Assembly: GCF_000744815.1 (NCBI RefSeq)
Contig: NZ_JQMQ01000005.1
Span: forward strand, 4,224,055-4,288,054
Origin: Phaeacidiphilus oryzae TH49
GTDB lineage: Bacteria; Actinomycetota; Actinomycetes; Streptomycetales; Streptomycetaceae
Direction of reading: 5' to 3'
DNA length: 64,000 bases
Of the stretch, positions 1 through 64,000 are shown piece after piece. The position numbers and the translations under genes were made by a program. The first letter of the stretch is position 1, and each line of letters starts with the position of its first letter. The notes under the pieces were generated by a model. That model had not been told where the DNA came from, made no database searches, and saw only the letters and a program-made list of their open reading frames with translations.

Positions 1-1413
1 GACGAGCTGTTCCGGCTCAAGGACCGCAAGGGCGCCGACTACCTCCTCGGCCCGACCCACGAGGAGATCTTCACCCAGGTCGTCAAGGACCAGTGCTCGT
101 CCTACAAGGACCTGCCGGTGATCCTCTACCAGGTGCAGAACAAGTACCGGGACGAGGCCCGCCCGCGCGCCGGAGTGCTCCGCGGCCGCGAGTTCCTGAT
201 GAAGGACTCCTACTCGTTCGACACCACCGACGAGGGCCTCGCCGAGTCCTACCGCCTCCACCGCGAGGCCTACATCAAGATCTTCAACCGCCTGGGCTTC
301 GACTTCCGGATCGTCTCCGCCGTCTCCGGCGCGATGGGCGGCTCGGCCTCCGAGGAGTTCCTGGCCCCGGCGGTCTCCGGCGAGGACACCTTCGCCGACT
401 GCCCGTCCTGCGGCTACGCCGCCAACTCCGAGGCGGTCACCGCGGTCGTGCCGGCCGCCGAGGCCGTCGACCACCCGCCGGTCGAGGAGCTGGACACCCC
501 GGACACCCCGACCATCGAGACCCTGGCAGCCCACCTCGGCGTCCCGGCCTCCGCCACCCTGAAGAACCTGCTGGTCAAGGTGGACGGCGAGATCGTGGCC
601 TTCGGCGTCCCCGGCGACCGCGAGGTGGACCTCGGCAAGCTGGCCGGTCACCTCGCCCCCGCCGAGGTCGAACTGGTCACCGCCGAGGACTTCGAGGGCC
701 GCCCGGACCTGGTCCGCGGCTACGTCGGCCCGCAGGGCCTGGACGGCGTCCGCTACTACGCGGACCCCCGGGTCGCCGCCGGCACCTCCTGGATCACCGG
801 CGCCAACAAGCCCGGCAAGCACGCCCGCAACGTCGTCGCGGGCCGCGACTTCGAGGTGGACCGCTACCTGGACGTGGTCACCGTCGAGGCCGGCGACCCC
901 TGCCCGAACTGCGGTTCCGCGCTCAACCTGGACCGCGCCATCGAGATCGGCCACATCTTCCAGCTCGGCCGCAAGTACGCGGACGCCTTCGCCCTCGACG
1001 TCCTGGGCCAGAACGGCAAGCCGGTCCGGGTCACCATGGGCTCGTACGGCATCGGCGTCACCCGCGCGGTGGCCGCCCTCGCCGAGCAGCTGGCCGACGA
1101 CCAGGGCCTGTGCTGGCCGCGCGAGATCGCCCCGGCCGACGTCCACGTGGTCGCGGCCGGCAAGGCCGCGCAGACCGAGGCCGCCCTCGAGGTGGCCGGG
1201 AAGCTGGAGGCCGCGGGCGTCCGGGTGATCGTCGACGACCGGGCCGGCGTCTCCCCCGGGGTGAAGTTCACCGACGCCGAGCTGATCGGCGTCCCGACCA
1301 TCCTGATCGTCGGCCGGCGGGCCGCCGAGGGGATCGTCGAGCTCAAGGACCGCCGTACCGGCGACCGCGAGGAGATTTCGGTGGAGGCCGCCATCGCCCG
1401 CCTGACCAGCTGA
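1..1413 (+). CDS. proS: Prolyl-tRNA synthetase, 5' end outside window
   Basis: Charges tRNA-Pro with proline in the cytoplasm. The reading frame is open from the first base; 470 residues are visible, so about 95 of the usual ~565 are missing. Visible near residue 17 is the class II motif-2 region GPTHEEIF. Residues about 130-280 form the inserted editing (INS/YbaK-like) domain that clears Ala-tRNA-Pro, with [19 protein letters not shown]. Motif 3, [17 protein letters not shown], follows near residue 346, then the anticodon-binding domain with [17 protein letters not shown]. This is the long bacterial-type enzyme. From memory, the Streptomyces gene normally lies in the nusA region, so its place here may mean rearrangement or a second copy. 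Confidence 0.97.
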
Positions 1414-1485
1414 GACACCGAGCCGGGCGGGACGGTTGAGGCCCTCGGCCGCCCCGCCCGCCCGGCACCCGCCTACCATTCGTCC

Positions 1486-2775
1486 GTGGCCGAGACCCAG
1501 CTCCCAGAAACCACGGACGCGCCGGAGACGGTGGCGCCGGAAGCGATCGCGCCGGAAGCGGCGGCGCCCGAGGCGCGGCGGGAGGGCGGCCGGCGCCGCT
1601 CCCGGCTGCGCGCCCTGATCCCGCTGACCGCCGTCCTCCTCCTCTTCGCCGTCCCGGGCTGGATGCTGGTCGGTGCGCCCGGCTGGCCGCCGGCCGGCGT
1701 GGCCGTCGGCACCGCCCTCTTCGCCGCGGGCCTGGTCGGCATGCCGCTGCTGATGTTCCGCGGGCACGCCCGGGCCGACGACCTCGCCGCGCGCACCGGC
1801 GACACCCTCCTCGGCGTCATCTGGGTGCTCTTCACCTGGTCCGTGGCCGGTGGCCTGGTCCGCGCGGTGCTGTACGCGGTACTGCCCGCAGGGGCGGACG
1901 GCACGGCCGTGGACCGCTGGGTCGCCCTCGGCATCGTCGCGGTCTCCGCGGTGCTCCTCGCCTGGGGCTGCTACGAGGCGATGCGGGTGCCGCGGATCCG
2001 CCGGGTCGAGGTGCCGCTGCACCGGCTCCCGCGAGCGCTGGACGGGCTGCGGCTGGTCGTCATCACCGACACCCACTACGGCCCGATCGACCGCACCCGG
2101 TGGTCCGTCGGCGTCGCCGAGGCGGTCAACTCCCTGGACGCGGACGTCCTCTGCCACGCCGGGGACATCGCGGACGGCCCGGTGGCGAACCGGCTGAGCC
2201 AGTCCGCGCCGCTGGCCTCGATGAGGGCGAAGCACGGCAAGGTCTTCGTCACCGGCAACCACGAGTACTACGGCGACGCCCCGGGCTGGGTCGAGCGGCT
2301 CACCGAACTGGGCTGGCAGCCGCTCCACAACAGCCATCTGACGATCCGTCCGGACGCCGCCGGCGGTGCCCAGGAGCCGGCCGCCGTCCTGGTCGTCGCC
2401 GGCGTCGACGACCACACCGCCGCCGACTCCGGCCTCCCCGGCCACCGTGAGGACCTGGACGCGGCGCTCGACGGCGTCGACCCGGGCGCGCCCGTGGTCC
2501 TCCTCGCCCACCAGCCCAAGCAGATCGCCAACGCCGCCGACCGCGTCGACCTGCAGATCTCCGGCCACACCCACGGCGGCCAGATCTGGCCCTTCCACCT
2601 GCTGGTCCGCATCGACCAGCCGGTCGTCGCCGGCCTCAGCAGCCACGGCTCCGACCCGGCCGTCCGCACCCGGCTCTACACCAGCCGCGGCACCGGCTTC
2701 TGGGGCCCGCCCTTCCGGGTCTTCGCCCCCAGCGAGATCACCCTCCTGGTGCTCCGCGCCCCGGCGGGCGACTGA
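1486..2775 (+). CDS. Membrane-anchored metallophosphoesterase
   Basis: A 429-residue calcineurin-like phosphoesterase (YkuE-like group). About four hydrophobic segments lie in residues 44-165, then the catalytic domain: DTHYG near residue 194 (D-x-H), GDIAD near 225, GNHE near 257, LLAHQP near 340 and GHTHGGQ near 359. All the usual dinuclear-metal ligands are present. The membrane part suggests a substrate at the membrane, but none can be named. The GTG start has no Shine-Dalgarno sequence; a TACCAT hexamer at 1474-1479 lies seven bases upstream, so the mRNA is probably leaderless. It follows proS by 72 bases. Confidence 0.88.
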   Translation: MAETQLPETTDAPETVAPEAIAPEAAAPEARREGGRRRSRLRALIPLTAVLLLFAVPGWMLVGAPGWPPAGVAVGTALFAAGLVGMPLLMFRGHARADDLAARTGDTLLGVIWVLFTWSVAGGLVRAVLYAVLPAGADGTAVDRWVALGIVAVSAVLLAWGCYEAMRVPRIRRVEVPLHRLPRALDGLRLVVITDTHYGPIDRTRWSVGVAEAVNSLDADVLCHAGDIADGPVANRLSQSAPLASMRAKHGKVFVTGNHEYYGDAPGWVERLTELGWQPLHNSHLTIRPDAAGGAQEPAAVLVVAGVDDHTAADSGLPGHREDLDAALDGVDPGAPVVLLAHQPKQIANAADRVDLQISGHTHGGQIWPFHLLVRIDQPVVAGLSSHGSDPAVRTRLYTSRGTGFWGPPFRVFAPSEITLLVLRAPAGD

Positions 2776-2804
2776 CCGCCCTCAACGGCGGGCGCCCGCA
2801 GGCG

Positions 2805-3008
2805 GTGGCCGGACGGGAGACCCCTAGCGGCGCCCCCGGCCTCCGCTGGACCTCCTGGACCCCGTTCAGCTACCCCTTCAACCTCACCCAGCAGCTCGCC
2901 GCCTCCCTGCCCTGCGGCCTGACCAGCGGCGGACTCCCCGTCGGCGTCCAGTTGGTGGAAGCCCGCCACCGGGACGACCTGGTGCTGCGCGCCGCCGCGG
3001 CCCTCTAG
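2805..3008 (+). pseudogene. Amidase C-terminal relic
   Basis: This stretch translates to a piece ending in AAAL that contains WTPFSYPFNLTQQLAASLPC, then GLTSGGLPVGVQLVEARH. That is the conserved C-terminal end of amidase-signature enzymes (W-T-P-F-x-Y-P-F-N-L-T-x-Q, G-L-P-V-G-x-Q-L-V). The upstream ~400 residues, including the Ser-Ser-Lys catalytic triad, are absent: the neighbouring sequence belongs to the phosphoesterase. It has no plausible start signal and is best read as a decayed remnant left by deletion. Alternative: chance similarity, unlikely given the match length. Confidence 0.7.
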
Positions 3009-3172
3009 CGGTCGCTGGGACCGCAGGCCGCACCGAGGCCGCCGATTCTCCGTCGCTGAACGCGAATATCCGGCGGAACTGTGGTGCGGGACACCGGATC
3101 GCTGTCACATTGGCGTGGTAGAAAGCTCGAACGCGACGGGTACGACGCCCCGACGTCGACGAGGAGGGCCGC

Positions 3173-3709
3173 GTGGGCACCCCCATAGCGGTACGGCCGG
3201 CGAGTCCCGAGGACTGGCCGTCGGCGATGGAACTCTGGCAGCAGGCGCACATCGTCCGGCGCAACGGGCGCCCCCTCGCGGGGGGCCAGGTGGAGCGCGC
3301 CCTGCGCAGACTCCAGGACGCCAAGACCCTGCTGCTGGTCGCGGAGGACCAGGACGTGCAGCTGGGCGGCCAGAAGCCGCCCGCCGAGGCGCTGGTCGGA
3401 ACGGCGCTCGGCGTCCAGGGCCGCGAGGACGACGGGGCCGGGCCGCCGCTGCCGGGCCTGCTGCACATCTCCATGGTCAGCGTGGCGCCGGACCTCTGGG
3501 GCCGGCACATCGGCCGCCGCCTGATCGAGAGCCTGCTCTCCGAGGCGGGCAGCCTCGCCTACGACCGCGCCCAACTCTGGACCCACGCCGACAACCTGCG
3601 GGCCAACCGCCTCTACCGGGTCATGGGCTTCCGCCGCAGCGGCCGGGTCCGGATAGACGACTGGGGCGAGCTGATCGTCCACTACCACCGCCCCATCCCG
3701 AGCCCCTGA
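3173..3709 (+). CDS. GNAT family N-acetyltransferase
   Basis: A 178-residue single-domain acetyltransferase. The acetyl-CoA binding segment is LHISMVSVAPDLWGRHIGRR near residues 100-119, matching the family V-x-P-x-x-x-G-x-G/H-x-G/R pattern, followed by the C-terminal N-x-R-A-N-R-L-Y-R-V-M-G-F motif typical of GNAT enzymes. Substrate unknown. The GTG start is supported by GAGGAGGG about seven bases upstream. The TGA stop lies inside the first copy of an 18-bp tandem repeat. The next gene is convergent. Confidence 0.9.
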   Translation: MGTPIAVRPASPEDWPSAMELWQQAHIVRRNGRPLAGGQVERALRRLQDAKTLLLVAEDQDVQLGGQKPPAEALVGTALGVQGREDDGAGPPLPGLLHISMVSVAPDLWGRHIGRRLIESLLSEAGSLAYDRAQLWTHADNLRANRLYRVMGFRRSGRVRIDDWGELIVHYHRPIPSP

Positions 3710-3741
3710 CCGGCCGTTCGAACCTGACCGGCCGTTCGAAC
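3706..3741. repeat. 18-bp tandem duplication over a stop codon
   Basis: Two exact, head-to-tail copies of CTGACCGGCCGTTCGAAC occupy 3706-3723 and 3724-3741. The first copy contains the TGA that ends the acetyltransferase gene, so the second copy is a downstream duplicate of the stop region. Confidence 0.9.
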
Positions 3742-3748
3742 GCGGCGG

Positions 3749-4408
3749 CTACCGCGCCACCGCCGCCACCGCCTCCGCCACCGGGACATCCCCACCCACC
3801 AGCTCCAACGTCAGCCCGTCGACCCCCGAGGCCCGCGCCAACTCCGCCAGCACCGCGGCCACATCGTCCCGGGAGACCTCTCCCCGTCCGGTCTCCCGCG
3901 CCAGCGCCACCCTCCCCGTGCCCGGGGAGTCCACCAGCCGCCCGGGCCGCAGCACCACCCACTCCAGGCCCTTCCGGGCCCGGAGGTCGTCGTCCGCGGC
4001 CCCCTTCGCCCGCAGATAGGCCCCGAACACCGGATCGCCCCCGTCCGGGGCCGCCGCGTCCGCGCCCATCGCCGAGACCATCAAGTACCGCCGTACGCCC
4101 GCCTGTTCGGCCGCGTCCGCCAGCAGCGTCGCGGCCCCCCGGTCGACGGTGTCCTTGCGGGCGGCGCCGCTCCCCGGCCCCGCCCCCGCCGCGAAGACGA
4201 CGACGTCCGCGCCGGTCAGCAGCGCGGCGACCTCGTCCACCGTCGCCGACTCCAGGTCGCAGACCAGGGGTTCCGCGCCCGCCTCCCGCAGGTCGTCGGA
4301 CTGCTCGGGCTTGCGGATGATCCCCGCCACCGAGTCGCCCCGAGCCGAGAGCAGCCGCTCCAGCCGGAGCGCGATCTGACCATGTCCACCAGCGATCACC
4401 ATGCGCAT
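3749..4408 (-). CDS. NAD(P)-binding Rossmann-fold protein (atypical SDR)
   Basis: A 219-residue protein of the NAD(P)H-binding NmrA/atypical short-chain dehydrogenase type. The N-terminus has the dinucleotide motif VIAGGHGQIALRL (G-G-x-G-x-I), followed by DVVVFAAGAGPG near residue 68 and RYLMVSAMGAD near residue 105. The YLRAKGAADDDLR segment holds the Y-x-x-x-K pair seen in extended SDRs. Members act as oxidoreductases or as redox-sensing regulators; the substrate is not predictable. It sits 38 bases downstream of the amidohydrolase on the same strand, so the two may be co-transcribed. Start at ATG 4408; an ATG six bases downstream is also possible. Confidence 0.85.
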   Translation of the reverse strand: MRMVIAGGHGQIALRLERLLSARGDSVAGIIRKPEQSDDLREAGAEPLVCDLESATVDEVAALLTGADVVVFAAGAGPGSGAARKDTVDRGAATLLADAAEQAGVRRYLMVSAMGADAAAPDGGDPVFGAYLRAKGAADDDLRARKGLEWVVLRPGRLVDSPGTGRVALARETGRGEVSRDDVAAVLAELARASGVDGLTLELVGGDVPVAEAVAAVAR

Positions 4409-4446
4409 ACCGCGAGCCTAGGCGCTCGCCTCCGGAACCCGCCGGA

Positions 4447-5946
4447 TCACCGCGCCCCACCTTGCCGCGGCACCGCCGAACTCCCCGCCCCGGCGCCCCC
4501 GGGCCGGCCGTCCGAGCCCCTCCCCGGACCCGTGTCCGGCCCCGGCCCCGGATCCGCGAACTCCCGTACCGCGCTGGTCCGGCTCACCACCCGGCCCCCG
4601 TGGACGACCACCCTGCTGTGCCCGGCGGACAGCGCCTCCGCCAGCGACTCCCCCCGTACGGCCAGCAGTTCGGCCGGATACCCGGCCTCCACCAGCACCT
4701 CGTCGAGCCCCAGCAGCCGCCGGGCCGCCCCGCTCACCGCCGCGTACGCCGCCTCCGGCGCCAGCCCGCCGCCGGCCGCCAGCGCGAACGCCGAGCGCAG
4801 CGGATCCGCGCTGCCCACCGGATTCGCCGCGTCCCGCAGCCCGCCGCTCCCGGCCGCGACCCGCACCCCCGCGTCCGCCAGCATCCGCACCCCGGACGCG
4901 GACCATCCGGCGGCCGCCTCCGCCCGGCGGCCCGTCCTGCCGGTCCCGCCGCCGGGTCCCCGGTCGCCCACGCAGCTCCCGCCTTGCGGCAGCCAGACCA
5001 CGGCCACCCCGTGCGCCCCCAACTGGGCCGCCGCCAGGGGCATCCCGCCGGGCGCCTCCCGCGCCTCCCGCCCGGTCCTGGCCAGCCGCCCCAGCGGCCC
5101 CACCGCCACCCGCGGCCGCAGCGGCCCCAGCGCGACCGCGGTCCTGGCCAGCCGCACCGGATCGGCCCCGTCCGTGTGGAGGTCCACCGCGCAGCCGAAC
5201 TCGGCCGCCACGGCGGCCAGTTCGTCGACGAACCCGGCCGGGTCCGGATCCAGCTCCGGGCAGCCGCCGACCGCGTACGCCCCGGCCTTCACCGCCTCCC
5301 GCAGCTGCGCCCGCCCGTCCGCCCCGGCCCGGCCGGTCAGCAACCGGGGGCAGGCCACCGTCTGCAACTCCACCAGTCCGCGCAGCGCCTCCCCGGCCGC
5401 CATCGCCGCCTCGAAGCCGGACAGCCCGCCGAGGCCGCCGATCCCGACATGCGTCCGCTGCTCGGCGGCCCCGTAGCCGAGCGTCGTCAGCGCCCCCTCG
5501 ACCAGCCGCCGCTGCGTCTCCCGCATCTCCCGCGCGCGGGCCTCCGGCCCGGCCGGGCCCGCGTCCCCGGTGCCGCCGCAGAGGTCGCCGCCGGCCTCCG
5601 CGCCGAAGGCGGCCTCAAGGTGGCTGTGCGCCTCGACCGGCGCCGGCAGCAGCAGATACCCGCGGAGATCGACCCGCTCGTAACCGCCCCCGCCGACCGC
5701 CTCCGCGCTCTCCGCGCCGAGGCCCGCGGCGGCGCCCGCGGCGCCGGGGCCCCCGGTCTCCTCCCGCGCGGACAGGCTCCTGGCCGTTCCGACCGCCTGG
5801 ATCCGCCCCTGGGCGATCCGCACGTCGACCTCGCGCCCGTCCGTCAATCGCGCCCCGCTCAGCAGCAGGCCTGCCGCCGCTCCCGCCGCTCCCCGCGGCG
5901 ACGGCGTTCGCGGGGCCGGCTCGTCTTCCGCGTTTCCACCGGCCAT
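4447..5946 (-). CDS. Amidohydrolase-superfamily protein with degenerate active site
   Basis: A 499-residue protein resembling cytosine-deaminase-type amidohydrolases. It has the N-terminal beta-sandwich strand (LLLSGARLTDGREVDVRIAQ) and the metal motif as AHSHLEAAFG (His107, His109). It also has DLHTDGAD (His257) and ends with the usual second sandwich. Several catalytic positions look lost: the Glu after H-x-D is absent in HTDGAD, the following His motif reads VGPLGRL, and the GHDD-type Asp motif reads GSGGLRD near 366-372. It may be inactive or do different chemistry. The start is well supported by GGAAGGAG six bases before the ATG. Low-complexity Gly/Ala linkers are present near residues 65-90 and 325-350. 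Confidence 0.75.
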   Translation of the reverse strand: MAGGNAEDEPAPRTPSPRGAAGAAAGLLLSGARLTDGREVDVRIAQGRIQAVGTARSLSAREETGGPGAAGAAAGLGAESAEAVGGGGYERVDLRGYLLLPAPVEAHSHLEAAFGAEAGGDLCGGTGDAGPAGPEARAREMRETQRRLVEGALTTLGYGAAEQRTHVGIGGLGGLSGFEAAMAAGEALRGLVELQTVACPRLLTGRAGADGRAQLREAVKAGAYAVGGCPELDPDPAGFVDELAAVAAEFGCAVDLHTDGADPVRLARTAVALGPLRPRVAVGPLGRLARTGREAREAPGGMPLAAAQLGAHGVAVVWLPQGGSCVGDRGPGGGTGRTGRRAEAAAGWSASGVRMLADAGVRVAAGSGGLRDAANPVGSADPLRSAFALAAGGGLAPEAAYAAVSGAARRLLGLDEVLVEAGYPAELLAVRGESLAEALSAGHSRVVVHGGRVVSRTSAVREFADPGPGPDTGPGRGSDGRPGGAGAGSSAVPRQGGAR

Positions 5947-6111
5947 CGGGGGCTCCTTCCGACCGCAAGATCGCCGAGTCCGAGACTATGGGCGGGATAC
6001 CGGCGCACCGCGGACGCTCAGCGGAGGCGCGGAATAGTCGTACTGGTTCGCACCCGGCGGATCGCCCCAGGCACCGCCTCCGGCCTGCGATCTTGCGGGC
6101 GCGATACGGAT

Positions 6112-6140
6112 TTCACGATCCGGCGCGAACCGTGTAGTGT
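6112..6140 (+). promoter_or_regulatory. Promoter for the tRNA-Thr/tRNA-Met/rpmG unit
   Basis: TTCACG (6112-6117) and TAGTGT (6135-6140) are separated by 17 bases. The tRNA-Thr gene begins 13 bases after the -10 hexamer, a fitting distance for a stable-RNA promoter. The sequence matches the housekeeping sigma-factor pattern of streptomycetes; no transcript evidence is available. Confidence 0.5.
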
Positions 6141-6152
6141 CTTCCTCGGCTC

Positions 6153-6225
6153 GCCCCAATAGCTCAGTCGGCAGAGCGTCTCCATGGTAAGGAGAAGGTC
6201 TACGGTTCGATTCCGTATTGGGGCT
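6153..6225 (+). tRNA. tRNA-Thr (GGT)
   Basis: A 73-base cloverleaf. Acceptor arms GCCCCAA and TTGGGGC pair fully. The anticodon stem TCTCC/GGAGA encloses the loop ATGGTAA with anticodon GGT, reading ACC/ACT threonine codons. The T arm TACGG-TTCGATT-CCGTA is perfect. CCA is not encoded. It lies 40 bases before tRNA-Met. Confidence 0.97.
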
Positions 6226-6265
6226 CTGATGTGAAGCACGTCGTTCGCGGCGGGCCGAACATCGC

Positions 6266-6341
6266 GGCGGTGTAGCTCAGTCGGTAGAGCAAGCGGCTCA
6301 TAATCGCTGTGTCACCGGTTCAAGTCCGGTCACCGCTACCA
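6266..6341 (+). tRNA. tRNA-Met (CAT), elongator, CCA encoded
   Basis: The cloverleaf has acceptor arms GGCGGTG and CACCGCT (first pair G-T), D-stem GCTC/GAGC, anticodon loop CTCATAA with anticodon CAT, and T arm ACCGG-TTCAAGT-CCGGT. The anticodon stem AGCGG/TCGCT lacks the three consecutive G-C pairs of an initiator, so this is an elongator tRNA. The 3' CCA is encoded (6339-6341), unlike the other two tRNAs here. An Ile-CAT species modified by TilS is a weaker alternative. Confidence 0.93.
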
Positions 6342-6434
6342 ACACCCCCGCGTAGCCGATTGGTGGGTCTTACCCTTCGGTCGGCTACTCTTGTTGTGCT
6401 CAAGTCTTAACCCCTGTCCGAGGAAGGCACTCCT

Positions 6435-6599
6435 GTGGCTGCCACCGACGTTCGTCCGAAGATCACGCTGGCCTGCGTGGAGTGCAAGGAGCGTAACTAC
6501 ATCACCAAGAAGAACCGGCGTAACGACCCGGATCGTCTGGAGATGAAGAAGCACTGCCCGCGCTGCAACGCTCACACCGCGCACCGCGAGACCCGCTGA
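6435..6599 (+). CDS. rpmG: 50S ribosomal protein L33, zinc-binding form
   Basis: A 54-residue ribosomal protein located near the E site of the 50S subunit. It has two Cys pairs, [10 protein letters not shown] and HCPRCNAH, the zinc ribbon of the C+ form; a zinc-free paralogue elsewhere in the genome would be expected. The GTG start is preceded by GAGGAAGG. It follows the tRNA pair as in Streptomyces and is closed by a strong hairpin at 6679-6714. A TACTCT hexamer at 6386-6391 may add a gene-specific promoter, but no good -35 partner is evident. Confidence 0.96.
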
Positions 6600-6678
6600 C
6601 CGGCCAAGCCGTTCCGCGGAACGCGTCTCCGATGCCTCCGGTGCTTGCACTCGCACCAGGCAGATGACCTGACGTGAA

Positions 6679-6714
6679 CGAAGGCCGCACCCCGTCCGCG
6701 GGGGGCGGCCTTCG
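6679..6714 (+). terminator. Hairpin terminator after rpmG
   Basis: Arms CGAAGGCCGC (6679-6688) and GCGGCCTTCG (6705-6714) pair perfectly, extended by CCCCG with CGGGG inside. There is no long T-run, as is usual for GC-rich actinobacteria. It separates rpmG from the MaoC genes. Confidence 0.75.
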
Positions 6715-6767
6715 TCGCGTTCGGATCCCCGACCGATCGTCCCCACCAGCACCCGAGGGAGCCGCGC

Positions 6768-7220
6768 ATGGCGCTCGACCCCGCCTTCATCGGGCGGTCC
6801 TACCCCCCGACCCCCGCCTACGAGGTCGGCCGCGAGAAGATCCGCGAGTTCGCCGAGGCGGTCGGCGACGCCAACCCGGCCTTCACCGACCCGGCCGCGG
6901 CCAAGGCGCTGGGCCACCCCGACGTGATCGCCCCGCCGACCTTCCCGTTCGTGATCACCTACCGGGCCGCCGCCCAGGTGGTCATGGACCCCGAACTCGC
7001 CCTGGACTTCGCCCGCGTGGTGCACGGCGACCAGAAGTTCGCCTACACCCGCCCGGTGCGGGCCGGCGACCGGCTGACCGTGAGCGTCACCATCGACAAC
7101 ATCAAGTCGCTGGCCGGGAACGACATCCTCACCGTCCGCGGCGAGGTGCACGAGGAGTCCGGCGAGCACGTCGTCACCTCCGTCATGACCCTGGTCTCCC
7201 GCGCGCCGGAAGGGGAGTGA
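6768..7220 (+). CDS. MaoC-like dehydratase, HadA-type subunit
   Basis: A 150-residue hot-dog-fold protein of the FAS1-like/UPF0336 group that in mycobacteria forms the (3R)-hydroxyacyl-ACP dehydratase with HadB. It starts MALDPAFIGRSYPP, then REKIREFAEAVGDANPAFTD, GHPDVIAPPTFPFVI and VRAGDRLTVSVTI. The paired downstream gene carries the catalytic Asp/His motif, so this is the stabilising, acyl-chain-binding partner by family analogy. The substrate in streptomycetes is unproven. GAGGGAG precedes the ATG. The two genes are separated by eight bases. Confidence 0.9.
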   Translation: MALDPAFIGRSYPPTPAYEVGREKIREFAEAVGDANPAFTDPAAAKALGHPDVIAPPTFPFVITYRAAAQVVMDPELALDFARVVHGDQKFAYTRPVRAGDRLTVSVTIDNIKSLAGNDILTVRGEVHEESGEHVVTSVMTLVSRAPEGE

Positions 7221-7228
7221 GCACCGCC

Positions 7229-7657
7229 ATGCCCACCGCCATCAGCTACGACGAGGTCGAGGTCGGCCAGGAGCTGCCGGCCGGCGTCTTCCCGGTCCGC
7301 CGCGCCACCCTCGTCCAGTACGCGGGCGCCTCCGGCGACTTCAACCCGATCCACTGGAACGAGCGCTTCGCCAAGGCCGTCGGCCTGCCGGACGTGATCG
7401 CCCACGGGATGTTCACCATGGCCGAGGCGATCCGCGTGGTCACCGACTGGCTGGGCGACCCCGGCGCGGTCGTCGAGTACGGCGTCCGCTTCACCAAGCC
7501 GGTCGTCGTCCCCGACGACGAGACCGGCGCGACGATCGAGGTCACCGCGAAGATCGCCGCCAAGCTCGACGACCGCCGGGCCCGCGTCGACCTCACCGCC
7601 GTGAGCGCCGGCCAGAAGGTCCTCGGGATGTCCCGGGCCGTGGTCCAGCTCGCCTGA
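7229..7657 (+). CDS. MaoC-like dehydratase, HadB-type catalytic subunit
   Basis: A 142-residue hot-dog hydratase. The catalytic hydratase-2 motif is visible as YAGASGDFNPIHWNERFA (Asp and His), followed by LPDVIAHGMFTMA. With the gene before it, it should form a heterodimer that dehydrates (3R)-hydroxyacyl thioesters. ATG 7229 is chosen because AAGGGGAG lies about eleven bases upstream; an in-frame GTG at 7217, overlapping the previous stop, is the alternative. A stable hairpin at 7668-7701 closes the pair. Confidence 0.9.
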   Translation: MPTAISYDEVEVGQELPAGVFPVRRATLVQYAGASGDFNPIHWNERFAKAVGLPDVIAHGMFTMAEAIRVVTDWLGDPGAVVEYGVRFTKPVVVPDDETGATIEVTAKIAAKLDDRRARVDLTAVSAGQKVLGMSRAVVQLA

Positions 7658-7667
7658 TCCCCGCCCC

Positions 7668-7701
7668 CCCCGGAGGCCGCGCCGCCGGCGCGCCTCCGGG
7701 G
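7668..7701 (+). terminator. Terminator-like hairpin between the MaoC pair and murB
   Basis: Arms CCCCGGAGGC (7668-7677) and GCCTCCGGGG (7692-7701) pair perfectly and are extended by GCGCC/GGCGC around a GCC loop. No T-run follows. It fits an intrinsic terminator of the high-GC type. Confidence 0.6.
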
Positions 7702-7741
7702 CCCGCGCCGCCCGTCCGGCCGCCCCCGTACCCTGATACGC

Positions 7742-8797
7742 GTGCCGGAACAGACAGAGACCCCCCTCGCGCCGCTCACCACCTTCCGCCTCGGCGGCCC
7801 CGCCCGCCGCCTCGTGGAGGCCGCCACGGACGAGCAGCTCATCGCCGCCGTGGCCGAAGCGGACCGCACCCGCACGCCCCTCCTCCTGATCGGCGGCGGC
7901 AGCAACCTGGTCATCGCGGACGAGGGCTTCGACGGCACGGCGGTGCACATCGCCACCCGGGGCGTCACCCTGACCGGCACCGAGCTGGAGCTCGCCGCCG
8001 GCGAGATCTGGACCGACGCCGTCGCCCGCACCGTCGAGGCCGGCCTCTCCGGCGTCGAATGCCTGGCCGGCATCCCCGGCTCGGCCGGCGCCACCCCCGT
8101 GCAGAACGTCGGCGCCTACGGCCAGGAGGTCTCCTCCACCATCACCTCGGTCGTCGCCTACGACCGCCGCGGCGGCGAGACCGTCACCCTCTCCAACGCC
8201 GACTGCCGCTTCGCCTACCGCGACTCCGTCTTCAAGGCGCACCCGGAGCGCTATGTGGTCCTCCGCGTCCGCTTCTCCCTCGCCGACGCCGACGGCCTCT
8301 CCGCCCCGGTCCGCTACGCCGAGCTCGCCCGCACCCTGGGCGTCGAGCCCGGCGAGCGCGCCCCCCTGGCCGCCGTCCGGGACGCGGTGCTCAAGCTGCG
8401 CGCCGGCAAGGGCATGGTCCTGGACCCGGAGGACCACGACACCTGGTCCGCGGGCTCCTTCTTCACCAACCCGATCCTCACCGAGGCCGAGTTCGAGGCC
8501 TTCCGCGCCCGCGTCCACGACCGTCTCGGCCCCGACGCCGAGCCCCCCGCGTACCCCGCGGAGGGCGGCCGCACCAAGACCTCCGCCGCCTGGCTGATCG
8601 ACAGGTCCGGCTTCACCAAGGGCTACGGCACCGGCCCGGCCCGCATCTCCAGCAAGCACACCCTGGCGCTGACCAACCGCGGCTCGGCGACCACCGCTGA
8701 CCTCCTCGCCCTGGCCCGCGAGGTCCGCGCCGGCGTCCAGGAGGCCTTCGGCGTCCGCCTCACCAACGAGCCGGTCCTGGTCGACACGGCCCTCTGA
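7742..8797 (+). CDS. murB: UDP-N-acetylenolpyruvoylglucosamine reductase
   Basis: The FAD enzyme that makes UDP-MurNAc in peptidoglycan synthesis. 351 residues. It begins PLTTFRLGGPARRLVEA, then the FAD-binding LLIGGGSNLVIADEGF, SGVECLAGIPGSAGATPVQN, FAYRDSVFK and the catalytic-Ser region WSAGSFFTNPILT, ending SSKHTLALTNRGSATTADLL. This is the type I enzyme layout. There is no Shine-Dalgarno before the GTG, but TACCCT lies at 7729-7734, seven bases upstream, so translation is probably leaderless. The gene precedes a convergent deaminase gene. Confidence 0.96.
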   Translation: MPEQTETPLAPLTTFRLGGPARRLVEAATDEQLIAAVAEADRTRTPLLLIGGGSNLVIADEGFDGTAVHIATRGVTLTGTELELAAGEIWTDAVARTVEAGLSGVECLAGIPGSAGATPVQNVGAYGQEVSSTITSVVAYDRRGGETVTLSNADCRFAYRDSVFKAHPERYVVLRVRFSLADADGLSAPVRYAELARTLGVEPGERAPLAAVRDAVLKLRAGKGMVLDPEDHDTWSAGSFFTNPILTEAEFEAFRARVHDRLGPDAEPPAYPAEGGRTKTSAAWLIDRSGFTKGYGTGPARISSKHTLALTNRGSATTADLLALAREVRAGVQEAFGVRLTNEPVLVDTAL

Positions 8798-8820
8798 GGG
8801 GCCCGGCGCGGCCCGCGGCC

Positions 8821-8877
8821 GGCCGTGTCACCCCAGCACGGCCGTGTCACCCCAGCTCGGCCGTGTCACCCCAGCCT
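8821..8877. repeat. Three 19-bp tandem repeats with stops in all frames
   Basis: Three near-identical 19-bp units beginning GGCCGTGTCACCCCAGC start at 8821, 8840 and 8859; only the last two bases differ. Each holds a TCA, which is TGA on the minus strand. Because 19 is not divisible by three, the units put a stop in each minus-strand frame just past the deaminase gene. The array fills most of the 86-base gap between the convergent genes murB and the deaminase. Confidence 0.9.
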
Positions 8878-8883
8878 GCCGCT

Positions 8884-9960
8884 TCACCGCACCCCGGCCC
8901 CGACCCCCCGGTCCGGCTCGCCCGCCGGGGCGGGCAGCGGCCCGGACGCCAGCCAGGCGTCCACCTCCGCCAGCAGCCGCCCCCGCCGCTCCTCCGGCAT
9001 CCGCGCCCCGCGCAACGAATGCCGTGCCAGCTCGGCCAGCTCCTCGTCCGAGAACCCCAGGCGCTCCCGGGCCAGCCGGTACTGCGCGGCCAGCCGCGAC
9101 CCGAAGAGCAGCGGATCGTCGGCTCCCAGCGCGATCCGCACCCCCGCCTCGAAGAGCCGCCGCAGCGGGACGTCCTCCGGCCTCTCGTAGACGCCGAGCG
9201 CCACGTTCGACGCCGGGCACACCTCGCAGACCACCCCCTCCGCCGCCAGCCGCGCCATCAGCCGCGGGTCCTCGGCCGCCCGTACGCCGTGCCCGACCCG
9301 GCCCGCGCCCAGATCGTCCAGGCAGTCCCGCACGCTGGAGGGCCCGGCCAGTTCCCCGCCGTGCGGAGCGGCCAGCAGCCCGCCCTCCCGGGCGATCGCG
9401 AAGGCCCGGTCGAAGTCCCGGGCCAGCCCCCGCCGTTCGTCGTTGGAGAGGCCGAAGCCGATCACCCCGCGGTCGGCGAACCGCACCGCCAGCCGGGCCA
9501 GGGTCCGCGCGTCCAGCGGGTGCTTCATCCGGTTCGCCGCCACCAGCACCCGGATCCCGACCCCGGTCGCCGCCTCCGCCTCGGCCACCGCGTCCAGGAT
9601 CAGCTCCAGCGTCGGCGTCAGCCCGCCGAGCCGGGGCGCGTACGAGGTCGGGTCGACCTGGATCTCCAACCACCGCGAGCCGTCCGCGAGTTCGTCCTCC
9701 GCGACCTCGTGCACCAGCCGCCGGATGTCCTCCTCGTCCCGCAGCACCGACCGCGCCGTGTCGTAGAGCCGCTGGAATCGGAACCAGCCCCGCTCGTCCG
9801 TCGCCCGCAGCTGCGGCGGCGTCTCCGAGACCAGCGCCTCGGGCAGGTGGAGGCCGTGTTTCGCGGCCAGCTCGTGGAGAGTGGCCGGCCGCATCGCACC
9901 CGTGAAGTGGAGGTGGAGATGGGCCTTGGGCAGTAGCCGGACGTCACGCTGGTGCTCCAT
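8884..9960 (-). CDS. Adenosine deaminase-family protein
   Basis: A 358-residue TIM-barrel deaminase. The metal motif is KAHLHLHFTGAM (His16, His18), with HGGELAGPSSVRDCL, RVGHGVRAAEDP, EVCPASNVALGVY and ALGADDPLLFGSRLAAQY matching the H-x-G-E, catalytic His, C-P-x-S-N and D-D-P motifs. In classical adenosine deaminase the residue two after the second His is an Asp that contacts ribose; here it is Thr20, so substrate range is uncertain. ATG 9960 is taken; ATG 9978 is possible and neither has a clear Shine-Dalgarno. Present at this spot in Streptomyces, downstream of aspC. Confidence 0.88.
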   Translation of the reverse strand: MEHQRDVRLLPKAHLHLHFTGAMRPATLHELAAKHGLHLPEALVSETPPQLRATDERGWFRFQRLYDTARSVLRDEEDIRRLVHEVAEDELADGSRWLEIQVDPTSYAPRLGGLTPTLELILDAVAEAEAATGVGIRVLVAANRMKHPLDARTLARLAVRFADRGVIGFGLSNDERRGLARDFDRAFAIAREGGLLAAPHGGELAGPSSVRDCLDDLGAGRVGHGVRAAEDPRLMARLAAEGVVCEVCPASNVALGVYERPEDVPLRRLFEAGVRIALGADDPLLFGSRLAAQYRLARERLGFSDEELAELARHSLRGARMPEERRGRLLAEVDAWLASGPLPAPAGEPDRGVGAGVR

Positions 9961-10042
9961 CGGCCGATGATCGCGCATCGCGCCCCGCCGTGGAAACCGT
10001 TTCCCTCCGGCCGCCCGATCGAGTGATCCCCGCCCGGCACGC

Positions 10043-10078
10043 CGACGGCCCGCCACCCCCTGGGGTGACGGGCCGTCG
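10043..10078 (-). terminator. Hairpin terminator after aspC
   Basis: CGACGGCCCGCCACCCC (10043-10059) pairs with GGGGTGACGGGCCGTCG (10062-10078) with one mismatch. It sits 17 bases beyond the aspC stop on the minus strand. Confidence 0.75.
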
Positions 10079-10094
10079 AATCACCGCACCGAGG

Positions 10095-11342
10095 TCAGTC
10101 GGTGGCCTCGGCGAGCAGCTTCTGGATCCGGGAGACGCCCTCCACCAGGTCGTCGTCGCCCAGCGCGTAGGAGAGCCGCAGGTAGCCGGGGGTGCCGAAG
10201 GCCTCGCCCGGCACCACCGCGACCTCCACCTCGTCCAGGATCACCTCGGCCAGCTCGGCCGAGGTCCGCGGGCGCTTCCCGCGGATCTCCTTGCCCAGCA
10301 CGCCCTTGACCGACGGGTACGCGTAGAACGCGCCCTCCGGCTCGGGGCAGACGAAGCCGGGGATCTCGTTGAGCATCCGCACGATGGTCCGGCGCCGCCG
10401 GTCGAAGGCGGTCTTCATCTCCTCGACGGCGGAGAGGTCGCCGGTGACCGCGGCCAGCGCGGCCCGCTGCGCCACGTTGTTCACGTTGGAGGTGGCGTGC
10501 GACTGCAGGTTCTGGGCGGCCTTGACCACGTCCTTCGGGCCGATCACCCACCCGACCCGCCAGCCGGTCATGGCGTAGGTCTTGGCCACGCCGTTCACCA
10601 CGATGCACTTCTCGGCCAGCTCCGGCACCAGCACCGGGAGCGAGGTGAACTTCGCGTCCCCGTAGACCAGGTGCTCGTAGATCTCGTCGGTGAGCACCCA
10701 CAGCCCGTGCTCCGCCGCCCACTGCCCGATCGCCCGCGCCTCGTCCTCGGTGTACACCGAGCCGGTCGGGTTGGACGGCGAGACGAAGAGCACCACCTTG
10801 GTGTTCTCGGTCCGCGCGGCCTCCAGCTGCTCCACCGTCACCTTGTAGCCGGTGGTCTCGTCCGCGACCACGTCCACCGGGACGCCGCCGGCCAGCCGGA
10901 TCGACTCCGGGTAGGTGGTCCAGTACGGGGCCGGGACGATCACCTCGTCGCCCTCGTCCAGGATCGCCGCGAAGGCCTCGTAGATGGCCTGCTTGCCGCC
11001 GTTGGTCACCAGCACCTGGGCCGGCTCGACCCGGTAGCCCGAGTCGCGGAGCGTCTTGTCCGCGATCGCCTGCTTCAGCTCCGGGAGCCCCCCGGCCGGC
11101 GTATAGCGGTGGTTCTTCGGGTCGGTGCAGGCCTCGACGGCCGCCTGGACGATGTATTCCGGAGTGGGGAAGTCCGGTTCCCCGGCGCCGAAGCCGATCA
11201 CCGGGCGCCCGGCCGCCTTCAGCGCCTTGGCCTTGGCGTCGACGGCCAGGGTGGCGGACTCGGCGATGGCTCCGACGCGGGCCGACACGCGACGGTCGGC
11301 AGGGCGGACGGAAGGGTCAGGGGTGGGTGCTGCTGCGCTCAT
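10095..11342 (-). CDS. aspC: Pyridoxal-phosphate aminotransferase (aspartate type)
   Basis: A 415-residue class I aminotransferase that interconverts aspartate and oxaloacetate using glutamate/2-oxoglutarate. Visible are [16 protein letters not shown], the substrate-site [38 protein letters not shown] and the PLP-lysine motif [16 protein letters not shown], with the final LRLSYAL arginine that binds the alpha-carboxylate. ATG 11342 is chosen because TGGGAG lies about ten bases upstream; the ATG at 11351 is too close to that site. Divergent from tRNA-Trp. Confidence 0.93.
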
Positions 11343-11567
11343 AGCAAGCATGCTCCCAGACGCCGCAGCGGGGCTGCACGGAGGTTTCCCGGACGGGTCA
11401 CCGTCGGGCGCCCCGCCGGCCCTTCACCCCGCCGAGTGGCTACAGGTTCGACTCCGACCCCCATCAACCTCTACACTCACTCGTGGTTCGACGCACAACA
11501 CGCCTGCCACCGACGCCGGTGGATGAGGTAGGTTGTTCGTCGAGCGGAGCCGAAGCGTCGGTTCCGA

Positions 11568-11640
11568 AGGGCTATAGCTCAATTGGTAGAGCACCGGTCT
11601 CCAAAACCGGCGGTTGGGGGTTCAAGTCCCTCTGGCCCTG
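11568..11640 (+). tRNA. tRNA-Trp (CCA)
   Basis: A 73-base cloverleaf with acceptor arms AGGGCTA and TGGCCCT (one T-G pair), D-stem GCTC/GAGC, anticodon stem CCGGT/ACCGG around CTCCAAA with anticodon CCA, and T arm GGGGG-TTCAAGT-CCCTC. CCA is not encoded at the 3' end. It lies 65 bases upstream of secE, the usual actinobacterial arrangement, and may share its transcript. Confidence 0.97.
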
Positions 11641-11705
11641 CTGATCGCACTCGCGAGGTCGCGCCCTGCGGTCCTCGTCAGGTACCCGGATTCAGGTGAG
11701 GACGA

Positions 11706-12005
11706 GTGACGGAGACAGTGGGCTCCACCGCGACGCCTGAGCGTGGTCGGCCGGAGAGCGACGACAAGCGCAGTGCCCCCCCGCGTCGCAAGCGCTCCCG
11801 GAAGAGCGAGCGCAAGGGATTCTTCGCGCGGGCCGCCCGCTTCTATCGCCAGATCATCTCCGAGCTCCGCAAGGTCGTCTGGCCCACCCGCAACGAACTG
11901 GTGACGTACACCTCGGTCGTCATCGTCTTCGTCGTGATCATCATGGCGGTCGTCTACGGCCTGGACTACGGCTTCTCCAAGCTCTCTTTCCTGGTCTTCG
12001 GCTGA
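11706..12005 (+). CDS. secE: Preprotein translocase subunit SecE
   Basis: A 99-residue single-span subunit that clamps the SecY channel in the plasma membrane. A basic, hydrophilic N-terminus (PPRRKRSRKSERKG) is followed by the conserved amphipathic helix FYRQIISELRKVVWPTRNEL and one transmembrane helix (VVIVFVVIIMAVVYGL). It starts with GTG. Its partner SecY is encoded 48 kb downstream in the spc operon. nusG follows after 150 bases. Confidence 0.97.
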   Translation: MTETVGSTATPERGRPESDDKRSAPPRRKRSRKSERKGFFARAARFYRQIISELRKVVWPTRNELVTYTSVVIVFVVIIMAVVYGLDYGFSKLSFLVFG

Positions 12006-12046
12006 GTTCCGCGCCGATCGGCGCAGCACCCGCCCGACGCTCACGC

Positions 12047-12070
12047 TACCGTTGTGACGGTACCGTTGTG
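12047..12070. repeat. Short direct repeat in the secE-nusG gap
   Basis: TACCGTTGTG occurs at 12047-12056 and again at 12061-12070, a 14-bp period. A GCGCCGATCGGCGC palindrome lies just upstream at 12011-12024. Function unknown; it resembles the other small duplications seen after genes in this window. Confidence 0.6.
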
Positions 12071-12155
12071 CCTCCGAGTGCTGACGTGCGCCTGCGGAGG
12101 ACGCCGACGGCGCGGAACCCGTTACACCCTTCATCTCCAGGAAGAAGCAGCCACA

Positions 12156-13148
12156 GTGTCTGAGTCCCCCCTGTACGACGACGGCGAGGCCCCCGAGGCT
12201 GGCGAGGCCGTCGAGTCGGCCGAGGCTCTGCTGGGGGAGCAGGACGCGCAGCCCAGCGACGCCGAGCAGATCGTCGACGCCGTCGACGGCACCGACGAGA
12301 CCGAGGGCGCCGAGGACGAGGTCCAGGCGGCCGACGAGGCCCAGGCCGGCGTCCCCGCCGAGGAGGAGGCCCTCTCCGTCGTCTCCGACGAGCAGGCCGA
12401 GTCCGTCGAGGAGACCGACGAGGCCGAGGCCGGCGACGCCGAGGCCGACGCGGACACCGAGGCCGACGCGGACACCGAGGCCGGCGCGGACACCGAGGCC
12501 GGCGACGCCGAGGCAGCGGCGGACGCCGAGGAGGCCGAGGACGAGGACCCGGTCGCCACCTTCCGCGAGGAGCTCCGCCGCGCTCCCGGCGAGTGGTACG
12601 TGATCCACACCTACGCCGGCTACGAGAACCGCGTGAAGGCCAACCTGGAGCAGCGGGCGGTCTCGCTGAACGTCGAGGACTACATCTACCAGGCCGAGGT
12701 GCCGCAGGAAGAGGTCGTCCAGATCAAGAACGGCGACCGCAAGACCATCCGCCAGAACAAGCTCCCCGGCTACGTCCTGGTGCGGATGGACCTCACCAAC
12801 GAGTCCTGGGGCGTCGTCCGCAACACCCCCGGCGTGACGGGCTTCGTCGGCAACGCCTACGACCCGTACCCGCTGACTCTGGACGAGGTCGTCAAGATGC
12901 TCGCCCCCGAGGTCGAGGCCAAGGCGGCCAAGGAGGCCGGCAAGCCCTCCCCGGTCCGCCCCTCCGAGGTGCAGGTCCTGGACTTCGAGGTCGGCGACTC
13001 GGTCACCGTCACCGACGGCCCCTTCGCCACCCTCCAGGCGACCATCAACGAGATCAACCCGGACTCCAAGAAGGTCAAGGGCCTGGTCGAGATCTTCGGC
13101 CGGGAGACCCCGGTCGAGCTCTCCTTCGACCAGATCCAGAAGAACTGA
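12156..13148 (+). CDS. nusG: Transcription termination/antitermination factor NusG
   Basis: Binds RNA polymerase and links it to Rho and the ribosome. It is 330 residues long, against about 180 in E. coli, because of an acidic Asp/Glu/Ala-rich extension over residues 1-140 with imperfect EADADTEA repeats. The NGN domain starts at [20 protein letters not shown] near residue 145; the KOW domain is [20 protein letters not shown] near residue 275. Long acidic extensions are known in streptomycete NusG. GTG 12156 is chosen because AGGAAG lies about eleven bases upstream and the longer open frame is Arg/Cys-rich and unlike NusG. A hairpin at 13178-13209 follows. Confidence 0.96.
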
Positions 13149-13177
13149 CCTCCGCTTCGGTCCCGACTCTTCCGCCC

Positions 13178-13209
13178 GGCCCCGCCCAGCCCCACGCTGG
13201 TGCGGGGCC
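13178..13209 (+). terminator. Hairpin terminator after nusG
   Basis: GGCCCCGC (13178-13185) pairs with GCGGGGCC (13202-13209) and CCAGC with GCTGG inside, giving a 13-bp stem with one bulged base. It lies 30 bases past the nusG stop and just before the next gene. Confidence 0.7.
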
Positions 13210-13241
13210 GCCGCGTCTCCCCGGCGGCGGGGGAGCGCGCG

Positions 13242-14927
13242 ATGGAACGGCTCACCACTGACGGTCTCGTCCTGCTGCTGCACCGCGCGGCGTGCGCGCC
13301 GCTCGACCTGGAGGCCGGGCTGCGGCTGCGCGGCGCGCCCCTCTTCATGGGACCCACGGACGACATGGGCGGCCCGCCGCCGCGGTTCCCCCGCTGGATC
13401 GTCGAGCACGACCCGGTCGGCCGCGCGATCCCGCCGCACCCCCGGTCCAGCCACTGGCGGATACGGGCCACCCCGGACGGCGCACTCCGTGCCACGCCGC
13501 TCTCCGCCCCCGCCGCCGACGCCTTCCAGGCGGAGCTCGCGCAGTACGCGGCGGACCGCCTCCTCGCCCCCGGCTGGCTGCTGACCGGGCACGACCTCGC
13601 CGTCGAGGGCCCCACCGAGGTGCTGGGCGGCCGCCGCGCCTGGCGGGCGACGGCGAGCGCCGACTTCCCGCCCGACCGGCTGGACCTCCTCCTCGACGCC
13701 GAACTCGGCATCCTGCTGCGCCTGGACCGCTACCGCACCGACGAGCCGGTCCCCTACGAGACGGGGGCGATCACCTCCCTCGACCTCGACGTCGACCTCG
13801 CCCCCGAGCCGGCGCCGCCCGCGCCTGCCGGCGTCCCGCCGACGACCGGTCCGCCGTCCGGCCCGGGGCCCGCCGCGATGCCGGCCTGGATGCTGGCCTC
13901 CGGCGTCGGCAGGGCGGTCCGCAACCTGCTGGGCGGCCACCGCCCGCACGAGCGCTGGACGGGGCACCGCGGGGAGGCCCGGTCCGCCGCCCCCGAGGAG
14001 CCGGACGGGGAGCCCTGGTTCGACCCGGCCGAGGACGCGCTGCCGCCACTGACCGGTGGTGTCCCGTCGGAGGACGCCCTGCCCGGCATGCTCTACCGCG
14101 CCGGCCGCGGCGCGCACCGCCTTACCGCGACGGCCCACCTGTGGACCGACGAGCGTCCCGGCGAAGCCGAGTTCGCCGAGGAGCCGCCGATGCCGCCCGG
14201 CCTGCGGCCCGACGTCGAACGGATACTGGCGGCGCTGCCCGGCCGGGGGCACCGGGTGCTGCGCCTGCGGATAGCCGACCGGACCCGCTACCGGCTCGAC
14301 CTCCTCACCGCCCCCGGCCCGGAGGCCGGCCCCGATCTGGAGGCCGGCCCCGCCGCGGGGCCGGCTGCGGAGCCCGAGACGGAACCCGACGCGGCGGCCT
14401 GCGACGGCGAGCGGTACTACCGCCTCGGCGGCGGCCGGCTCCTCGTCATGCCGGCCCTGCCGCTGACGGACCTCCGCCTCAGACCCCTCCTCGACCCCTC
14501 CTGGCTGCTGGCCGAGCACCGCTGCGCCCCCCTCGGCTGGGTCTCGTTCGGCGGCCGCCGGACACTCCGGCTGACGGCTTCCCCCGGCCCCCGCGACCCC
14601 GGCGGCGAGGAGATCGAGGCCCTCCTCGACCCGGAGCTCGGGGTCCTCCTGCGGCTGACCGCCCGCACCACCCCGGACGGCGAGCCGGCCTACCGCTACG
14701 AACTGCGCGAGGCCGCTCCGCTGCCCGCGGAGGAGGCCCGCGAGGCCGAGGACTTCCGGATCACGGCCCCGCCCGGAACCCGTACCGTGGAGCTGCCGGC
14801 ACCCGGCCCCGCCCCGGCGCCCGTCGAAGCCCTCGCCGAGGCGGCCACCTGGGCCGTCGGCGGAGCCGTCGTGCTGGCTCGGCTGCTGCGCCGGAGGCCC
14901 GGCCCCCGGCCGCCCGCGGAAGGCTGA
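13242..14927 (+). CDS. Unknown protein with internally duplicated beta-rich domain
   Basis: A 561-residue protein I cannot assign. It carries two similar units. Residues about 112-190 read WLLTGHDL..VLGGRRAWRATAS..DAELGILLRLDRYRTDE, and residues about 420-495 read WLLAEHRC..SFGGRRTLRLTAS..DPELGVLLRLTARTTPDG. The G-G-R-R-x-x-R-x-T-A-S and L-D-x-E-L-G-x-L-L-R-L pattern recalls the strands of LolA/MucB-like lipid-binding folds, but that is only an inference. The linker is rich in Pro, Gly and Ala. There is no signal peptide; a weak hydrophobic patch (WAVGGAVVLARLL) lies near the C-terminus. GGGGGAG sits eight bases before ATG 13242. It sits between nusG and rplK. Confidence 0.75.
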   Translation: MERLTTDGLVLLLHRAACAPLDLEAGLRLRGAPLFMGPTDDMGGPPPRFPRWIVEHDPVGRAIPPHPRSSHWRIRATPDGALRATPLSAPAADAFQAELAQYAADRLLAPGWLLTGHDLAVEGPTEVLGGRRAWRATASADFPPDRLDLLLDAELGILLRLDRYRTDEPVPYETGAITSLDLDVDLAPEPAPPAPAGVPPTTGPPSGPGPAAMPAWMLASGVGRAVRNLLGGHRPHERWTGHRGEARSAAPEEPDGEPWFDPAEDALPPLTGGVPSEDALPGMLYRAGRGAHRLTATAHLWTDERPGEAEFAEEPPMPPGLRPDVERILAALPGRGHRVLRLRIADRTRYRLDLLTAPGPEAGPDLEAGPAAGPAAEPETEPDAAACDGERYYRLGGGRLLVMPALPLTDLRLRPLLDPSWLLAEHRCAPLGWVSFGGRRTLRLTASPGPRDPGGEEIEALLDPELGVLLRLTARTTPDGEPAYRYELREAAPLPAEEAREAEDFRITAPPGTRTVELPAPGPAPAPVEALAEAATWAVGGAVVLARLLRRRPGPRPPAEG

Positions 14928-14928
14928 T

Positions 14929-14958
14929 TTCAGGGCGGAAGCCACTTCGGGCTATGCT
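14929..14958 (+). promoter_or_regulatory. Candidate promoter for rplKA
   Basis: TTCAGG (14929-14934) and TATGCT (14953-14958) are 18 bases apart. This would give a leader of about 130 bases before rplK, where L1-type autoregulation usually acts. The end of the preceding gene abuts the -35 element. Confidence 0.5.
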
Positions 14959-15096
14959 GGCCCGATGTGTGTGCTGCCTGGCCTGGCTCTCTGAGCCGAG
15001 CGACCCGGCGAGCCGCACGGAAATCCAAGGCCCCGCCGCCCGCGCTGACGCGCGTCCGCGGCGGGCGCACCTCTCGTAAGGACCCGGAGAGAGAGC

Positions 15097-15531
15097 ATGC
15101 CTCCCAAGAAGAAGAAGGTCACTGGGCTGATCAAGCTCCAGATCAACGCCGGTGCGGCCAACCCCGCCCCGCCCGTTGGTCCGGCGCTCGGCCAGCACGG
15201 CGTCAACATCATGGAGTTCTGCAAGGCCTACAACGCCGCGACCGAGTCGCAGCGTGGCATGGTCGTGCCGGTGGAGATCACGGTCTACGAGGACCGCTCC
15301 TTCACCTTCATCACCAAGACCCCGCCGGCCGCGAAGCTGATCCTCAAGGCCGCGGGCGTGGAGAAGGGCTCCGGCGAGCCGCACACGACCAAGGTCGCGA
15401 AGCTGACCCGCGACCAGGTCCGTGAGATCGCCACGACCAAGATGCCCGACCTGAACGCCAACGACCTGGACGCCGCGGAGAAGATCATCGCCGGCACCGC
15501 CCGGTCGATGGGCGTCACCGTCGAGGGCTGA
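15097..15531 (+). CDS. rplK: 50S ribosomal protein L11
   Basis: A 144-residue protein of the GTPase-associated centre on 23S rRNA, near the thiostrepton site. Conserved segments include [36 protein letters not shown] and the C-terminal [16 protein letters not shown]. The N-terminal PPKKKKVTG is basic. ATG is preceded by GGAGAGAG. It is followed by rplA after 83 bases, the standard L11 operon. Confidence 0.98.
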
Positions 15532-15614
15532 CCGAACCCACTTCGGATCACAGTGGTAGGGCCTCGCGCGGCCCGTAGCCACCACGGCTCCCCAGAACTG
15601 ACACAGGAGTAGAA

Positions 15615-16337
15615 GTGAAGCGCACCAAGGCCCAGAAGGCCGCCGAGGAGAAGATCGACCGCGAGCGGATCTACGCCCCGCTCGAGGCCATCCGCCTCGC
15701 CAAGGACGTCGCCTCGACCAAGTTCGACCAGACCGTCGAGGTCGCCATGCGCCTGGGTGTCGACCCGCGCAAGGCCGACCAGATGGTCCGCAGCACCGTG
15801 AACCTCCCGCACGGCACCGGTAAGACCGCCCGGGTCCTGGTCTTCGCGACCGGTGACCGTGCCGCGGCCGCGGAGGCTGCGGGCGCCGACATCGTCGGCG
15901 CCGACGAGCTGATCGACGAGGTCTCGAAGGGCCGCCTGGACTTCGACGCCGTCGTCGCCACCCCGGACCTGATGGGCAAGGTCGGCCGCCTGGGCCGCGT
16001 GCTCGGTCCGCGTGGCCTGATGCCGAACCCGAAGACCGGCACCGTGACCCCGGACGTCGCCAAGGCCGTCAACGAGATCAAGGGCGGCAAGATCGAGTTC
16101 CGGGTCGACCGGCACTCGAACCTCCACTTCATCATCGGCAAGGCGTCCTTCGACACCGAGAAGCTGGTGGAGAACTACGCCGCGGCGCTGGACGAGGTCC
16201 TCCGGGCCAAGCCGTCCGCCGCCAAGGGCCGGTACATCAAGAAGGTGACCGTCAGCACCACCATGGGCCCGGGCATCCCGGTCGACCCGAACCGCACCCG
16301 CAACCTCCTCGTCGAGGAGGACCCCGCGGCCGTGTGA
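15615..16337 (+). CDS. rplA: 50S ribosomal protein L1
   Basis: A 240-residue protein of the L1 stalk, which helps release E-site tRNA, and usually a translational repressor of its own operon. The signature [20 protein letters not shown] appears mid-protein, and [20 protein letters not shown] near the C-terminus. The start is GTG with AGGAG upstream. A strong terminator follows at 16364-16397. Confidence 0.98.
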
Positions 16338-16363
16338 CCTGACCCGGTCACCGCACAGCGGTA

Positions 16364-16397
16364 GTGCCCTCGTCCCCGTTTGTGGGGACGGGGGCAC
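16364..16397 (+). terminator. Terminator of the rplKA operon
   Basis: GTGCCCTCGTCCCC (16364-16377) pairs with GGGGACGGGGGCAC (16384-16397) with one T-G pair and a six-base loop, followed by TTCTTCTT. Confidence 0.85.
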
Positions 16398-16488
16398 TTC
16401 TTCTTCACCGGTCCCGACTACCACTGGTGTACCGTCTGCTCCCGTCCGTAACCGAGGCAGCACCTTCACCAGACGCGGGGGGACCACC

Positions 16489-17265
16489 ATGGCCCGAATC
16501 CGAATCGCCTGCACCGCCCTGATCACCGCGGCCGCGGTGGCCGGCCTGGGCGCCTGCCAGTCCAAGACCGACGCCAAGGCCGGCTCGGCCGACAACGCGA
16601 GCGCGAGCCCGAGCGCCGGCGCCGGCGCCCAGTCGAGCGGGGCCACCGCCACCGACGCCCTGGCCGCGGTCGGCAAGAGCACCTCCGGCTACCGGTCGGT
16701 GCACATGAAGGCGGTCAGCTCGATCGGCACCACCAGGACCACCATCGACGGCAAGGTGGCCTGGAACCCGCTGGCCGAGGACGTCACCACCTCCGTGCCC
16801 GGCCTCGGCGCCAACGGGATGCACATGCTCCTCTCCGGGACCACCGCCTGGGCCCAGGTCGGCGGCAAGTGGACCAAGATGGACATGTCCAAGATGCTCG
16901 GCGGCGGCTCGTCCAGCTCGCAGGACCCGGCCTCGATGGTCCAGCTGCTGGTGAACACGGGCGACGTGAAGAAGGTCGGGCAGGAGACCGTGGACGGGGT
17001 CTCGGCCACCCACTGGGCCGGCACCGTGGACGTCCAGCGGATGGCGGCCCGCTCCAGCCTCCCGTCGGGCGTCAAGAAGATGCTGGACACCGCCGCCCAG
17101 CAGGGCCTCCGCACCGAGGCGGTGGACCTCTGGGCGGACGCCAGGGACCTTCCCGTGCGGGTCCACACCAGCGCCCAGACCAAGCAGGGCGCGGTGGTCT
17201 CCACCATCGACTACACCGACTACAGCACCGCCCCGCTGAAGATCACCCCGCCCGCCGCGGGCTGA
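16489..17265 (+). CDS. Secreted lipoprotein, LppX/LolA-like fold suspected
   Basis: A 258-residue protein. The N-terminus is a lipoprotein signal: a basic MARIRI start, a hydrophobic ITAAAVAG core and the lipobox LGAC with Cys23 as the lipidated residue. A Ser/Ala/Gly-rich linker follows to about residue 55. The body (TIDGKVAWNP, MHMLLSGTTAWAQVGGKWTK, VDGVSATHWAGTVD, VDLWADARDLPVRVHTS) matches the alternating strands of the actinobacterial LppX/LprG-like lipoproteins, which bind lipids. It is found between rplA and rplJ in Streptomyces as well. Role unknown. Confidence 0.85.
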   Translation: MARIRIACTALITAAAVAGLGACQSKTDAKAGSADNASASPSAGAGAQSSGATATDALAAVGKSTSGYRSVHMKAVSSIGTTRTTIDGKVAWNPLAEDVTTSVPGLGANGMHMLLSGTTAWAQVGGKWTKMDMSKMLGGGSSSSQDPASMVQLLVNTGDVKKVGQETVDGVSATHWAGTVDVQRMAARSSLPSGVKKMLDTAAQQGLRTEAVDLWADARDLPVRVHTSAQTKQGAVVSTIDYTDYSTAPLKITPPAAG

Positions 17266-17290
17266 TCCGACAGGTCCTTCCACCGGCGAT

Positions 17291-17320
17291 TTGCCCGCGG
17301 GCCGCGCCGTCCCGTAATCT
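17291..17320 (+). promoter_or_regulatory. Candidate promoter for rplJL
   Basis: TTGCCC (17291-17296) and TAATCT (17315-17320) are separated by 18 bases. It would start an approximately 280-base leader before rplJ. Confidence 0.55.
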
Positions 17321-17327
17321 CGGACGA

Positions 17328-17607
17328 GCCAAAGACCGCTGGTCGTCATCATGCCCGGATCCTCGTGGTTCGAGCGAAGGTGATCGAAGGTTCCGCGCAG
17401 ACTTCTGCGGCGGGCGGCCCGCGCAGGTGGAATGGAGAACTTCTCGCTCCAGGGCGTCCTCTGACGCCATGTCGAGCGAATCGAGCCCCGTGCCCCTGCG
17501 CCGGGGCTCTTGTCGTTCGGGGACGCGCTTCCATCCCGCGGTGATGGCACAGCAGGTCGACGGAATGGTCGGCCACGCATCGACATCACGGAAGGAGGCG
17601 TAAGCCT
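17328..17607 (+). promoter_or_regulatory. rplJL mRNA leader with nested hairpins
   Basis: No gene is visible here. The leader has a GGCGTC-CTCT-GACGCC stem (17453-17468). Then comes GAGCCCCG (17483-17490) pairing with CGGGGCTC (17502-17509), followed by TTGTCGTT, which resembles an attenuator. Leaders before rplJ commonly bind the L10-L12 complex to repress translation or cause attenuation; that role is inferred from position. The downstream part also includes the Shine-Dalgarno GGAAGGAGG at 17590-17598. Confidence 0.55.
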
Positions 17608-18138
17608 ATGGCGAGGCCCGACAAGGCTGCCGCTGTCGCCGAGCTGACGGACAAGTTCCGTACCTCGAACGCGGCCGTGCTGACCGAGTACACCGGACTT
17701 TCCGTGGCGCAGCTGAAGACGCTGCGTCGCTCGCTCGGTGAGAACGCCCAGTACGCCGTGGTGAAGAACACGCTGACCAAGATCGCCGCCAACGAGGCGG
17801 GGATCACCGAGCTGGACGCCCTCTTCCAGGGGTCGACCGCTGCCGCCTTCATCACCGGTGACCCGGTGGAGTCGGCCAAGGCTCTGCGTGACTTCGCCAA
17901 GGAGAACCCCGCCCTGGTCATCAAGGGCGGTGTGCTCGACGGCAAGGCTCTGTCCGCCGAAGAGATCACCAAGCTCGCGGACCTCGAGTCCCGCGAGGTG
18001 CTGCTCGCCAAGCTGGCGGGCGCCATGAAGGCCAAGCAGTCGCAGACTGCCGCGCTCTTCCAGGCGCTCCCCTCGAAGCTCGTCCGCACCGTGGAGGCGC
18101 TTCGGGCCAAGCAGGCCGAGCAGGGCGGTGCCGAGTAA
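17608..18138 (+). CDS. rplJ: 50S ribosomal protein L10
   Basis: A 176-residue base of the L7/L12 stalk on the 50S subunit. It starts [18 protein letters not shown] and has the conserved [19 protein letters not shown] and [15 protein letters not shown] segments; the C-terminal helix carries the L12 binding sites. The Shine-Dalgarno GGAAGGAGG is strong. rplL follows after 108 bases. Expression is probably feedback-controlled through the leader upstream. Confidence 0.98.
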
Positions 18139-18246
18139 TTCGGCTCGCGTAGTGACCGGAGCCTGTCGGCCCCGGTCGTGAGCGGGCCGGACCGCCCGCC
18201 GAAATCGACAAACCCGGCACCAGCCGATTAGTGGAAGGACGCCATC

Positions 18247-18636
18247 ATGGCGAAGCTCACCCAGGACGACCTGCTCGCGCAGTTCGAGGAGATGACCCTC
18301 ATCGAGCTCTCCGAGTTCGTGAAGGCCTTCGAGGAGAAGTTCGACGTCACCGCCGCCGCCCCGGCCGCCGTGGTCGCCGCTGCCCCGGGTGCCCCGGGCG
18401 CCGGCGCCGAGGCCGCTGAGGAGCAGGACGAGTTCGACGTCATCCTCGAGTCGGCCGGCGACAAGAAGATCCAGGTCATCAAGGAGGTCCGCGGTCTGAC
18501 CTCGCTGGGTCTGAAGGAGGCCAAGGACCTCGTGGACGGCACCCCGAAGCCGGTCCTGGAGAAGGTCAAGAAGGAGGACGCGGAGAAGGCCAAGGCTGCC
18601 CTCGAGGGCGCCGGCGCCACCGTCACCATCAAGTGA
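18247..18636 (+). CDS. rplL: 50S ribosomal protein L7/L12
   Basis: The multicopy stalk protein that recruits translation GTPases. 129 residues: an N-terminal dimerisation domain ([20 protein letters not shown]), a flexible Ala/Pro/Gly hinge near residues 37-58 and the globular C-terminal domain [20 protein letters not shown] with [12 protein letters not shown]-type helix. AGTGGAAGGA precedes the ATG. A terminator-like hairpin at 18684-18716 lies between it and rpoB. Confidence 0.98.
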
Positions 18637-18683
18637 CGTTGTCCCGCGGACATCTTCGGACCGTCGCCTGACGGTCCTCAGCG

Positions 18684-18716
18684 GCGGGGCGGACACCCAA
18701 CGGGTGTCCGCCCCGC
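18684..18716 (+). terminator. Terminator/attenuator between rplL and rpoB
   Basis: A perfect 15-bp stem, GCGGGGCGGACACCC (18684-18698) with GGGTGTCCGCCCCGC (18702-18716), around a three-base loop and followed by TGTCGT. It should stop much of the rplJL transcript, leaving rpoBC dependent on read-through and its own promoter. Confidence 0.85.
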
Positions 18717-19135
18717 TGTCGTATCCGGGCGCCGTGCGGCCGCCCGCCCCCCTGTCCCTTACGGGGGGATTTGCCGCTTCCGGGCCCGGGCTGCGCGCGC
18801 TTGTCGGTCCCTACGAGTATGGTGATCACCGGCAGCAGAAAGGGCCGCTCAGCAGGGATCCACAAGGTCCGTGCGGTCGGAGGCCCTTGACGAACCGTCG
18901 GCAGCGCGCGATTCTCAAGGCGCGCAGGCGGTACGCAGAGGCAGCACAGGGGCCTCCCCGCGCCGGAAAGCGGCGGGGGGAAAGGTGAGCGGCGGCCGCG
19001 CGAGGCATGAAACAACGGCGTGGTGGGAACAACACTCCGCGTGAGGGGTCCCGGGGAACCGGGCGCCCGGCGGCGCCGGCGAGGGCGCGGCGGGTTACAG
19101 GGAGGAGTTCGGCGATTCGGTCTCCGAATCCGGAC
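18717..19135. other. Long gap upstream of rpoB, no gene seen
   Basis: About 420 bases without a convincing coding frame. The short open frames here lack start signals and family resemblance. Long intergenic stretches before rpoB are normal in streptomycetes. Regulatory content beyond the promoter at 19136 cannot be named from the sequence. Confidence 0.6.
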
Positions 19136-19164
19136 TGGACAGCAGTGTCGCCGATGGCTACACT
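19136..19164 (+). promoter_or_regulatory. Promoter of rpoBC
   Basis: TGGACA (19136-19141) and TACACT (19159-19164) are 17 bases apart, a close match to the housekeeping consensus. Transcription would begin near 19171, about 200 bases before rpoB, exactly at a TTTGCGCTGCC word. Confidence 0.7.
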
Positions 19165-19373
19165 GTCCCTTTGCGCTGCCTTTTAGCTGCTCCGTGACTC
19201 GTCGCCCGGAGTTTGCGCTGCCCCGATCAGGGGTGGCGAACCCGCCCGCCGTTCCGCTTTGACCAGGAGAAACGTCCCGGTCGTCGTGTCGGTACGAAGG
19301 GTCGGGGTCGTCGCCCGCGTGAGGGACGGCCGGTACGCGCGTAGTGAGTCCGAGCCCTCGGAAGGACCCCCTC
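19165..19373 (+). promoter_or_regulatory. rpoB leader with repeated TTTGCGCTGCC
   Basis: The word TTTGCGCTGCC occurs at 19170-19180 and 19212-19222, the first copy spanning the predicted transcription start. From memory, a very similar word lies upstream of mycobacterial rpoB, suggesting an old conserved element. Its function is not known to me. Confidence 0.5.
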
Positions 19374-22847
<3,474 letters not shown>

Positions 22848-22958
22848 CAGGGGTCGACGGGATCTCGGCTGCGAATCACATGAGCTGAGGTCCCGTCACC
22901 CCCGAGGCCCCCATCAGACCCATCAAGACTTCGACCCCGAAAGAGGGATTGACGACAA

Positions 22959-26852
<3,894 letters not shown>

Positions 26853-26881
26853 TCTCCGGATCGCGTCGTTCGGACGGCGTG

Positions 26882-26917
26882 CGCAGGGCGGTTCCCCTTC
26901 GGGGGAGCCGCCCTGCG
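26882..26917 (+). terminator. Terminator of rpoBC
   Basis: A 16-bp stem, CGCAGGGCGGTTCCCC with GGGGAGCCGCCCTGCG (one T-G pair), closed by a TTCG tetraloop and followed by GCGTTTCC. Confidence 0.85.
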
Positions 26918-26941
26918 GCGTTTCCGGGGGGCGGGCCTTCT

Positions 26942-26969
26942 TGTACATTCGTACTGGTACAGATGTACA
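26942..26969. promoter_or_regulatory. Palindromic operator upstream of the SMR pump
   Basis: TGTACAT (26942-26948) and ATGTACA (26963-26969) are inverted around GTACTGGTAC; 11 of 14 half-site positions match. It lies 24 bases before the SMR start, where a promoter would be, and fits a TetR-family binding site for the regulator encoded downstream. Confidence 0.65.
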
Positions 26970-26993
26970 GGAAGCGTCGAGAGGAGGCCGGCC

Positions 26994-27317
26994 GTGGGGC
27001 TGCTCTACCTGTTGGGGGCGATCGGCAGCGAGGTGCTGGGCACCAGCCTGGTGAAGAGCACCCAGGGGTTCACCCGGCTGCTGCCCACGGCGGCCTGCCT
27101 GGCCTGCTACGCCGGGTCGATCCTGCTGCTGTCCCGGGCGACCCAGGCGGGGATGCAGGTGGGAGTCGCCTACGCGGTGTGGTCCGGGCTCGGTACCGTC
27201 GCCATCGTGCTGATCGGCTACTTCTTCCTCGGCGAGGGCATCAACGCGGCCAAGGTGCTGGGCATCCTGCTGGTGATCGCGGGCGCGGTACTGCTCAACC
27301 TCAAGGGGGCGCATTGA
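26994..27317 (+). CDS. Small multidrug resistance (SMR) efflux transporter
   Basis: A 107-residue, four-helix proton-coupled exporter of the EmrE/QacE type. Glu13 in LLGAIGSEVLGTSL corresponds to the essential membrane Glu14 of EmrE. Helix 3 contains YAVWSGLGTVAIVLIGYFFL, the family W-S/A-G-x-G signature. It likely exports quaternary ammonium compounds or guanidinium-type cations; subfamily not certain. The GTG start has AGGAGG upstream. The TetR gene overlaps its stop codon (TTGA), so the two are translationally coupled. Confidence 0.92.
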   Translation: MGLLYLLGAIGSEVLGTSLVKSTQGFTRLLPTAACLACYAGSILLLSRATQAGMQVGVAYAVWSGLGTVAIVLIGYFFLGEGINAAKVLGILLVIAGAVLLNLKGAH

Positions 27318-27892
27318 GTCCGACGGGCGCGGCGAAGGCGGCGCGGCGCGATCCGGAGGGCCGGAAGCGGGCGATCGTGGTGGCCGCCTGCGAGCTGATC
27401 GCCGAGGTGGGGGTGGGGCGGGTCACCCACCGGCTGGTCGCCGCGCGGGCGGGGGTGCCGCTGGGGGCCACCACGTACTACTTCCGCTCGCTGGACGAGC
27501 TGGTGGAGGCGGCGCTGCGGCATGCCGCGGAGCTGTCCGAGGCGGTGCTCGGGGAATGGCTGGCGGCGGTCGAGACGGCGGAGCCGGCGGAGCTGCCGGC
27601 CGTGCTGGCCCGGCTGACCGCGGAGTACGTCCGCGACCCGGAGCGGGTCACGCTGGACACCGAGCTGTACGTCGGCGCCGCCCACGAGGAGCGGCTGCGG
27701 CCGCTGGCGCGGGAGTGGGTGGACGGCTTGGTCGCCGCGCTGACCCCGGCGGCGGGCGCGCCGGCGGCGCGGGCGGTGGCCGCGTATCTCGACGGCGTCG
27801 TGCTGCACGCGTTCATCCTGGGCCGCCACGTCGACGTCCCGGAGACCCACGCGGCGCTGGCCGCGCTGCTACTGCGCCGGAGGCGCGATTGA
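27314..27892 (+). CDS. TetR family transcriptional regulator
   Basis: A 192-residue regulator. The N-terminal helix-turn-helix is RAIVVAACELIAEVGVGRVT with HRLVAARAGVPLGATTYYF; the rest is the ligand-binding dimer domain. The frame is read from a TTG that overlaps the stop of the SMR gene, with CAAGGGGG six bases upstream. Co-transcription with the pump and a palindrome ahead of both point to autoregulated repression of the pump. Confidence 0.9.
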   Translation: MSPTGAAKAARRDPEGRKRAIVVAACELIAEVGVGRVTHRLVAARAGVPLGATTYYFRSLDELVEAALRHAAELSEAVLGEWLAAVETAEPAELPAVLARLTAEYVRDPERVTLDTELYVGAAHEERLRPLAREWVDGLVAALTPAAGAPAARAVAAYLDGVVLHAFILGRHVDVPETHAALAALLLRRRRD

Positions 27893-27964
27893 TCCGGCCC
27901 GCACGCCTTCGCCCACCGGGCGTCAACATCCCGGCGTCGGCGGCTGCGGTCCGTAGTTCCGCTT

Positions 27965-28065
27965 CGCGCAGTTCCCCGCGCCCCTGAGTTGCTGCGCAAC
28001 TCGCGGGGCGCCCCGGATCCGCGGCCCGAAGGGCCAGGCGGATCAGGGGCGCGGGGAACTGCGCG
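27965..28065. repeat. Palindromic intergenic element, locus 1
   Basis: Outer arms are perfect 21-bp inverted repeats at 27965-27985 and 28045-28065, each holding the word GGGGCGCGGGGAACTGCGCG or its complement. Inside are two smaller hairpins: GAGTTG-CTGCG-CAACTC (27986-28002) and a GGATCCGC/GCGGATC stem containing GGCCC-GAA-GGGCC. The same 21-bp word occurs nine times in this window, always between genes. Confidence 0.9.
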
Positions 28066-28354
28066 GCCGGCCGCGTACGGTCTGCGGACGGGTACGGAGA
28101 GTGGGTTGCAGCCCGGGGGCCGTTGCCGGGTGCGGCGCGGTGGTGGGCTGGTCGCGCAGTTCCCCGCGCCCTTGGGATGCGCCTTCGGCGCCGGAGGCGC
28201 GAAAACAGGGGCGCGGGGAACTGCGCGGTCGGCTGCGTATGGTCTGCGGGCGGGTGCGGAGATTGGGTTGCAGCCCGGTGGCCGTTGCCGGGTGCGGTGC
28301 GGGGGTGGGCTGGTCGCGCAGTTCCCCGCGCCCCTGGGATGCGCCTTCGGCGCG
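28045..28354. repeat. 162-bp tandem duplication of the palindromic element
   Basis: Bases from 28045 recur from 28207 with a constant 162-bp offset and few differences; both copies carry GGTTGCAGCCCGG, GGCCGTTGCCGGGTGCGG and GGGCTGGTCGCGCAG, and end near CGCCTTCGGCGC. Core words lie at 28045-28065, 28153-28173 (one mismatch), 28207-28227 and 28315-28335. The block fills the gap between the TetR gene and the DUF2786 gene; no gene is seen in it. Confidence 0.85.
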
Positions 28355-28363
28355 AATTCAGGG

Positions 28364-29788
28364 CTACTTCAGGGCGCCCCGGGCGGAGCCCAGTTGCGCT
28401 CGGTCTGCGGCGGCCTGGCCGGCGATCCAGCCGGCGTAGTCGCGCGCGGCCGGTGCCCGCGTGGACTTGAGCTCGGGGAACATCCGGTCCGTGGAGTCGC
28501 GGACCGCCGCGTCCCGCGCGGCCAGCGCCGGCAGCAGGCGGGACTCCCGGCTCTCCCGCTCCGCCGCCCCCGCCTCCGACTCGTACTCCTCCTCGGCCGC
28601 GCTGGCCGCCGCGGACAGCCGCTGGGCGATCCGCTCGGCGTAGGCGACCAGGAAGGACTGCCGGAAGGCCCGCTTCCGCGAGCCGCTGCGCACCGCCGCG
28701 CCCTCCTGGTTGAGCGCCGCCGTCGCCTGCACCAGCAGCGAGGTGTAGAGCAGCTCGACGGACTCCAGGTCCACCGGGAAGCCCAGCACCGTGCAGAACC
28801 CCAGCGACTGCGACCACACCACCCGGCACCGGTTGGCCGCCGCCACCGCGTTGAGGAGGGCCGCCTTGGCCCCCTCGTACGGCGCGTCCACGCCGATCCG
28901 GATGGCCTCCGGCCGCTCCCGTCCGCCGGACTCCACGGCCAGCAGGGCGTGGTCGATGCTGTGCCGGGCCATCAGCTGCTGCGCCTTGGCGGTGAGCGCC
29001 TCCGCCTCCTGGGGGAACTCGGTGGACTCGGCCTTGGCGAGCAGCGCGCGGATCCGGTCCAGCACGCGCGGGTCACCGGTGCCGGTGTCCACGGCCGCCG
29101 CCGCGGCGTCCGCGCGCGAGCCGTCGCGGCCCGGCGCCGGGCCGACCGGCTTGATCGGCGGCAGCCAGCAGAGGAGGCGGAGGAGCTCGAAGACGGTCGT
29201 CGCGGTGGAGAAGCGGTCCGCCTTCTCCCGCGCGGCCACCGCGGCCAGGAAGCGGTCGTCGGCGCCCCAGCCCGGCCGCGCCTCCAGCGCGGCCAGCTGG
29301 GCGGCCCAGCGGGCCGGGAGCGCGGCGGTCGGGTAGCGCCGGGCCTCGGAGGCGATCAGGTCGACGACGAGGCGGGTGTGCCGGGGGGTGGATTCGCGGC
29401 GGACGATCCGCTCGACGTCGGCCGGCTGCCAGCCGTTGCTCCAGAGCCGGCCGAGCAGCTGGTCGCCGAGGACCAGCAGCGCCCGGCCGGCGGCGGACCA
29501 CTCCTCGGCCGGCTCGGCCAGCCCGGACGCGGCCACGTCGACGGCGTCGGTCAGCCCCGACTCGGGAGCCTCCAGGACGGGGCCGAGCAGCGCGGAGAGC
29601 CGCTCTCCGGGCGATCGCCGGCCGTTCCGCCGCTCGTCCCGCCGGCCGTCCCGCTCAGCGTGCTCGGCCCGCTCGTCCCGCTCCTCCCGCTCCTCCCGGC
29701 CGTCCTGCTCGCGGGCGTGCGCGAAGCGCAGATGGACCTCCCGCACCGGACGTCTGGTGCGGCGGCCGCCCTGGCTGCGCTGGCCCAT
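28364..29788 (-). CDS. DUF2786 domain protein
   Basis: A 474-residue protein with the DUF2786 signature RIRALLAKAESTEFPQEAEA followed by LTAKAQQLMARHSID near residues 240-275. The N-terminal 60 residues are highly charged (Arg/Glu repeats such as EREERDERAEHAERD). The C-terminal half contains a conserved GAKAALLNAVAAANRCRVVW helix region. Function of the family is unknown; similar proteins sometimes sit in phage or mobile DNA, but nothing mobile is seen here. Its last codons reach the palindromic repeat block. Confidence 0.85.
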   Translation of the reverse strand: MGQRSQGGRRTRRPVREVHLRFAHAREQDGREEREERDERAEHAERDGRRDERRNGRRSPGERLSALLGPVLEAPESGLTDAVDVAASGLAEPAEEWSAAGRALLVLGDQLLGRLWSNGWQPADVERIVRRESTPRHTRLVVDLIASEARRYPTAALPARWAAQLAALEARPGWGADDRFLAAVAAREKADRFSTATTVFELLRLLCWLPPIKPVGPAPGRDGSRADAAAAAVDTGTGDPRVLDRIRALLAKAESTEFPQEAEALTAKAQQLMARHSIDHALLAVESGGRERPEAIRIGVDAPYEGAKAALLNAVAAANRCRVVWSQSLGFCTVLGFPVDLESVELLYTSLLVQATAALNQEGAAVRSGSRKRAFRQSFLVAYAERIAQRLSAAASAAEEEYESEAGAAERESRESRLLPALAARDAAVRDSTDRMFPELKSTRAPAARDYAGWIAGQAAADRAQLGSARGALK

Positions 29789-29903
29789 CGCGTGTGCTCC
29801 CTGCTCGCTCTGCTCTGCTCGCTACTCACTGCTGCCGACTGCCCGCTGCCGCCGACTGCCCACAGTTCACTGCCCGAAGATCCTGCCCTGCGCCACCAGC
29901 GTC

Positions 29904-30848
29904 TCAGGAGGGTAGGACAAGCTCCCGCCGGGACCGGAAGCGGAACCGCTCCCCGGTGACCGGATCCTCGAACTCCAGGCTGCGGGCGAGGAGTTGGAGC
30001 GGGCTCGTCCAGTCCTCCGGGGTGTCGTCCGGCTCCGGCTCCGGCCCGGAGTACAGCCGGTCGCCGAGGATCGGCAGGCCGAGTCCGCGCATGTGCACCC
30101 GCAGCTGATGGGTGCGCCCGGTCGCCGGGAGCAGCCGGTAGAGGCCGTGGCCGCCGCGGGCGGAGAGCAGCTCGATCCGGCTCTCCGCGTTGGGCTCCCC
30201 GGGGACGACCCGGGCGGTGAGCTCTCCGCGCTCCTTCACCAGGCGGTCGCGCACGGTACGCGGGAACGCGAGCGCGGGATCGTGCCGGGCCACCGCCCGG
30301 TACTCCTTGCGCACCCGGCGGTCCTGGAAGAGGCCCTGGTAGGCGGCCCGGTCCCGGCGGTTGAGCACGAACAGCACCACGCCCGAGGTGAGCCGGTCGA
30401 GCCGGTGGGCGGCGCTCAGCTCCGGCAGGTCGAGCTCCCGGCGCAGCCGGGCCAGCGCCGACTCCGTGACGTGCCGGCCGCGCGGGATGGTGGCCACGAA
30501 GGGCGGCTTGTCCACGACCAGGATCCGCTCGTCCCGGTACAGCACCGGGATCGGGAACGGCACCGGCCGCTCCGCCGGCAGTTCCCGGTGGTACCAGAGC
30601 AGCAGCCCGGGGGAGTAGGGCGCCTCGGGCGGCAGCGGGGAGCCGTCCGCGGTGACGAAGCCGCCGTCCGTGAGCATCCGGTCGACGAGCGGCCGCCGGC
30701 CGCCGTCGGTGCCGCCGAGCCGGTGCCGGAGGTAGGCGCCCGCGCTCGGCCAGTCGATCTCCTCGTCCAGCGGGAGGCGCAGCCGCACCGGGTCGATGCC
30801 CAGCCGCTGCGGAAGCGGTGCGGGCGGTGGTGCGGGGCGGCGGCTCAT
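29904..30848 (-). CDS. RluA-type pseudouridine synthase
   Basis: A 314-residue RNA-modifying enzyme. The catalytic motif AAHRLDRLTSGVVLFVLN holds the nucleophilic Asp (H-R-L-D). Also visible are DERILVVDKPPFVATIPRGR and the C-terminal TGRTHQLRVHMRGLGLPILG. The N-terminal 80 residues do not look like an S4 RNA-binding domain. The substrate, rRNA or tRNA, is not predictable. The ATG at 30848 is chosen; the open frame continues upstream into a Gly/Ala-rich stretch without ribosome site. Divergent from the sirtuin gene. Confidence 0.9.
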   Translation of the reverse strand: MSRRPAPPPAPLPQRLGIDPVRLRLPLDEEIDWPSAGAYLRHRLGGTDGGRRPLVDRMLTDGGFVTADGSPLPPEAPYSPGLLLWYHRELPAERPVPFPIPVLYRDERILVVDKPPFVATIPRGRHVTESALARLRRELDLPELSAAHRLDRLTSGVVLFVLNRRDRAAYQGLFQDRRVRKEYRAVARHDPALAFPRTVRDRLVKERGELTARVVPGEPNAESRIELLSARGGHGLYRLLPATGRTHQLRVHMRGLGLPILGDRLYSGPEPEPDDTPEDWTSPLQLLARSLEFEDPVTGERFRFRSRRELVLPS

Positions 30849-31011
30849 GCGGGCAAGGGTAAGCCCGGACGGCCCGGCGGGGCCGCTGAGCCACCGGCCC
30901 ACACTGGCCCCCGGCCCACCGGCCCCCGGTCCACCGGCCCCGGCCCCCGGGCCGCCGGCCCGTACGCGCGGCCCCGTACGGCCGGCCCCCTGCGGCGGTA
31001 CCGTGCGATCC

Positions 31012-31794
31012 ATGGCGGAGGACGCAGTGCGCGCGGGAGCGCGGAGGGACGTGCCGCTGGTGGCGGCGCTCACCGGGGCCGGGATCTCGACCGACTCGGG
31101 GATCCCGGACTACCGGGGCCCGAACGGGCTGTGGCGGCAGGACCCGGACGCGGAGAAGCTGGTCACCTGGTCCTACTACATGGCCGACCCGGAGATCAGG
31201 CGCAGGGCCTGGAAGGTGCGGCAGGCCGCGGCCGAGCGGCCGGTCCGCCCGAACGCCGGGCATCGGGCCCTGGTGGACCTGGAGAGGTCCGGAGTGCCGG
31301 TGCGGGTCCTCACCCAGAATGTGGACGGCCTCCACCAGGCGGCCGGGACGCCGGACCGCAAGGTGCTCGAACTCCACGGCTCCAGCCGGGAGTTCGTCTG
31401 CGTCGAGTGCGGCGCGCGGGGGCCGATGGCGGAGGCGCTGGCCCGGGTCGCCGCCGGGGACCCGGACCCCGCCTGCCACGAGTGCGGCGGGATCCTGAAG
31501 TCCAGCACCGTGATGTTCGGCGAGAACCTGGACGCCAGGGTGCTCACCCAGGCGCGGGCCGTCGCGGCGGCCTCCGACGTCCTCCTGGCGATCGGCTCGA
31601 CCCTCCAGGTCCACCCGGCCGCGGGCCTGGTGGACACGGCCCTCGCCGGCGGCGCCCGGGTGATCATCGTCAACGCCGAACCGACGCCGTATGACCGGTA
31701 CGCGGAAAGGCTGATCCGGGAGCCGATCAGCAAGGCACTTCCCGAACTCGTGTACGAGTTGAGCGGGTTGCGCAGGCCGGGCGAAGCCCGCTAG
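31012..31794 (+). CDS. Sir2-family NAD-dependent protein deacylase
   Basis: A 260-residue sirtuin that removes acyl groups from lysine using NAD. Motifs in order: LTGAGISTDSGIPDYRGPNG (NAD binding), TQNVDGLHQAAG, the catalytic His in ELHGSSREFVCVECG, the second zinc Cys pair CHECGG, IGSTLQVHPAAGL and NAEPTPYD. All catalytic residues are present. There is no Shine-Dalgarno; TACCGT at 30999-31004 lies seven bases before the ATG, suggesting a leaderless mRNA. Confidence 0.94.
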   Translation: MAEDAVRAGARRDVPLVAALTGAGISTDSGIPDYRGPNGLWRQDPDAEKLVTWSYYMADPEIRRRAWKVRQAAAERPVRPNAGHRALVDLERSGVPVRVLTQNVDGLHQAAGTPDRKVLELHGSSREFVCVECGARGPMAEALARVAAGDPDPACHECGGILKSSTVMFGENLDARVLTQARAVAAASDVLLAIGSTLQVHPAAGLVDTALAGGARVIIVNAEPTPYDRYAERLIREPISKALPELVYELSGLRRPGEAR

Positions 31795-31892
31795 ACGCGT
31801 TCCGCGCATGTGGCAAGCTGTCGCCGTGCGCACGCCCCGCATTGCGAACGGGGCCTGACCCCGACCAGGGCTCGACCCACGGGAGACCGCCT

Positions 31893-33164
31893 GTGACCCG
31901 GCCGACCACCGACGTACCGTCAGAAACCGCGACAGGAGAGCGAATACCGCGGACCGCGACCGCGAGGGTGCCGCGGATCACCCGCGCCCACCGGGTGCTG
32001 ATCGGCGCGGTGTCGGTCGGCGCGGTGCTGATCGCCGGGATCGGCTTCGCCGGCAGCTACTCGGCCGTCCGCGACCTGGCCCTCCACAAGGGGTTCGGCG
32101 TCTTCTCCTACGTCTTCCCGCTGGGCGTGGACGTGGGGATCGCGGCCCTCCTCGCCCTGGACCTGGTGCTGACCTGGCTGCGGATCCCCTTCCCGCTGCT
32201 GCGGCAGGCGGCCTGGCTGCTCACCGCCGGGACCATCGTCTTCAACGCGGCGGCCTCCTACCCCGATCCGCTCGGGATGGGGATGCACGCCATCATCCCG
32301 GTGCTCTTCGTGGTGGTCGTCGAGGCCGCCCGGCACGCCATCGGGCGGATCGCGGACATCACCGCCGACCGGCACATGGAGTCCGTGCGGCTGATGCGCT
32401 GGCTGCTCGCCCCGCTGCCGACCTTCCGGCTGTGGCGCCGGATGAAGCTCTGGGAGCTGCGCTCCTACGAGGAGGCGGTCCGCCAGGAGCAGGCGCGGCT
32501 GGTCTACCGCACCCGGCTGCGCGCCCGGTACGGCAGGGCCTGGCGGCGGACGGCGGAGGTCGAGGAACTCCTCCCGCTGAAGCTCAGCCGGTACGGCGTC
32601 CCCGTTCCGGTGCTGCCGACGGCCGAGCCGGCCGCCGTGCCGGCCGCTCAGCCCGCCGCCGAGCCGCGGGACGCGGTGCCGGGCCCCGCCCCGACGCCCG
32701 AAGCGCCGACGCCGACGCCGGCCCCGGAGCCGGTGGAGGCGCCGATCCCGGCCCCCGTCCCCATGGAGCCGGTCGCGGTGGAGCCCGAGCCGGCTCAGGA
32801 GCTCCCCGTGGTGCGGTCGATGAACGGCGACCGCCGCCCGCTCACCGTCCCCATCCCGGAGCAGGCCGCCGTCGACCGCCGCCCGCGACCCGAGCCGGAG
32901 CCGGAGCCGGAACCCGAACCGCAGCCGCAGCCGGAGCCGGAGCCGGTGGAGCCCGCCCGGCAGAACCCGGTGGACGTCTACTTCGAGGGCCTGCTCTCCT
33001 ACATCGACACCTACGGCTCGCAGCCGAACCGCCACCTCCTCGCCCGCCACCTCTACGACGAGTACGGCGTGACCGGACGCCAGGGCGACGGACCCATCGA
33101 GGCCGAGACCCTCCGCCGCTACTGGCCGGAGCTGGAGGCGCGCTACCTGGCCACCCGCGCCTGA
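31893..33164 (+). CDS. DUF2637 membrane protein
   Basis: A 423-residue protein with a DUF2637-like N-terminal half: four hydrophobic segments in residues about 30-150 (VLIGAVSVGAVLIAGIGFAG, VFPLGVDVGIAALLALDLVL, LLTAGTIVFNAAASYPDPLG, IIPVLFVVVVEAARHAIG). A basic region follows, then a long Pro/Glu/Ala linker with a (PE)n run near residue 340, and a conserved C-terminal domain (VDVYFEGLLSYIDTYGSQPN). DUF2637 proteins include SpdB-like spread proteins of conjugative elements, but chromosomal copies also exist and no plasmid genes are nearby. GTG start with GGGAGA upstream. Confidence 0.82.
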   Translation: MTRPTTDVPSETATGERIPRTATARVPRITRAHRVLIGAVSVGAVLIAGIGFAGSYSAVRDLALHKGFGVFSYVFPLGVDVGIAALLALDLVLTWLRIPFPLLRQAAWLLTAGTIVFNAAASYPDPLGMGMHAIIPVLFVVVVEAARHAIGRIADITADRHMESVRLMRWLLAPLPTFRLWRRMKLWELRSYEEAVRQEQARLVYRTRLRARYGRAWRRTAEVEELLPLKLSRYGVPVPVLPTAEPAAVPAAQPAAEPRDAVPGPAPTPEAPTPTPAPEPVEAPIPAPVPMEPVAVEPEPAQELPVVRSMNGDRRPLTVPIPEQAAVDRRPRPEPEPEPEPEPQPQPEPEPVEPARQNPVDVYFEGLLSYIDTYGSQPNRHLLARHLYDEYGVTGRQGDGPIEAETLRRYWPELEARYLATRA

Positions 33165-33274
33165 TTCGCCGTCTTCCGCCGGGCACCGTACGAGGCGCAG
33201 CATCGTCTAGGAATATGGAGGGGGAGGACCGGCGCGGAGCCGGTCCGCCGGGAGCGGGATCGGGGAGGCCTCCG

Positions 33275-33898
33275 ATGAGCATCGAACCGCAGCCGTACCA
33301 GCCGGGCCCTGAGCAGCGGCCGGAGCGTGCGCAACGGCCGAGTCCGGGGCCGCAGCCCAGACCCCCGTACCGGCCGACCCATGAGTTCCGTCCGGAGATG
33401 CGCTGCTCCCACGCGGACCGCGAGCGCACGGTGGACGTCCTCCGCGCCGCCTACGCCGAAGGGCGGATCACCTCACCGGAGTTGGAGGAGCGCACCGAGG
33501 CGGTCTACGCCGCGGCGACCTACCGGCGGCTGAACGAACTGGTCGCCGACCTGCCCGCGGGCCCGATGCCCTTCGTGCCGGCGGCGGATCCGGCCGCCCG
33601 GTCGGCCTTCGCCGCGCCGCCCCGGCCGGACCAGCGCCGGGTGAACCCGACCGCCGTGGCGGCCCTGGTGCTCGGCCTGCTGGAGGTGCCCACCATGGGA
33701 CTGACCGGACCGGGCGCGCTGATCTGCGGCCATGTCGCCCGCGGGCAGATCCGCGAACGCGGGGAGCAGGGCGAGGGGATGGCCAACGCCGGGGTGGCGC
33801 TCGGCTGGCTGGCGGTCGCCGGCTGGTCGCTGGTGCTGGTGCTGCTGGTGATCGCCGGGGTGGCGCTTGGCTCGCACGGGGTGCCGCCCGGTCGCTGA
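33275..33898 (+). CDS. DUF1707/DUF4190 membrane protein
   Basis: A 207-residue protein. After a Pro/Gln-rich N-terminus, the DUF1707 domain is EMRCSHADRERTVDVLRAAY with AEGRITSPELEERTEAVYAA (residues about 45-90). Two or three C-terminal hydrophobic segments (AVAALVLGLLEVPTMGLTGP, ALGWLAVAGWSLVLVLLVIA) match DUF4190. Function unknown; such proteins are common in streptomycetes. ATG 33275 is chosen for GGGGAGG eight bases upstream; an in-frame ATG at 33215 would add 20 residues. Confidence 0.82.
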   Translation: MSIEPQPYQPGPEQRPERAQRPSPGPQPRPPYRPTHEFRPEMRCSHADRERTVDVLRAAYAEGRITSPELEERTEAVYAAATYRRLNELVADLPAGPMPFVPAADPAARSAFAAPPRPDQRRVNPTAVAALVLGLLEVPTMGLTGPGALICGHVARGQIRERGEQGEGMANAGVALGWLAVAGWSLVLVLLVIAGVALGSHGVPPGR

Positions 33899-34066
33899 GC
33901 CGCCGGGCGGGCGGACGGGCGCGGCCCCCTTCCGTACGGCGGCCGATCGCGGCTACGGTGAGTCCGACTCCATAGACCCGAGACCCCGCGGGGCGGCCGC
34001 CGAGCTCCCCGCGGCAGGTCGGCGGCCGTCCGGTGGACCGCTTTGACCTGCGGCGCCGTATGTGTT
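33899..34066. other. Gap upstream of the rpsL promoter
   Basis: No gene, repeat or clear signal is seen between the DUF1707 gene and the rpsL promoter, apart from a second TTGACC at 34043 without a matching -10. Confidence 0.5.
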
Positions 34067-34095
34067 TTGACCGGCGCCCCAGGGCTGGGTACGCT
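34067..34095 (+). promoter_or_regulatory. Promoter of the str operon
   Basis: TTGACC (34067-34072) and TACGCT (34090-34095) are 17 bases apart, close to consensus. The transcript would start near 34102, with a leader of about 275 bases before rpsL. Confidence 0.75.
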
Positions 34096-34292
34096 CTGAC
34101 CTTGTGCCTGGGGTGTCCCCGGGTCTCTTGTGCATGCACCCGTAGCCGCCCCTGGCCTTCGGCCGGGGAACCGCAACGGCCGTTCGGCCGCCGGGGCGCT
34201 GGATGGGTCGCCGCACGCAGGGATTCCGCGTAATCACGCCGTGGTCGTTCTGCTGTGTCAGCTCGCAGCGGGCGTGCGACGGGCGAGAAGGG

Positions 34293-34318
34293 GCGACACA
34301 CCCGACCGCGTGGGTCGG
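34293..34318 (+). promoter_or_regulatory. Leader element shared by rpsL and rpsJ (copy 1)
   Basis: A 26-bp block, GCGACACA then CCCGACCGCGTGGGTCGG, lies 59 bases before rpsL. CCGACC and GGTCGG form a small hairpin. The same block with one base changed lies before rpsJ at 49254-49279. Both are in 5' leaders of ribosomal protein operons, so a common regulatory factor is plausible. Confidence 0.6.
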
Positions 34319-34377
34319 CCGCTCGGATGCTCCAGGTTAGTTTCACCCAGGCTTGGCACACAGAAATCGGAGAGACG

Positions 34378-34749
34378 GTGCCTACGATCCAGCAGCTGGT
34401 CCGAAAGGGCCGGCAGGACAAGGTCGAGAAGAACAAGACGCCCGCGCTCAAGGGTTCCCCCCAGCGCCGTGGCGTCTGCACGCGTGTGTACACCACCACG
34501 CCGAAGAAGCCGAACTCGGCGCTGCGCAAGGTCGCTCGTGTGCGCCTCACCAGCGGGATCGAGGTCACCGCCTACATTCCGGGCGAGGGCCACAACCTGC
34601 AGGAGCACTCCATCGTGCTCGTGCGCGGCGGTCGTGTGAAGGACCTGCCGGGTGTGCGCTACAAGATCATCCGCGGCTCGCTCGACACCCAGGGTGTCAA
34701 GAACCGCAAGCAGGCCCGCAGCCGCTACGGCGCCAAGAAGGAGAAGTAA
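34378..34749 (+). CDS. rpsL: 30S ribosomal protein S12
   Basis: A 123-residue protein at the decoding centre. It starts [20 protein letters not shown]. The streptomycin-sensitive residues are wild type: Lys43 in [16 protein letters not shown] and Lys88 in [16 protein letters not shown] start with GGAGAG upstream. First gene of the str operon; rpsG follows after two bases. Confidence 0.98.
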
Positions 34750-34751
34750 GA

Positions 34752-35222
34752 ATGCCTCGCAAGGGCCCCGCCCCGAAGCGCCCGGTCATCATCGACCCGG
34801 TTTACAACTCCCCGCTGGTGACGCAGCTCGTCAACAAGATCCTGCTGCACGGCAAGCGCTCCACCGCCGAGCGGATCGTCTACGGCGCCCTCGAGGGCGT
34901 GCGTGAGAAGACCAGCAACGACCCGGTGGTCGCGCTGAAGCGCGCCCTGGAGAACGTGAAGCCGACCCTGGAGGTCAAGTCCCGCCGCGTCGGTGGTGCG
35001 ACCTACCAGGTGCCGGTCGAGGTCAAGCCGGGCCGGGCGAACACCCTGGCGCTGCGCTGGCTGGTCGGCTACTCCCGCGCCCGCCGCGAGAAGACCATGA
35101 CCGAGCGTCTGCTCAACGAGATCCTCGACGCCTCCAACGGCCTGGGCGCCTCCGTGAAGCGCCGCGAGGACACCCACAAGATGGCCGAGTCCAACAAGGC
35201 CTTCGCGCACTACCGCTGGTAG
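34752..35222 (+). CDS. rpsG: 30S ribosomal protein S7
   Basis: A 156-residue protein that organises the 30S head and lines the E site. It opens [20 protein letters not shown] and ends [18 protein letters not shown]7 is the usual translational repressor of the str operon in E. coli; no such site is apparent in the two-base gap here. Confidence 0.98.
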
Positions 35223-35264
35223 TCCGAACCCACGTCAGTACGAGAAAGAGAGAGTCGAGCCACC

Positions 35265-37373
<2,109 letters not shown>

Positions 37374-37438
37374 CTTCGCGTGGATCCCGTTCCGGGTCGA
37401 ATCCGGACGGACTCACCGAAAACACCCCTTAGGCTGTA

Positions 37439-37476
37439 GGAGGCTCCGGCTCCCCTCATGGGAGCCGGGGGCCTCC
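37439..37476 (+). terminator. Hairpin between fusA and tuf
   Basis: GGAGGCTCCGGCTCCC pairs with GGGAGCCGGGGGCCTCC with a one-base bulge and a five-base loop. No T-run follows. It may reduce read-through from fusA or be an element of the tuf leader; streptomycete tuf genes often have their own promoter in this region. Confidence 0.55.
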
Positions 37477-37588
37477 GGCCCCCACCCCCGGGCCGGCACC
37501 GAGCGCGACTTACAGCAACCGGGACCGGCGCGAATCAAGACCACCTGACGTCGTACGGCGTACAGAAACTGTCCACAGGAGGACCCCA

Positions 37589-38782
37589 GTGGCGAAGGCG
37601 AAGTTCGAGCGGACCAAGCCGCACGTCAACATCGGCACCATCGGTCACATCGACCACGGCAAGACCACCCTGACTGCCGCGATCACCAAGGTGCTGCACG
37701 ACGCGTACCCGGAGCTGAACCCCTTCACGCCGTTCGACCAGATCGACAAGGCGCCTGAGGAGCGGCAGCGCGGTATCACCATCTCCATCGCGCACGTCGA
37801 GTACCAGACCGAGGCGCGTCACTACGCCCACGTCGACTGCCCCGGTCACGCGGACTACATCAAGAACATGATCACCGGTGCCGCCCAGATGGACGGCGCG
37901 ATCCTGGTGGTCGCCGCGACCGACGGCCCGATGCCGCAGACCAAGGAGCACGTGCTCCTGGCCCGCCAGGTCGGCGTGCCGTACATCGTCGTCGCCCTGA
38001 ACAAGGCCGACATGGTCGACGACGAGGAGATCATGGAGCTCGTCGAGCTCGAGGTCCGTGAGCTCCTCAACGAGTACGAGTTCCCGGGCGACGACGTTCC
38101 GGTCGTCCAGGTCTCGGCGCTCAAGGCGCTCGAGGGCGACAAGGAGTGGGGCGAGAAGCTCCTCGGCCTCATGCACGCCGTCGACGAGTCGATCCCGACT
38201 CCGGAGCGCGACGTCGACAAGCCGTTCCTCATGCCGATCGAGGACGTCTTCACCATCACCGGCCGTGGCACCGTCGTCACCGGTCGTATTGAGCGCGGTG
38301 TGCTCAAGGTGAACGAAGAGGTCGAGATCATCGGCATCAAGGAAGAGAAGACCAAGACCACGGTCACCGGCATCGAGATGTTCCGGAAGCTGCTGGACGA
38401 GGGCCAGGCCGGTGAGAACGTCGGTCTGCTCCTCCGCGGCATCAAGCGCGAGGACGTCGAGCGCGGCCAGGTCATCATCAAGCCGGGTACGGTCACGCCG
38501 CACACCGACTTCGAGGGCCAGGCGTACATCCTGTCGAAGGACGAGGGCGGCCGCCACACCCCGTTCTTCAACAACTACCGTCCGCAGTTCTACTTCCGGA
38601 CGACCGACGTGACCGGCGTCGTGACCCTCCCCGAGGGCACCGAGATGGTCATGCCGGGCGACAACACCGCCATGACGGTCGCGCTGATCCAGCCGGTCGC
38701 CATGGAGGAGGGCCTGAAGTTCGCCATCCGCGAGGGTGGCCGGACCGTCGGCGCCGGCCAGGTCACCAAGATCATCAAGTGA
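37589..38782 (+). CDS. tuf: Elongation factor Tu
   Basis: Delivers aminoacyl-tRNA to the ribosome. 397 residues. G1 is [17 protein letters not shown], switch II is [14 protein letters not shown] and G4 is [13 protein letters not shown]. It is of the tuf1 type and ends [23 protein letters not shown] start preceded by ACAGGAGGA. It ends the str operon, followed by a strong terminator and a long palindrome. Confidence 0.99.
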
Positions 38783-38808
38783 CCTCGCTGAGCGCGTAGC
38801 GCTCGTCG

Positions 38809-38856
38809 CGAAGGCCCCGCGCGTTCCCCCTCCGGGGGGAGGGTGCGGGGCCTTCG
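38809..38856 (+). terminator. Terminator of the str operon
   Basis: CGAAGGCCCCGC (38809-38820) pairs with GCGGGGCCTTCG (38845-38856), with CCCCCTCCGGGGGGAGGG inside forming a second stem. TGGTTTTGTT follows. Confidence 0.88.
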
Positions 38857-38872
38857 TGGTTTTGTTCTCCCC

Positions 38873-39024
38873 GTCTGCGGGTCCGTAGGTGGCTGGGCGC
38901 GCAGTTCCCCGCGCCCCTGATTCGCCTGGCCCTTCGGGCCGCAAATCCGGGGCGCCCCGAGAGTTGCGGAGCAACTCAAGGGGCGCGGGGAACTGCGCGC
39001 CCAGCCACCTACGGACCCGCAGAC
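38873..39024. repeat. Palindromic element, locus 2, perfect 46-bp arms
   Basis: The arms 38873-38918 and 38979-39024 are exact inverted repeats of 46 bases; they begin GTCTGCGGGTCCGTAGG and contain the genome-repeated core near their inner ends (38898-38918 and 38979-38999). The 60-base centre holds GGCCCTTCGGGCC and GAGTTGCGGAGCAACTC hairpins. It fills the gap between convergent tuf and rfbC and could act as a bidirectional terminator. Confidence 0.92.
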
Positions 39025-39057
39025 GCTTCCGCCGGTGCGGGAAGGGCCACGGGGCGA

Positions 39058-39669
39058 TCAGGCGCCGGGCCCGTCCAGGGATGCGGTGAAGGCGACGCAG
39101 TCCTCGTAGCGGGGGAGGAGGCCGGAGGCCTTCGCCTCGGCGAGGCTCGGCGCCGCCGCGTCCTTCGCCGAGAGGACCCGGTCGGCCGCCTCGACCGGCC
39201 AGTCGATGGCCAGCTCCGGATCGAGGGGATGCACCCCGTGCTCGCGTCCCGGCGCGTACCCCGCCGAGCAGAGGTAGGTCAGCGTCGCCTCGTCGCTCAG
39301 CGCGCAGAAGCCGTGGCCCAGGCCCTCGGCCAGGTAGACCGCCCGCCGCTCCGCGTCGTCCAGCCGCACGCCCTCCCAGCGGCCGTACGTCGGCGAGCCG
39401 ACCCGCAGGTCCACCACCACGTCCAGGACCGCCCCGCGTACGCAGGTCACGTACTTCGCCTGGCTCGGCGGCACGTCGGCGAAGTGGACGCCGCGGACGA
39501 CTCCGCGCGCGGAGACCGAGAGGTTGGCCTGTTCCAGGCGGAGCGGATGGCCCACCGCGTCGGCGAGGTGGTCGGCCCGGTACCACTCCATGAACAGTCC
39601 GCGGGAGTCCCCGTGCTGCTGGGGGATGATCTCCCAGGCGCCTTCGATGCCCAGCGGTCGGATCTTCAC
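39058..39669 (-). CDS. rfbC: dTDP-4-dehydrorhamnose 3,5-epimerase
   Basis: Third step of dTDP-L-rhamnose synthesis. A 203-residue cupin. Motifs: [15 protein letters not shown], the catalytic His in [20 protein letters not shown] and the Tyr/His region [19 protein letters not shown]. Its ATG overlaps the rfbA stop (ATGA), so translation is coupled. Its 3' end abuts the 46-bp-arm palindrome. Confidence 0.95.
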
Positions 39670-40550
39670 GCCTCGTCAACTCCGGTCTCGTGTTCCAGCA
39701 GGTGCAGCAGGTACTGGCCGTAGCCGCTCTTGCAGAGCGGGTCGGCGAGTCGGCGCAGCCGGGCGTCGTCGATCAGGCCGGCCCGCCAGGCGACCTCCTC
39801 CACGCAGCCGATCTTGAAGCCCTGGCGCTCCTCGATGACCCGCACGTACTCGGAGGCGCGGACCATGTCGTCGAAGGTCCCGGTGTCCAGCCAGGCGGTG
39901 CCCCGGTCGAGGACGGTGACCTGGAGCCGGCCCTGGCGCAGGTACGCCTCGTTGACCGCGGTGATCTCCAACTCGCCGCGGGCGCTGGGGCGCAGCCCGC
40001 GGGCGATCTCGACCACGTCGTTGGCGTAGAAGTACAGGCCGGGGATGGCGTAGCGGGACTTGGGGCGGGCCGGCTTCTCCTCGATGGAGACCGCCGTGCC
40101 GTCGGCGTCGAACTCGACCACGCCGTACGCGCCGGGGTCGGCGACCGGGTAGGCGAAGACCCTGCCGCCCACGGGGGAGGTGTGCTCGCGGAGCCGGGTG
40201 CCGAGACCGCCGCCGTGGAAGACGTTGTCGCCGAGCACCAGAGCGACCGGCTGGTCCCCGATGAACTTCTCGCCCAGGACGAACGCCTGGGCGATGCCCT
40301 CCGGGCGCTCCTGGGCGAGGTAGGAGAGGTCCAGGCCCCACTGGGAGCCGTCGCCGAGCAGCCGGCGGAACTGGTCCTGGTCCTGGGGGGTGGTGATGAC
40401 CAGGATTTCCCTGATCCCGGCCATCATCAATGTAGTAAGAGGGTAATAAATCATCGGCTTGTCGAAGACCGGCATCAGTTGTTTGGACACCGCGCGGGTC
40501 AGCGGCCACAGCCGAGAGCCTGTTCCACCTGCAAGGACGATTCCACGCAT
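39666..40550 (-). CDS. rfbA: Glucose-1-phosphate thymidylyltransferase
   Basis: First step of dTDP-rhamnose synthesis: makes dTDP-glucose from glucose-1-phosphate and dTTP. 294 residues. It starts [20 protein letters not shown], then [50 protein letters not shown] and the [10 protein letters not shown] motif. Residues about 24-45 use an unusual run of A/T-ending codons (40422-40495). The open frame continues far upstream but the start at 40550 matches the family. Divergent from the membrane glycosyltransferase gene. Confidence 0.96.
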
Positions 40551-40697
40551 GGCCGTCACCTTAGTGTGAATGGGGGACGCGTGTGGAACTCCACGGAAGC
40601 CGCGGACCCTAGGATCGGAAATCGCCGCCGCGTTCGTCCGCGGTGTGCTTCCTGATGTTCGAATAGTTCGCGTTGGTGAGATCGACTGGAGCGATCC

Positions 40698-42614
40698 GTG
40701 GCTCTGCTGAAACCCCGACCGGCCGACGATGCCGGCCCGGCGGACGCCTCGCACGAGTCGGCCGCGGACTCGGAGGGCTGGGACGGCCGGCTCAGGGCGG
40801 TCCTCCGCCGCCGGGTGCTGGGGATCGAACTGCGTGTCGCCCTCCTCGTACTCCCGCTGCTGCTCTGGGAGATCTACGAGCACCTCCACATCACCCCGGC
40901 GAGCGTCACCCACCAGCCGGACAGCCGGTACTACATGGTGATGACGCTGCGGGACATGGGAGTTCCGCTGCCGCAGGCGATCACCCGGGTGCACGACTTC
41001 ATGCCCCGGGTGCCGGTGGAGTCCTGGTACTTCTCCACCAGCGACCCGACCTGGGTGATGGTTTCCAGCCGAATCCTCTACCCGGCCCTGAGCGTCCCGT
41101 TCGTGGCGCTGCTCGGGCTGAACCTGGGGATGCTGGCGGTCCCGGTGCTCTCCGTGCTCACCGCGGTGCTGGCCACCGCCCGGCTGGTGCAGCGGACCTA
41201 CGGGCCGGTGGCCGCGGTGATCGCGGTGTCCGCGCTGAGCGGCTCGGTGGTGCTGTCGCGGAACCAGATCACCACCTACACGGACACCCTGGCGATGGCG
41301 CTGACCGCACTGCTGATGTGCAATCTGCCGATCGGTCGGCGGGTGAGCCGGACCAACCTGGTCCTGGCGGCGTTCCTGGTGGTGATGCTGGACTTCACCC
41401 GGCAGGTCGGGCCGGTGCCGGCCGGGATGGCGGTGCTGCCCTGGCTCTGGCTGTGGGTGCGGGACCGCAGGCTGCGCAACCGGTGGGCCTCGTCGGCCCT
41501 GGTGGTGGGCGGCACCGCGGTGGTGGTGCAGCTGGTGCTGATGCTGATCGCCCCCTTCGGCGCCTCCTCCACCTACGCCCAGAGCCATCAGGCCTACACC
41601 CTCGGCGCCCAACTGGTGGCGTTCCCGGGCGCGTTCGTCCACCTGCTGCACGAGAACCTGCACTATGTGGGCTGGGCCGACCCGGTGCTGCTGCTGTCCA
41701 TGGGGCTGGCGCTGCTCTTCTGCGCTCTGCGGTTCCGCAGTGAGACCACCGCTGTCTTCCTCGGCACCCTGCTGCCCGCCGAACTCCTCGGCGTCCTCTC
41801 CACGATGTCGTACCTGCGGTACGAGTTGGTGGCCTTTCCGGCCATGTGCCTGGCGGCCGGCGGACTGGTGGCCCTGGTCACCGGCTGGGGGCAGGCGGAG
41901 GCCGCGGACCGCGCACGGGAGCGCGAGGAGGGGCGGCGGGCACTCTCCCGCCCCCAGGGGGGCGCGGAGCCGCCAGGAGGGCGCGAGGGGGCCACTGCGG
42001 GACCCCGGCGGCCCGGCGGCCGGTCGTGGATTTCGGTGGCCGCCTGCTGCACGGCCTTCACCTTCGCCCTGATCGGCTACTCGGCGGTGAACGCGGCGGC
42101 CGGCAGCGGCCCGGTGGCGGTGGCCCCGTCCACCGCGGCGGCGCAGGGGAACGGCCCGTACGCGCGGCTGCCGGTGGCGCGCAGGCCGGCGCACGCGACC
42201 CTCAGCGCGCTCTTCCGGCAGCTGCTGCGGCTGCGGCGGAACGCCGTGGTGCCGGGGCTCTCGATCAAGGTGACCGCGCTGGACTGGACGCATCGGGTGG
42301 AGTACCGGCCGATCGACCCGGAGTCCCCGTACTGGAACACCCGCAGCCCGCAGGGGATCGCGGACTTCTCGCTCAACGGGCTGCAGACCCCGGCCATGGT
42401 GCGGGGGATGGTGGACTCCCTCACCCTCTACGGGCGGGTGCGCCCGGACAGCGTGAAACAGGTCTCGACGCGGGGCGGTCCGTATGGTGAAGATGTCGTG
42501 TTCACTGTGCGAACAGACGACGGGAAGCTGCACAAGGGGATGGCGACCACTCTTTTCCCCACCCGTAGTACCGCCGCCTCCGGAGTCGTCACCAGGCTCG
42601 TTTATCTGACATGA
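40698..42614 (+). CDS. Polytopic membrane protein, GT-C-like
   Basis: A 638-residue protein with about ten transmembrane segments from residue 46 to 400. The first external loop holds [18 protein letters not shown], an acidic motif in the position of the catalytic Asp of GT-C glycosyltransferases; that assignment is inferred from layout and neighbours. A charged Arg/Glu linker (residues about 408-440) leads to one more helix ([20 protein letters not shown]) and a C-terminal soluble domain of about 170 residues, probably outside the cell. The 5' gap to rfbA is 147 bases. GTG start; no strong Shine-Dalgarno. Confidence 0.7.
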
Positions 42615-42639
42615 ACGAGAATCAGGTATGAACAATTGA

Positions 42640-42667
42640 TGATCGCTCGATTCCTGCGGTGCGATCA
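42640..42667. promoter_or_regulatory. Inverted repeat upstream of rfbB
   Basis: TGATCGC (42640-42646) and GCGATCA (42661-42667) flank 14 bases in an AT-rich gap. It could be an operator for rfbB. A TAGACT hexamer at 42706-42711 lies ten bases before the rfbB ATG, implying a very short leader. Confidence 0.4.
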
Positions 42668-42721
42668 AGCCGAGAGAAAGGTAAGGGCGGGTCGGGGCTC
42701 CTCAGTAGACTCGCCTCCACT

Positions 42722-43726
42722 ATGCGCATTCTCGTCACCGGTGGCGCCGGATTCATCGGCTCGGAGTTCGTCCGCTCCCTGTATGCGGAAACAGCTGACC
42801 CTGAGGACACTTCCCGACCTTCCGCCCCACAGGTCACCGTGCTCGACAAGCTGACCTACTCCGGGGTCGAGGCCAACCTCGCCCCGGTCGCGGACCGGGC
42901 CGGCTACCGGTTCGTCCGGGGCGACATCTGCGACGCCGATCTGGTCGACCAGGTGATGCCGGGGCACGACGTCGTGGTGCACTTCGCCGCCGAGTCGCAC
43001 GTCGACCGGTCGATCGCCGGGGCCGGCCCGTTCGTCACCACCAACGTCCTCGGTACCCAGGTGCTGCTGGACGCCGCCCGCAAGCACGGCGTCGGCCGCT
43101 TCGTCCACGTCTCCACGGACGAGGTGTACGGCTCGATCGACGAGGGCTCCTGGACGGAGGACTGGCCGCTGGCGCCGAACTCCCCGTACTCCGCCTCCAA
43201 GGCCGCCTCCGACCTGCTGGTGCTGGCCTACCACCGGACGCACGGGATGGACGTGGTCGTCACCCGCTGCTCCAACAACTACGGGCCGTACCAGTTCCCG
43301 GAGAAGGTCATCCCGCTGTTCACCACCAACCTGCTGGACGGCAGGCGGATCCCGCTCTACGGCGACGGCGGCAACATCCGGGACTGGCTGCACGTCTCCG
43401 ACCACTGCCAGGGCATCCGGCTGGCCATGGAACGCGGCCGCGCGGGCACGGTCTACAACATCGGCGGCGGCACGGAGGCCAGCAACAAGGAGCTGACCGG
43501 GATGATCCTGGACGCGGTGGGCGCCGGCTGGGACATGGTCGACCGGGTGCCCGACCGGAAGGGCCACGACCTGCGGTACTCCCTGGACATCAGCCGGATC
43601 CGCGAGGAGCTGGGCTACCGGCCCCAGGTGACCTTCGCCGAGGGGCTGGCCTCCACCATCGCCTGGTACCGCGACCACCGGGACTGGTGGGAGCCCCTCC
43701 GGGCCCGGGCGGAGCTCGCCAAGTGA
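42722..43726 (+). CDS. rfbB: dTDP-glucose 4,6-dehydratase
   Basis: Second step of dTDP-rhamnose synthesis. 334 residues. NAD motif TGGAGFIGSEFVRSL at residue 6; HFAAESHVDRSI; STDEVYGSIDEGSWTED with the Thr-Asp-Glu catalytic triad; YSASK at 156-160; and NNYGPYQFPEKVIPLF. ATG 42722 matches the family start; no good Shine-Dalgarno is present and the mRNA may be nearly leaderless. Its stop overlaps the rfbD start (GTGA). Confidence 0.97.
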   Translation: MRILVTGGAGFIGSEFVRSLYAETADPEDTSRPSAPQVTVLDKLTYSGVEANLAPVADRAGYRFVRGDICDADLVDQVMPGHDVVVHFAAESHVDRSIAGAGPFVTTNVLGTQVLLDAARKHGVGRFVHVSTDEVYGSIDEGSWTEDWPLAPNSPYSASKAASDLLVLAYHRTHGMDVVVTRCSNNYGPYQFPEKVIPLFTTNLLDGRRIPLYGDGGNIRDWLHVSDHCQGIRLAMERGRAGTVYNIGGGTEASNKELTGMILDAVGAGWDMVDRVPDRKGHDLRYSLDISRIREELGYRPQVTFAEGLASTIAWYRDHRDWWEPLRARAELAK

Positions 43727-44673
43727 CCGCCGCGCGCTGGCTGCTGACCGGGGCCCGCGGCATGCTGGGCCGGGACCTGCTGGCCGAGCTGACCGGCGGG
43801 ACCGGCGACGCCGCCGCCCAGGTCACCGCGCTCGGGCGGGGGGACCTCGACATCACCGACCCGGAGGCCGTCCGGGCCGCCGTCGGCGGCCACGACCTGG
43901 TGGTCAACGCGGCCGCCTGGACCGACGTGGACCGGGCCGAGACCGAGGAGGCCGCGGCCACCGCCGTCAACGGCGCCGGCGTCCGGAACCTCGCCGCCGC
44001 CTGCGCGGCCACCGGAGCCCGGCTGCTCCACGTCTCCACCGACTACGTCTTCGCCGGGGAGGCCGACTCCCCGTACCCCGAAGACGCCGGCACCGACCCG
44101 CTCAACGCCTACGGCCGCGGCAAGCTGGCCGGCGAGCGCGCGGTCGCCGAACTCCTGCCGGAGACCGGCGCGGTGGTCCGCACCGCCTGGCTCTACGGGG
44201 AGCACGGCGGCAACTTCGTCGCCACCATGCTGCGGCTGGCCGCCCGCCGGGAGACCCTGGAGGTCGTCGACGACCAGGCGGGGCAGCCCACCTGGTCCCG
44301 CGAACTCGCCGCCCGGCTCGTCGAGTTGGGCCGCCGGATGCAGGCCGGCACGGCTCCGGCCGGGATCTACCACGGCACCGCGAGCGGCCGCACCACCTGG
44401 CACGGCCTGGCCCGGGCGGCCTTCGAACTCGCCGGGCTGGAGCCGGGACGGATCCGCCCGACCACCGCCGCGGCCTTCTCCCGCCCGGCCCCGCGCCCGG
44501 CGTTCAGCGTCCTGGGCCACGACCGCTGGGCCGCCGCCGGCCTGCCGCCGCTGCCGGACTGGCGGGAGTCGCTCGCCGAGGCGCTGCGCCGGCCCGCCTT
44601 CGCCGAGCTCGCCGAGGAGGCCCGGCTGGCCGCCCCGGCGCTCGCCGCCGAGCCCGCCCCGGGACGGGCATGA
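43723..44673 (+). CDS. rfbD: dTDP-4-dehydrorhamnose reductase
   Basis: Last step of dTDP-L-rhamnose synthesis, NADPH-dependent. 316 residues. It starts VTAARWLLTGARGMLGRDLL, has AAAWTDVDRAE, VSTDYVFAG, the Y-x-x-x-K site NAYGRGKLAGE and RTAWLYGEHGGNFVATML. The GTG overlaps the rfbB stop. The last 30 residues are an Ala/Glu-rich tail. Confidence 0.95.
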   Translation: MTAARWLLTGARGMLGRDLLAELTGGTGDAAAQVTALGRGDLDITDPEAVRAAVGGHDLVVNAAAWTDVDRAETEEAAATAVNGAGVRNLAAACAATGARLLHVSTDYVFAGEADSPYPEDAGTDPLNAYGRGKLAGERAVAELLPETGAVVRTAWLYGEHGGNFVATMLRLAARRETLEVVDDQAGQPTWSRELAARLVELGRRMQAGTAPAGIYHGTASGRTTWHGLARAAFELAGLEPGRIRPTTAAAFSRPAPRPAFSVLGHDRWAAAGLPPLPDWRESLAEALRRPAFAELAEEARLAAPALAAEPAPGRA

Positions 44674-46052
44674 GCGCGCGCGGAGGCCTGGCCGCCCGGG
44701 CACTGCGGCTGCTCCCGCCGGGGACCCAGCTGGTCGTCGGCGGGACGGCGCTGCTCGGCGTCGCCTCGTACATCCAACTCGCCGCGGCCGGGCACCGGCT
44801 GGACACCGGGGCGCTCTCCTCGGTGTCCGTGCTGTGGTCCCTGGTGATGGCGATCAGCCTGGGCATCTTCTTCCCGGTCGAGCAGGAGCTGACCAGGATC
44901 GTCGCCGCCCGCGCGGTCCGCGGCGAGGGCGCCGGGCCGGTGCTGCGCCGGGGCGCCGGCTTCACCCTCGGCCTGGCGGCGCTGCTCTCCGCGGTGCTCG
45001 CCGTCGTCCAAGGACCCCTCGCGGACTGGCTGTTCGGCGGCGACCGCGCGCTGGTCTGGGCCTTCGCCGGCACCCTCTTCGGCATGGGCCTGACCTACCT
45101 CACCCGGGGGGTGCAGGCCGGGCTCGGCCGCTTCCACGTCTACGGCACCTCGCTGGCGCTGGACGGCGGGCTGCGGATCGTCCTCGCCGTCGGGATGGCG
45201 CTGGCCGGCGTCCACTCGGCGACGGCGTACGGGCTGCTGCTCGCGCTGGCGCCCTTCCTGTCCTTCCTCCTCACCCTGCCGCCGACGCTGCGCGGCAGCG
45301 GGCCGGGACCGGTCATGCCCTGGCCGGAGCTGCTGCCCAATCTGGGGATGATGATCTGCTCCCAGGTGCTGGCGCAGTTCGTGGTGAACGCCTCGGTGCT
45401 CTCCATGCAGGTGCTCTCACCGCGGCAGACGGGCCTGGTGGCGGCGGTGCTGCAGGCCGCGGTGCTGTGCCGGGTGCCGCTCTTCGTCTTCGGCTCCATG
45501 CAGCCCACGCTGATGACCGGCCTCTCCACCGCCGTCACCGCCGGCGACCGGGCCGGCTTCCGGCGGATGCTGCTGCGCACGGTCGCCGTGGTCTCCGGGC
45601 TCGGCCTGGCCGGGGGAGTGCCCGCGGTGCTCCTCGGCCCCTGGCTGATCAGGGTCTTCTTCAAGGCCCCGCCCGGCCTCGGCGACCTCGACTTCCTCTG
45701 GTTCTCCCTGGGCACCGTCTTCTACATGCTGGCCATGGTCCTCGGCCAGGCACTGCTCGCCACCCATCAGCACCGGCAGCAACTGCTCTGCTGGGCCGCC
45801 GGGACCGCCGTGCTGATCGGTGTCACCTGCCTGCCGGGTGCGCCCGCGCTGCGGGTCGAACTCGGTTACGCGCTGGGCTCGGCCGCCACCGCGCTCGCCA
45901 TGCTCGCCCTCCTCGCCCGGAAGAGGACCCGCCGGGCCCGTTCCGCGGCGGAGGCCGAGCGGTCCGCCGCCTCGTCCGAAGCCCCTGAACAGCTCGTCAC
46001 CGACGAGTCCGACCCCCGTCCTGTCTGGAGTACCCGTGTCAGACAACCGTGA
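44670..46052 (+). CDS. Wzx-like polysaccharide flippase
   Basis: A 460-residue protein with about 12 to 14 hydrophobic segments, of the MVF/MATE-like polysaccharide exporter type. Such proteins flip lipid-linked oligosaccharides across the membrane. Visible helices include LVVGGTALLGVASYIQLAAA, LVAAVLQAAVLCRVPLFVFG and LGTVFYMLAMVLGQALLATH; there is a basic, charged C-terminal tail. The ATG overlaps the rfbD stop (ATGA). Family assignment rests on length and helix pattern. Confidence 0.75.
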   Translation: MSARGGLAARALRLLPPGTQLVVGGTALLGVASYIQLAAAGHRLDTGALSSVSVLWSLVMAISLGIFFPVEQELTRIVAARAVRGEGAGPVLRRGAGFTLGLAALLSAVLAVVQGPLADWLFGGDRALVWAFAGTLFGMGLTYLTRGVQAGLGRFHVYGTSLALDGGLRIVLAVGMALAGVHSATAYGLLLALAPFLSFLLTLPPTLRGSGPGPVMPWPELLPNLGMMICSQVLAQFVVNASVLSMQVLSPRQTGLVAAVLQAAVLCRVPLFVFGSMQPTLMTGLSTAVTAGDRAGFRRMLLRTVAVVSGLGLAGGVPAVLLGPWLIRVFFKAPPGLGDLDFLWFSLGTVFYMLAMVLGQALLATHQHRQQLLCWAAGTAVLIGVTCLPGAPALRVELGYALGSAATALAMLALLARKRTRRARSAAEAERSAASSEAPEQLVTDESDPRPVWSTRVRQP

Positions 46053-46722
46053 TGTGTGGCTGGTGATCCCCGCCTACAACGAGGGACCGGTGGTCGGAGA
46101 CGTGATCGAATCCGCCCGCGAGGTCTTCCCGAACATCGTCTGTGTAGACGACGGCAGCCGGGACGATTCCGCCGAGGCGGTCGCCGGCACTGGGGCCCAT
46201 CTGGTGCGCCACCCCGTCAACCTCGGCCAGGGCGCCGCCCTGCAGACCGGCCTCGACTACGCCATGGAGCAGGAGGGCGCCGAGTACTTCGTCACCTTCG
46301 ACGCCGACGGCCAGCACCAGGTCGCGGACGCCCAGCGGATGGTGGAGCTGCTGCGCGGCGGCGAATGGGACGTGGTGCTCGGCTCCCGCTTCCTGACGGG
46401 CGCCGAGACGGTGCCGCGGCTCAAGCGGGTGGTGCTGCGCACCGCCGCCGCGGTCAGCCCGACCTCGCGCCGCCTCCACCTCACCGACTCCCACAACGGC
46501 TTCCGGGCACTCAACCGCAGGGCCGTCTCGGAGCTGCGGATCACCATCAACGGCATGGCGCACGCCTCGGAGATCGTCTCCTCGCTGGCCCGCTCCGGGC
46601 TGCGGGTCACCGAGATACCGGTCGAGATCCTCTACACCGACTACTCCCGGGCCAAGGGGCAGTCGCTGATCAACGGGGTCAACATCCTCTTCGACATCTA
46701 TCTGCGGGAGAGCAGCCGATGA
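46036..46722 (+). CDS. GT2 glycosyltransferase (polyprenyl-phosphate type)
   Basis: A 228-residue soluble glycosyltransferase of the dolichol-phosphate-mannose-synthase-like group. Motifs: VIPAYNEGPVVGDVIE, VDDGSRDDSAEAV and the metal motif TFDADGQHQVADAQ. The C-terminal half has DSHNGFRALNRRAV. It likely loads a sugar onto a polyprenyl phosphate. GTG 46036 overlaps the flippase gene by 17 bases. The following DUF2304 gene is a known companion of such enzymes. Confidence 0.88.
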   Translation: MSDNRDVWLVIPAYNEGPVVGDVIESAREVFPNIVCVDDGSRDDSAEAVAGTGAHLVRHPVNLGQGAALQTGLDYAMEQEGAEYFVTFDADGQHQVADAQRMVELLRGGEWDVVLGSRFLTGAETVPRLKRVVLRTAAAVSPTSRRLHLTDSHNGFRALNRRAVSELRITINGMAHASEIVSSLARSGLRVTEIPVEILYTDYSRAKGQSLINGVNILFDIYLRESSR

Positions 46723-47132
46723 AGGGTTCCCTGCTGATCCAGATCCTGCTGATCGCCGGCGCCGCGGGGCTCTGCCTCCTCTTCGTCCGCCGCTGGGACC
46801 GGGCGCACACCCGCGCCTGGAAGCGGCTGGCGTTCTTCGCCTTCGTGGTCGTCAACGTCTACGCGGTGCTGCGGCCGGGCGACGTCACCTGGCTGGCCAA
46901 CCGGGTCGGCGTCGGGCGCGGCACCGACCTGGTGCTCTATCTGCTGGTGCTGGCGGTGTCGTTCTTCGCCCTCAACACCTATCTGCGCTTCAAGTCCCTG
47001 GAGCGGAAGCTCACCGACCTCGCGCGGAGCGTGGCGATACGGGACGGCCGCCTGCTGAACGAGGCGCGCCTGACCGACAAGCCCGCCGAACCGTCCGAGA
47101 ACGCCGAGCACAAGGAGCAACCCGTCCCGTGA
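46719..47132 (+). CDS. DUF2304 membrane protein
   Basis: A 137-residue protein with three hydrophobic segments (IQILLIAGAAGLCLLFVRRW, RLAFFAFVVVNVYAVLRPGD, TDLVLYLLVLAVSFFALNTY) and a charged coiled C-terminal tail. DUF2304 proteins usually accompany GT2 enzymes and may anchor them to the membrane. The ATG overlaps the previous stop (ATGA). Confidence 0.82.
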   Translation: MKGSLLIQILLIAGAAGLCLLFVRRWDRAHTRAWKRLAFFAFVVVNVYAVLRPGDVTWLANRVGVGRGTDLVLYLLVLAVSFFALNTYLRFKSLERKLTDLARSVAIRDGRLLNEARLTDKPAEPSENAEHKEQPVP

Positions 47133-48028
47133 GCCGCAACCCCCTGGACCTGATGCTGCCGTACTACGGCGACGTCGGGCTGATGCAGCAGGCCGTGCGC
47201 AGCATCCAGGCGCAGACCGATCCCGAGTGGCGGCTGACGGTGCTGGATGACGGCACCGAGCCGGGCGTCCCGGAGTGGTTCGCCGGACTCGGCGACGAGC
47301 GGATCCGCTACCACCGCAACCCGCGGAACCTGGGCATCCTGAAGAACTTCCAGCAGTGCGTGGACCGGGCCGAGGCCCCGTACATGACCATCATGGGCTG
47401 CGACGACCTGCTGCTGCCGGAGTATGTGGCGACCGTCCGCGGCCTCCTCGCCGAGCATCCCGGGATCGGCATGGTGCAGCCCGGGGTGCAGGTCATCGAC
47501 GGCTCGGGCGAGGTGATCGAGGGCCTGGTCGACGCCACCAAGCGCCGGCTGTACGCCCCCCGGCTGGACGACGGCGGCCGGCGCCGGATGGGCGGCGAGG
47601 AGCTCGCGGTGAGCCTGCTGCGGGGGAACTGGCTCTACTTCCCCTCGATCGTCTGGCGGACCGAGGCGCTGCAGGCGGTGGGCTTTCGCGAGGGGCTCTC
47701 CGTCATCCAGGACCTGGCGCTCATCATCGACCTGCTGCAGCGCGGTGAGGAGATGGTGGTCGACTCGCGGGTGGTCTTCCAGTACCGGCGGCACGCGGTC
47801 AGCGAGTCCTCGGTGCAGGCCTTCTCCGGGAGCCGGTTCGCCGAGGCCGAGCGGTACTACGCGGAGGCCGCCGACCGGCTGGCCGCGCAGGGCTGGGAGC
47901 GCGCGGCGCGGGCCGCGCGCGTCCACAGCGCCTCGCGGCTGCACGCGCTGACGATGCTGCCGGGCGCGCTGGCGCGCGGCCAGCGCGGGGGCGCGAAGGT
48001 CCTGGCCCGGCACGCCCTGCTGCGCTGA
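47129..48028 (+). CDS. GT2 glycosyltransferase
   Basis: A 299-residue family 2 enzyme. It opens with LMLPYYGDVGLMQQAVRSIQ, then LTVLDDGTEPGVPEWF and the metal-site segment GCDDLLLPEY. It may add a sugar to the glycan built by the locus, possibly rhamnose, but donor and acceptor are unknown. The GTG overlaps the DUF2304 stop (GTGA). No transmembrane segment is visible. Confidence 0.88.
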   Translation: MSRNPLDLMLPYYGDVGLMQQAVRSIQAQTDPEWRLTVLDDGTEPGVPEWFAGLGDERIRYHRNPRNLGILKNFQQCVDRAEAPYMTIMGCDDLLLPEYVATVRGLLAEHPGIGMVQPGVQVIDGSGEVIEGLVDATKRRLYAPRLDDGGRRRMGGEELAVSLLRGNWLYFPSIVWRTEALQAVGFREGLSVIQDLALIIDLLQRGEEMVVDSRVVFQYRRHAVSESSVQAFSGSRFAEAERYYAEAADRLAAQGWERAARAARVHSASRLHALTMLPGALARGQRGGAKVLARHALLR

Positions 48029-48040
48029 ACCGGGGCCGCG

Positions 48041-48088
48041 GCTACCGCGGGACGCGGCTACCGCGGGACGCGGCTACTGCGGGACGCG
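48041..48088. repeat. Three 16-bp tandem repeats at a gene end
   Basis: Units GCTACCGCGGGACGCG at 48041 and 48057 and GCTACTGCGGGACGCG at 48073. The third unit contains the end of the convergent methyltransferase gene, including its stop codon (48074-48076). Confidence 0.9.
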
Positions 48089-48706
48089 GCCCACCAGGAC
48101 GAACTCGTTGTACTTGAAGGCCTTGCCGGTGGCCCGGGGGAACGGGAACGAGTAGGTGCGCTCCACCTCGATCCCCGCGCCGGCGGCGTGCGCGCGCAGC
48201 GCGGCGAAGTCGACGAAGCGGATGTGGGTGGGGTCGCTGGCGTAGCCGCTCTCCTGGGGGGTGATCAGCACCACCCGCCCGCCGGGGCGCACGCACGGCA
48301 GGTAGTCCTCGAAGAGCTCGGCCGCCGTCGGCTCGTCGATGTGCTCCAGCACATGGGCGCAGAGCAGCGCGTCGAAGCGGCCCTCGGTGGACTCCTCGCC
48401 GGCGAAGAACTCGTCCGGGGTGAACGCGGTGAGCCCGCGCTCCCGGCAGGCCGCCACCGAGGTGGGGTTGTGGTCGACGCCCACGCCCTGGCCGTCCAGG
48501 TGGGTGAGGTTGCGGCCGAGCCCGCAGCCGACGTCGAGCACCCGGCCGAGCCGCAGCGCGCGCAGATGGGTGCGGTAGGGGAGCTGGGTGGGCAGGAACC
48601 TGCGCAGCCCGGCCTGCTCCAGCGTGGCGAGCCGCTCGGTGTAGCTCTCGCCCGCCGTGCGCCCCCCGGCCTCGGCCGGGGTGCCGGTGGTCCTCTGGTT
48701 CGCCAC
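48074..48706 (-). CDS. Class I SAM-dependent methyltransferase
   Basis: A 210-residue methyltransferase. Motif I is RVLDVGCGLGRNLTHLDG; then GVDHNPTSVAACRERG, LLCAHVLEHIDEPTAAELF and VRPGGRVVLITPQESGY. The GTG at 48706 is chosen with GAGGA upstream, giving VANQRTTGTPAEAG; the frame stays open further but becomes Arg/Pro-rich without family likeness. It may modify the glycan or lipid of the neighbouring locus, which is inference. Convergent with the GT2 gene. Confidence 0.85.
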   Translation of the reverse strand: MANQRTTGTPAEAGGRTAGESYTERLATLEQAGLRRFLPTQLPYRTHLRALRLGRVLDVGCGLGRNLTHLDGQGVGVDHNPTSVAACRERGLTAFTPDEFFAGEESTEGRFDALLCAHVLEHIDEPTAAELFEDYLPCVRPGGRVVLITPQESGYASDPTHIRFVDFAALRAHAAGAGIEVERTYSFPFPRATGKAFKYNEFVLVGRVPQ

Positions 48707-48948
48707 GGCCTTGGTCCTCGTCTTCCGCCGACGGTTGGGTGCAAGGGGGGCGAAGGCCCCTTCTCCACCTTTTCCAGGCGCACCGGGCCAGGGCAACCAA
48801 CGCGTCAAGGCGGTTTGACGGCTCTCTCGTGAGCGTACGGAAACCGTCCAGCTCGGAGGGGAGGCGCGCGGGCGGCGCGTGTGCGCCCGGACCACCGGGA
48901 AGGGGGAGCCGGCCGAGAGTCGTTCGGCGGGGCCGGGCGTGGGAGGGT

Positions 48949-48976
48949 TTGGCGCTCAGTGCCGACGGGGTACTCT
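48949..48976 (+). promoter_or_regulatory. Candidate promoter for the S10 operon
   Basis: TTGGCG (48949-48954) and TACTCT (48971-48976) are 16 bases apart. The leader to rpsJ would be about 390 bases. Other hexamer pairs in the gap fit less well. Confidence 0.4.
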
Positions 48977-48983
48977 CATCGGC

Positions 48984-49253
48984 CGCGATTGGTGCTTCGG
49001 GTGTCCCTTATGGCAGACTAGCGGGGTTGCTCGGTCGAGTGCCGATGCCGTGCGTCTCCCGTCGGGAGAACCGGAAGCGAGTCCCACAGTACTCGTCGCC
49101 CGTGATGGGCGGCCTTACGGCTGCCCCGCTCATGGGGGAAAGTACGGGAATCTTCTGGGAAGCATGCGCAGGGCGCCGATCCGGCTCCTTTTGTCGTTTG
49201 CGACGGGATTCCTCTTCGGGCTGCCCTGATGCGGAAGCCGTACGCGACACGCC
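48984..49253 (+). other. Long rpsJ leader, no gene seen
   Basis: About 270 bases before the shared hairpin element with no convincing coding frame. The length suggests a structured leader, as found for S10 operons, but no specific fold can be stated with confidence. Confidence 0.45.
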
Positions 49254-49279
49254 CGACCGCGTGGGTCGGACACAACGGT
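49254..49279 (+). promoter_or_regulatory. Leader element shared by rpsL and rpsJ (copy 2)
   Basis: GCGACACG then CCCGACCGCGTGGGTCGG, identical in 25 of 26 bases to the block before rpsL. It lies 94 bases before rpsJ and forms the same CCGACC/GGTCGG hairpin. Confidence 0.6.
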
Positions 49280-49373
49280 GCAAGCCGTACGACGCCGGGA
49301 GCCGCCGCGTGCCTCACCCGGGGCGTCGCGGTCGTCAGAGCAGCGAAGACGACAGAAGGACTACGAAGTAGCC

Positions 49374-49682
49374 ATGGCGGGACAGAAGATCCGCATCCGG
49401 CTCAAGGCCTACGACCACGAGGTCATCGACTCCTCGGCGAAGAAGATCGTCGAGACGGTGACCCGCACTGGTGCGCAGGTCGCGGGCCCGGTGCCGCTGC
49501 CCACTGAGAAGAACGTGTACTGCGTCATCCGCTCGCCGCACAAGTACAAGGACTCGCGCGAGCACTTCGAGATGCGTACCCACAAGCGGCTTATCGACAT
49601 CCTCGACCCGACCCCCAAGACCGTTGACTCTCTGATGCGACTCGACCTGCCGGCCGGCGTCGACATCGAGATCAAGCTCTGA
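49374..49682 (+). CDS. rpsJ: 30S ribosomal protein S10
   Basis: A 102-residue 30S head protein that also binds NusB in antitermination. It starts [20 protein letters not shown], with [15 protein letters not shown] later. Start at ATG 49374; the frame upstream is leader. First gene of the S10 operon; rplC follows after 14 bases. Confidence 0.98.
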
Positions 49683-49696
49683 AGGGCGGGAGCGAG

Positions 49697-50341
49697 ATGG
49701 CTAAGCAGTTGAAGGGCATCCTGGGCGAGAAGCTCGGCATGACCCAGGTCTGGGACGAGAACAACCGCGTCGTCCCGGTCACCGTCGTCAAGGCGGGCCC
49801 GAACGTCGTGACCCAGGTCCGCGCCGCGGACACCGACGGCTACGACGCCGTGCAGATCGGCTTCGGCGAGATCGACCCGCGCAAGGTGAACAAGCCCCTT
49901 CAGGGCCACTTCACCAAGGCCGGTGTCACCCCCCGCCGCCACCTGGTCGAGCTGCGCACCTCGGACGCCTCCGAGTACACCCTGGGCCAGGAGATCACCG
50001 CCGAGGTGTTCGAGGCCGGTGTCAAGGTCGACGTGACCGGCACCAGCAAGGGCAAGGGCACCGCCGGTGTCATGAAGCGCCACGGCTTCCGCGGTCTGGG
50101 CAGCTCGCACGGCACCCAGCGCAAGCACCGCTCCCCCGGTTCGATCGGTGGCTGCGCCACCCCGGGCCGCGTGTTCAAGGGCCTCCGCATGGCCGGCCGT
50201 ATGGGCAACGAGCGCGTGTCCATCCAGAACCTGACCGTCCACGCCGTTGACGCGGACAAGGGCCTGCTGCTCATCAAGGGCGCCATCCCTGGTCCGAACG
50301 GCGGCCTCGTCCTGGTCCGCAGCGCGGCCAAGGGGGCCTGA
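49697..50341 (+). CDS. rplC: 50S ribosomal protein L3
   Basis: A 214-residue assembly protein whose finger reaches toward the peptidyl-transferase centre. It has [20 protein letters not shown] and [20 protein letters not shown] with [11 protein letters not shown]. Shine-Dalgarno GGGAGCGAG. rplD follows after four bases. Confidence 0.98.
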
Positions 50342-50345
50342 AACC

Positions 50346-51023
50346 ATGAGCACCATTAACGTCCTCTCGCCCGCGGGCGAGACCGTCGGCACCGTCGAGC
50401 TGCCGGCCGAGATCTTCGAGGCCAAGGTCAGCATTCCGCTGATCCACCAGGTCGTCGTGGCTCAGCTGGCCGCCGCTCGTCAGGGCACCCACAAGGCGAA
50501 GACCCGCGGCGAGGTCCGCGGTGGCGGCAAGAAGCCGTACCGCCAGAAGGGCACCGGCCGGGCTCGCCAGGGTTCGACCCGCGCGCCGCAGTTCGCCGGC
50601 GGTGGCACCGTGCACGGTCCCGTGCCGCGTGACTACTCGCAGCGGACGCCCAAGAAGATGATCAAGGCCGCCCTGCGTGGCGCCCTGACCGACCGCGCCC
50701 GCCACGAGCGGATCCACGTCGTCTCCGACGTGATCGCCGGCGACGCGCCGTCGACCAAGGCTGCCCGGACCCTCATCGGCAAGCTGACCGAGCGCCGCAA
50801 CGTCCTGCTGGTCGTCGAGCGCGACGACGAGCTGGGCAAGCTCTCGGCCCGCAACCTGCCGGAGGTCCACATCCTGGAGGCCGGCCAGCTGAACACGTAC
50901 GACGTGCTCGTCTCCGACGATGTGGTCTTCACCAAGGCCGCGTTCGAGCGCTTTGTGGCCGGCCCCGCCGAGTCCGGCAAGGCCGTCGCGTCCGAGGGCG
51001 AGCTCGAGGGGAGCGCCGCCTGA
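50346..51023 (+). CDS. rplD: 50S ribosomal protein L4
   Basis: A 225-residue protein of the exit tunnel; its loop [20 protein letters not shown] with [12 protein letters not shown] approaches the macrolide site. In E. coli L4 represses the S10 operon; whether that holds here is unknown. ATG 50346; its stop overlaps the rplW start (TGATG). Confidence 0.98.
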
Positions 51024-51343
51024 TGAGCGAGCAGATCACGTCCAAGACCTTCAGCGACCCGCGCGACATCCTGGTCAAGCCGGTCGTCTCGGAGAAGAGC
51101 TACGCCCTGCTCGACGAGAACAAGTACACGTTCGTCGTCGCGCCGGGGGCCAACAAGACCCAGATCAAGCAGGCCGTCGAGGCGGTCTTCTCGGTCAAGG
51201 TCACCAACGTCAACACGATCAACCGGCAGGGGAAGCGCAAGCGCACCCGCACCGGCTTCGGTAAGCGCAAGGACACCAAGCGCGCGATCGTGACGCTGGC
51301 CGAGGGCAACACCATCGACATCTTCGGCGGTCCGGCCTCCTAA
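51023..51343 (+). CDS. rplW: 50S ribosomal protein L23
   Basis: A 106-residue protein at the tunnel exit, where trigger factor and SRP dock. Contains [20 protein letters not shown] and the RNA-binding loop [20 protein letters not shown]. It overlaps rplD by one base. Confidence 0.97.
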
Positions 51344-51384
51344 CGGAGTCGGATCGTCCGGAACGGACGAGGACAGAAGAAGCC

Positions 51385-52221
<837 letters not shown>

Positions 52222-52233
52222 GAGCGGGTGTAG

Positions 52234-52515
52234 ATGCCGCGCAGTCTCAAGAAGGGGCCCTTCGTCGACGCCCACCTGATCAACAAGGTGGAGAAGCAGA
52301 ACGAGGCCGGCACCCAGAACGTCATCAAGACCTGGTCCCGTCGCTCCATGATCGTTCCGGCGATGCTGGGGCACACCCTGGCGGTGCACGACGGCCGCAA
52401 GCACGTCCCGGTGTTCGTCACCGAGTCGATGGTCGGCCACAAGCTCGGCGAGTTCGCGCCGACCCGCACCTTCCGCGGCCATGAGAAGGACGACCGCAAG
52501 TCGCGTCGTCGCTGA
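52234..52515 (+). CDS. rpsS: 30S ribosomal protein S19
   Basis: A 93-residue 30S head protein. Starts [20 protein letters not shown] and contains [28 protein letters not shown] precedes the ATG. Part of the S10 operon. Confidence 0.98.
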
Positions 52516-52567
52516 TCTGCGGTAGCGAAGACTGATGACTCAGACAGACACCATCAAGGGGACAACC

Positions 52568-52915
52568 ATGGAAGCCAGGGCATCCGCGCGGTACATCCGC
52601 GTCACGCCCATGAAGGCCCGCCGCGTGGTGGACCTCATCCGTGGCATGAATGCCACGGAGGCCCAGGCGGTCCTGCGTTTCGCTCCGCAGGCCGCGAGCG
52701 TGCCGGTGGGCAAGGTGCTGGACAGCGCCATTGCCAACGCCGTGCACAACGAGAACCACAACAACGTGGAGTCGCTGTACGTCGCCGAGGCGTACGTCGA
52801 CGAGGGCCCGACCCTGAAGCGGTTCCGGCCGCGCGCCCAGGGCCGCGCCTACCGGATCCGCAAGCGGACCAGCCACATCACCGTTGTGCTGGCGTCGAAG
52901 GAAGGGACCCGGTAA
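52568..52915 (+). CDS. rplV: 50S ribosomal protein L22
   Basis: A 115-residue tunnel protein. Starts [20 protein letters not shown] and ends with [20 protein letters not shown] 52568 is chosen because AAGGGGA lies about eight bases upstream and the family starts there; the frame is open from 52535. The stop overlaps the rpsC ATG. Confidence 0.97.
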
Positions 52916-53751
52916 TGGGCCAGAAGGTTAACCCGCACGGGTTCCGCCTCGGCATCACCACGGACTTCAAGTCCCGCTGGTACGCCGACAAGTCCTACAA
53001 GGACTACGTCAAGGAAGACGTCGCCATCCGCCGGATGATGACCAAGGGCATGGAGCGGGCCGGCATCTCCAAGGTGGAGATCGAGCGCACCCGCGACCGC
53101 GTCCGCGTCGACATCCACACCGCCCGGCCGGGCATCGTCATCGGCCGTCGCGGCGCGGAGGCCGACCGCATCCGCGGTGACCTGGAGAAGCTGACCAAGA
53201 AGCAGGTCCAGCTCAACATCCTCGAGGTCAAGAACCCGGAGCTGGACGCTCAGCTGGTCGCCCAGGGCGTCGCCGAGCAGCTGTCCTCCCGCGTCTCCTT
53301 CCGTCGCGCCATGCGCAAGAGCATGCAGTCGACGATGAAGGCCGGCGCCAAGGGCATCAAGATCCAGTGCTCCGGCCGTCTCGGCGGTGCCGAGATGAGC
53401 CGCTCGGAGTTCTACCGTGAGGGCCGCGTTCCGCTGCACACGCTGCGGGCCAACGTGGACTACGGCTTCTTCGAGGCCAAGACGACCTTCGGCCGGATCG
53501 GCGTGAAGGTCTGGATCTACAAGGGCGACGTCAAGTCCATCGCCGACGTGCGCGCCGAGAACGCCGCGGCCCGCGCGGGCAACCGCCCGTCGCGCGGTGG
53601 CGGCGGCAACGACCGCCCGCGTCGCGGCGGCGAGCGTGGCGGCCGCGGCCGCAAGCCGCAGGGGCAGCAGCAGGCTCCGGCCGAGGCCACCACGGCCCCC
53701 GCCGCCGCCGAGGCTGCCGCTCCGGCAGAGAACACCGGAACGGAGGCCTGA
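52915..53751 (+). CDS. rpsC: 30S ribosomal protein S3
   Basis: A 278-residue protein at the mRNA entry channel. The KH domain has [20 protein letters not shown]. The C-terminal tail after about residue 215 is a Gly/Arg then Gln/Ala/Pro-rich extension typical of actinobacteria. It overlaps rplV by one base. Confidence 0.98.
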
Positions 53752-53755
53752 CCTC

Positions 53756-54175
53756 ATGCTGATCCCTCGCAGGGTCAAGCACCGCAAGCAGCACCACCCC
53801 AAGCGGCGTGGCATGGCGAAGGGCGGCACCGAGCTCGCGTTCGGTGAGTACGGCATCCAGGCCGTCACCCCGGCCTACGTGACGAACCGGCAGATCGAGG
53901 CAGCTCGTATCGCCATCACCCGTCACATCCGCCGTGGCGGCAAGGTGTGGATCAACATCTACCCCGACCGCCCGCTGACCAAGAAGCCGGCCGAGACCCG
54001 CATGGGTTCCGGTAAGGGCTCGCCGGAGTGGTGGGTCGCGAACGTGCACCCGGGACGGGTCATGTTCGAGCTTTCGTTCCCGAACGAGAAGGTCGCTAAG
54101 GAGGCGCTCACCCGCGCCGCCCACAAGCTTCCGATGAAGTGCCGGATCGTCCGGCGCGAGGCAGGTGAGAGCTGA
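53756..54175 (+). CDS. rplP: 50S ribosomal protein L16
   Basis: A 139-residue protein near the A-site tRNA. Starts [20 protein letters not shown] and contains [20 protein letters not shown]. Four bases after rpsC; overlaps rpmC by one base. Confidence 0.98.
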
Positions 54176-54399
54176 TGTCGGCCGGCACCAAGGCTGCTGA
54201 CCTCCGCGGTCTGGCCGACGAGGAGCTCGTCGGCAAGCTGCGCGAGGCCAAGGAGGAGCTGTTCAACCTCCGCTTCCAGGCGGCGACCGGGCAGCTCGAG
54301 AACCACGGCCGGCTCAAGGCCGTCCGCAAGGACATCGCGCGGATCTACACCCTGATGCGCGAGCGCGAGCTGGGCATCGAGACGGTGGAGAACGCCTGA
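54175..54399 (+). CDS. rpmC: 50S ribosomal protein L29
   Basis: A 74-residue two-helix protein at the tunnel exit, next to L23. It has [20 protein letters not shown] and [20 protein letters not shown]. Overlaps both neighbours by one base. Confidence 0.97.
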
Positions 54400-54674
54400 T
54401 GACTGAGAACAAGACCGAAGAGACGCGCGGATTCCGCAAGACCCGTGAGGGTCTGGTCGTCAGCGACAAGATGGACAAGACCGTCGTCGTCGCCGTCGAG
54501 GACCGCGTCAAGCACTCGCTGTACGGCAAGGTCATCCGCCGTACCAGCAAGCTGAAGGCACACGACGAGCAGAACGCTTGCGGCGTCGGCGACCGCGTCC
54601 TCCTCATGGAGACCCGGCCGCTGTCCGCGACGAAGCGCTGGCGCATCGTCGAGATCCTCGAGAAGGCCAAGTAA
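54399..54674 (+). CDS. rpsQ: 30S ribosomal protein S17
   Basis: A 91-residue primary rRNA-binding protein. Contains [20 protein letters not shown] and [20 protein letters not shown]. Last gene before the 106-base gap that separates it from rplN. Confidence 0.97.
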
Positions 54675-54780
54675 CGAACGGAGATTGGGCGCGGCCGTAT
54701 GTGCCAACTAGTCGACACCAGGCATGAGTTGGTGAGCAGCGGCCGGCCCGGTCCCGATCGTTGACGATCAGGAGAAAGAC

Positions 54781-55149
54781 GTGATCCAGCAGGAGTCGCG
54801 CCTGCGCGTCGCCGACAACACGGGTGCCAAGGAAATCCTCTGCATCCGCGTTCTCGGCGGCTCCGGCCGGCGTTACGCGGGTATCGGCGACACCATCGTC
54901 GCGACCGTGAAGGACGCCATCCCGGGCGGCAACGTGAAGAAGGGCGACGTCGTCAAGGCCGTCGTCGTGCGGACCGTGAAGGAGCGCCGTCGTCCGGACG
55001 GTTCCTACATCCGGTTCGACGAGAACGCTGCCGTCATTCTGAAGAACGACGGTGACCCCCGTGGTACCCGCATCTTCGGCCCGGTCGGCCGGGAGCTGCG
55101 CGAGAAGAAGTTCATGAAGATCATCTCGCTGGCGCCGGAGGTGCTCTAA
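54781..55149 (+). CDS. rplN: 50S ribosomal protein L14
   Basis: A 122-residue protein at the subunit interface. Starts [20 protein letters not shown] and contains [23 protein letters not shown] start, CAGGAG upstream. The gap before it carries CCAACT/AGTTGG and GATCGT-TG-ACGATC inverted repeats, marking the start of the spc operon; their role is unknown. Confidence 0.98.
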
Positions 55150-55152
55150 CCG

Positions 55153-55485
55153 ATGGCAGGCATGAAGATCAAGAAGGGTGACCTGGTCCAGGTCATCACC
55201 GGCAAGGACAAGGGCAAGCAGGGCAAGGTCATCCAGGCCTTCCCCAAGGAGTCCAAGGTCCTGGTCGAGGGTGTCAACCGGGTCAAGAAGCACACCAAGG
55301 CCGGTCAGACCGCTCGTGGCGCGCAGACCGGTGGCATCGTGACCACCGAGGCGCCGGTCCACGTCAGCAACGTGCAGCTCGTCGTGGAGAAGGACGGCAA
55401 GAAGGTCGTCACCCGCGTCGGCTACCGCTTCGACGAGGACGGCAACAAGATCCGCGTTGCCAAGCGGACCGGTGAGGACATCTGA
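55153..55485 (+). CDS. rplX: 50S ribosomal protein L24
   Basis: A 110-residue assembly initiator with a KOW motif: [20 protein letters not shown], then [20 protein letters not shown]. An ATG nine bases downstream (before KIKKG) is also possible. It overlaps rplE by one base. Confidence 0.97.
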
Positions 55486-56054
55486 TGACTGAGACTGCAG
55501 TCGAGAAGGTGGCGCCCCGCCTCAAGGAGCGCTACCGGAGCGAGATCAAGGGCAAGCTGCAGGACGAGTTCTCCTTCGAGAACGTCATGCAGATCCCCGG
55601 CCTGGTCAAGGTCGTGGTCAACATGGGTGTCGGCGAGGCCGCTCGCGACTCCAAGCTGATCGAGGGCGCGATCCGCGACCTCACCGCGATCACCGGCCAG
55701 AAGCCGGCCGTGACCAAGGCCCGCAAGTCCATCGCGCAGTTCAAGCTGCGCGAGGGGCAGCCGATCGGCTGCCACGTCACCCTGCGCGGTGACCGGATGT
55801 GGGAGTTCCTGGACCGCGTGGTCAGCCTCGCGCTGCCGCGTATCCGCGACTTCCGCGGTCTGTCCCCGAAGCAGTTCGACGGGCGTGGCAACTACACCTT
55901 CGGTCTGACCGAGCAGGTCATGTTCCACGAGATCGACCCCGACAAGGTCGACCGTCAGCGGGGCATGGACATCACCGTGGTCACCACCGCCCAGAACGAC
56001 GACGAGGGCCGGGCGCTGCTGCGTCACCTCGGCTTCCCGTTCAAGGAGAACTGA
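55485..56054 (+). CDS. rplE: 50S ribosomal protein L5
   Basis: A 189-residue protein that binds 5S rRNA. Has [40 protein letters not shown] and [20 protein letters not shown]. Overlaps rplX; the S14 gene follows after one base. Confidence 0.98.
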
Positions 56055-56055
56055 C

Positions 56056-56241
56056 GTGGCGAAGAAGGCTCTCATCGCAAAGGCGGAGCGCAAGCCGAAG
56101 TTCGGCGTCCGGGGCTACACCCGGTGCCAGCGCTGCGGCCGTCCGCACTCCGTGTACCGCAAGTTCGGCCTCTGCCGTGTGTGCCTCCGTGAGATGGCGC
56201 ACCGCGGCGAGCTCCCGGGCGTGACCAAGAGCTCCTGGTAG
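56056..56241 (+). CDS. rpsZ: 30S ribosomal protein S14, zinc-binding type Z
   Basis: A 61-residue short S14 with the zinc site [20 protein letters not shown]. This is the zinc form; a longer zinc-free paralogue may exist elsewhere. GTG start next to the rplE stop. A long stem follows before rpsH. Confidence 0.97.
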
Positions 56242-56250
56242 AACTCGGGG

Positions 56251-56307
56251 CCCGATCCGGCCATTTTGGTGACTGAGCCATCAGTCACGTAAAGTGGCCG
56301 GGTCGGG
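56251..56307 (+). promoter_or_regulatory. Extended stem with internal loop upstream of rpsH
   Basis: Outer arms CCCGATCCGGCCA and TGGCCGGGTCGGG (one T-G pair) and inner arms GTGACTGA and TCAGTCAC pair around a four-base loop, separated by an internal loop TTTTG/GTAAAG. It lies within the 188-base gap before rpsH. S8 is the regulator of the spc operon in E. coli, so this may be an S8-binding or attenuation element; that is a hypothesis. Confidence 0.6.
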
Positions 56308-56429
56308 CACCCGTCTGCCCGGACTTCATCTCTTACTACACCGCAGGTCCCTGCACGCCCAACGGGCGGCTAGCCACCGCACGTCTGCGCGCTTGTTGGA
56401 AACCACGGTGAGAGAGGCCAACGGCCATC

Positions 56430-56837
56430 ATGACAATGACCGACCCGATCGCAGACATGCTGACGCGTCTGCGGAACGCGAACTCGGCGTACCACGATGT
56501 GGTGTCGATGCCGCACAGCAAGATCAAGACTCACATCGCGGAGATCCTCAAGCAGGAGGGTTACATCTCCGAGTGGAAGGTTGAGGAGCCCGGAGAGAAC
56601 GAGGTCGGCAAGAAGCTGACCATCGACCTCAAGTTCGGCCCCAACCGTGAGCGCTCGATCGCTGGCATCAAGCGCATCTCCAAGCCGGGTCTGCGGGTCT
56701 ACGCAAAGTCCACCAACCTGCCGAAGGTGCTCGGCGGCCTGGGCGTGGCGATCATCTCCACGTCCTCGGGTCTGCTCACCGGCCAGCAGGCCGCCAAGAA
56801 GGGCGTGGGCGGGGAAGTCCTCGCCTACGTCTGGTAA
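56430..56837 (+). CDS. rpsH: 30S ribosomal protein S8
   Basis: A 135-residue primary 16S-binding protein. Starts [20 protein letters not shown] and has the C-terminal [20 protein letters not shown]. In E. coli S8 represses the spc operon. GTGAGAGAGG-type site upstream. rplF follows after 22 bases. Confidence 0.98.
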
Positions 56838-56859
56838 TTCGGGAAACGGAGGTAAAGCC

Positions 56860-57399
56860 ATGTCGCGTATTGGACGGCTGCCCATCCAGGTTCCCGCCGG
56901 CGTGGACGTCACCATCGATGGCCGTGCGGTCTCGGTGAAGGGCCCCAAGGGGTCCCTCTCCCACACCATCGCCGCGCCGATCGAGATCGCGAAGGACGAG
57001 GACGGCACCCTGCGTGTCACTCGCCCCAACGACGAGCGCCAGAACCGGGCCCTGCACGGTCTGACCCGCTCGCTGGTGGCCAACATGATCACCGGTGTGA
57101 CCCAGGGTTACAGCAAGAACCTGGAGATCAGCGGTGTTGGTTACCGCGTCCAGGCGAAGGGCTCCAACCTGGAGTTCTCCCTCGGCTACAGCCACCCCAT
57201 CCTGGTGGAGGCCCCCGAGGGCATCGCGTTCAAGGTCGAGTCCCCGACCAAGTTCTCGGTCGAGGGGATCGACAAGCAGCTGGTCGGCGAGATCGCTGCC
57301 AACATCCGCAAGCTGCGCAAGCCCGACCCGTACAAGGCCAAGGGCGTGAAGTACGCGGGCGAGGTCATCCGCCGCAAGGTCGGAAAGGCTGGTAAGTAA
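56860..57399 (+). CDS. rplF: 50S ribosomal protein L6
   Basis: A 179-residue protein near the sarcin-ricin loop. Starts [20 protein letters not shown]; the C-terminal signature is [30 protein letters not shown] precedes ATG 56860. Confidence 0.98.
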
Positions 57400-57402
57400 G
57401 CC

Positions 57403-57786
57403 ATGGCAGTCGCTGTCAAGATCGGTAAGGGCAACGCGTACAAGCACACCGCCCGTAAGCGCCGGGCCGTGCGTGTCCGCAAGCGGGTCTCCGGTACCGC
57501 TGAGCGTCCGCGTCTGGTCGTCAACCGCTCGAACCGCCACATGGTGGCTCAGGTGATCGACGACATCAAGGGCCACACCCTGGCCTCCGCCTCCACCCTG
57601 GACGCTTCCGTCAAGGGCCAGGAGGGTGACAAGACCGAGCTGGCCAAGAAGGTCGGTGCGCTCGTGGCCGAGCGCGCCAAGGCCGCGGGGATCGAGAAGG
57701 TCGTCTTCGACCGAGCGGGCAACAAGTACGCCGGCCGCGTTGCGGCTCTGGCGGACGCCGCCCGCGAGGGTGGACTGGACTTCTGA
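57403..57786 (+). CDS. rplR: 50S ribosomal protein L18
   Basis: A 127-residue 5S-rRNA-binding protein. Has [20 protein letters not shown] and ends [20 protein letters not shown]. Three bases after rplF. Confidence 0.98.
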
Positions 57787-57841
57787 CGGTCCGTCGCAAG
57801 TCACGCGAAGTCAGCGGACGTAAACGAGAGAGGTAATTCCA

Positions 57842-58456
57842 ATGGCTGGACCCCAGCGCCGCGGTAGCGGTGCCGGTGGCGGCGAGCGGCGGGACCGTAA
57901 GCGGGACGGTCGGGACGGCGGCGCTGCCGCTGAGAAGACCGCGTACGTCGAGCGCGTCGTCGCGATCAACCGCGTCGCCAAGGTTGTCAAGGGTGGTCGT
58001 CGTTTCAGCTTCACCGCGCTGGTCGTGGTGGGCGACGGTGACGGCACCGTGGGTGTCGGCTACGGCAAGGCCAAGGAGGTGCCGGCCGCCATCGCCAAGG
58101 GCGTTGAGGAGGCCAAGAAGCACTTCTTCAAGGTCCCCCGTATCCAGGGCACCATCCCTCACCCCATCCAGGGTGAGAAGGCCGCGGGCGTCGTGCTGCT
58201 GAAGCCGGCTTCCCCCGGTACCGGTGTCATCGCCGGTGGTCCGGTGCGCGCCGTCCTGGAGTGCGCCGGCGTTCACGACATCCTGTCGAAGTCCCTGGGC
58301 TCGGACAACGCCATCAACATCGTCCACGCGACGGTCGAGGCGCTCCGTGGCCTGCAGCGTCCGGAGGAGATCGCGGCCCGCCGCGGTCTGCCGCTGGAGG
58401 ACGTGGCCCCCGCCGCTCTGCTGCGCGCCCGGGCCGCCGGGGTGGGTGCTGCCTGA
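57842..58456 (+). CDS. rpsE: 30S ribosomal protein S5
   Basis: A 204-residue protein at the mRNA entry and decoding region. The N-terminal 30 residues are Gly/Arg-rich. Contains [20 protein letters not shown] and [20 protein letters not shown]. The loop residues linked to spectinomycin resistance ([10 protein letters not shown]) look ordinary. Overlaps rpmD by one base. Confidence 0.98.
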
Positions 58457-58638
58457 TGTCTCGCTTGAAGATCACGCAGACCAAGTCGTACATCGGCAGC
58501 AAGCAGAACCACCGCGCCACGCTGCAGACGCTCGGGCTGCGCAAGCTCGGCGCCACCGTGGTGAAGGAGGACCGCCCTGAGGTCCGCGGAATGGTGCAGA
58601 CCGTCCGCCACCTCGTGACGGTCGAGGAGGTTGACTGA
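58456..58638 (+). CDS. rpmD: 50S ribosomal protein L30
   Basis: A 60-residue protein: [20 protein letters not shown], then [13 protein letters not shown]. Its ATG overlaps the rpsE stop (TGATG). rplO follows after two bases. Confidence 0.97.
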
Positions 58639-58640
58639 TC

Positions 58641-59096
58641 ATGGCGGAGAACAACCCGCTGAAGATCCACAACCTGCGGCCCGCCCCGGGCGCCAAGACC
58701 GCCAAGACCCGTGTGGGTCGTGGTGAGGCGTCCAAGGGTAAGACCGCCGGTCGTGGCACCAAGGGCACCAAGGCCCGCTACCAGGTTCCGGAGCGCTTCG
58801 AGGGTGGGCAGATGCCCCTCCACATGCGCCTCCCGAAGCTGAAGGGCTTCAAGAACCCGTTCCGCACCGAGTACCAGGTCGTGAACCTGGACAAGCTCGC
58901 GGAGCTGTACCCGCAGGGTGGCGAGGTCACCGTCGCCGACCTGGTCGCCAAGGGCGCTGTTCGCAAGAACAGCCTCGTCAAGGTGCTGGGCCAGGGCGAG
59001 GTCTCGGTCGCTCTCCAGGTCACGGTGGACGCCGCTTCGGCCTCCGCCAAGGAGAAGATCGCTGCCGCCGGCGGAAACGTCACCGAGCTGATCTGA
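58641..59096 (+). CDS. rplO: 50S ribosomal protein L15
   Basis: A 151-residue assembly protein. Has [40 protein letters not shown] and the C-terminal [14 protein letters not shown] strong terminator after it separates the spc ribosomal genes from secY. Confidence 0.98.
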
Positions 59097-59125
59097 ACCG
59101 CGCGAGCGGGATGCAGTTCGAGCTA

Positions 59126-59170
59126 AAACGATCAGGGCCGTCCCTCTTGAGGGGGCGGCCCTGATCGTTT
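59126..59170 (+). terminator. Terminator between rplO and secY
   Basis: AAACGATCAGGGCCG (59126-59140) pairs perfectly with CGGCCCTGATCGTTT (59156-59170), with CCCTC/GAGGG stacked inside. It ends in TTT. secY therefore needs read-through or its own promoter; TAGAGT at 59208-59213 is a possible -10. Confidence 0.85.
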
Positions 59171-59338
59171 GCCGTGCAGAGCGGAACCCTGAGGCCGCCA
59201 AGCCTGTTAGAGTCCGTGGAGTCCACGTGTAGCTTGGGCCCCGTTTCGGTTGCGGTGAGCCTGACCGCTCAGGACTACCTGACTATTTGACGAACCGTCA
59301 TTCCCGCCGTCAAGGCGGGAGCCGCAGGAGGCAGCACC

Positions 59339-60649
59339 GTGCTCACCGCGTTCGCCCGGGCGTTCAAGACGCCCGACCTGCGCAAGAAGCTGCTGTTCAC
59401 ACTGGCCATCATGGCGCTCTTCCGCCTCGGGGCGCACATCCCGGTGCCTGGTGTGAGCTTCCAGAACGTCCAGGAGTGCGTGAAGGAGTCGCACACCAGC
59501 GGCCTCTTCGGCCTGGTCAACCTGTTCAGCGGGAACGCGCTGCTGCAGCTCACCATCTTCGCGCTGGGGATCATGCCGTACATCACGGCGAGCATCATCC
59601 TCCAGCTGCTGACCGTGGTGATCCCGCGGCTGGACGCCCTGAAGAAGGAGGGGCAGGCCGGGACGGCGAAGATCACGCAGTACACCCGGTACCTGACGAT
59701 CGCGCTGGCGATCCTCCAGGCGACCGGCATCGTGGCCACCGCGTCCAGCGGCACCCTCTTCTCCGGCTGCACCGTCGGCTCGCAGATCATCCCGGACACC
59801 TCGGTGTTCCGGATCGCCGTCATGGTCATCACCATGACCGCGGGCACCACGGTCATCATGTGGCTGGGCGAGCTGATCACCGACCGGGGCATCGGCAACG
59901 GGATGTCCATCCTGATCTTCACCTCGGTCGCGGCCGGTTTCCCCAGCGCGCTGTGGCAGATCAAGCAGACCGGCAAGATCGGCGGTGGCTGGGTCCCCTT
60001 CATCCTGGTCATCGCGATGGGCCTGTGCATGGTCGGCCTGGTCGTCTTCGTCGAGCAGGCGCAGCGCCGGGTCCCCGTGCAGTACGCGAAGCGGATGATC
60101 GGGCGGCGGGCGTACGGCGGGACCTCGACCTACATCCCGCTGAAGGTCAACCAGGCCGGTGTGATCCCGGTCATCTTCGCCTCGTCGCTGCTCTACATCC
60201 CGGCGCTGATCGTCCAGCTGAGCGGAAGCCACTCCTCGTGGGCCAACTGGATCGACACCAATCTGGTCAAGAGCGACAAGCCGACCTACATGGTCGTGTA
60301 CTTCCTGCTGATCGTTTTCTTCGCGTTCTTCTACGTGGCCATCTCCTTCAACCCCGAAGAAGTTGCCGACAACATGAAGAAGTATGGTGGCTTCATCCCG
60401 GGCATCCGGGCCGGCCGCCCGACGGCTGAATACCTCAACTACGTGTTGACGCGGATCACATGGCCCGGGTCGCTCTACTTGGGCATCATCGCCTTGATCC
60501 CGCTGATCGCGCTCGGGGTCTTCAATGTCTCGCAGAACTTCCCGTTCGGCGGCACCAGCATCCTGATCGTTGTCGGTGTCGGCCTCGAGACTGTGAAGCA
60601 GATCGAGAGCCAGCTTCAGCAGCGCAACTACGAAGGGTTCCTCCGCTGA
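59339..60649 (+). CDS. secY: Preprotein translocase subunit SecY
   Basis: The protein-conducting channel, 436 residues with ten transmembrane helices. Starts MLTAFARAFKTPDLRKKLLF; contains FALGIMPYITASIILQLL, the cytoplasmic loop QRRVPVQYAKRMIGRRAYGG, and ends VGLETVKQIESQLQQRNYEG. GTG start with GCAGGAGGC. A TCCCGCC/GGCGGGA hairpin lies at 59302-59320 just before. Overlaps adk by one base. Confidence 0.98.
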   Translation: MLTAFARAFKTPDLRKKLLFTLAIMALFRLGAHIPVPGVSFQNVQECVKESHTSGLFGLVNLFSGNALLQLTIFALGIMPYITASIILQLLTVVIPRLDALKKEGQAGTAKITQYTRYLTIALAILQATGIVATASSGTLFSGCTVGSQIIPDTSVFRIAVMVITMTAGTTVIMWLGELITDRGIGNGMSILIFTSVAAGFPSALWQIKQTGKIGGGWVPFILVIAMGLCMVGLVVFVEQAQRRVPVQYAKRMIGRRAYGGTSTYIPLKVNQAGVIPVIFASSLLYIPALIVQLSGSHSSWANWIDTNLVKSDKPTYMVVYFLLIVFFAFFYVAISFNPEEVADNMKKYGGFIPGIRAGRPTAEYLNYVLTRITWPGSLYLGIIALIPLIALGVFNVSQNFPFGGTSILIVVGVGLETVKQIESQLQQRNYEGFLR

Positions 60650-61299
60650 TGCGAATCGTCCTCGTCGGGCCGCCAGGGGCAGGGAAGGGGACGCAGGCGC
60701 ACCTGCTGGCCAAGTCCCTGGGCATCCCGCACGTGTCCACCGGCGACCTCTTCCGGGCCAACATCAGCCAGGGCACGCCGCTGGGCGTCCAGGCGAAGAG
60801 CTTCATGGACGCGGGCAAGCTGGTACCCGACGAGGTCACCATCGGGATGGCGAAGGACCGGATCGCCCAGGACGACTGCGCGGGCGGGTTCCTGCTGGAC
60901 GGGTTCCCGCGGAACCTGGTCCAGGCCGAGGCGCTGGACGGGATCCTCAAGGAGTGGGGCGTCGCGCTGGACGCGGTGCTGGACCTCGAGGTCCCCGAGG
61001 ACGAGATCGTGAAGCGGATCGCGGGGCGCCGGCTGTGCCGTCGCAACGGAGCGCACGTCTTCCACGTGGACTACAACCCGCCGAAGACGGAGGGCGTCTG
61101 CGACGAGTGCGGCGGGGAGCTGTACCAGCGCTCCGACGACACGGAGGAGGCGGTGCGGGTGCGGCTCGACGTCTACCACAACGAGACCGAGCCGATCATC
61201 GCGTACTACGGGGAGCAGGGGCTGGTCTCGACGATTTCGGCGCTGGGGCCGGTGGAAGAGGTCACGCAGCGGCTGCTGGCCGCGCTGGGGCGCGCGTAA
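60649..61299 (+). CDS. adk: Adenylate kinase
   Basis: Interconverts ATP + AMP and 2 ADP. 216 residues. P-loop GPPGAGKGTQA at residues 7-17, AMP site DLFRANISQGTPLG, GFLLDGFPRNLVQAEAL and the long LID. The LID zinc site is incomplete: CRRNG, then CDECGG, so Asn stands where the second Cys would be. Overlaps secY (TGATG). A T-run terminator follows. Confidence 0.97.
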   Translation: MRIVLVGPPGAGKGTQAHLLAKSLGIPHVSTGDLFRANISQGTPLGVQAKSFMDAGKLVPDEVTIGMAKDRIAQDDCAGGFLLDGFPRNLVQAEALDGILKEWGVALDAVLDLEVPEDEIVKRIAGRRLCRRNGAHVFHVDYNPPKTEGVCDECGGELYQRSDDTEEAVRVRLDVYHNETEPIIAYYGEQGLVSTISALGPVEEVTQRLLAALGRA

Positions 61300-61310
61300 C
61301 GCTTTTGCGG

Positions 61311-61353
61311 GGCGCCGCTCGCTCCGGGCTTCACGCCCGGGGCGGGCGGCGCC
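61311..61353 (+). terminator. Terminator of secY-adk
   Basis: GGCGCCGC (61311-61318) pairs with GCGGCGCC (61346-61353), with CCGGGC/GCCCGG inside, followed by TTTTTCTTCT. Confidence 0.88.
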
Positions 61354-61408
61354 TTTTTCTTCTGCCCCGGCCCCGCCTGGCTGCCCCGCAAAGTTGCGCA
61401 GCAACTTC

Positions 61409-61538
61409 AGGGGCGCGGGGAACTGCGCGCCTAGGCGCGAACGGCGCCGCAGCCGGCAACGGCCATTGGGTTGCAACCGAGACTCCGCTGCCGGCTGCGG
61501 CGCCGTTCGCGGCTGGCCGCGCAGTTCCCCGCGCCCCT
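61409..61538. repeat. Palindromic element, locus 3
   Basis: Outer 21-bp core words at 61409-61429 and 61518-61538 are inverted; inside, 22-bp arms at 61436-61457 and 61490-61511 (starting CGCGAACGGCGCCGCAG) are also exact inverted repeats. An AAGTTGCGCAGCAACTT hairpin lies immediately upstream at 61391-61407, the same companion hairpin as at the other two loci. Confidence 0.9.
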
Positions 61539-61830
61539 TATTTGGCCCTTCGGGCCTGCGCTCGGGGCGCGTCGGCTGGTCGCGCCCGCGCGGCGGAGCC
61601 GCAGAGTGTTGCGGTCCCGCGCCCCTTACTTGGCCCTCCGGGCCTGCGTTCGGGCCGCGTCGGCTGGTCGCGCCCGCGCGGCGGAGCCGCAGAGTGTTGC
61701 GGTCCCGCGCCCCTTACTTGGCCCTTCGGGCCTGCGCTCGGGGCGCGTCGGCTGGTCGCGCCCGCGCGGCGGAGCCGCAGAGTGTTGCGGTCCCGCGCGC
61801 CTTACTTGGCCCTTCGGGCCTGCGCTCGCG
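61538..61830. repeat. 88-bp tandem repeat array
   Basis: Units begin at 61538, 61626, 61714 and 61802 (the last partial), each opening TTACTTGGCCCTTCGGGCC or a close variant and containing GTCGGCTGGTCGCGCCCGCG and GGCGGAGCCGCAGAGTGTTG. The period is exactly 88 bases with few changes. Units end in CCGCGCCCCT, the tail of the palindromic core word. No gene is seen; the array ends about 75 bases before map. Confidence 0.92.
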
Positions 61831-61902
61831 CCTGCGGTGCTGCGTTCGGGGCGCTGTACCGTAGGGACGGTACTTGTGGATGGCGGCTGGGAGCGGAAGT
61901 CG

Positions 61903-62736
61903 ATGGTTGAGATCAAGACGCCTGAGCAGATCGTGAAGATGCGGGAGGCGGGGCTGGTCGTCGCCGCGATTCACGACGCGCTGCGGGCCGCGGTGGAGCC
62001 GGGGATCACCACCGGTGAGCTGGACGCGATCTCGGCGAAGGTCCTGCGCGACCACGGCGCCAAGTCGAACTTCCTGGGCTACGGCGGCTTCCCGGCGACC
62101 ATCTGCGCGTCGATCAACGACGTGGTCGTCCACGGCATCCCCGGCGACCAGAAGCTCCAGGACGGCGACATCATCTCGCTGGACTGCGGAGCGATCGTGG
62201 ACGGCTGGCACGGCGACGCCGCCTTCACCGCGTTCGTGGGCTCGGGGCACGCCCCGGAGCTGCTGGAGCTCAGCCGCGTCTGCGAGGAGTCGATGTGGGC
62301 CGGCATCGCGGCGGTGAAGAAGGGCAACCGGCTGGTGGACATCAGCCGGGCGGTCGAGTCGTACACCCGCCGGCAGCCGCTTCCGCCCAGCGGGAAGTAC
62401 GGGATCGTCGAGGACTACGGCGGCCACGGCATCGGCACGGCCATGCACATGGATCCGCACCTGCTGAACTACGTGGACCGGCGGCGCGGGCGCGGGCCGA
62501 AGCTGGTGCCGGGGTTCTGCATCGCCATCGAGCCGATGCTGAGCCTGGGGACGCCGAAGACCCACGTCCTGGCGGACGAGTGGACGGTCAAGACCGATGA
62601 CGGCACCTGGTCCGCCCACTGGGAGCACTCGGTCGCGCTGACCGAGGAAGGCCCCTTGGTGCTCACCGCCCCCGACGGCGGCCGGGCCAAGCTGGCCGAG
62701 ATGGGGATCACGGCCGCGCCGGACCCCCTGGCCTGA
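61903..62736 (+). CDS. map: Methionine aminopeptidase, type I
   Basis: Removes the N-terminal Met from new proteins. 277 residues. Metal ligands are visible in order: Asp in ISLDCGAIVDGWHGDAAFTA (two Asp), His in GGHGIGTAMHMDP, Glu in FCIAIEPML and Glu in WEHSVALTEEGPLVL. ATG 61903 has GGAGCGGAAG upstream; the frame is open through the repeat array before it. The stop lies in a small tandem repeat. Confidence 0.96.
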   Translation: MVEIKTPEQIVKMREAGLVVAAIHDALRAAVEPGITTGELDAISAKVLRDHGAKSNFLGYGGFPATICASINDVVVHGIPGDQKLQDGDIISLDCGAIVDGWHGDAAFTAFVGSGHAPELLELSRVCEESMWAGIAAVKKGNRLVDISRAVESYTRRQPLPPSGKYGIVEDYGGHGIGTAMHMDPHLLNYVDRRRGRGPKLVPGFCIAIEPMLSLGTPKTHVLADEWTVKTDDGTWSAHWEHSVALTEEGPLVLTAPDGGRAKLAEMGITAAPDPLA

Positions 62737-62762
62737 TCCCTGGCCTGATCCCTGCCTGATCC
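62728..62762. repeat. 12-bp tandem repeats over the map stop codon
   Basis: CTGGCCTGATCC occurs at 62728 and 62740, with an 11-base variant CTGCCTGATCC at 62752. Each copy holds a TGA; the first is the actual stop of map. Confidence 0.85.
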
Positions 62763-62765
62763 GAT

Positions 62766-62795
62766 TTCGTTATCGCTTCCGGCATGTCGTAGACT
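62766..62795 (+). promoter_or_regulatory. Candidate promoter for infA
   Basis: TTCGTT (62766-62771) and TAGACT (62790-62795) are 18 bases apart, giving a leader of about 110 bases before infA. Confidence 0.45.
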
Positions 62796-62910
62796 GTCGC
62801 GTCGGCTCTCTACCAGCTTCTCTCGGCATGTCCCGGGAGGTTCCGGGCTTAGCGGCCCCTGGAGGGAGTCGGAATCGGTAGCCGAACCCGGGAAGGCACG
62901 CGCTCAGGAC

Positions 62911-63132
62911 ATGCCCAAGAAGCAAGGGGCCATCGAAATCGAGGGCACCGTGATCGAGTCTCTGCCGAACGCCATGTTCAAGGTGGAGCTCCAGAACGGG
63001 CACAAGGTCCTCGCGCACATCAGCGGCAAGATGCGGATGCACTACATCCGCATCCTCCCGGACGACCGGGTCGTCGTCGAGCTCAGCCCGTACGACCTGA
63101 CCCGTGGCCGGATCGTCTACCGGTACAAGTGA
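62911..63132 (+). CDS. infA: Translation initiation factor IF-1
   Basis: A 73-residue OB-fold factor that blocks the A site during initiation. Starts [20 protein letters not shown] and ends [20 protein letters not shown]. Leads a cluster with rpmJ, rpsM and rpsK. Confidence 0.98.
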
Positions 63133-63220
63133 CAAGAGCAGCAGATCTCGCGTCGTCGACGGCCGCACCCTTCCCGGTGCGGCCCTCTCACGGCGCGCCT
63201 GACCCGGAGAACCTGAACTC

Positions 63221-63334
63221 ATGAAGGTCAAGCCGAGCGTCAAGAAGATCTGCGACAAGTGCAAGGTGATCCGCCGTAACGGCCGGGTCATGGTGATCTG
63301 CGACAACCTGCGCCACAAGCAGCGCCAGGGCTGA
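63221..63334 (+). CDS. rpmJ: 50S ribosomal protein L36, zinc-binding form
   Basis: A 37-residue protein, [20 protein letters not shown] with [15 protein letters not shown]. The C-x-x-C, C and H ligands of the zinc form are all present. CCGGAGAA precedes the ATG. Too short for many gene callers. Confidence 0.97.
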
Positions 63335-63533
63335 CCACCTCCCCTGTACGGGTCGTACTTTCTTCGCGCGACGCGGATACAACACAAGACGGGATGCCCG
63401 GTTCCGGTCGACGGTGAACATCGCCGTACGGAATCGCCACCCCCGGTCGGAGGCCGGGGACCTGACGGACCATCGAGGATTCGTCGGGTGAGGCATCGCG
63501 TGAGACCTCCGGAAAAGCAACAGGAGCCAATCC

Positions 63534-63914
63534 ATGGCACGCCTCGCAGGCGTTGATCTCCCCCGCGAGAAGCGGATCGAGATCGCCCTCACCTACGTCT
63601 ACGGCATCGGCCGGACCCTCTCGCAGAAGGCGCTCGCGGAGACCGGGGTCAACCCCGACGTCCGCGTCCGCGACATCAGCGAGGACGACCTGGTCAAGCT
63701 GCGCGACTACGTCGACGCCAACTTCAAGGTCGAGGGTGACCTCCGCCGTGAGGTCGCCGCTGACATCCGCCGCAAGGTCGAGATCGGCTGCTACGCCGGT
63801 CTCCGCCACCGTCGTGGCCTGCCGGTGCACGGTCAGCGCACCCACACGAACGCCCGCACCCGCAAGGGCCCGCGTCGCGCGATCGCCGGCAAGAAGAAGC
63901 CGGGCAAGAAGTAG
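63534..63914 (+). CDS. rpsM: 30S ribosomal protein S13
   Basis: A 126-residue 30S head protein contacting tRNA. Starts [20 protein letters not shown], contains [20 protein letters not shown], and ends with a Lys-rich GKKKPGKK tail. AACAGGAG precedes the start. A 199-base gap after rpmJ carries no gene. Confidence 0.98.
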
Positions 63915-63995
63915 TCCGCCCACCCGTAACGGAACCGGACTTTCCTCCGGCCCGCTGGGCTAGCGGACCGACCACCTCGTCAGGAGAACAGACTT

Positions 63996-64000
63996 ATGCC
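63996..64000 (+). CDS. rpsK: Start of 30S ribosomal protein S11, cut by window end
   Basis: Only ATGCC is present, with CAGGAGAA about eight bases upstream. S11 follows S13 in nearly all actinobacteria, which is the basis of the call. Confidence 0.7.

Follow-up and report, generated by a model that had tools for sequence, protein, structure and literature searches.

Between the convergent genes tuf and rfbC lies an inverted repeat whose two arms are complementary at every position. The locus raises the question of what kind of element this is and why its arms are identical: whether one arm is copied from the other, whether selection for a transcript end holds the stem perfect, or whether the repeat is simply young. 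We analysed it within the window, the whole stretch of 64,000 nucleotides of DNA, and compared it with its relatives in the same genome and in other genomes.

The tuf-rfbC repeat and its genomic family

A preliminary description had given the repeat perfect arms of 46 bp (38873-39024). The perfect repeat is indeed present in the gap, and we found each arm to be 47 bp long (38872-39025), with 100% complementarity across a 60-nt spacer. The names tuf and rfbC were assigned from the translations plus matches in relatives. RNA folding of positions 38860-39040 gave -153.3 kcal/mol, compared with -85.7 on average for shuffled sequences (z about -14.4 to -14.5; 0 of 200 shuffles as good), and the opposite strand gave -166.4 kcal/mol (z about -14.4). 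On either strand the predicted structure is a long stem and a three-way junction carrying two hairpins, in agreement with the earlier remark that the centre folds further. An element built in this way, with two inverted 21-nt cores set in structured sequence, could form a long stem topped by two hairpins, either as single-stranded DNA or as RNA.

Table 1. Features of the tuf-rfbC locus and other family copies in the window.
Feature	Position	Strand	Description
tuf (elongation factor Tu)	37589-38782	+	ORF; DNA matches in 61/61 genomes searched
tuf-side hairpin and T-rich tail	38809-38856	+	likely tuf terminator, outside repeat; 22-nt inverted repeat, 86%; terminator-like scan hit 38839-38855; hairpin at same place in relatives (by eye)
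Left arm	38872-38918	+	47 nt; contains core 38898-38918
Centre	38919-38978	.	60 nt; hairpin GGCCCTTCGGGCC (38928-38940), GGGGCGCCCCG (38949-38959), hairpin GAGTTGCGGAGCAACTC (38961-38977)
Right arm	38979-39025	-	47 nt; contains core 38979-38999 on - strand
rfbC (dTDP-4-dehydrorhamnose 3,5-epimerase type)	39058-39669	-	ORF; relatives found
Five-core array, same family	27965-28335	.	alternating + - + - +; core scan
Core-out copy, same family	61409-61538	.	core scan

The preliminary description was also right that a 21-bp core recurs elsewhere. The core CGCGCAGTTCCCCGCGCCCCT occurs nine times in the window at up to 3 mismatches, where 0.01 occurrences are expected, and 352 times in the 7.8-Mb genome at up to 1 mismatch, against a single occurrence of a reversed control pattern. 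In a contiguous 2-Mb piece the cores form two kinds of pair: 36 core-out pairs (- then +), mostly 107-109 bp apart, and 14 core-in pairs (+ then -), 46-149 bp apart, to which the tuf-rfbC copy belongs; 23 of the 62 core clusters in these 2 Mb are single cores. The junctions of adjacent core-out units also resemble core-in pairs, and the solo core-in copies are a separate family with a conserved three-part centre. The tuf-rfbC repeat is thus one copy of a non-coding interspersed palindromic family and not a singular feature.

Several further observations concern the surroundings of these copies. The five-core array holds a 162-bp unit present 1.9 times at 93% (28044-28353) and forms a small BIME-like cluster. 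An 88-bp unit, present 3.4 times at 96% (window 61528-61828), begins within the right core of the core-out copy. Next to the tuf-rfbC repeat, a second short motif, CGTGGCCCTTCCCGCACCGG, lies on the - strand at about 39030-39051; it occurs five times in 2 Mb (up to 2 mismatches), four of these within 300 bp of a core. Assignment of the repeat to a described RNA family was rejected, the Rfam matches above gathering score in the window being three tRNAs only, as was a phage origin, for which no matching phage record was found.

Arm identity within and between copies

The more interesting feature of the repeat is the perfect match of its arms. We examined it in an alignment (A1) of the window copy and 12 loci chosen from longer genomic matches (n = 13). 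The alignment omits L061 and L069, both being the window copy again, L078 and L081, which belong to arrays, matches of partial length, and second matches to these places on the opposite strand. These 13 core-in copies could be aligned across 166 positions of a covariance model. With two strands of one place counted apart, the model found 55 matches in its own genome, and the tuf-rfbC copy ranked first, as expected for a member of the model. The centre is conserved across all 13, with both-side changes within its hairpins.

In three of the 13 copies, the tuf-rfbC one among them, all 41 stem columns are Watson-Crick paired, but the best sibling outer arms match theirs only at 77-88%. Because the arms match within a copy and not between copies, one arm appears to template the other. 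The remaining 10 copies have imperfect arms, so that such correction would not be constant. Cells changed on both sides of a pair numbered 55, whereas shuffles gave 22.1, and sliding the partners brought the covariation score of 0.154 down to at most 0.055. This strong signal belongs to 13 chosen copies and is measured against a shuffle control that leaves their relatedness in. The main stem alone held 36 both-side changed cells and 6 one-side G-U cells; an excess of this kind fits arm copying better than stepwise compensation in RNA.

As a second measure, arm identity was tested by permutation, pairs having a core with more than 2 mismatches being dropped. Core-out pairs gave no within-element excess of arm identity at 15 nt (4811 of 5000 permutations reached the observed value), and the 14 core-in pairs, pooled to include array junctions, gave only a weak one (1101/5000 at 15 nt; 114/5000 at 40 nt). 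Like the 10 imperfect copies, these results weigh against arm copying. Separately, when the copies were oriented by the centre, the mismatched arm positions in A1 columns 8-33 with 167-192 comprised 20 A-C and 5 G-T. Transcription direction could underlie this strand asymmetry, as could RNA pairing confined to one strand or the weight of a few unusual copies, L066 by itself accounting for 6 of the A-C cells.

Template switching is reported both to make and to repair perfect stems (PMC8794818), and homogenisation of the arms of inverted repeats has been described along with the inversion of spacers by switching between arms (PMC8604942). We propose that one arm of a solo core-in copy would act as the template for the other, the arms thereby becoming identical, and that polymerase template switching inside the quasi-palindrome would repair the stem and lengthen it. 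The suggestion of active repair between arms, made when the repeat was first noted, is borne out indirectly, in that each of the three perfect copies has its own arm sequence. The reading that we regard as probable is that the repeat is a REPIN- or ERIC-like interspersed palindrome at gene 3' ends, which spread in trans, in which template switching keeps the two arms the same and on which tuf does not depend. With at least 13 copies of the core-in type in one genome, many with their own arm pair, the family provides a natural test of DNA template switching against RNA selection as the source of perfect stems, a question raised in PMC8794818.

The tuf-rfbC gap and the alternatives

Selection on RNA is the basis of one alternative, in which the repeat is a dedicated bidirectional terminator or 3'-end stabiliser whose stem is kept perfect for the sake of the tuf and rfbC transcripts. 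The repeat sits between convergent genes, its predicted fold is strong on both strands, no other obvious rfbC hairpin lies in the gap, and the family as a whole is enriched in such places. The 62 core clusters of the 2-Mb piece (kept from 85, those whose best core had more than 2 mismatches being dropped) fall in convergent gaps in 38 cases, tandem gaps in 21, a divergent gap in 1 and called genes in 2, by gene calls from home-made codon log-odds (coding fraction 0.83) rather than a standard gene finder. Convergent gaps make up 17% of the remaining intergenic bases, and 17 of the 21 tandem clusters lie closer to the upstream stop. This placement at gene 3' ends may mark either transcript ends or sites that tolerate insertion. 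There is also a precedent in Streptomyces clavuligerus, where hairpin 3' ends that lack a U tract, and bidirectional 3' ends, have been reported (PMC8269248).

Against this, a hairpin with a T-rich tail already stands between tuf and the repeat. It was the sole terminator-like hit when 38700-39100 was scanned for a G+C-rich hairpin followed by a T run, and the scan found no T run adjoining the repeat. The surplus of both-side over G-U changes in the main stem likewise runs counter to selection on the RNA. Comparison of relatives points the same way. Among 30 tuf loci, our own genome included, rfbC faces tuf in four, and the gaps of the other three hold no core; among 80 loci retrieved through rfbC similarity, 19 hold tuf, directly facing rfbC in 14, the remaining 5, with tuf farther away, not being counted. 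The repeat is absent from all 17 of these other facing gaps (3 from the tuf loci and 14 from the rfbC-similarity loci). By eye, the relatives' facing gaps have a hairpin beside tuf, and among the 14 another often stands beside rfbC, at the position occupied here by the repeat. In three other relatives, core-out copies lie downstream of tuf without rfbC.

The earlier proposal of a bidirectional terminator setting tuf apart from its neighbour is therefore not supported where tuf is concerned, since the gene's own hairpin and T-rich tail precede the repeat and the relatives do without it. We reject the repeat as a terminator needed by tuf, which, judged from sequence, would have its own; for rfbC, the repeat may at most serve as an extra stop or as a stabiliser of the transcripts. 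A dedicated terminator or stabiliser for both genes is, in our judgement, unlikely. The family also furnishes convergent gaps with hairpins, and it varies from one sister species to another.

Very unlikely, we think, is that the arms are perfect from recency alone, the repeat being a young transposed element in which no arm-to-arm copying took place. Its absence from every other examined tuf-rfbC gap agrees with a recent arrival, and the gap measures 275 bp here and about 130-180 bp in three relatives, as expected of an insertion. However, no near-identical donor is seen in the genome, since identity reaches only 86% with the nearest of the aligned siblings and 89% over 159 bp with the best match elsewhere in the genome, and the arms resemble each other more than they do any sibling's arms. 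The recent origin put forward in the preliminary description is thus weakly supported at best. That the centre is an invertible switch flipping between the arms has next to no probability: the arms are perfect and arm-to-arm switching is reported to invert spacers (PMC8604942), but our scan of 38700-39100 contained no promoter-like site and no linked recombinase was found.

Spread of the family and comparison with known elements

The arm-copying reading leaves the question of how the copies multiply. The exact 21-nt core was found in 114 of 200 Streptomycetaceae genomes, at 0-429 copies each, and its count is patchy inside genera, genus g6 having 429 copies in one genome (G005) and 0 in another (G020). 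A 20-nt version of the core was absent from all 15 genomes taken from two other families of the order. At 1e-6, the covariance model matched 5 of 31 genomes including its own, and two genomes from a single further genus held most of the other matches. Matches to plasmids were all to Streptomyces, with five records matching 30-32% of the query. Within one genus, orthologous gaps at two other loci carry a copy in certain species and lack it in the rest (seven genomes at the first locus, the other 13 having been left out for their shorter stretches). In genus g6 we also observed loci (L288-L295) with the same outer cores and a different interior of nearly equal length, often with 106-110 bp between core starts, the ends being conserved and the middle replaced. 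In PMC, strings of the core sequence matched no paper, and none of the titles or abstract starts listed by keyword searches describes the family.

The evidence of spread consists of these differences in occupancy and copy number; in the comparison of occupied with empty loci, no insertion boundaries or target duplications could be placed. As for a driver, the Y1/RAYT transposase (PF01797) had no match in the own genome, and its domain was present in four of 10 high-copy relatives (G125, G201, G018 and G288) and absent in six, on which grounds a RAYT-driven REPIN was rejected. Core pairs lying 400-5000 bp apart in the 2 Mb enclose no recognised transposase gene (translations inspected by eye), and no autonomous parent was recognised there. 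Spread was probably brought about by an enzyme acting in trans. A bolder version, to which we give a small chance, is a transposase-orphan Streptomycetaceae palindrome family that would spread in the form of a T-shaped hairpin of single-stranded DNA, rewrite both arms by fold-back copying during its own replication and leave stop hairpins at convergent gene ends.

With MITEs the family shares terminal inverted repeats and presence or absence between related genomes. The ERIC/IRU elements of enterobacteria are imperfect palindromes of about 130 bp, intergenic and often transcribed, with no known transposase; by description alone, the family resembles them in size, palindromic form, intergenic placement and absence of a known transposase, in a different phylum.

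The REPs tagged with GTAG or CGTC, as presented in PMC3733652, are likewise palindromic and extragenic, and the CGTC type also has no dedicated transposase; the core-in consensus ends here begin with CGTC. Those REPs are 20-40 bp long and end on one side in an unpaired tag, whereas our arms are 47 bp, the element is about 154 bp, and CGTC lies within the paired arms. The text of PMC3733652 on these REPs names neither Streptomyces nor actinobacteria. Inverted repeats homogenised by template switching (PMC8794818, PMC8604942) show the same identical arms and stems extended through arm-to-arm copying, but this is a mutational process, inferred here, and not an element family.

REPINs, which are REP doublets forming hairpins, are described with two short conserved inverted ends, a less conserved spacer, a hairpin or clover-like fold, compensatory changes, high copy number and extragenic location (PMC3116915). 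The family has the inverted doublet of a short conserved end, the high copy number and the extragenic placement. It differs in being longer (about 130-170 bp), in having two geometries, core-out and core-in, and in its missing association with a RAYT, the Y1 tyrosine transposase; because the genome has no Y1/RAYT, we do not class the family as REPIN. Although it fails this transposase link, its architecture is closest to that of REPINs among the known bacterial interspersed palindromes.
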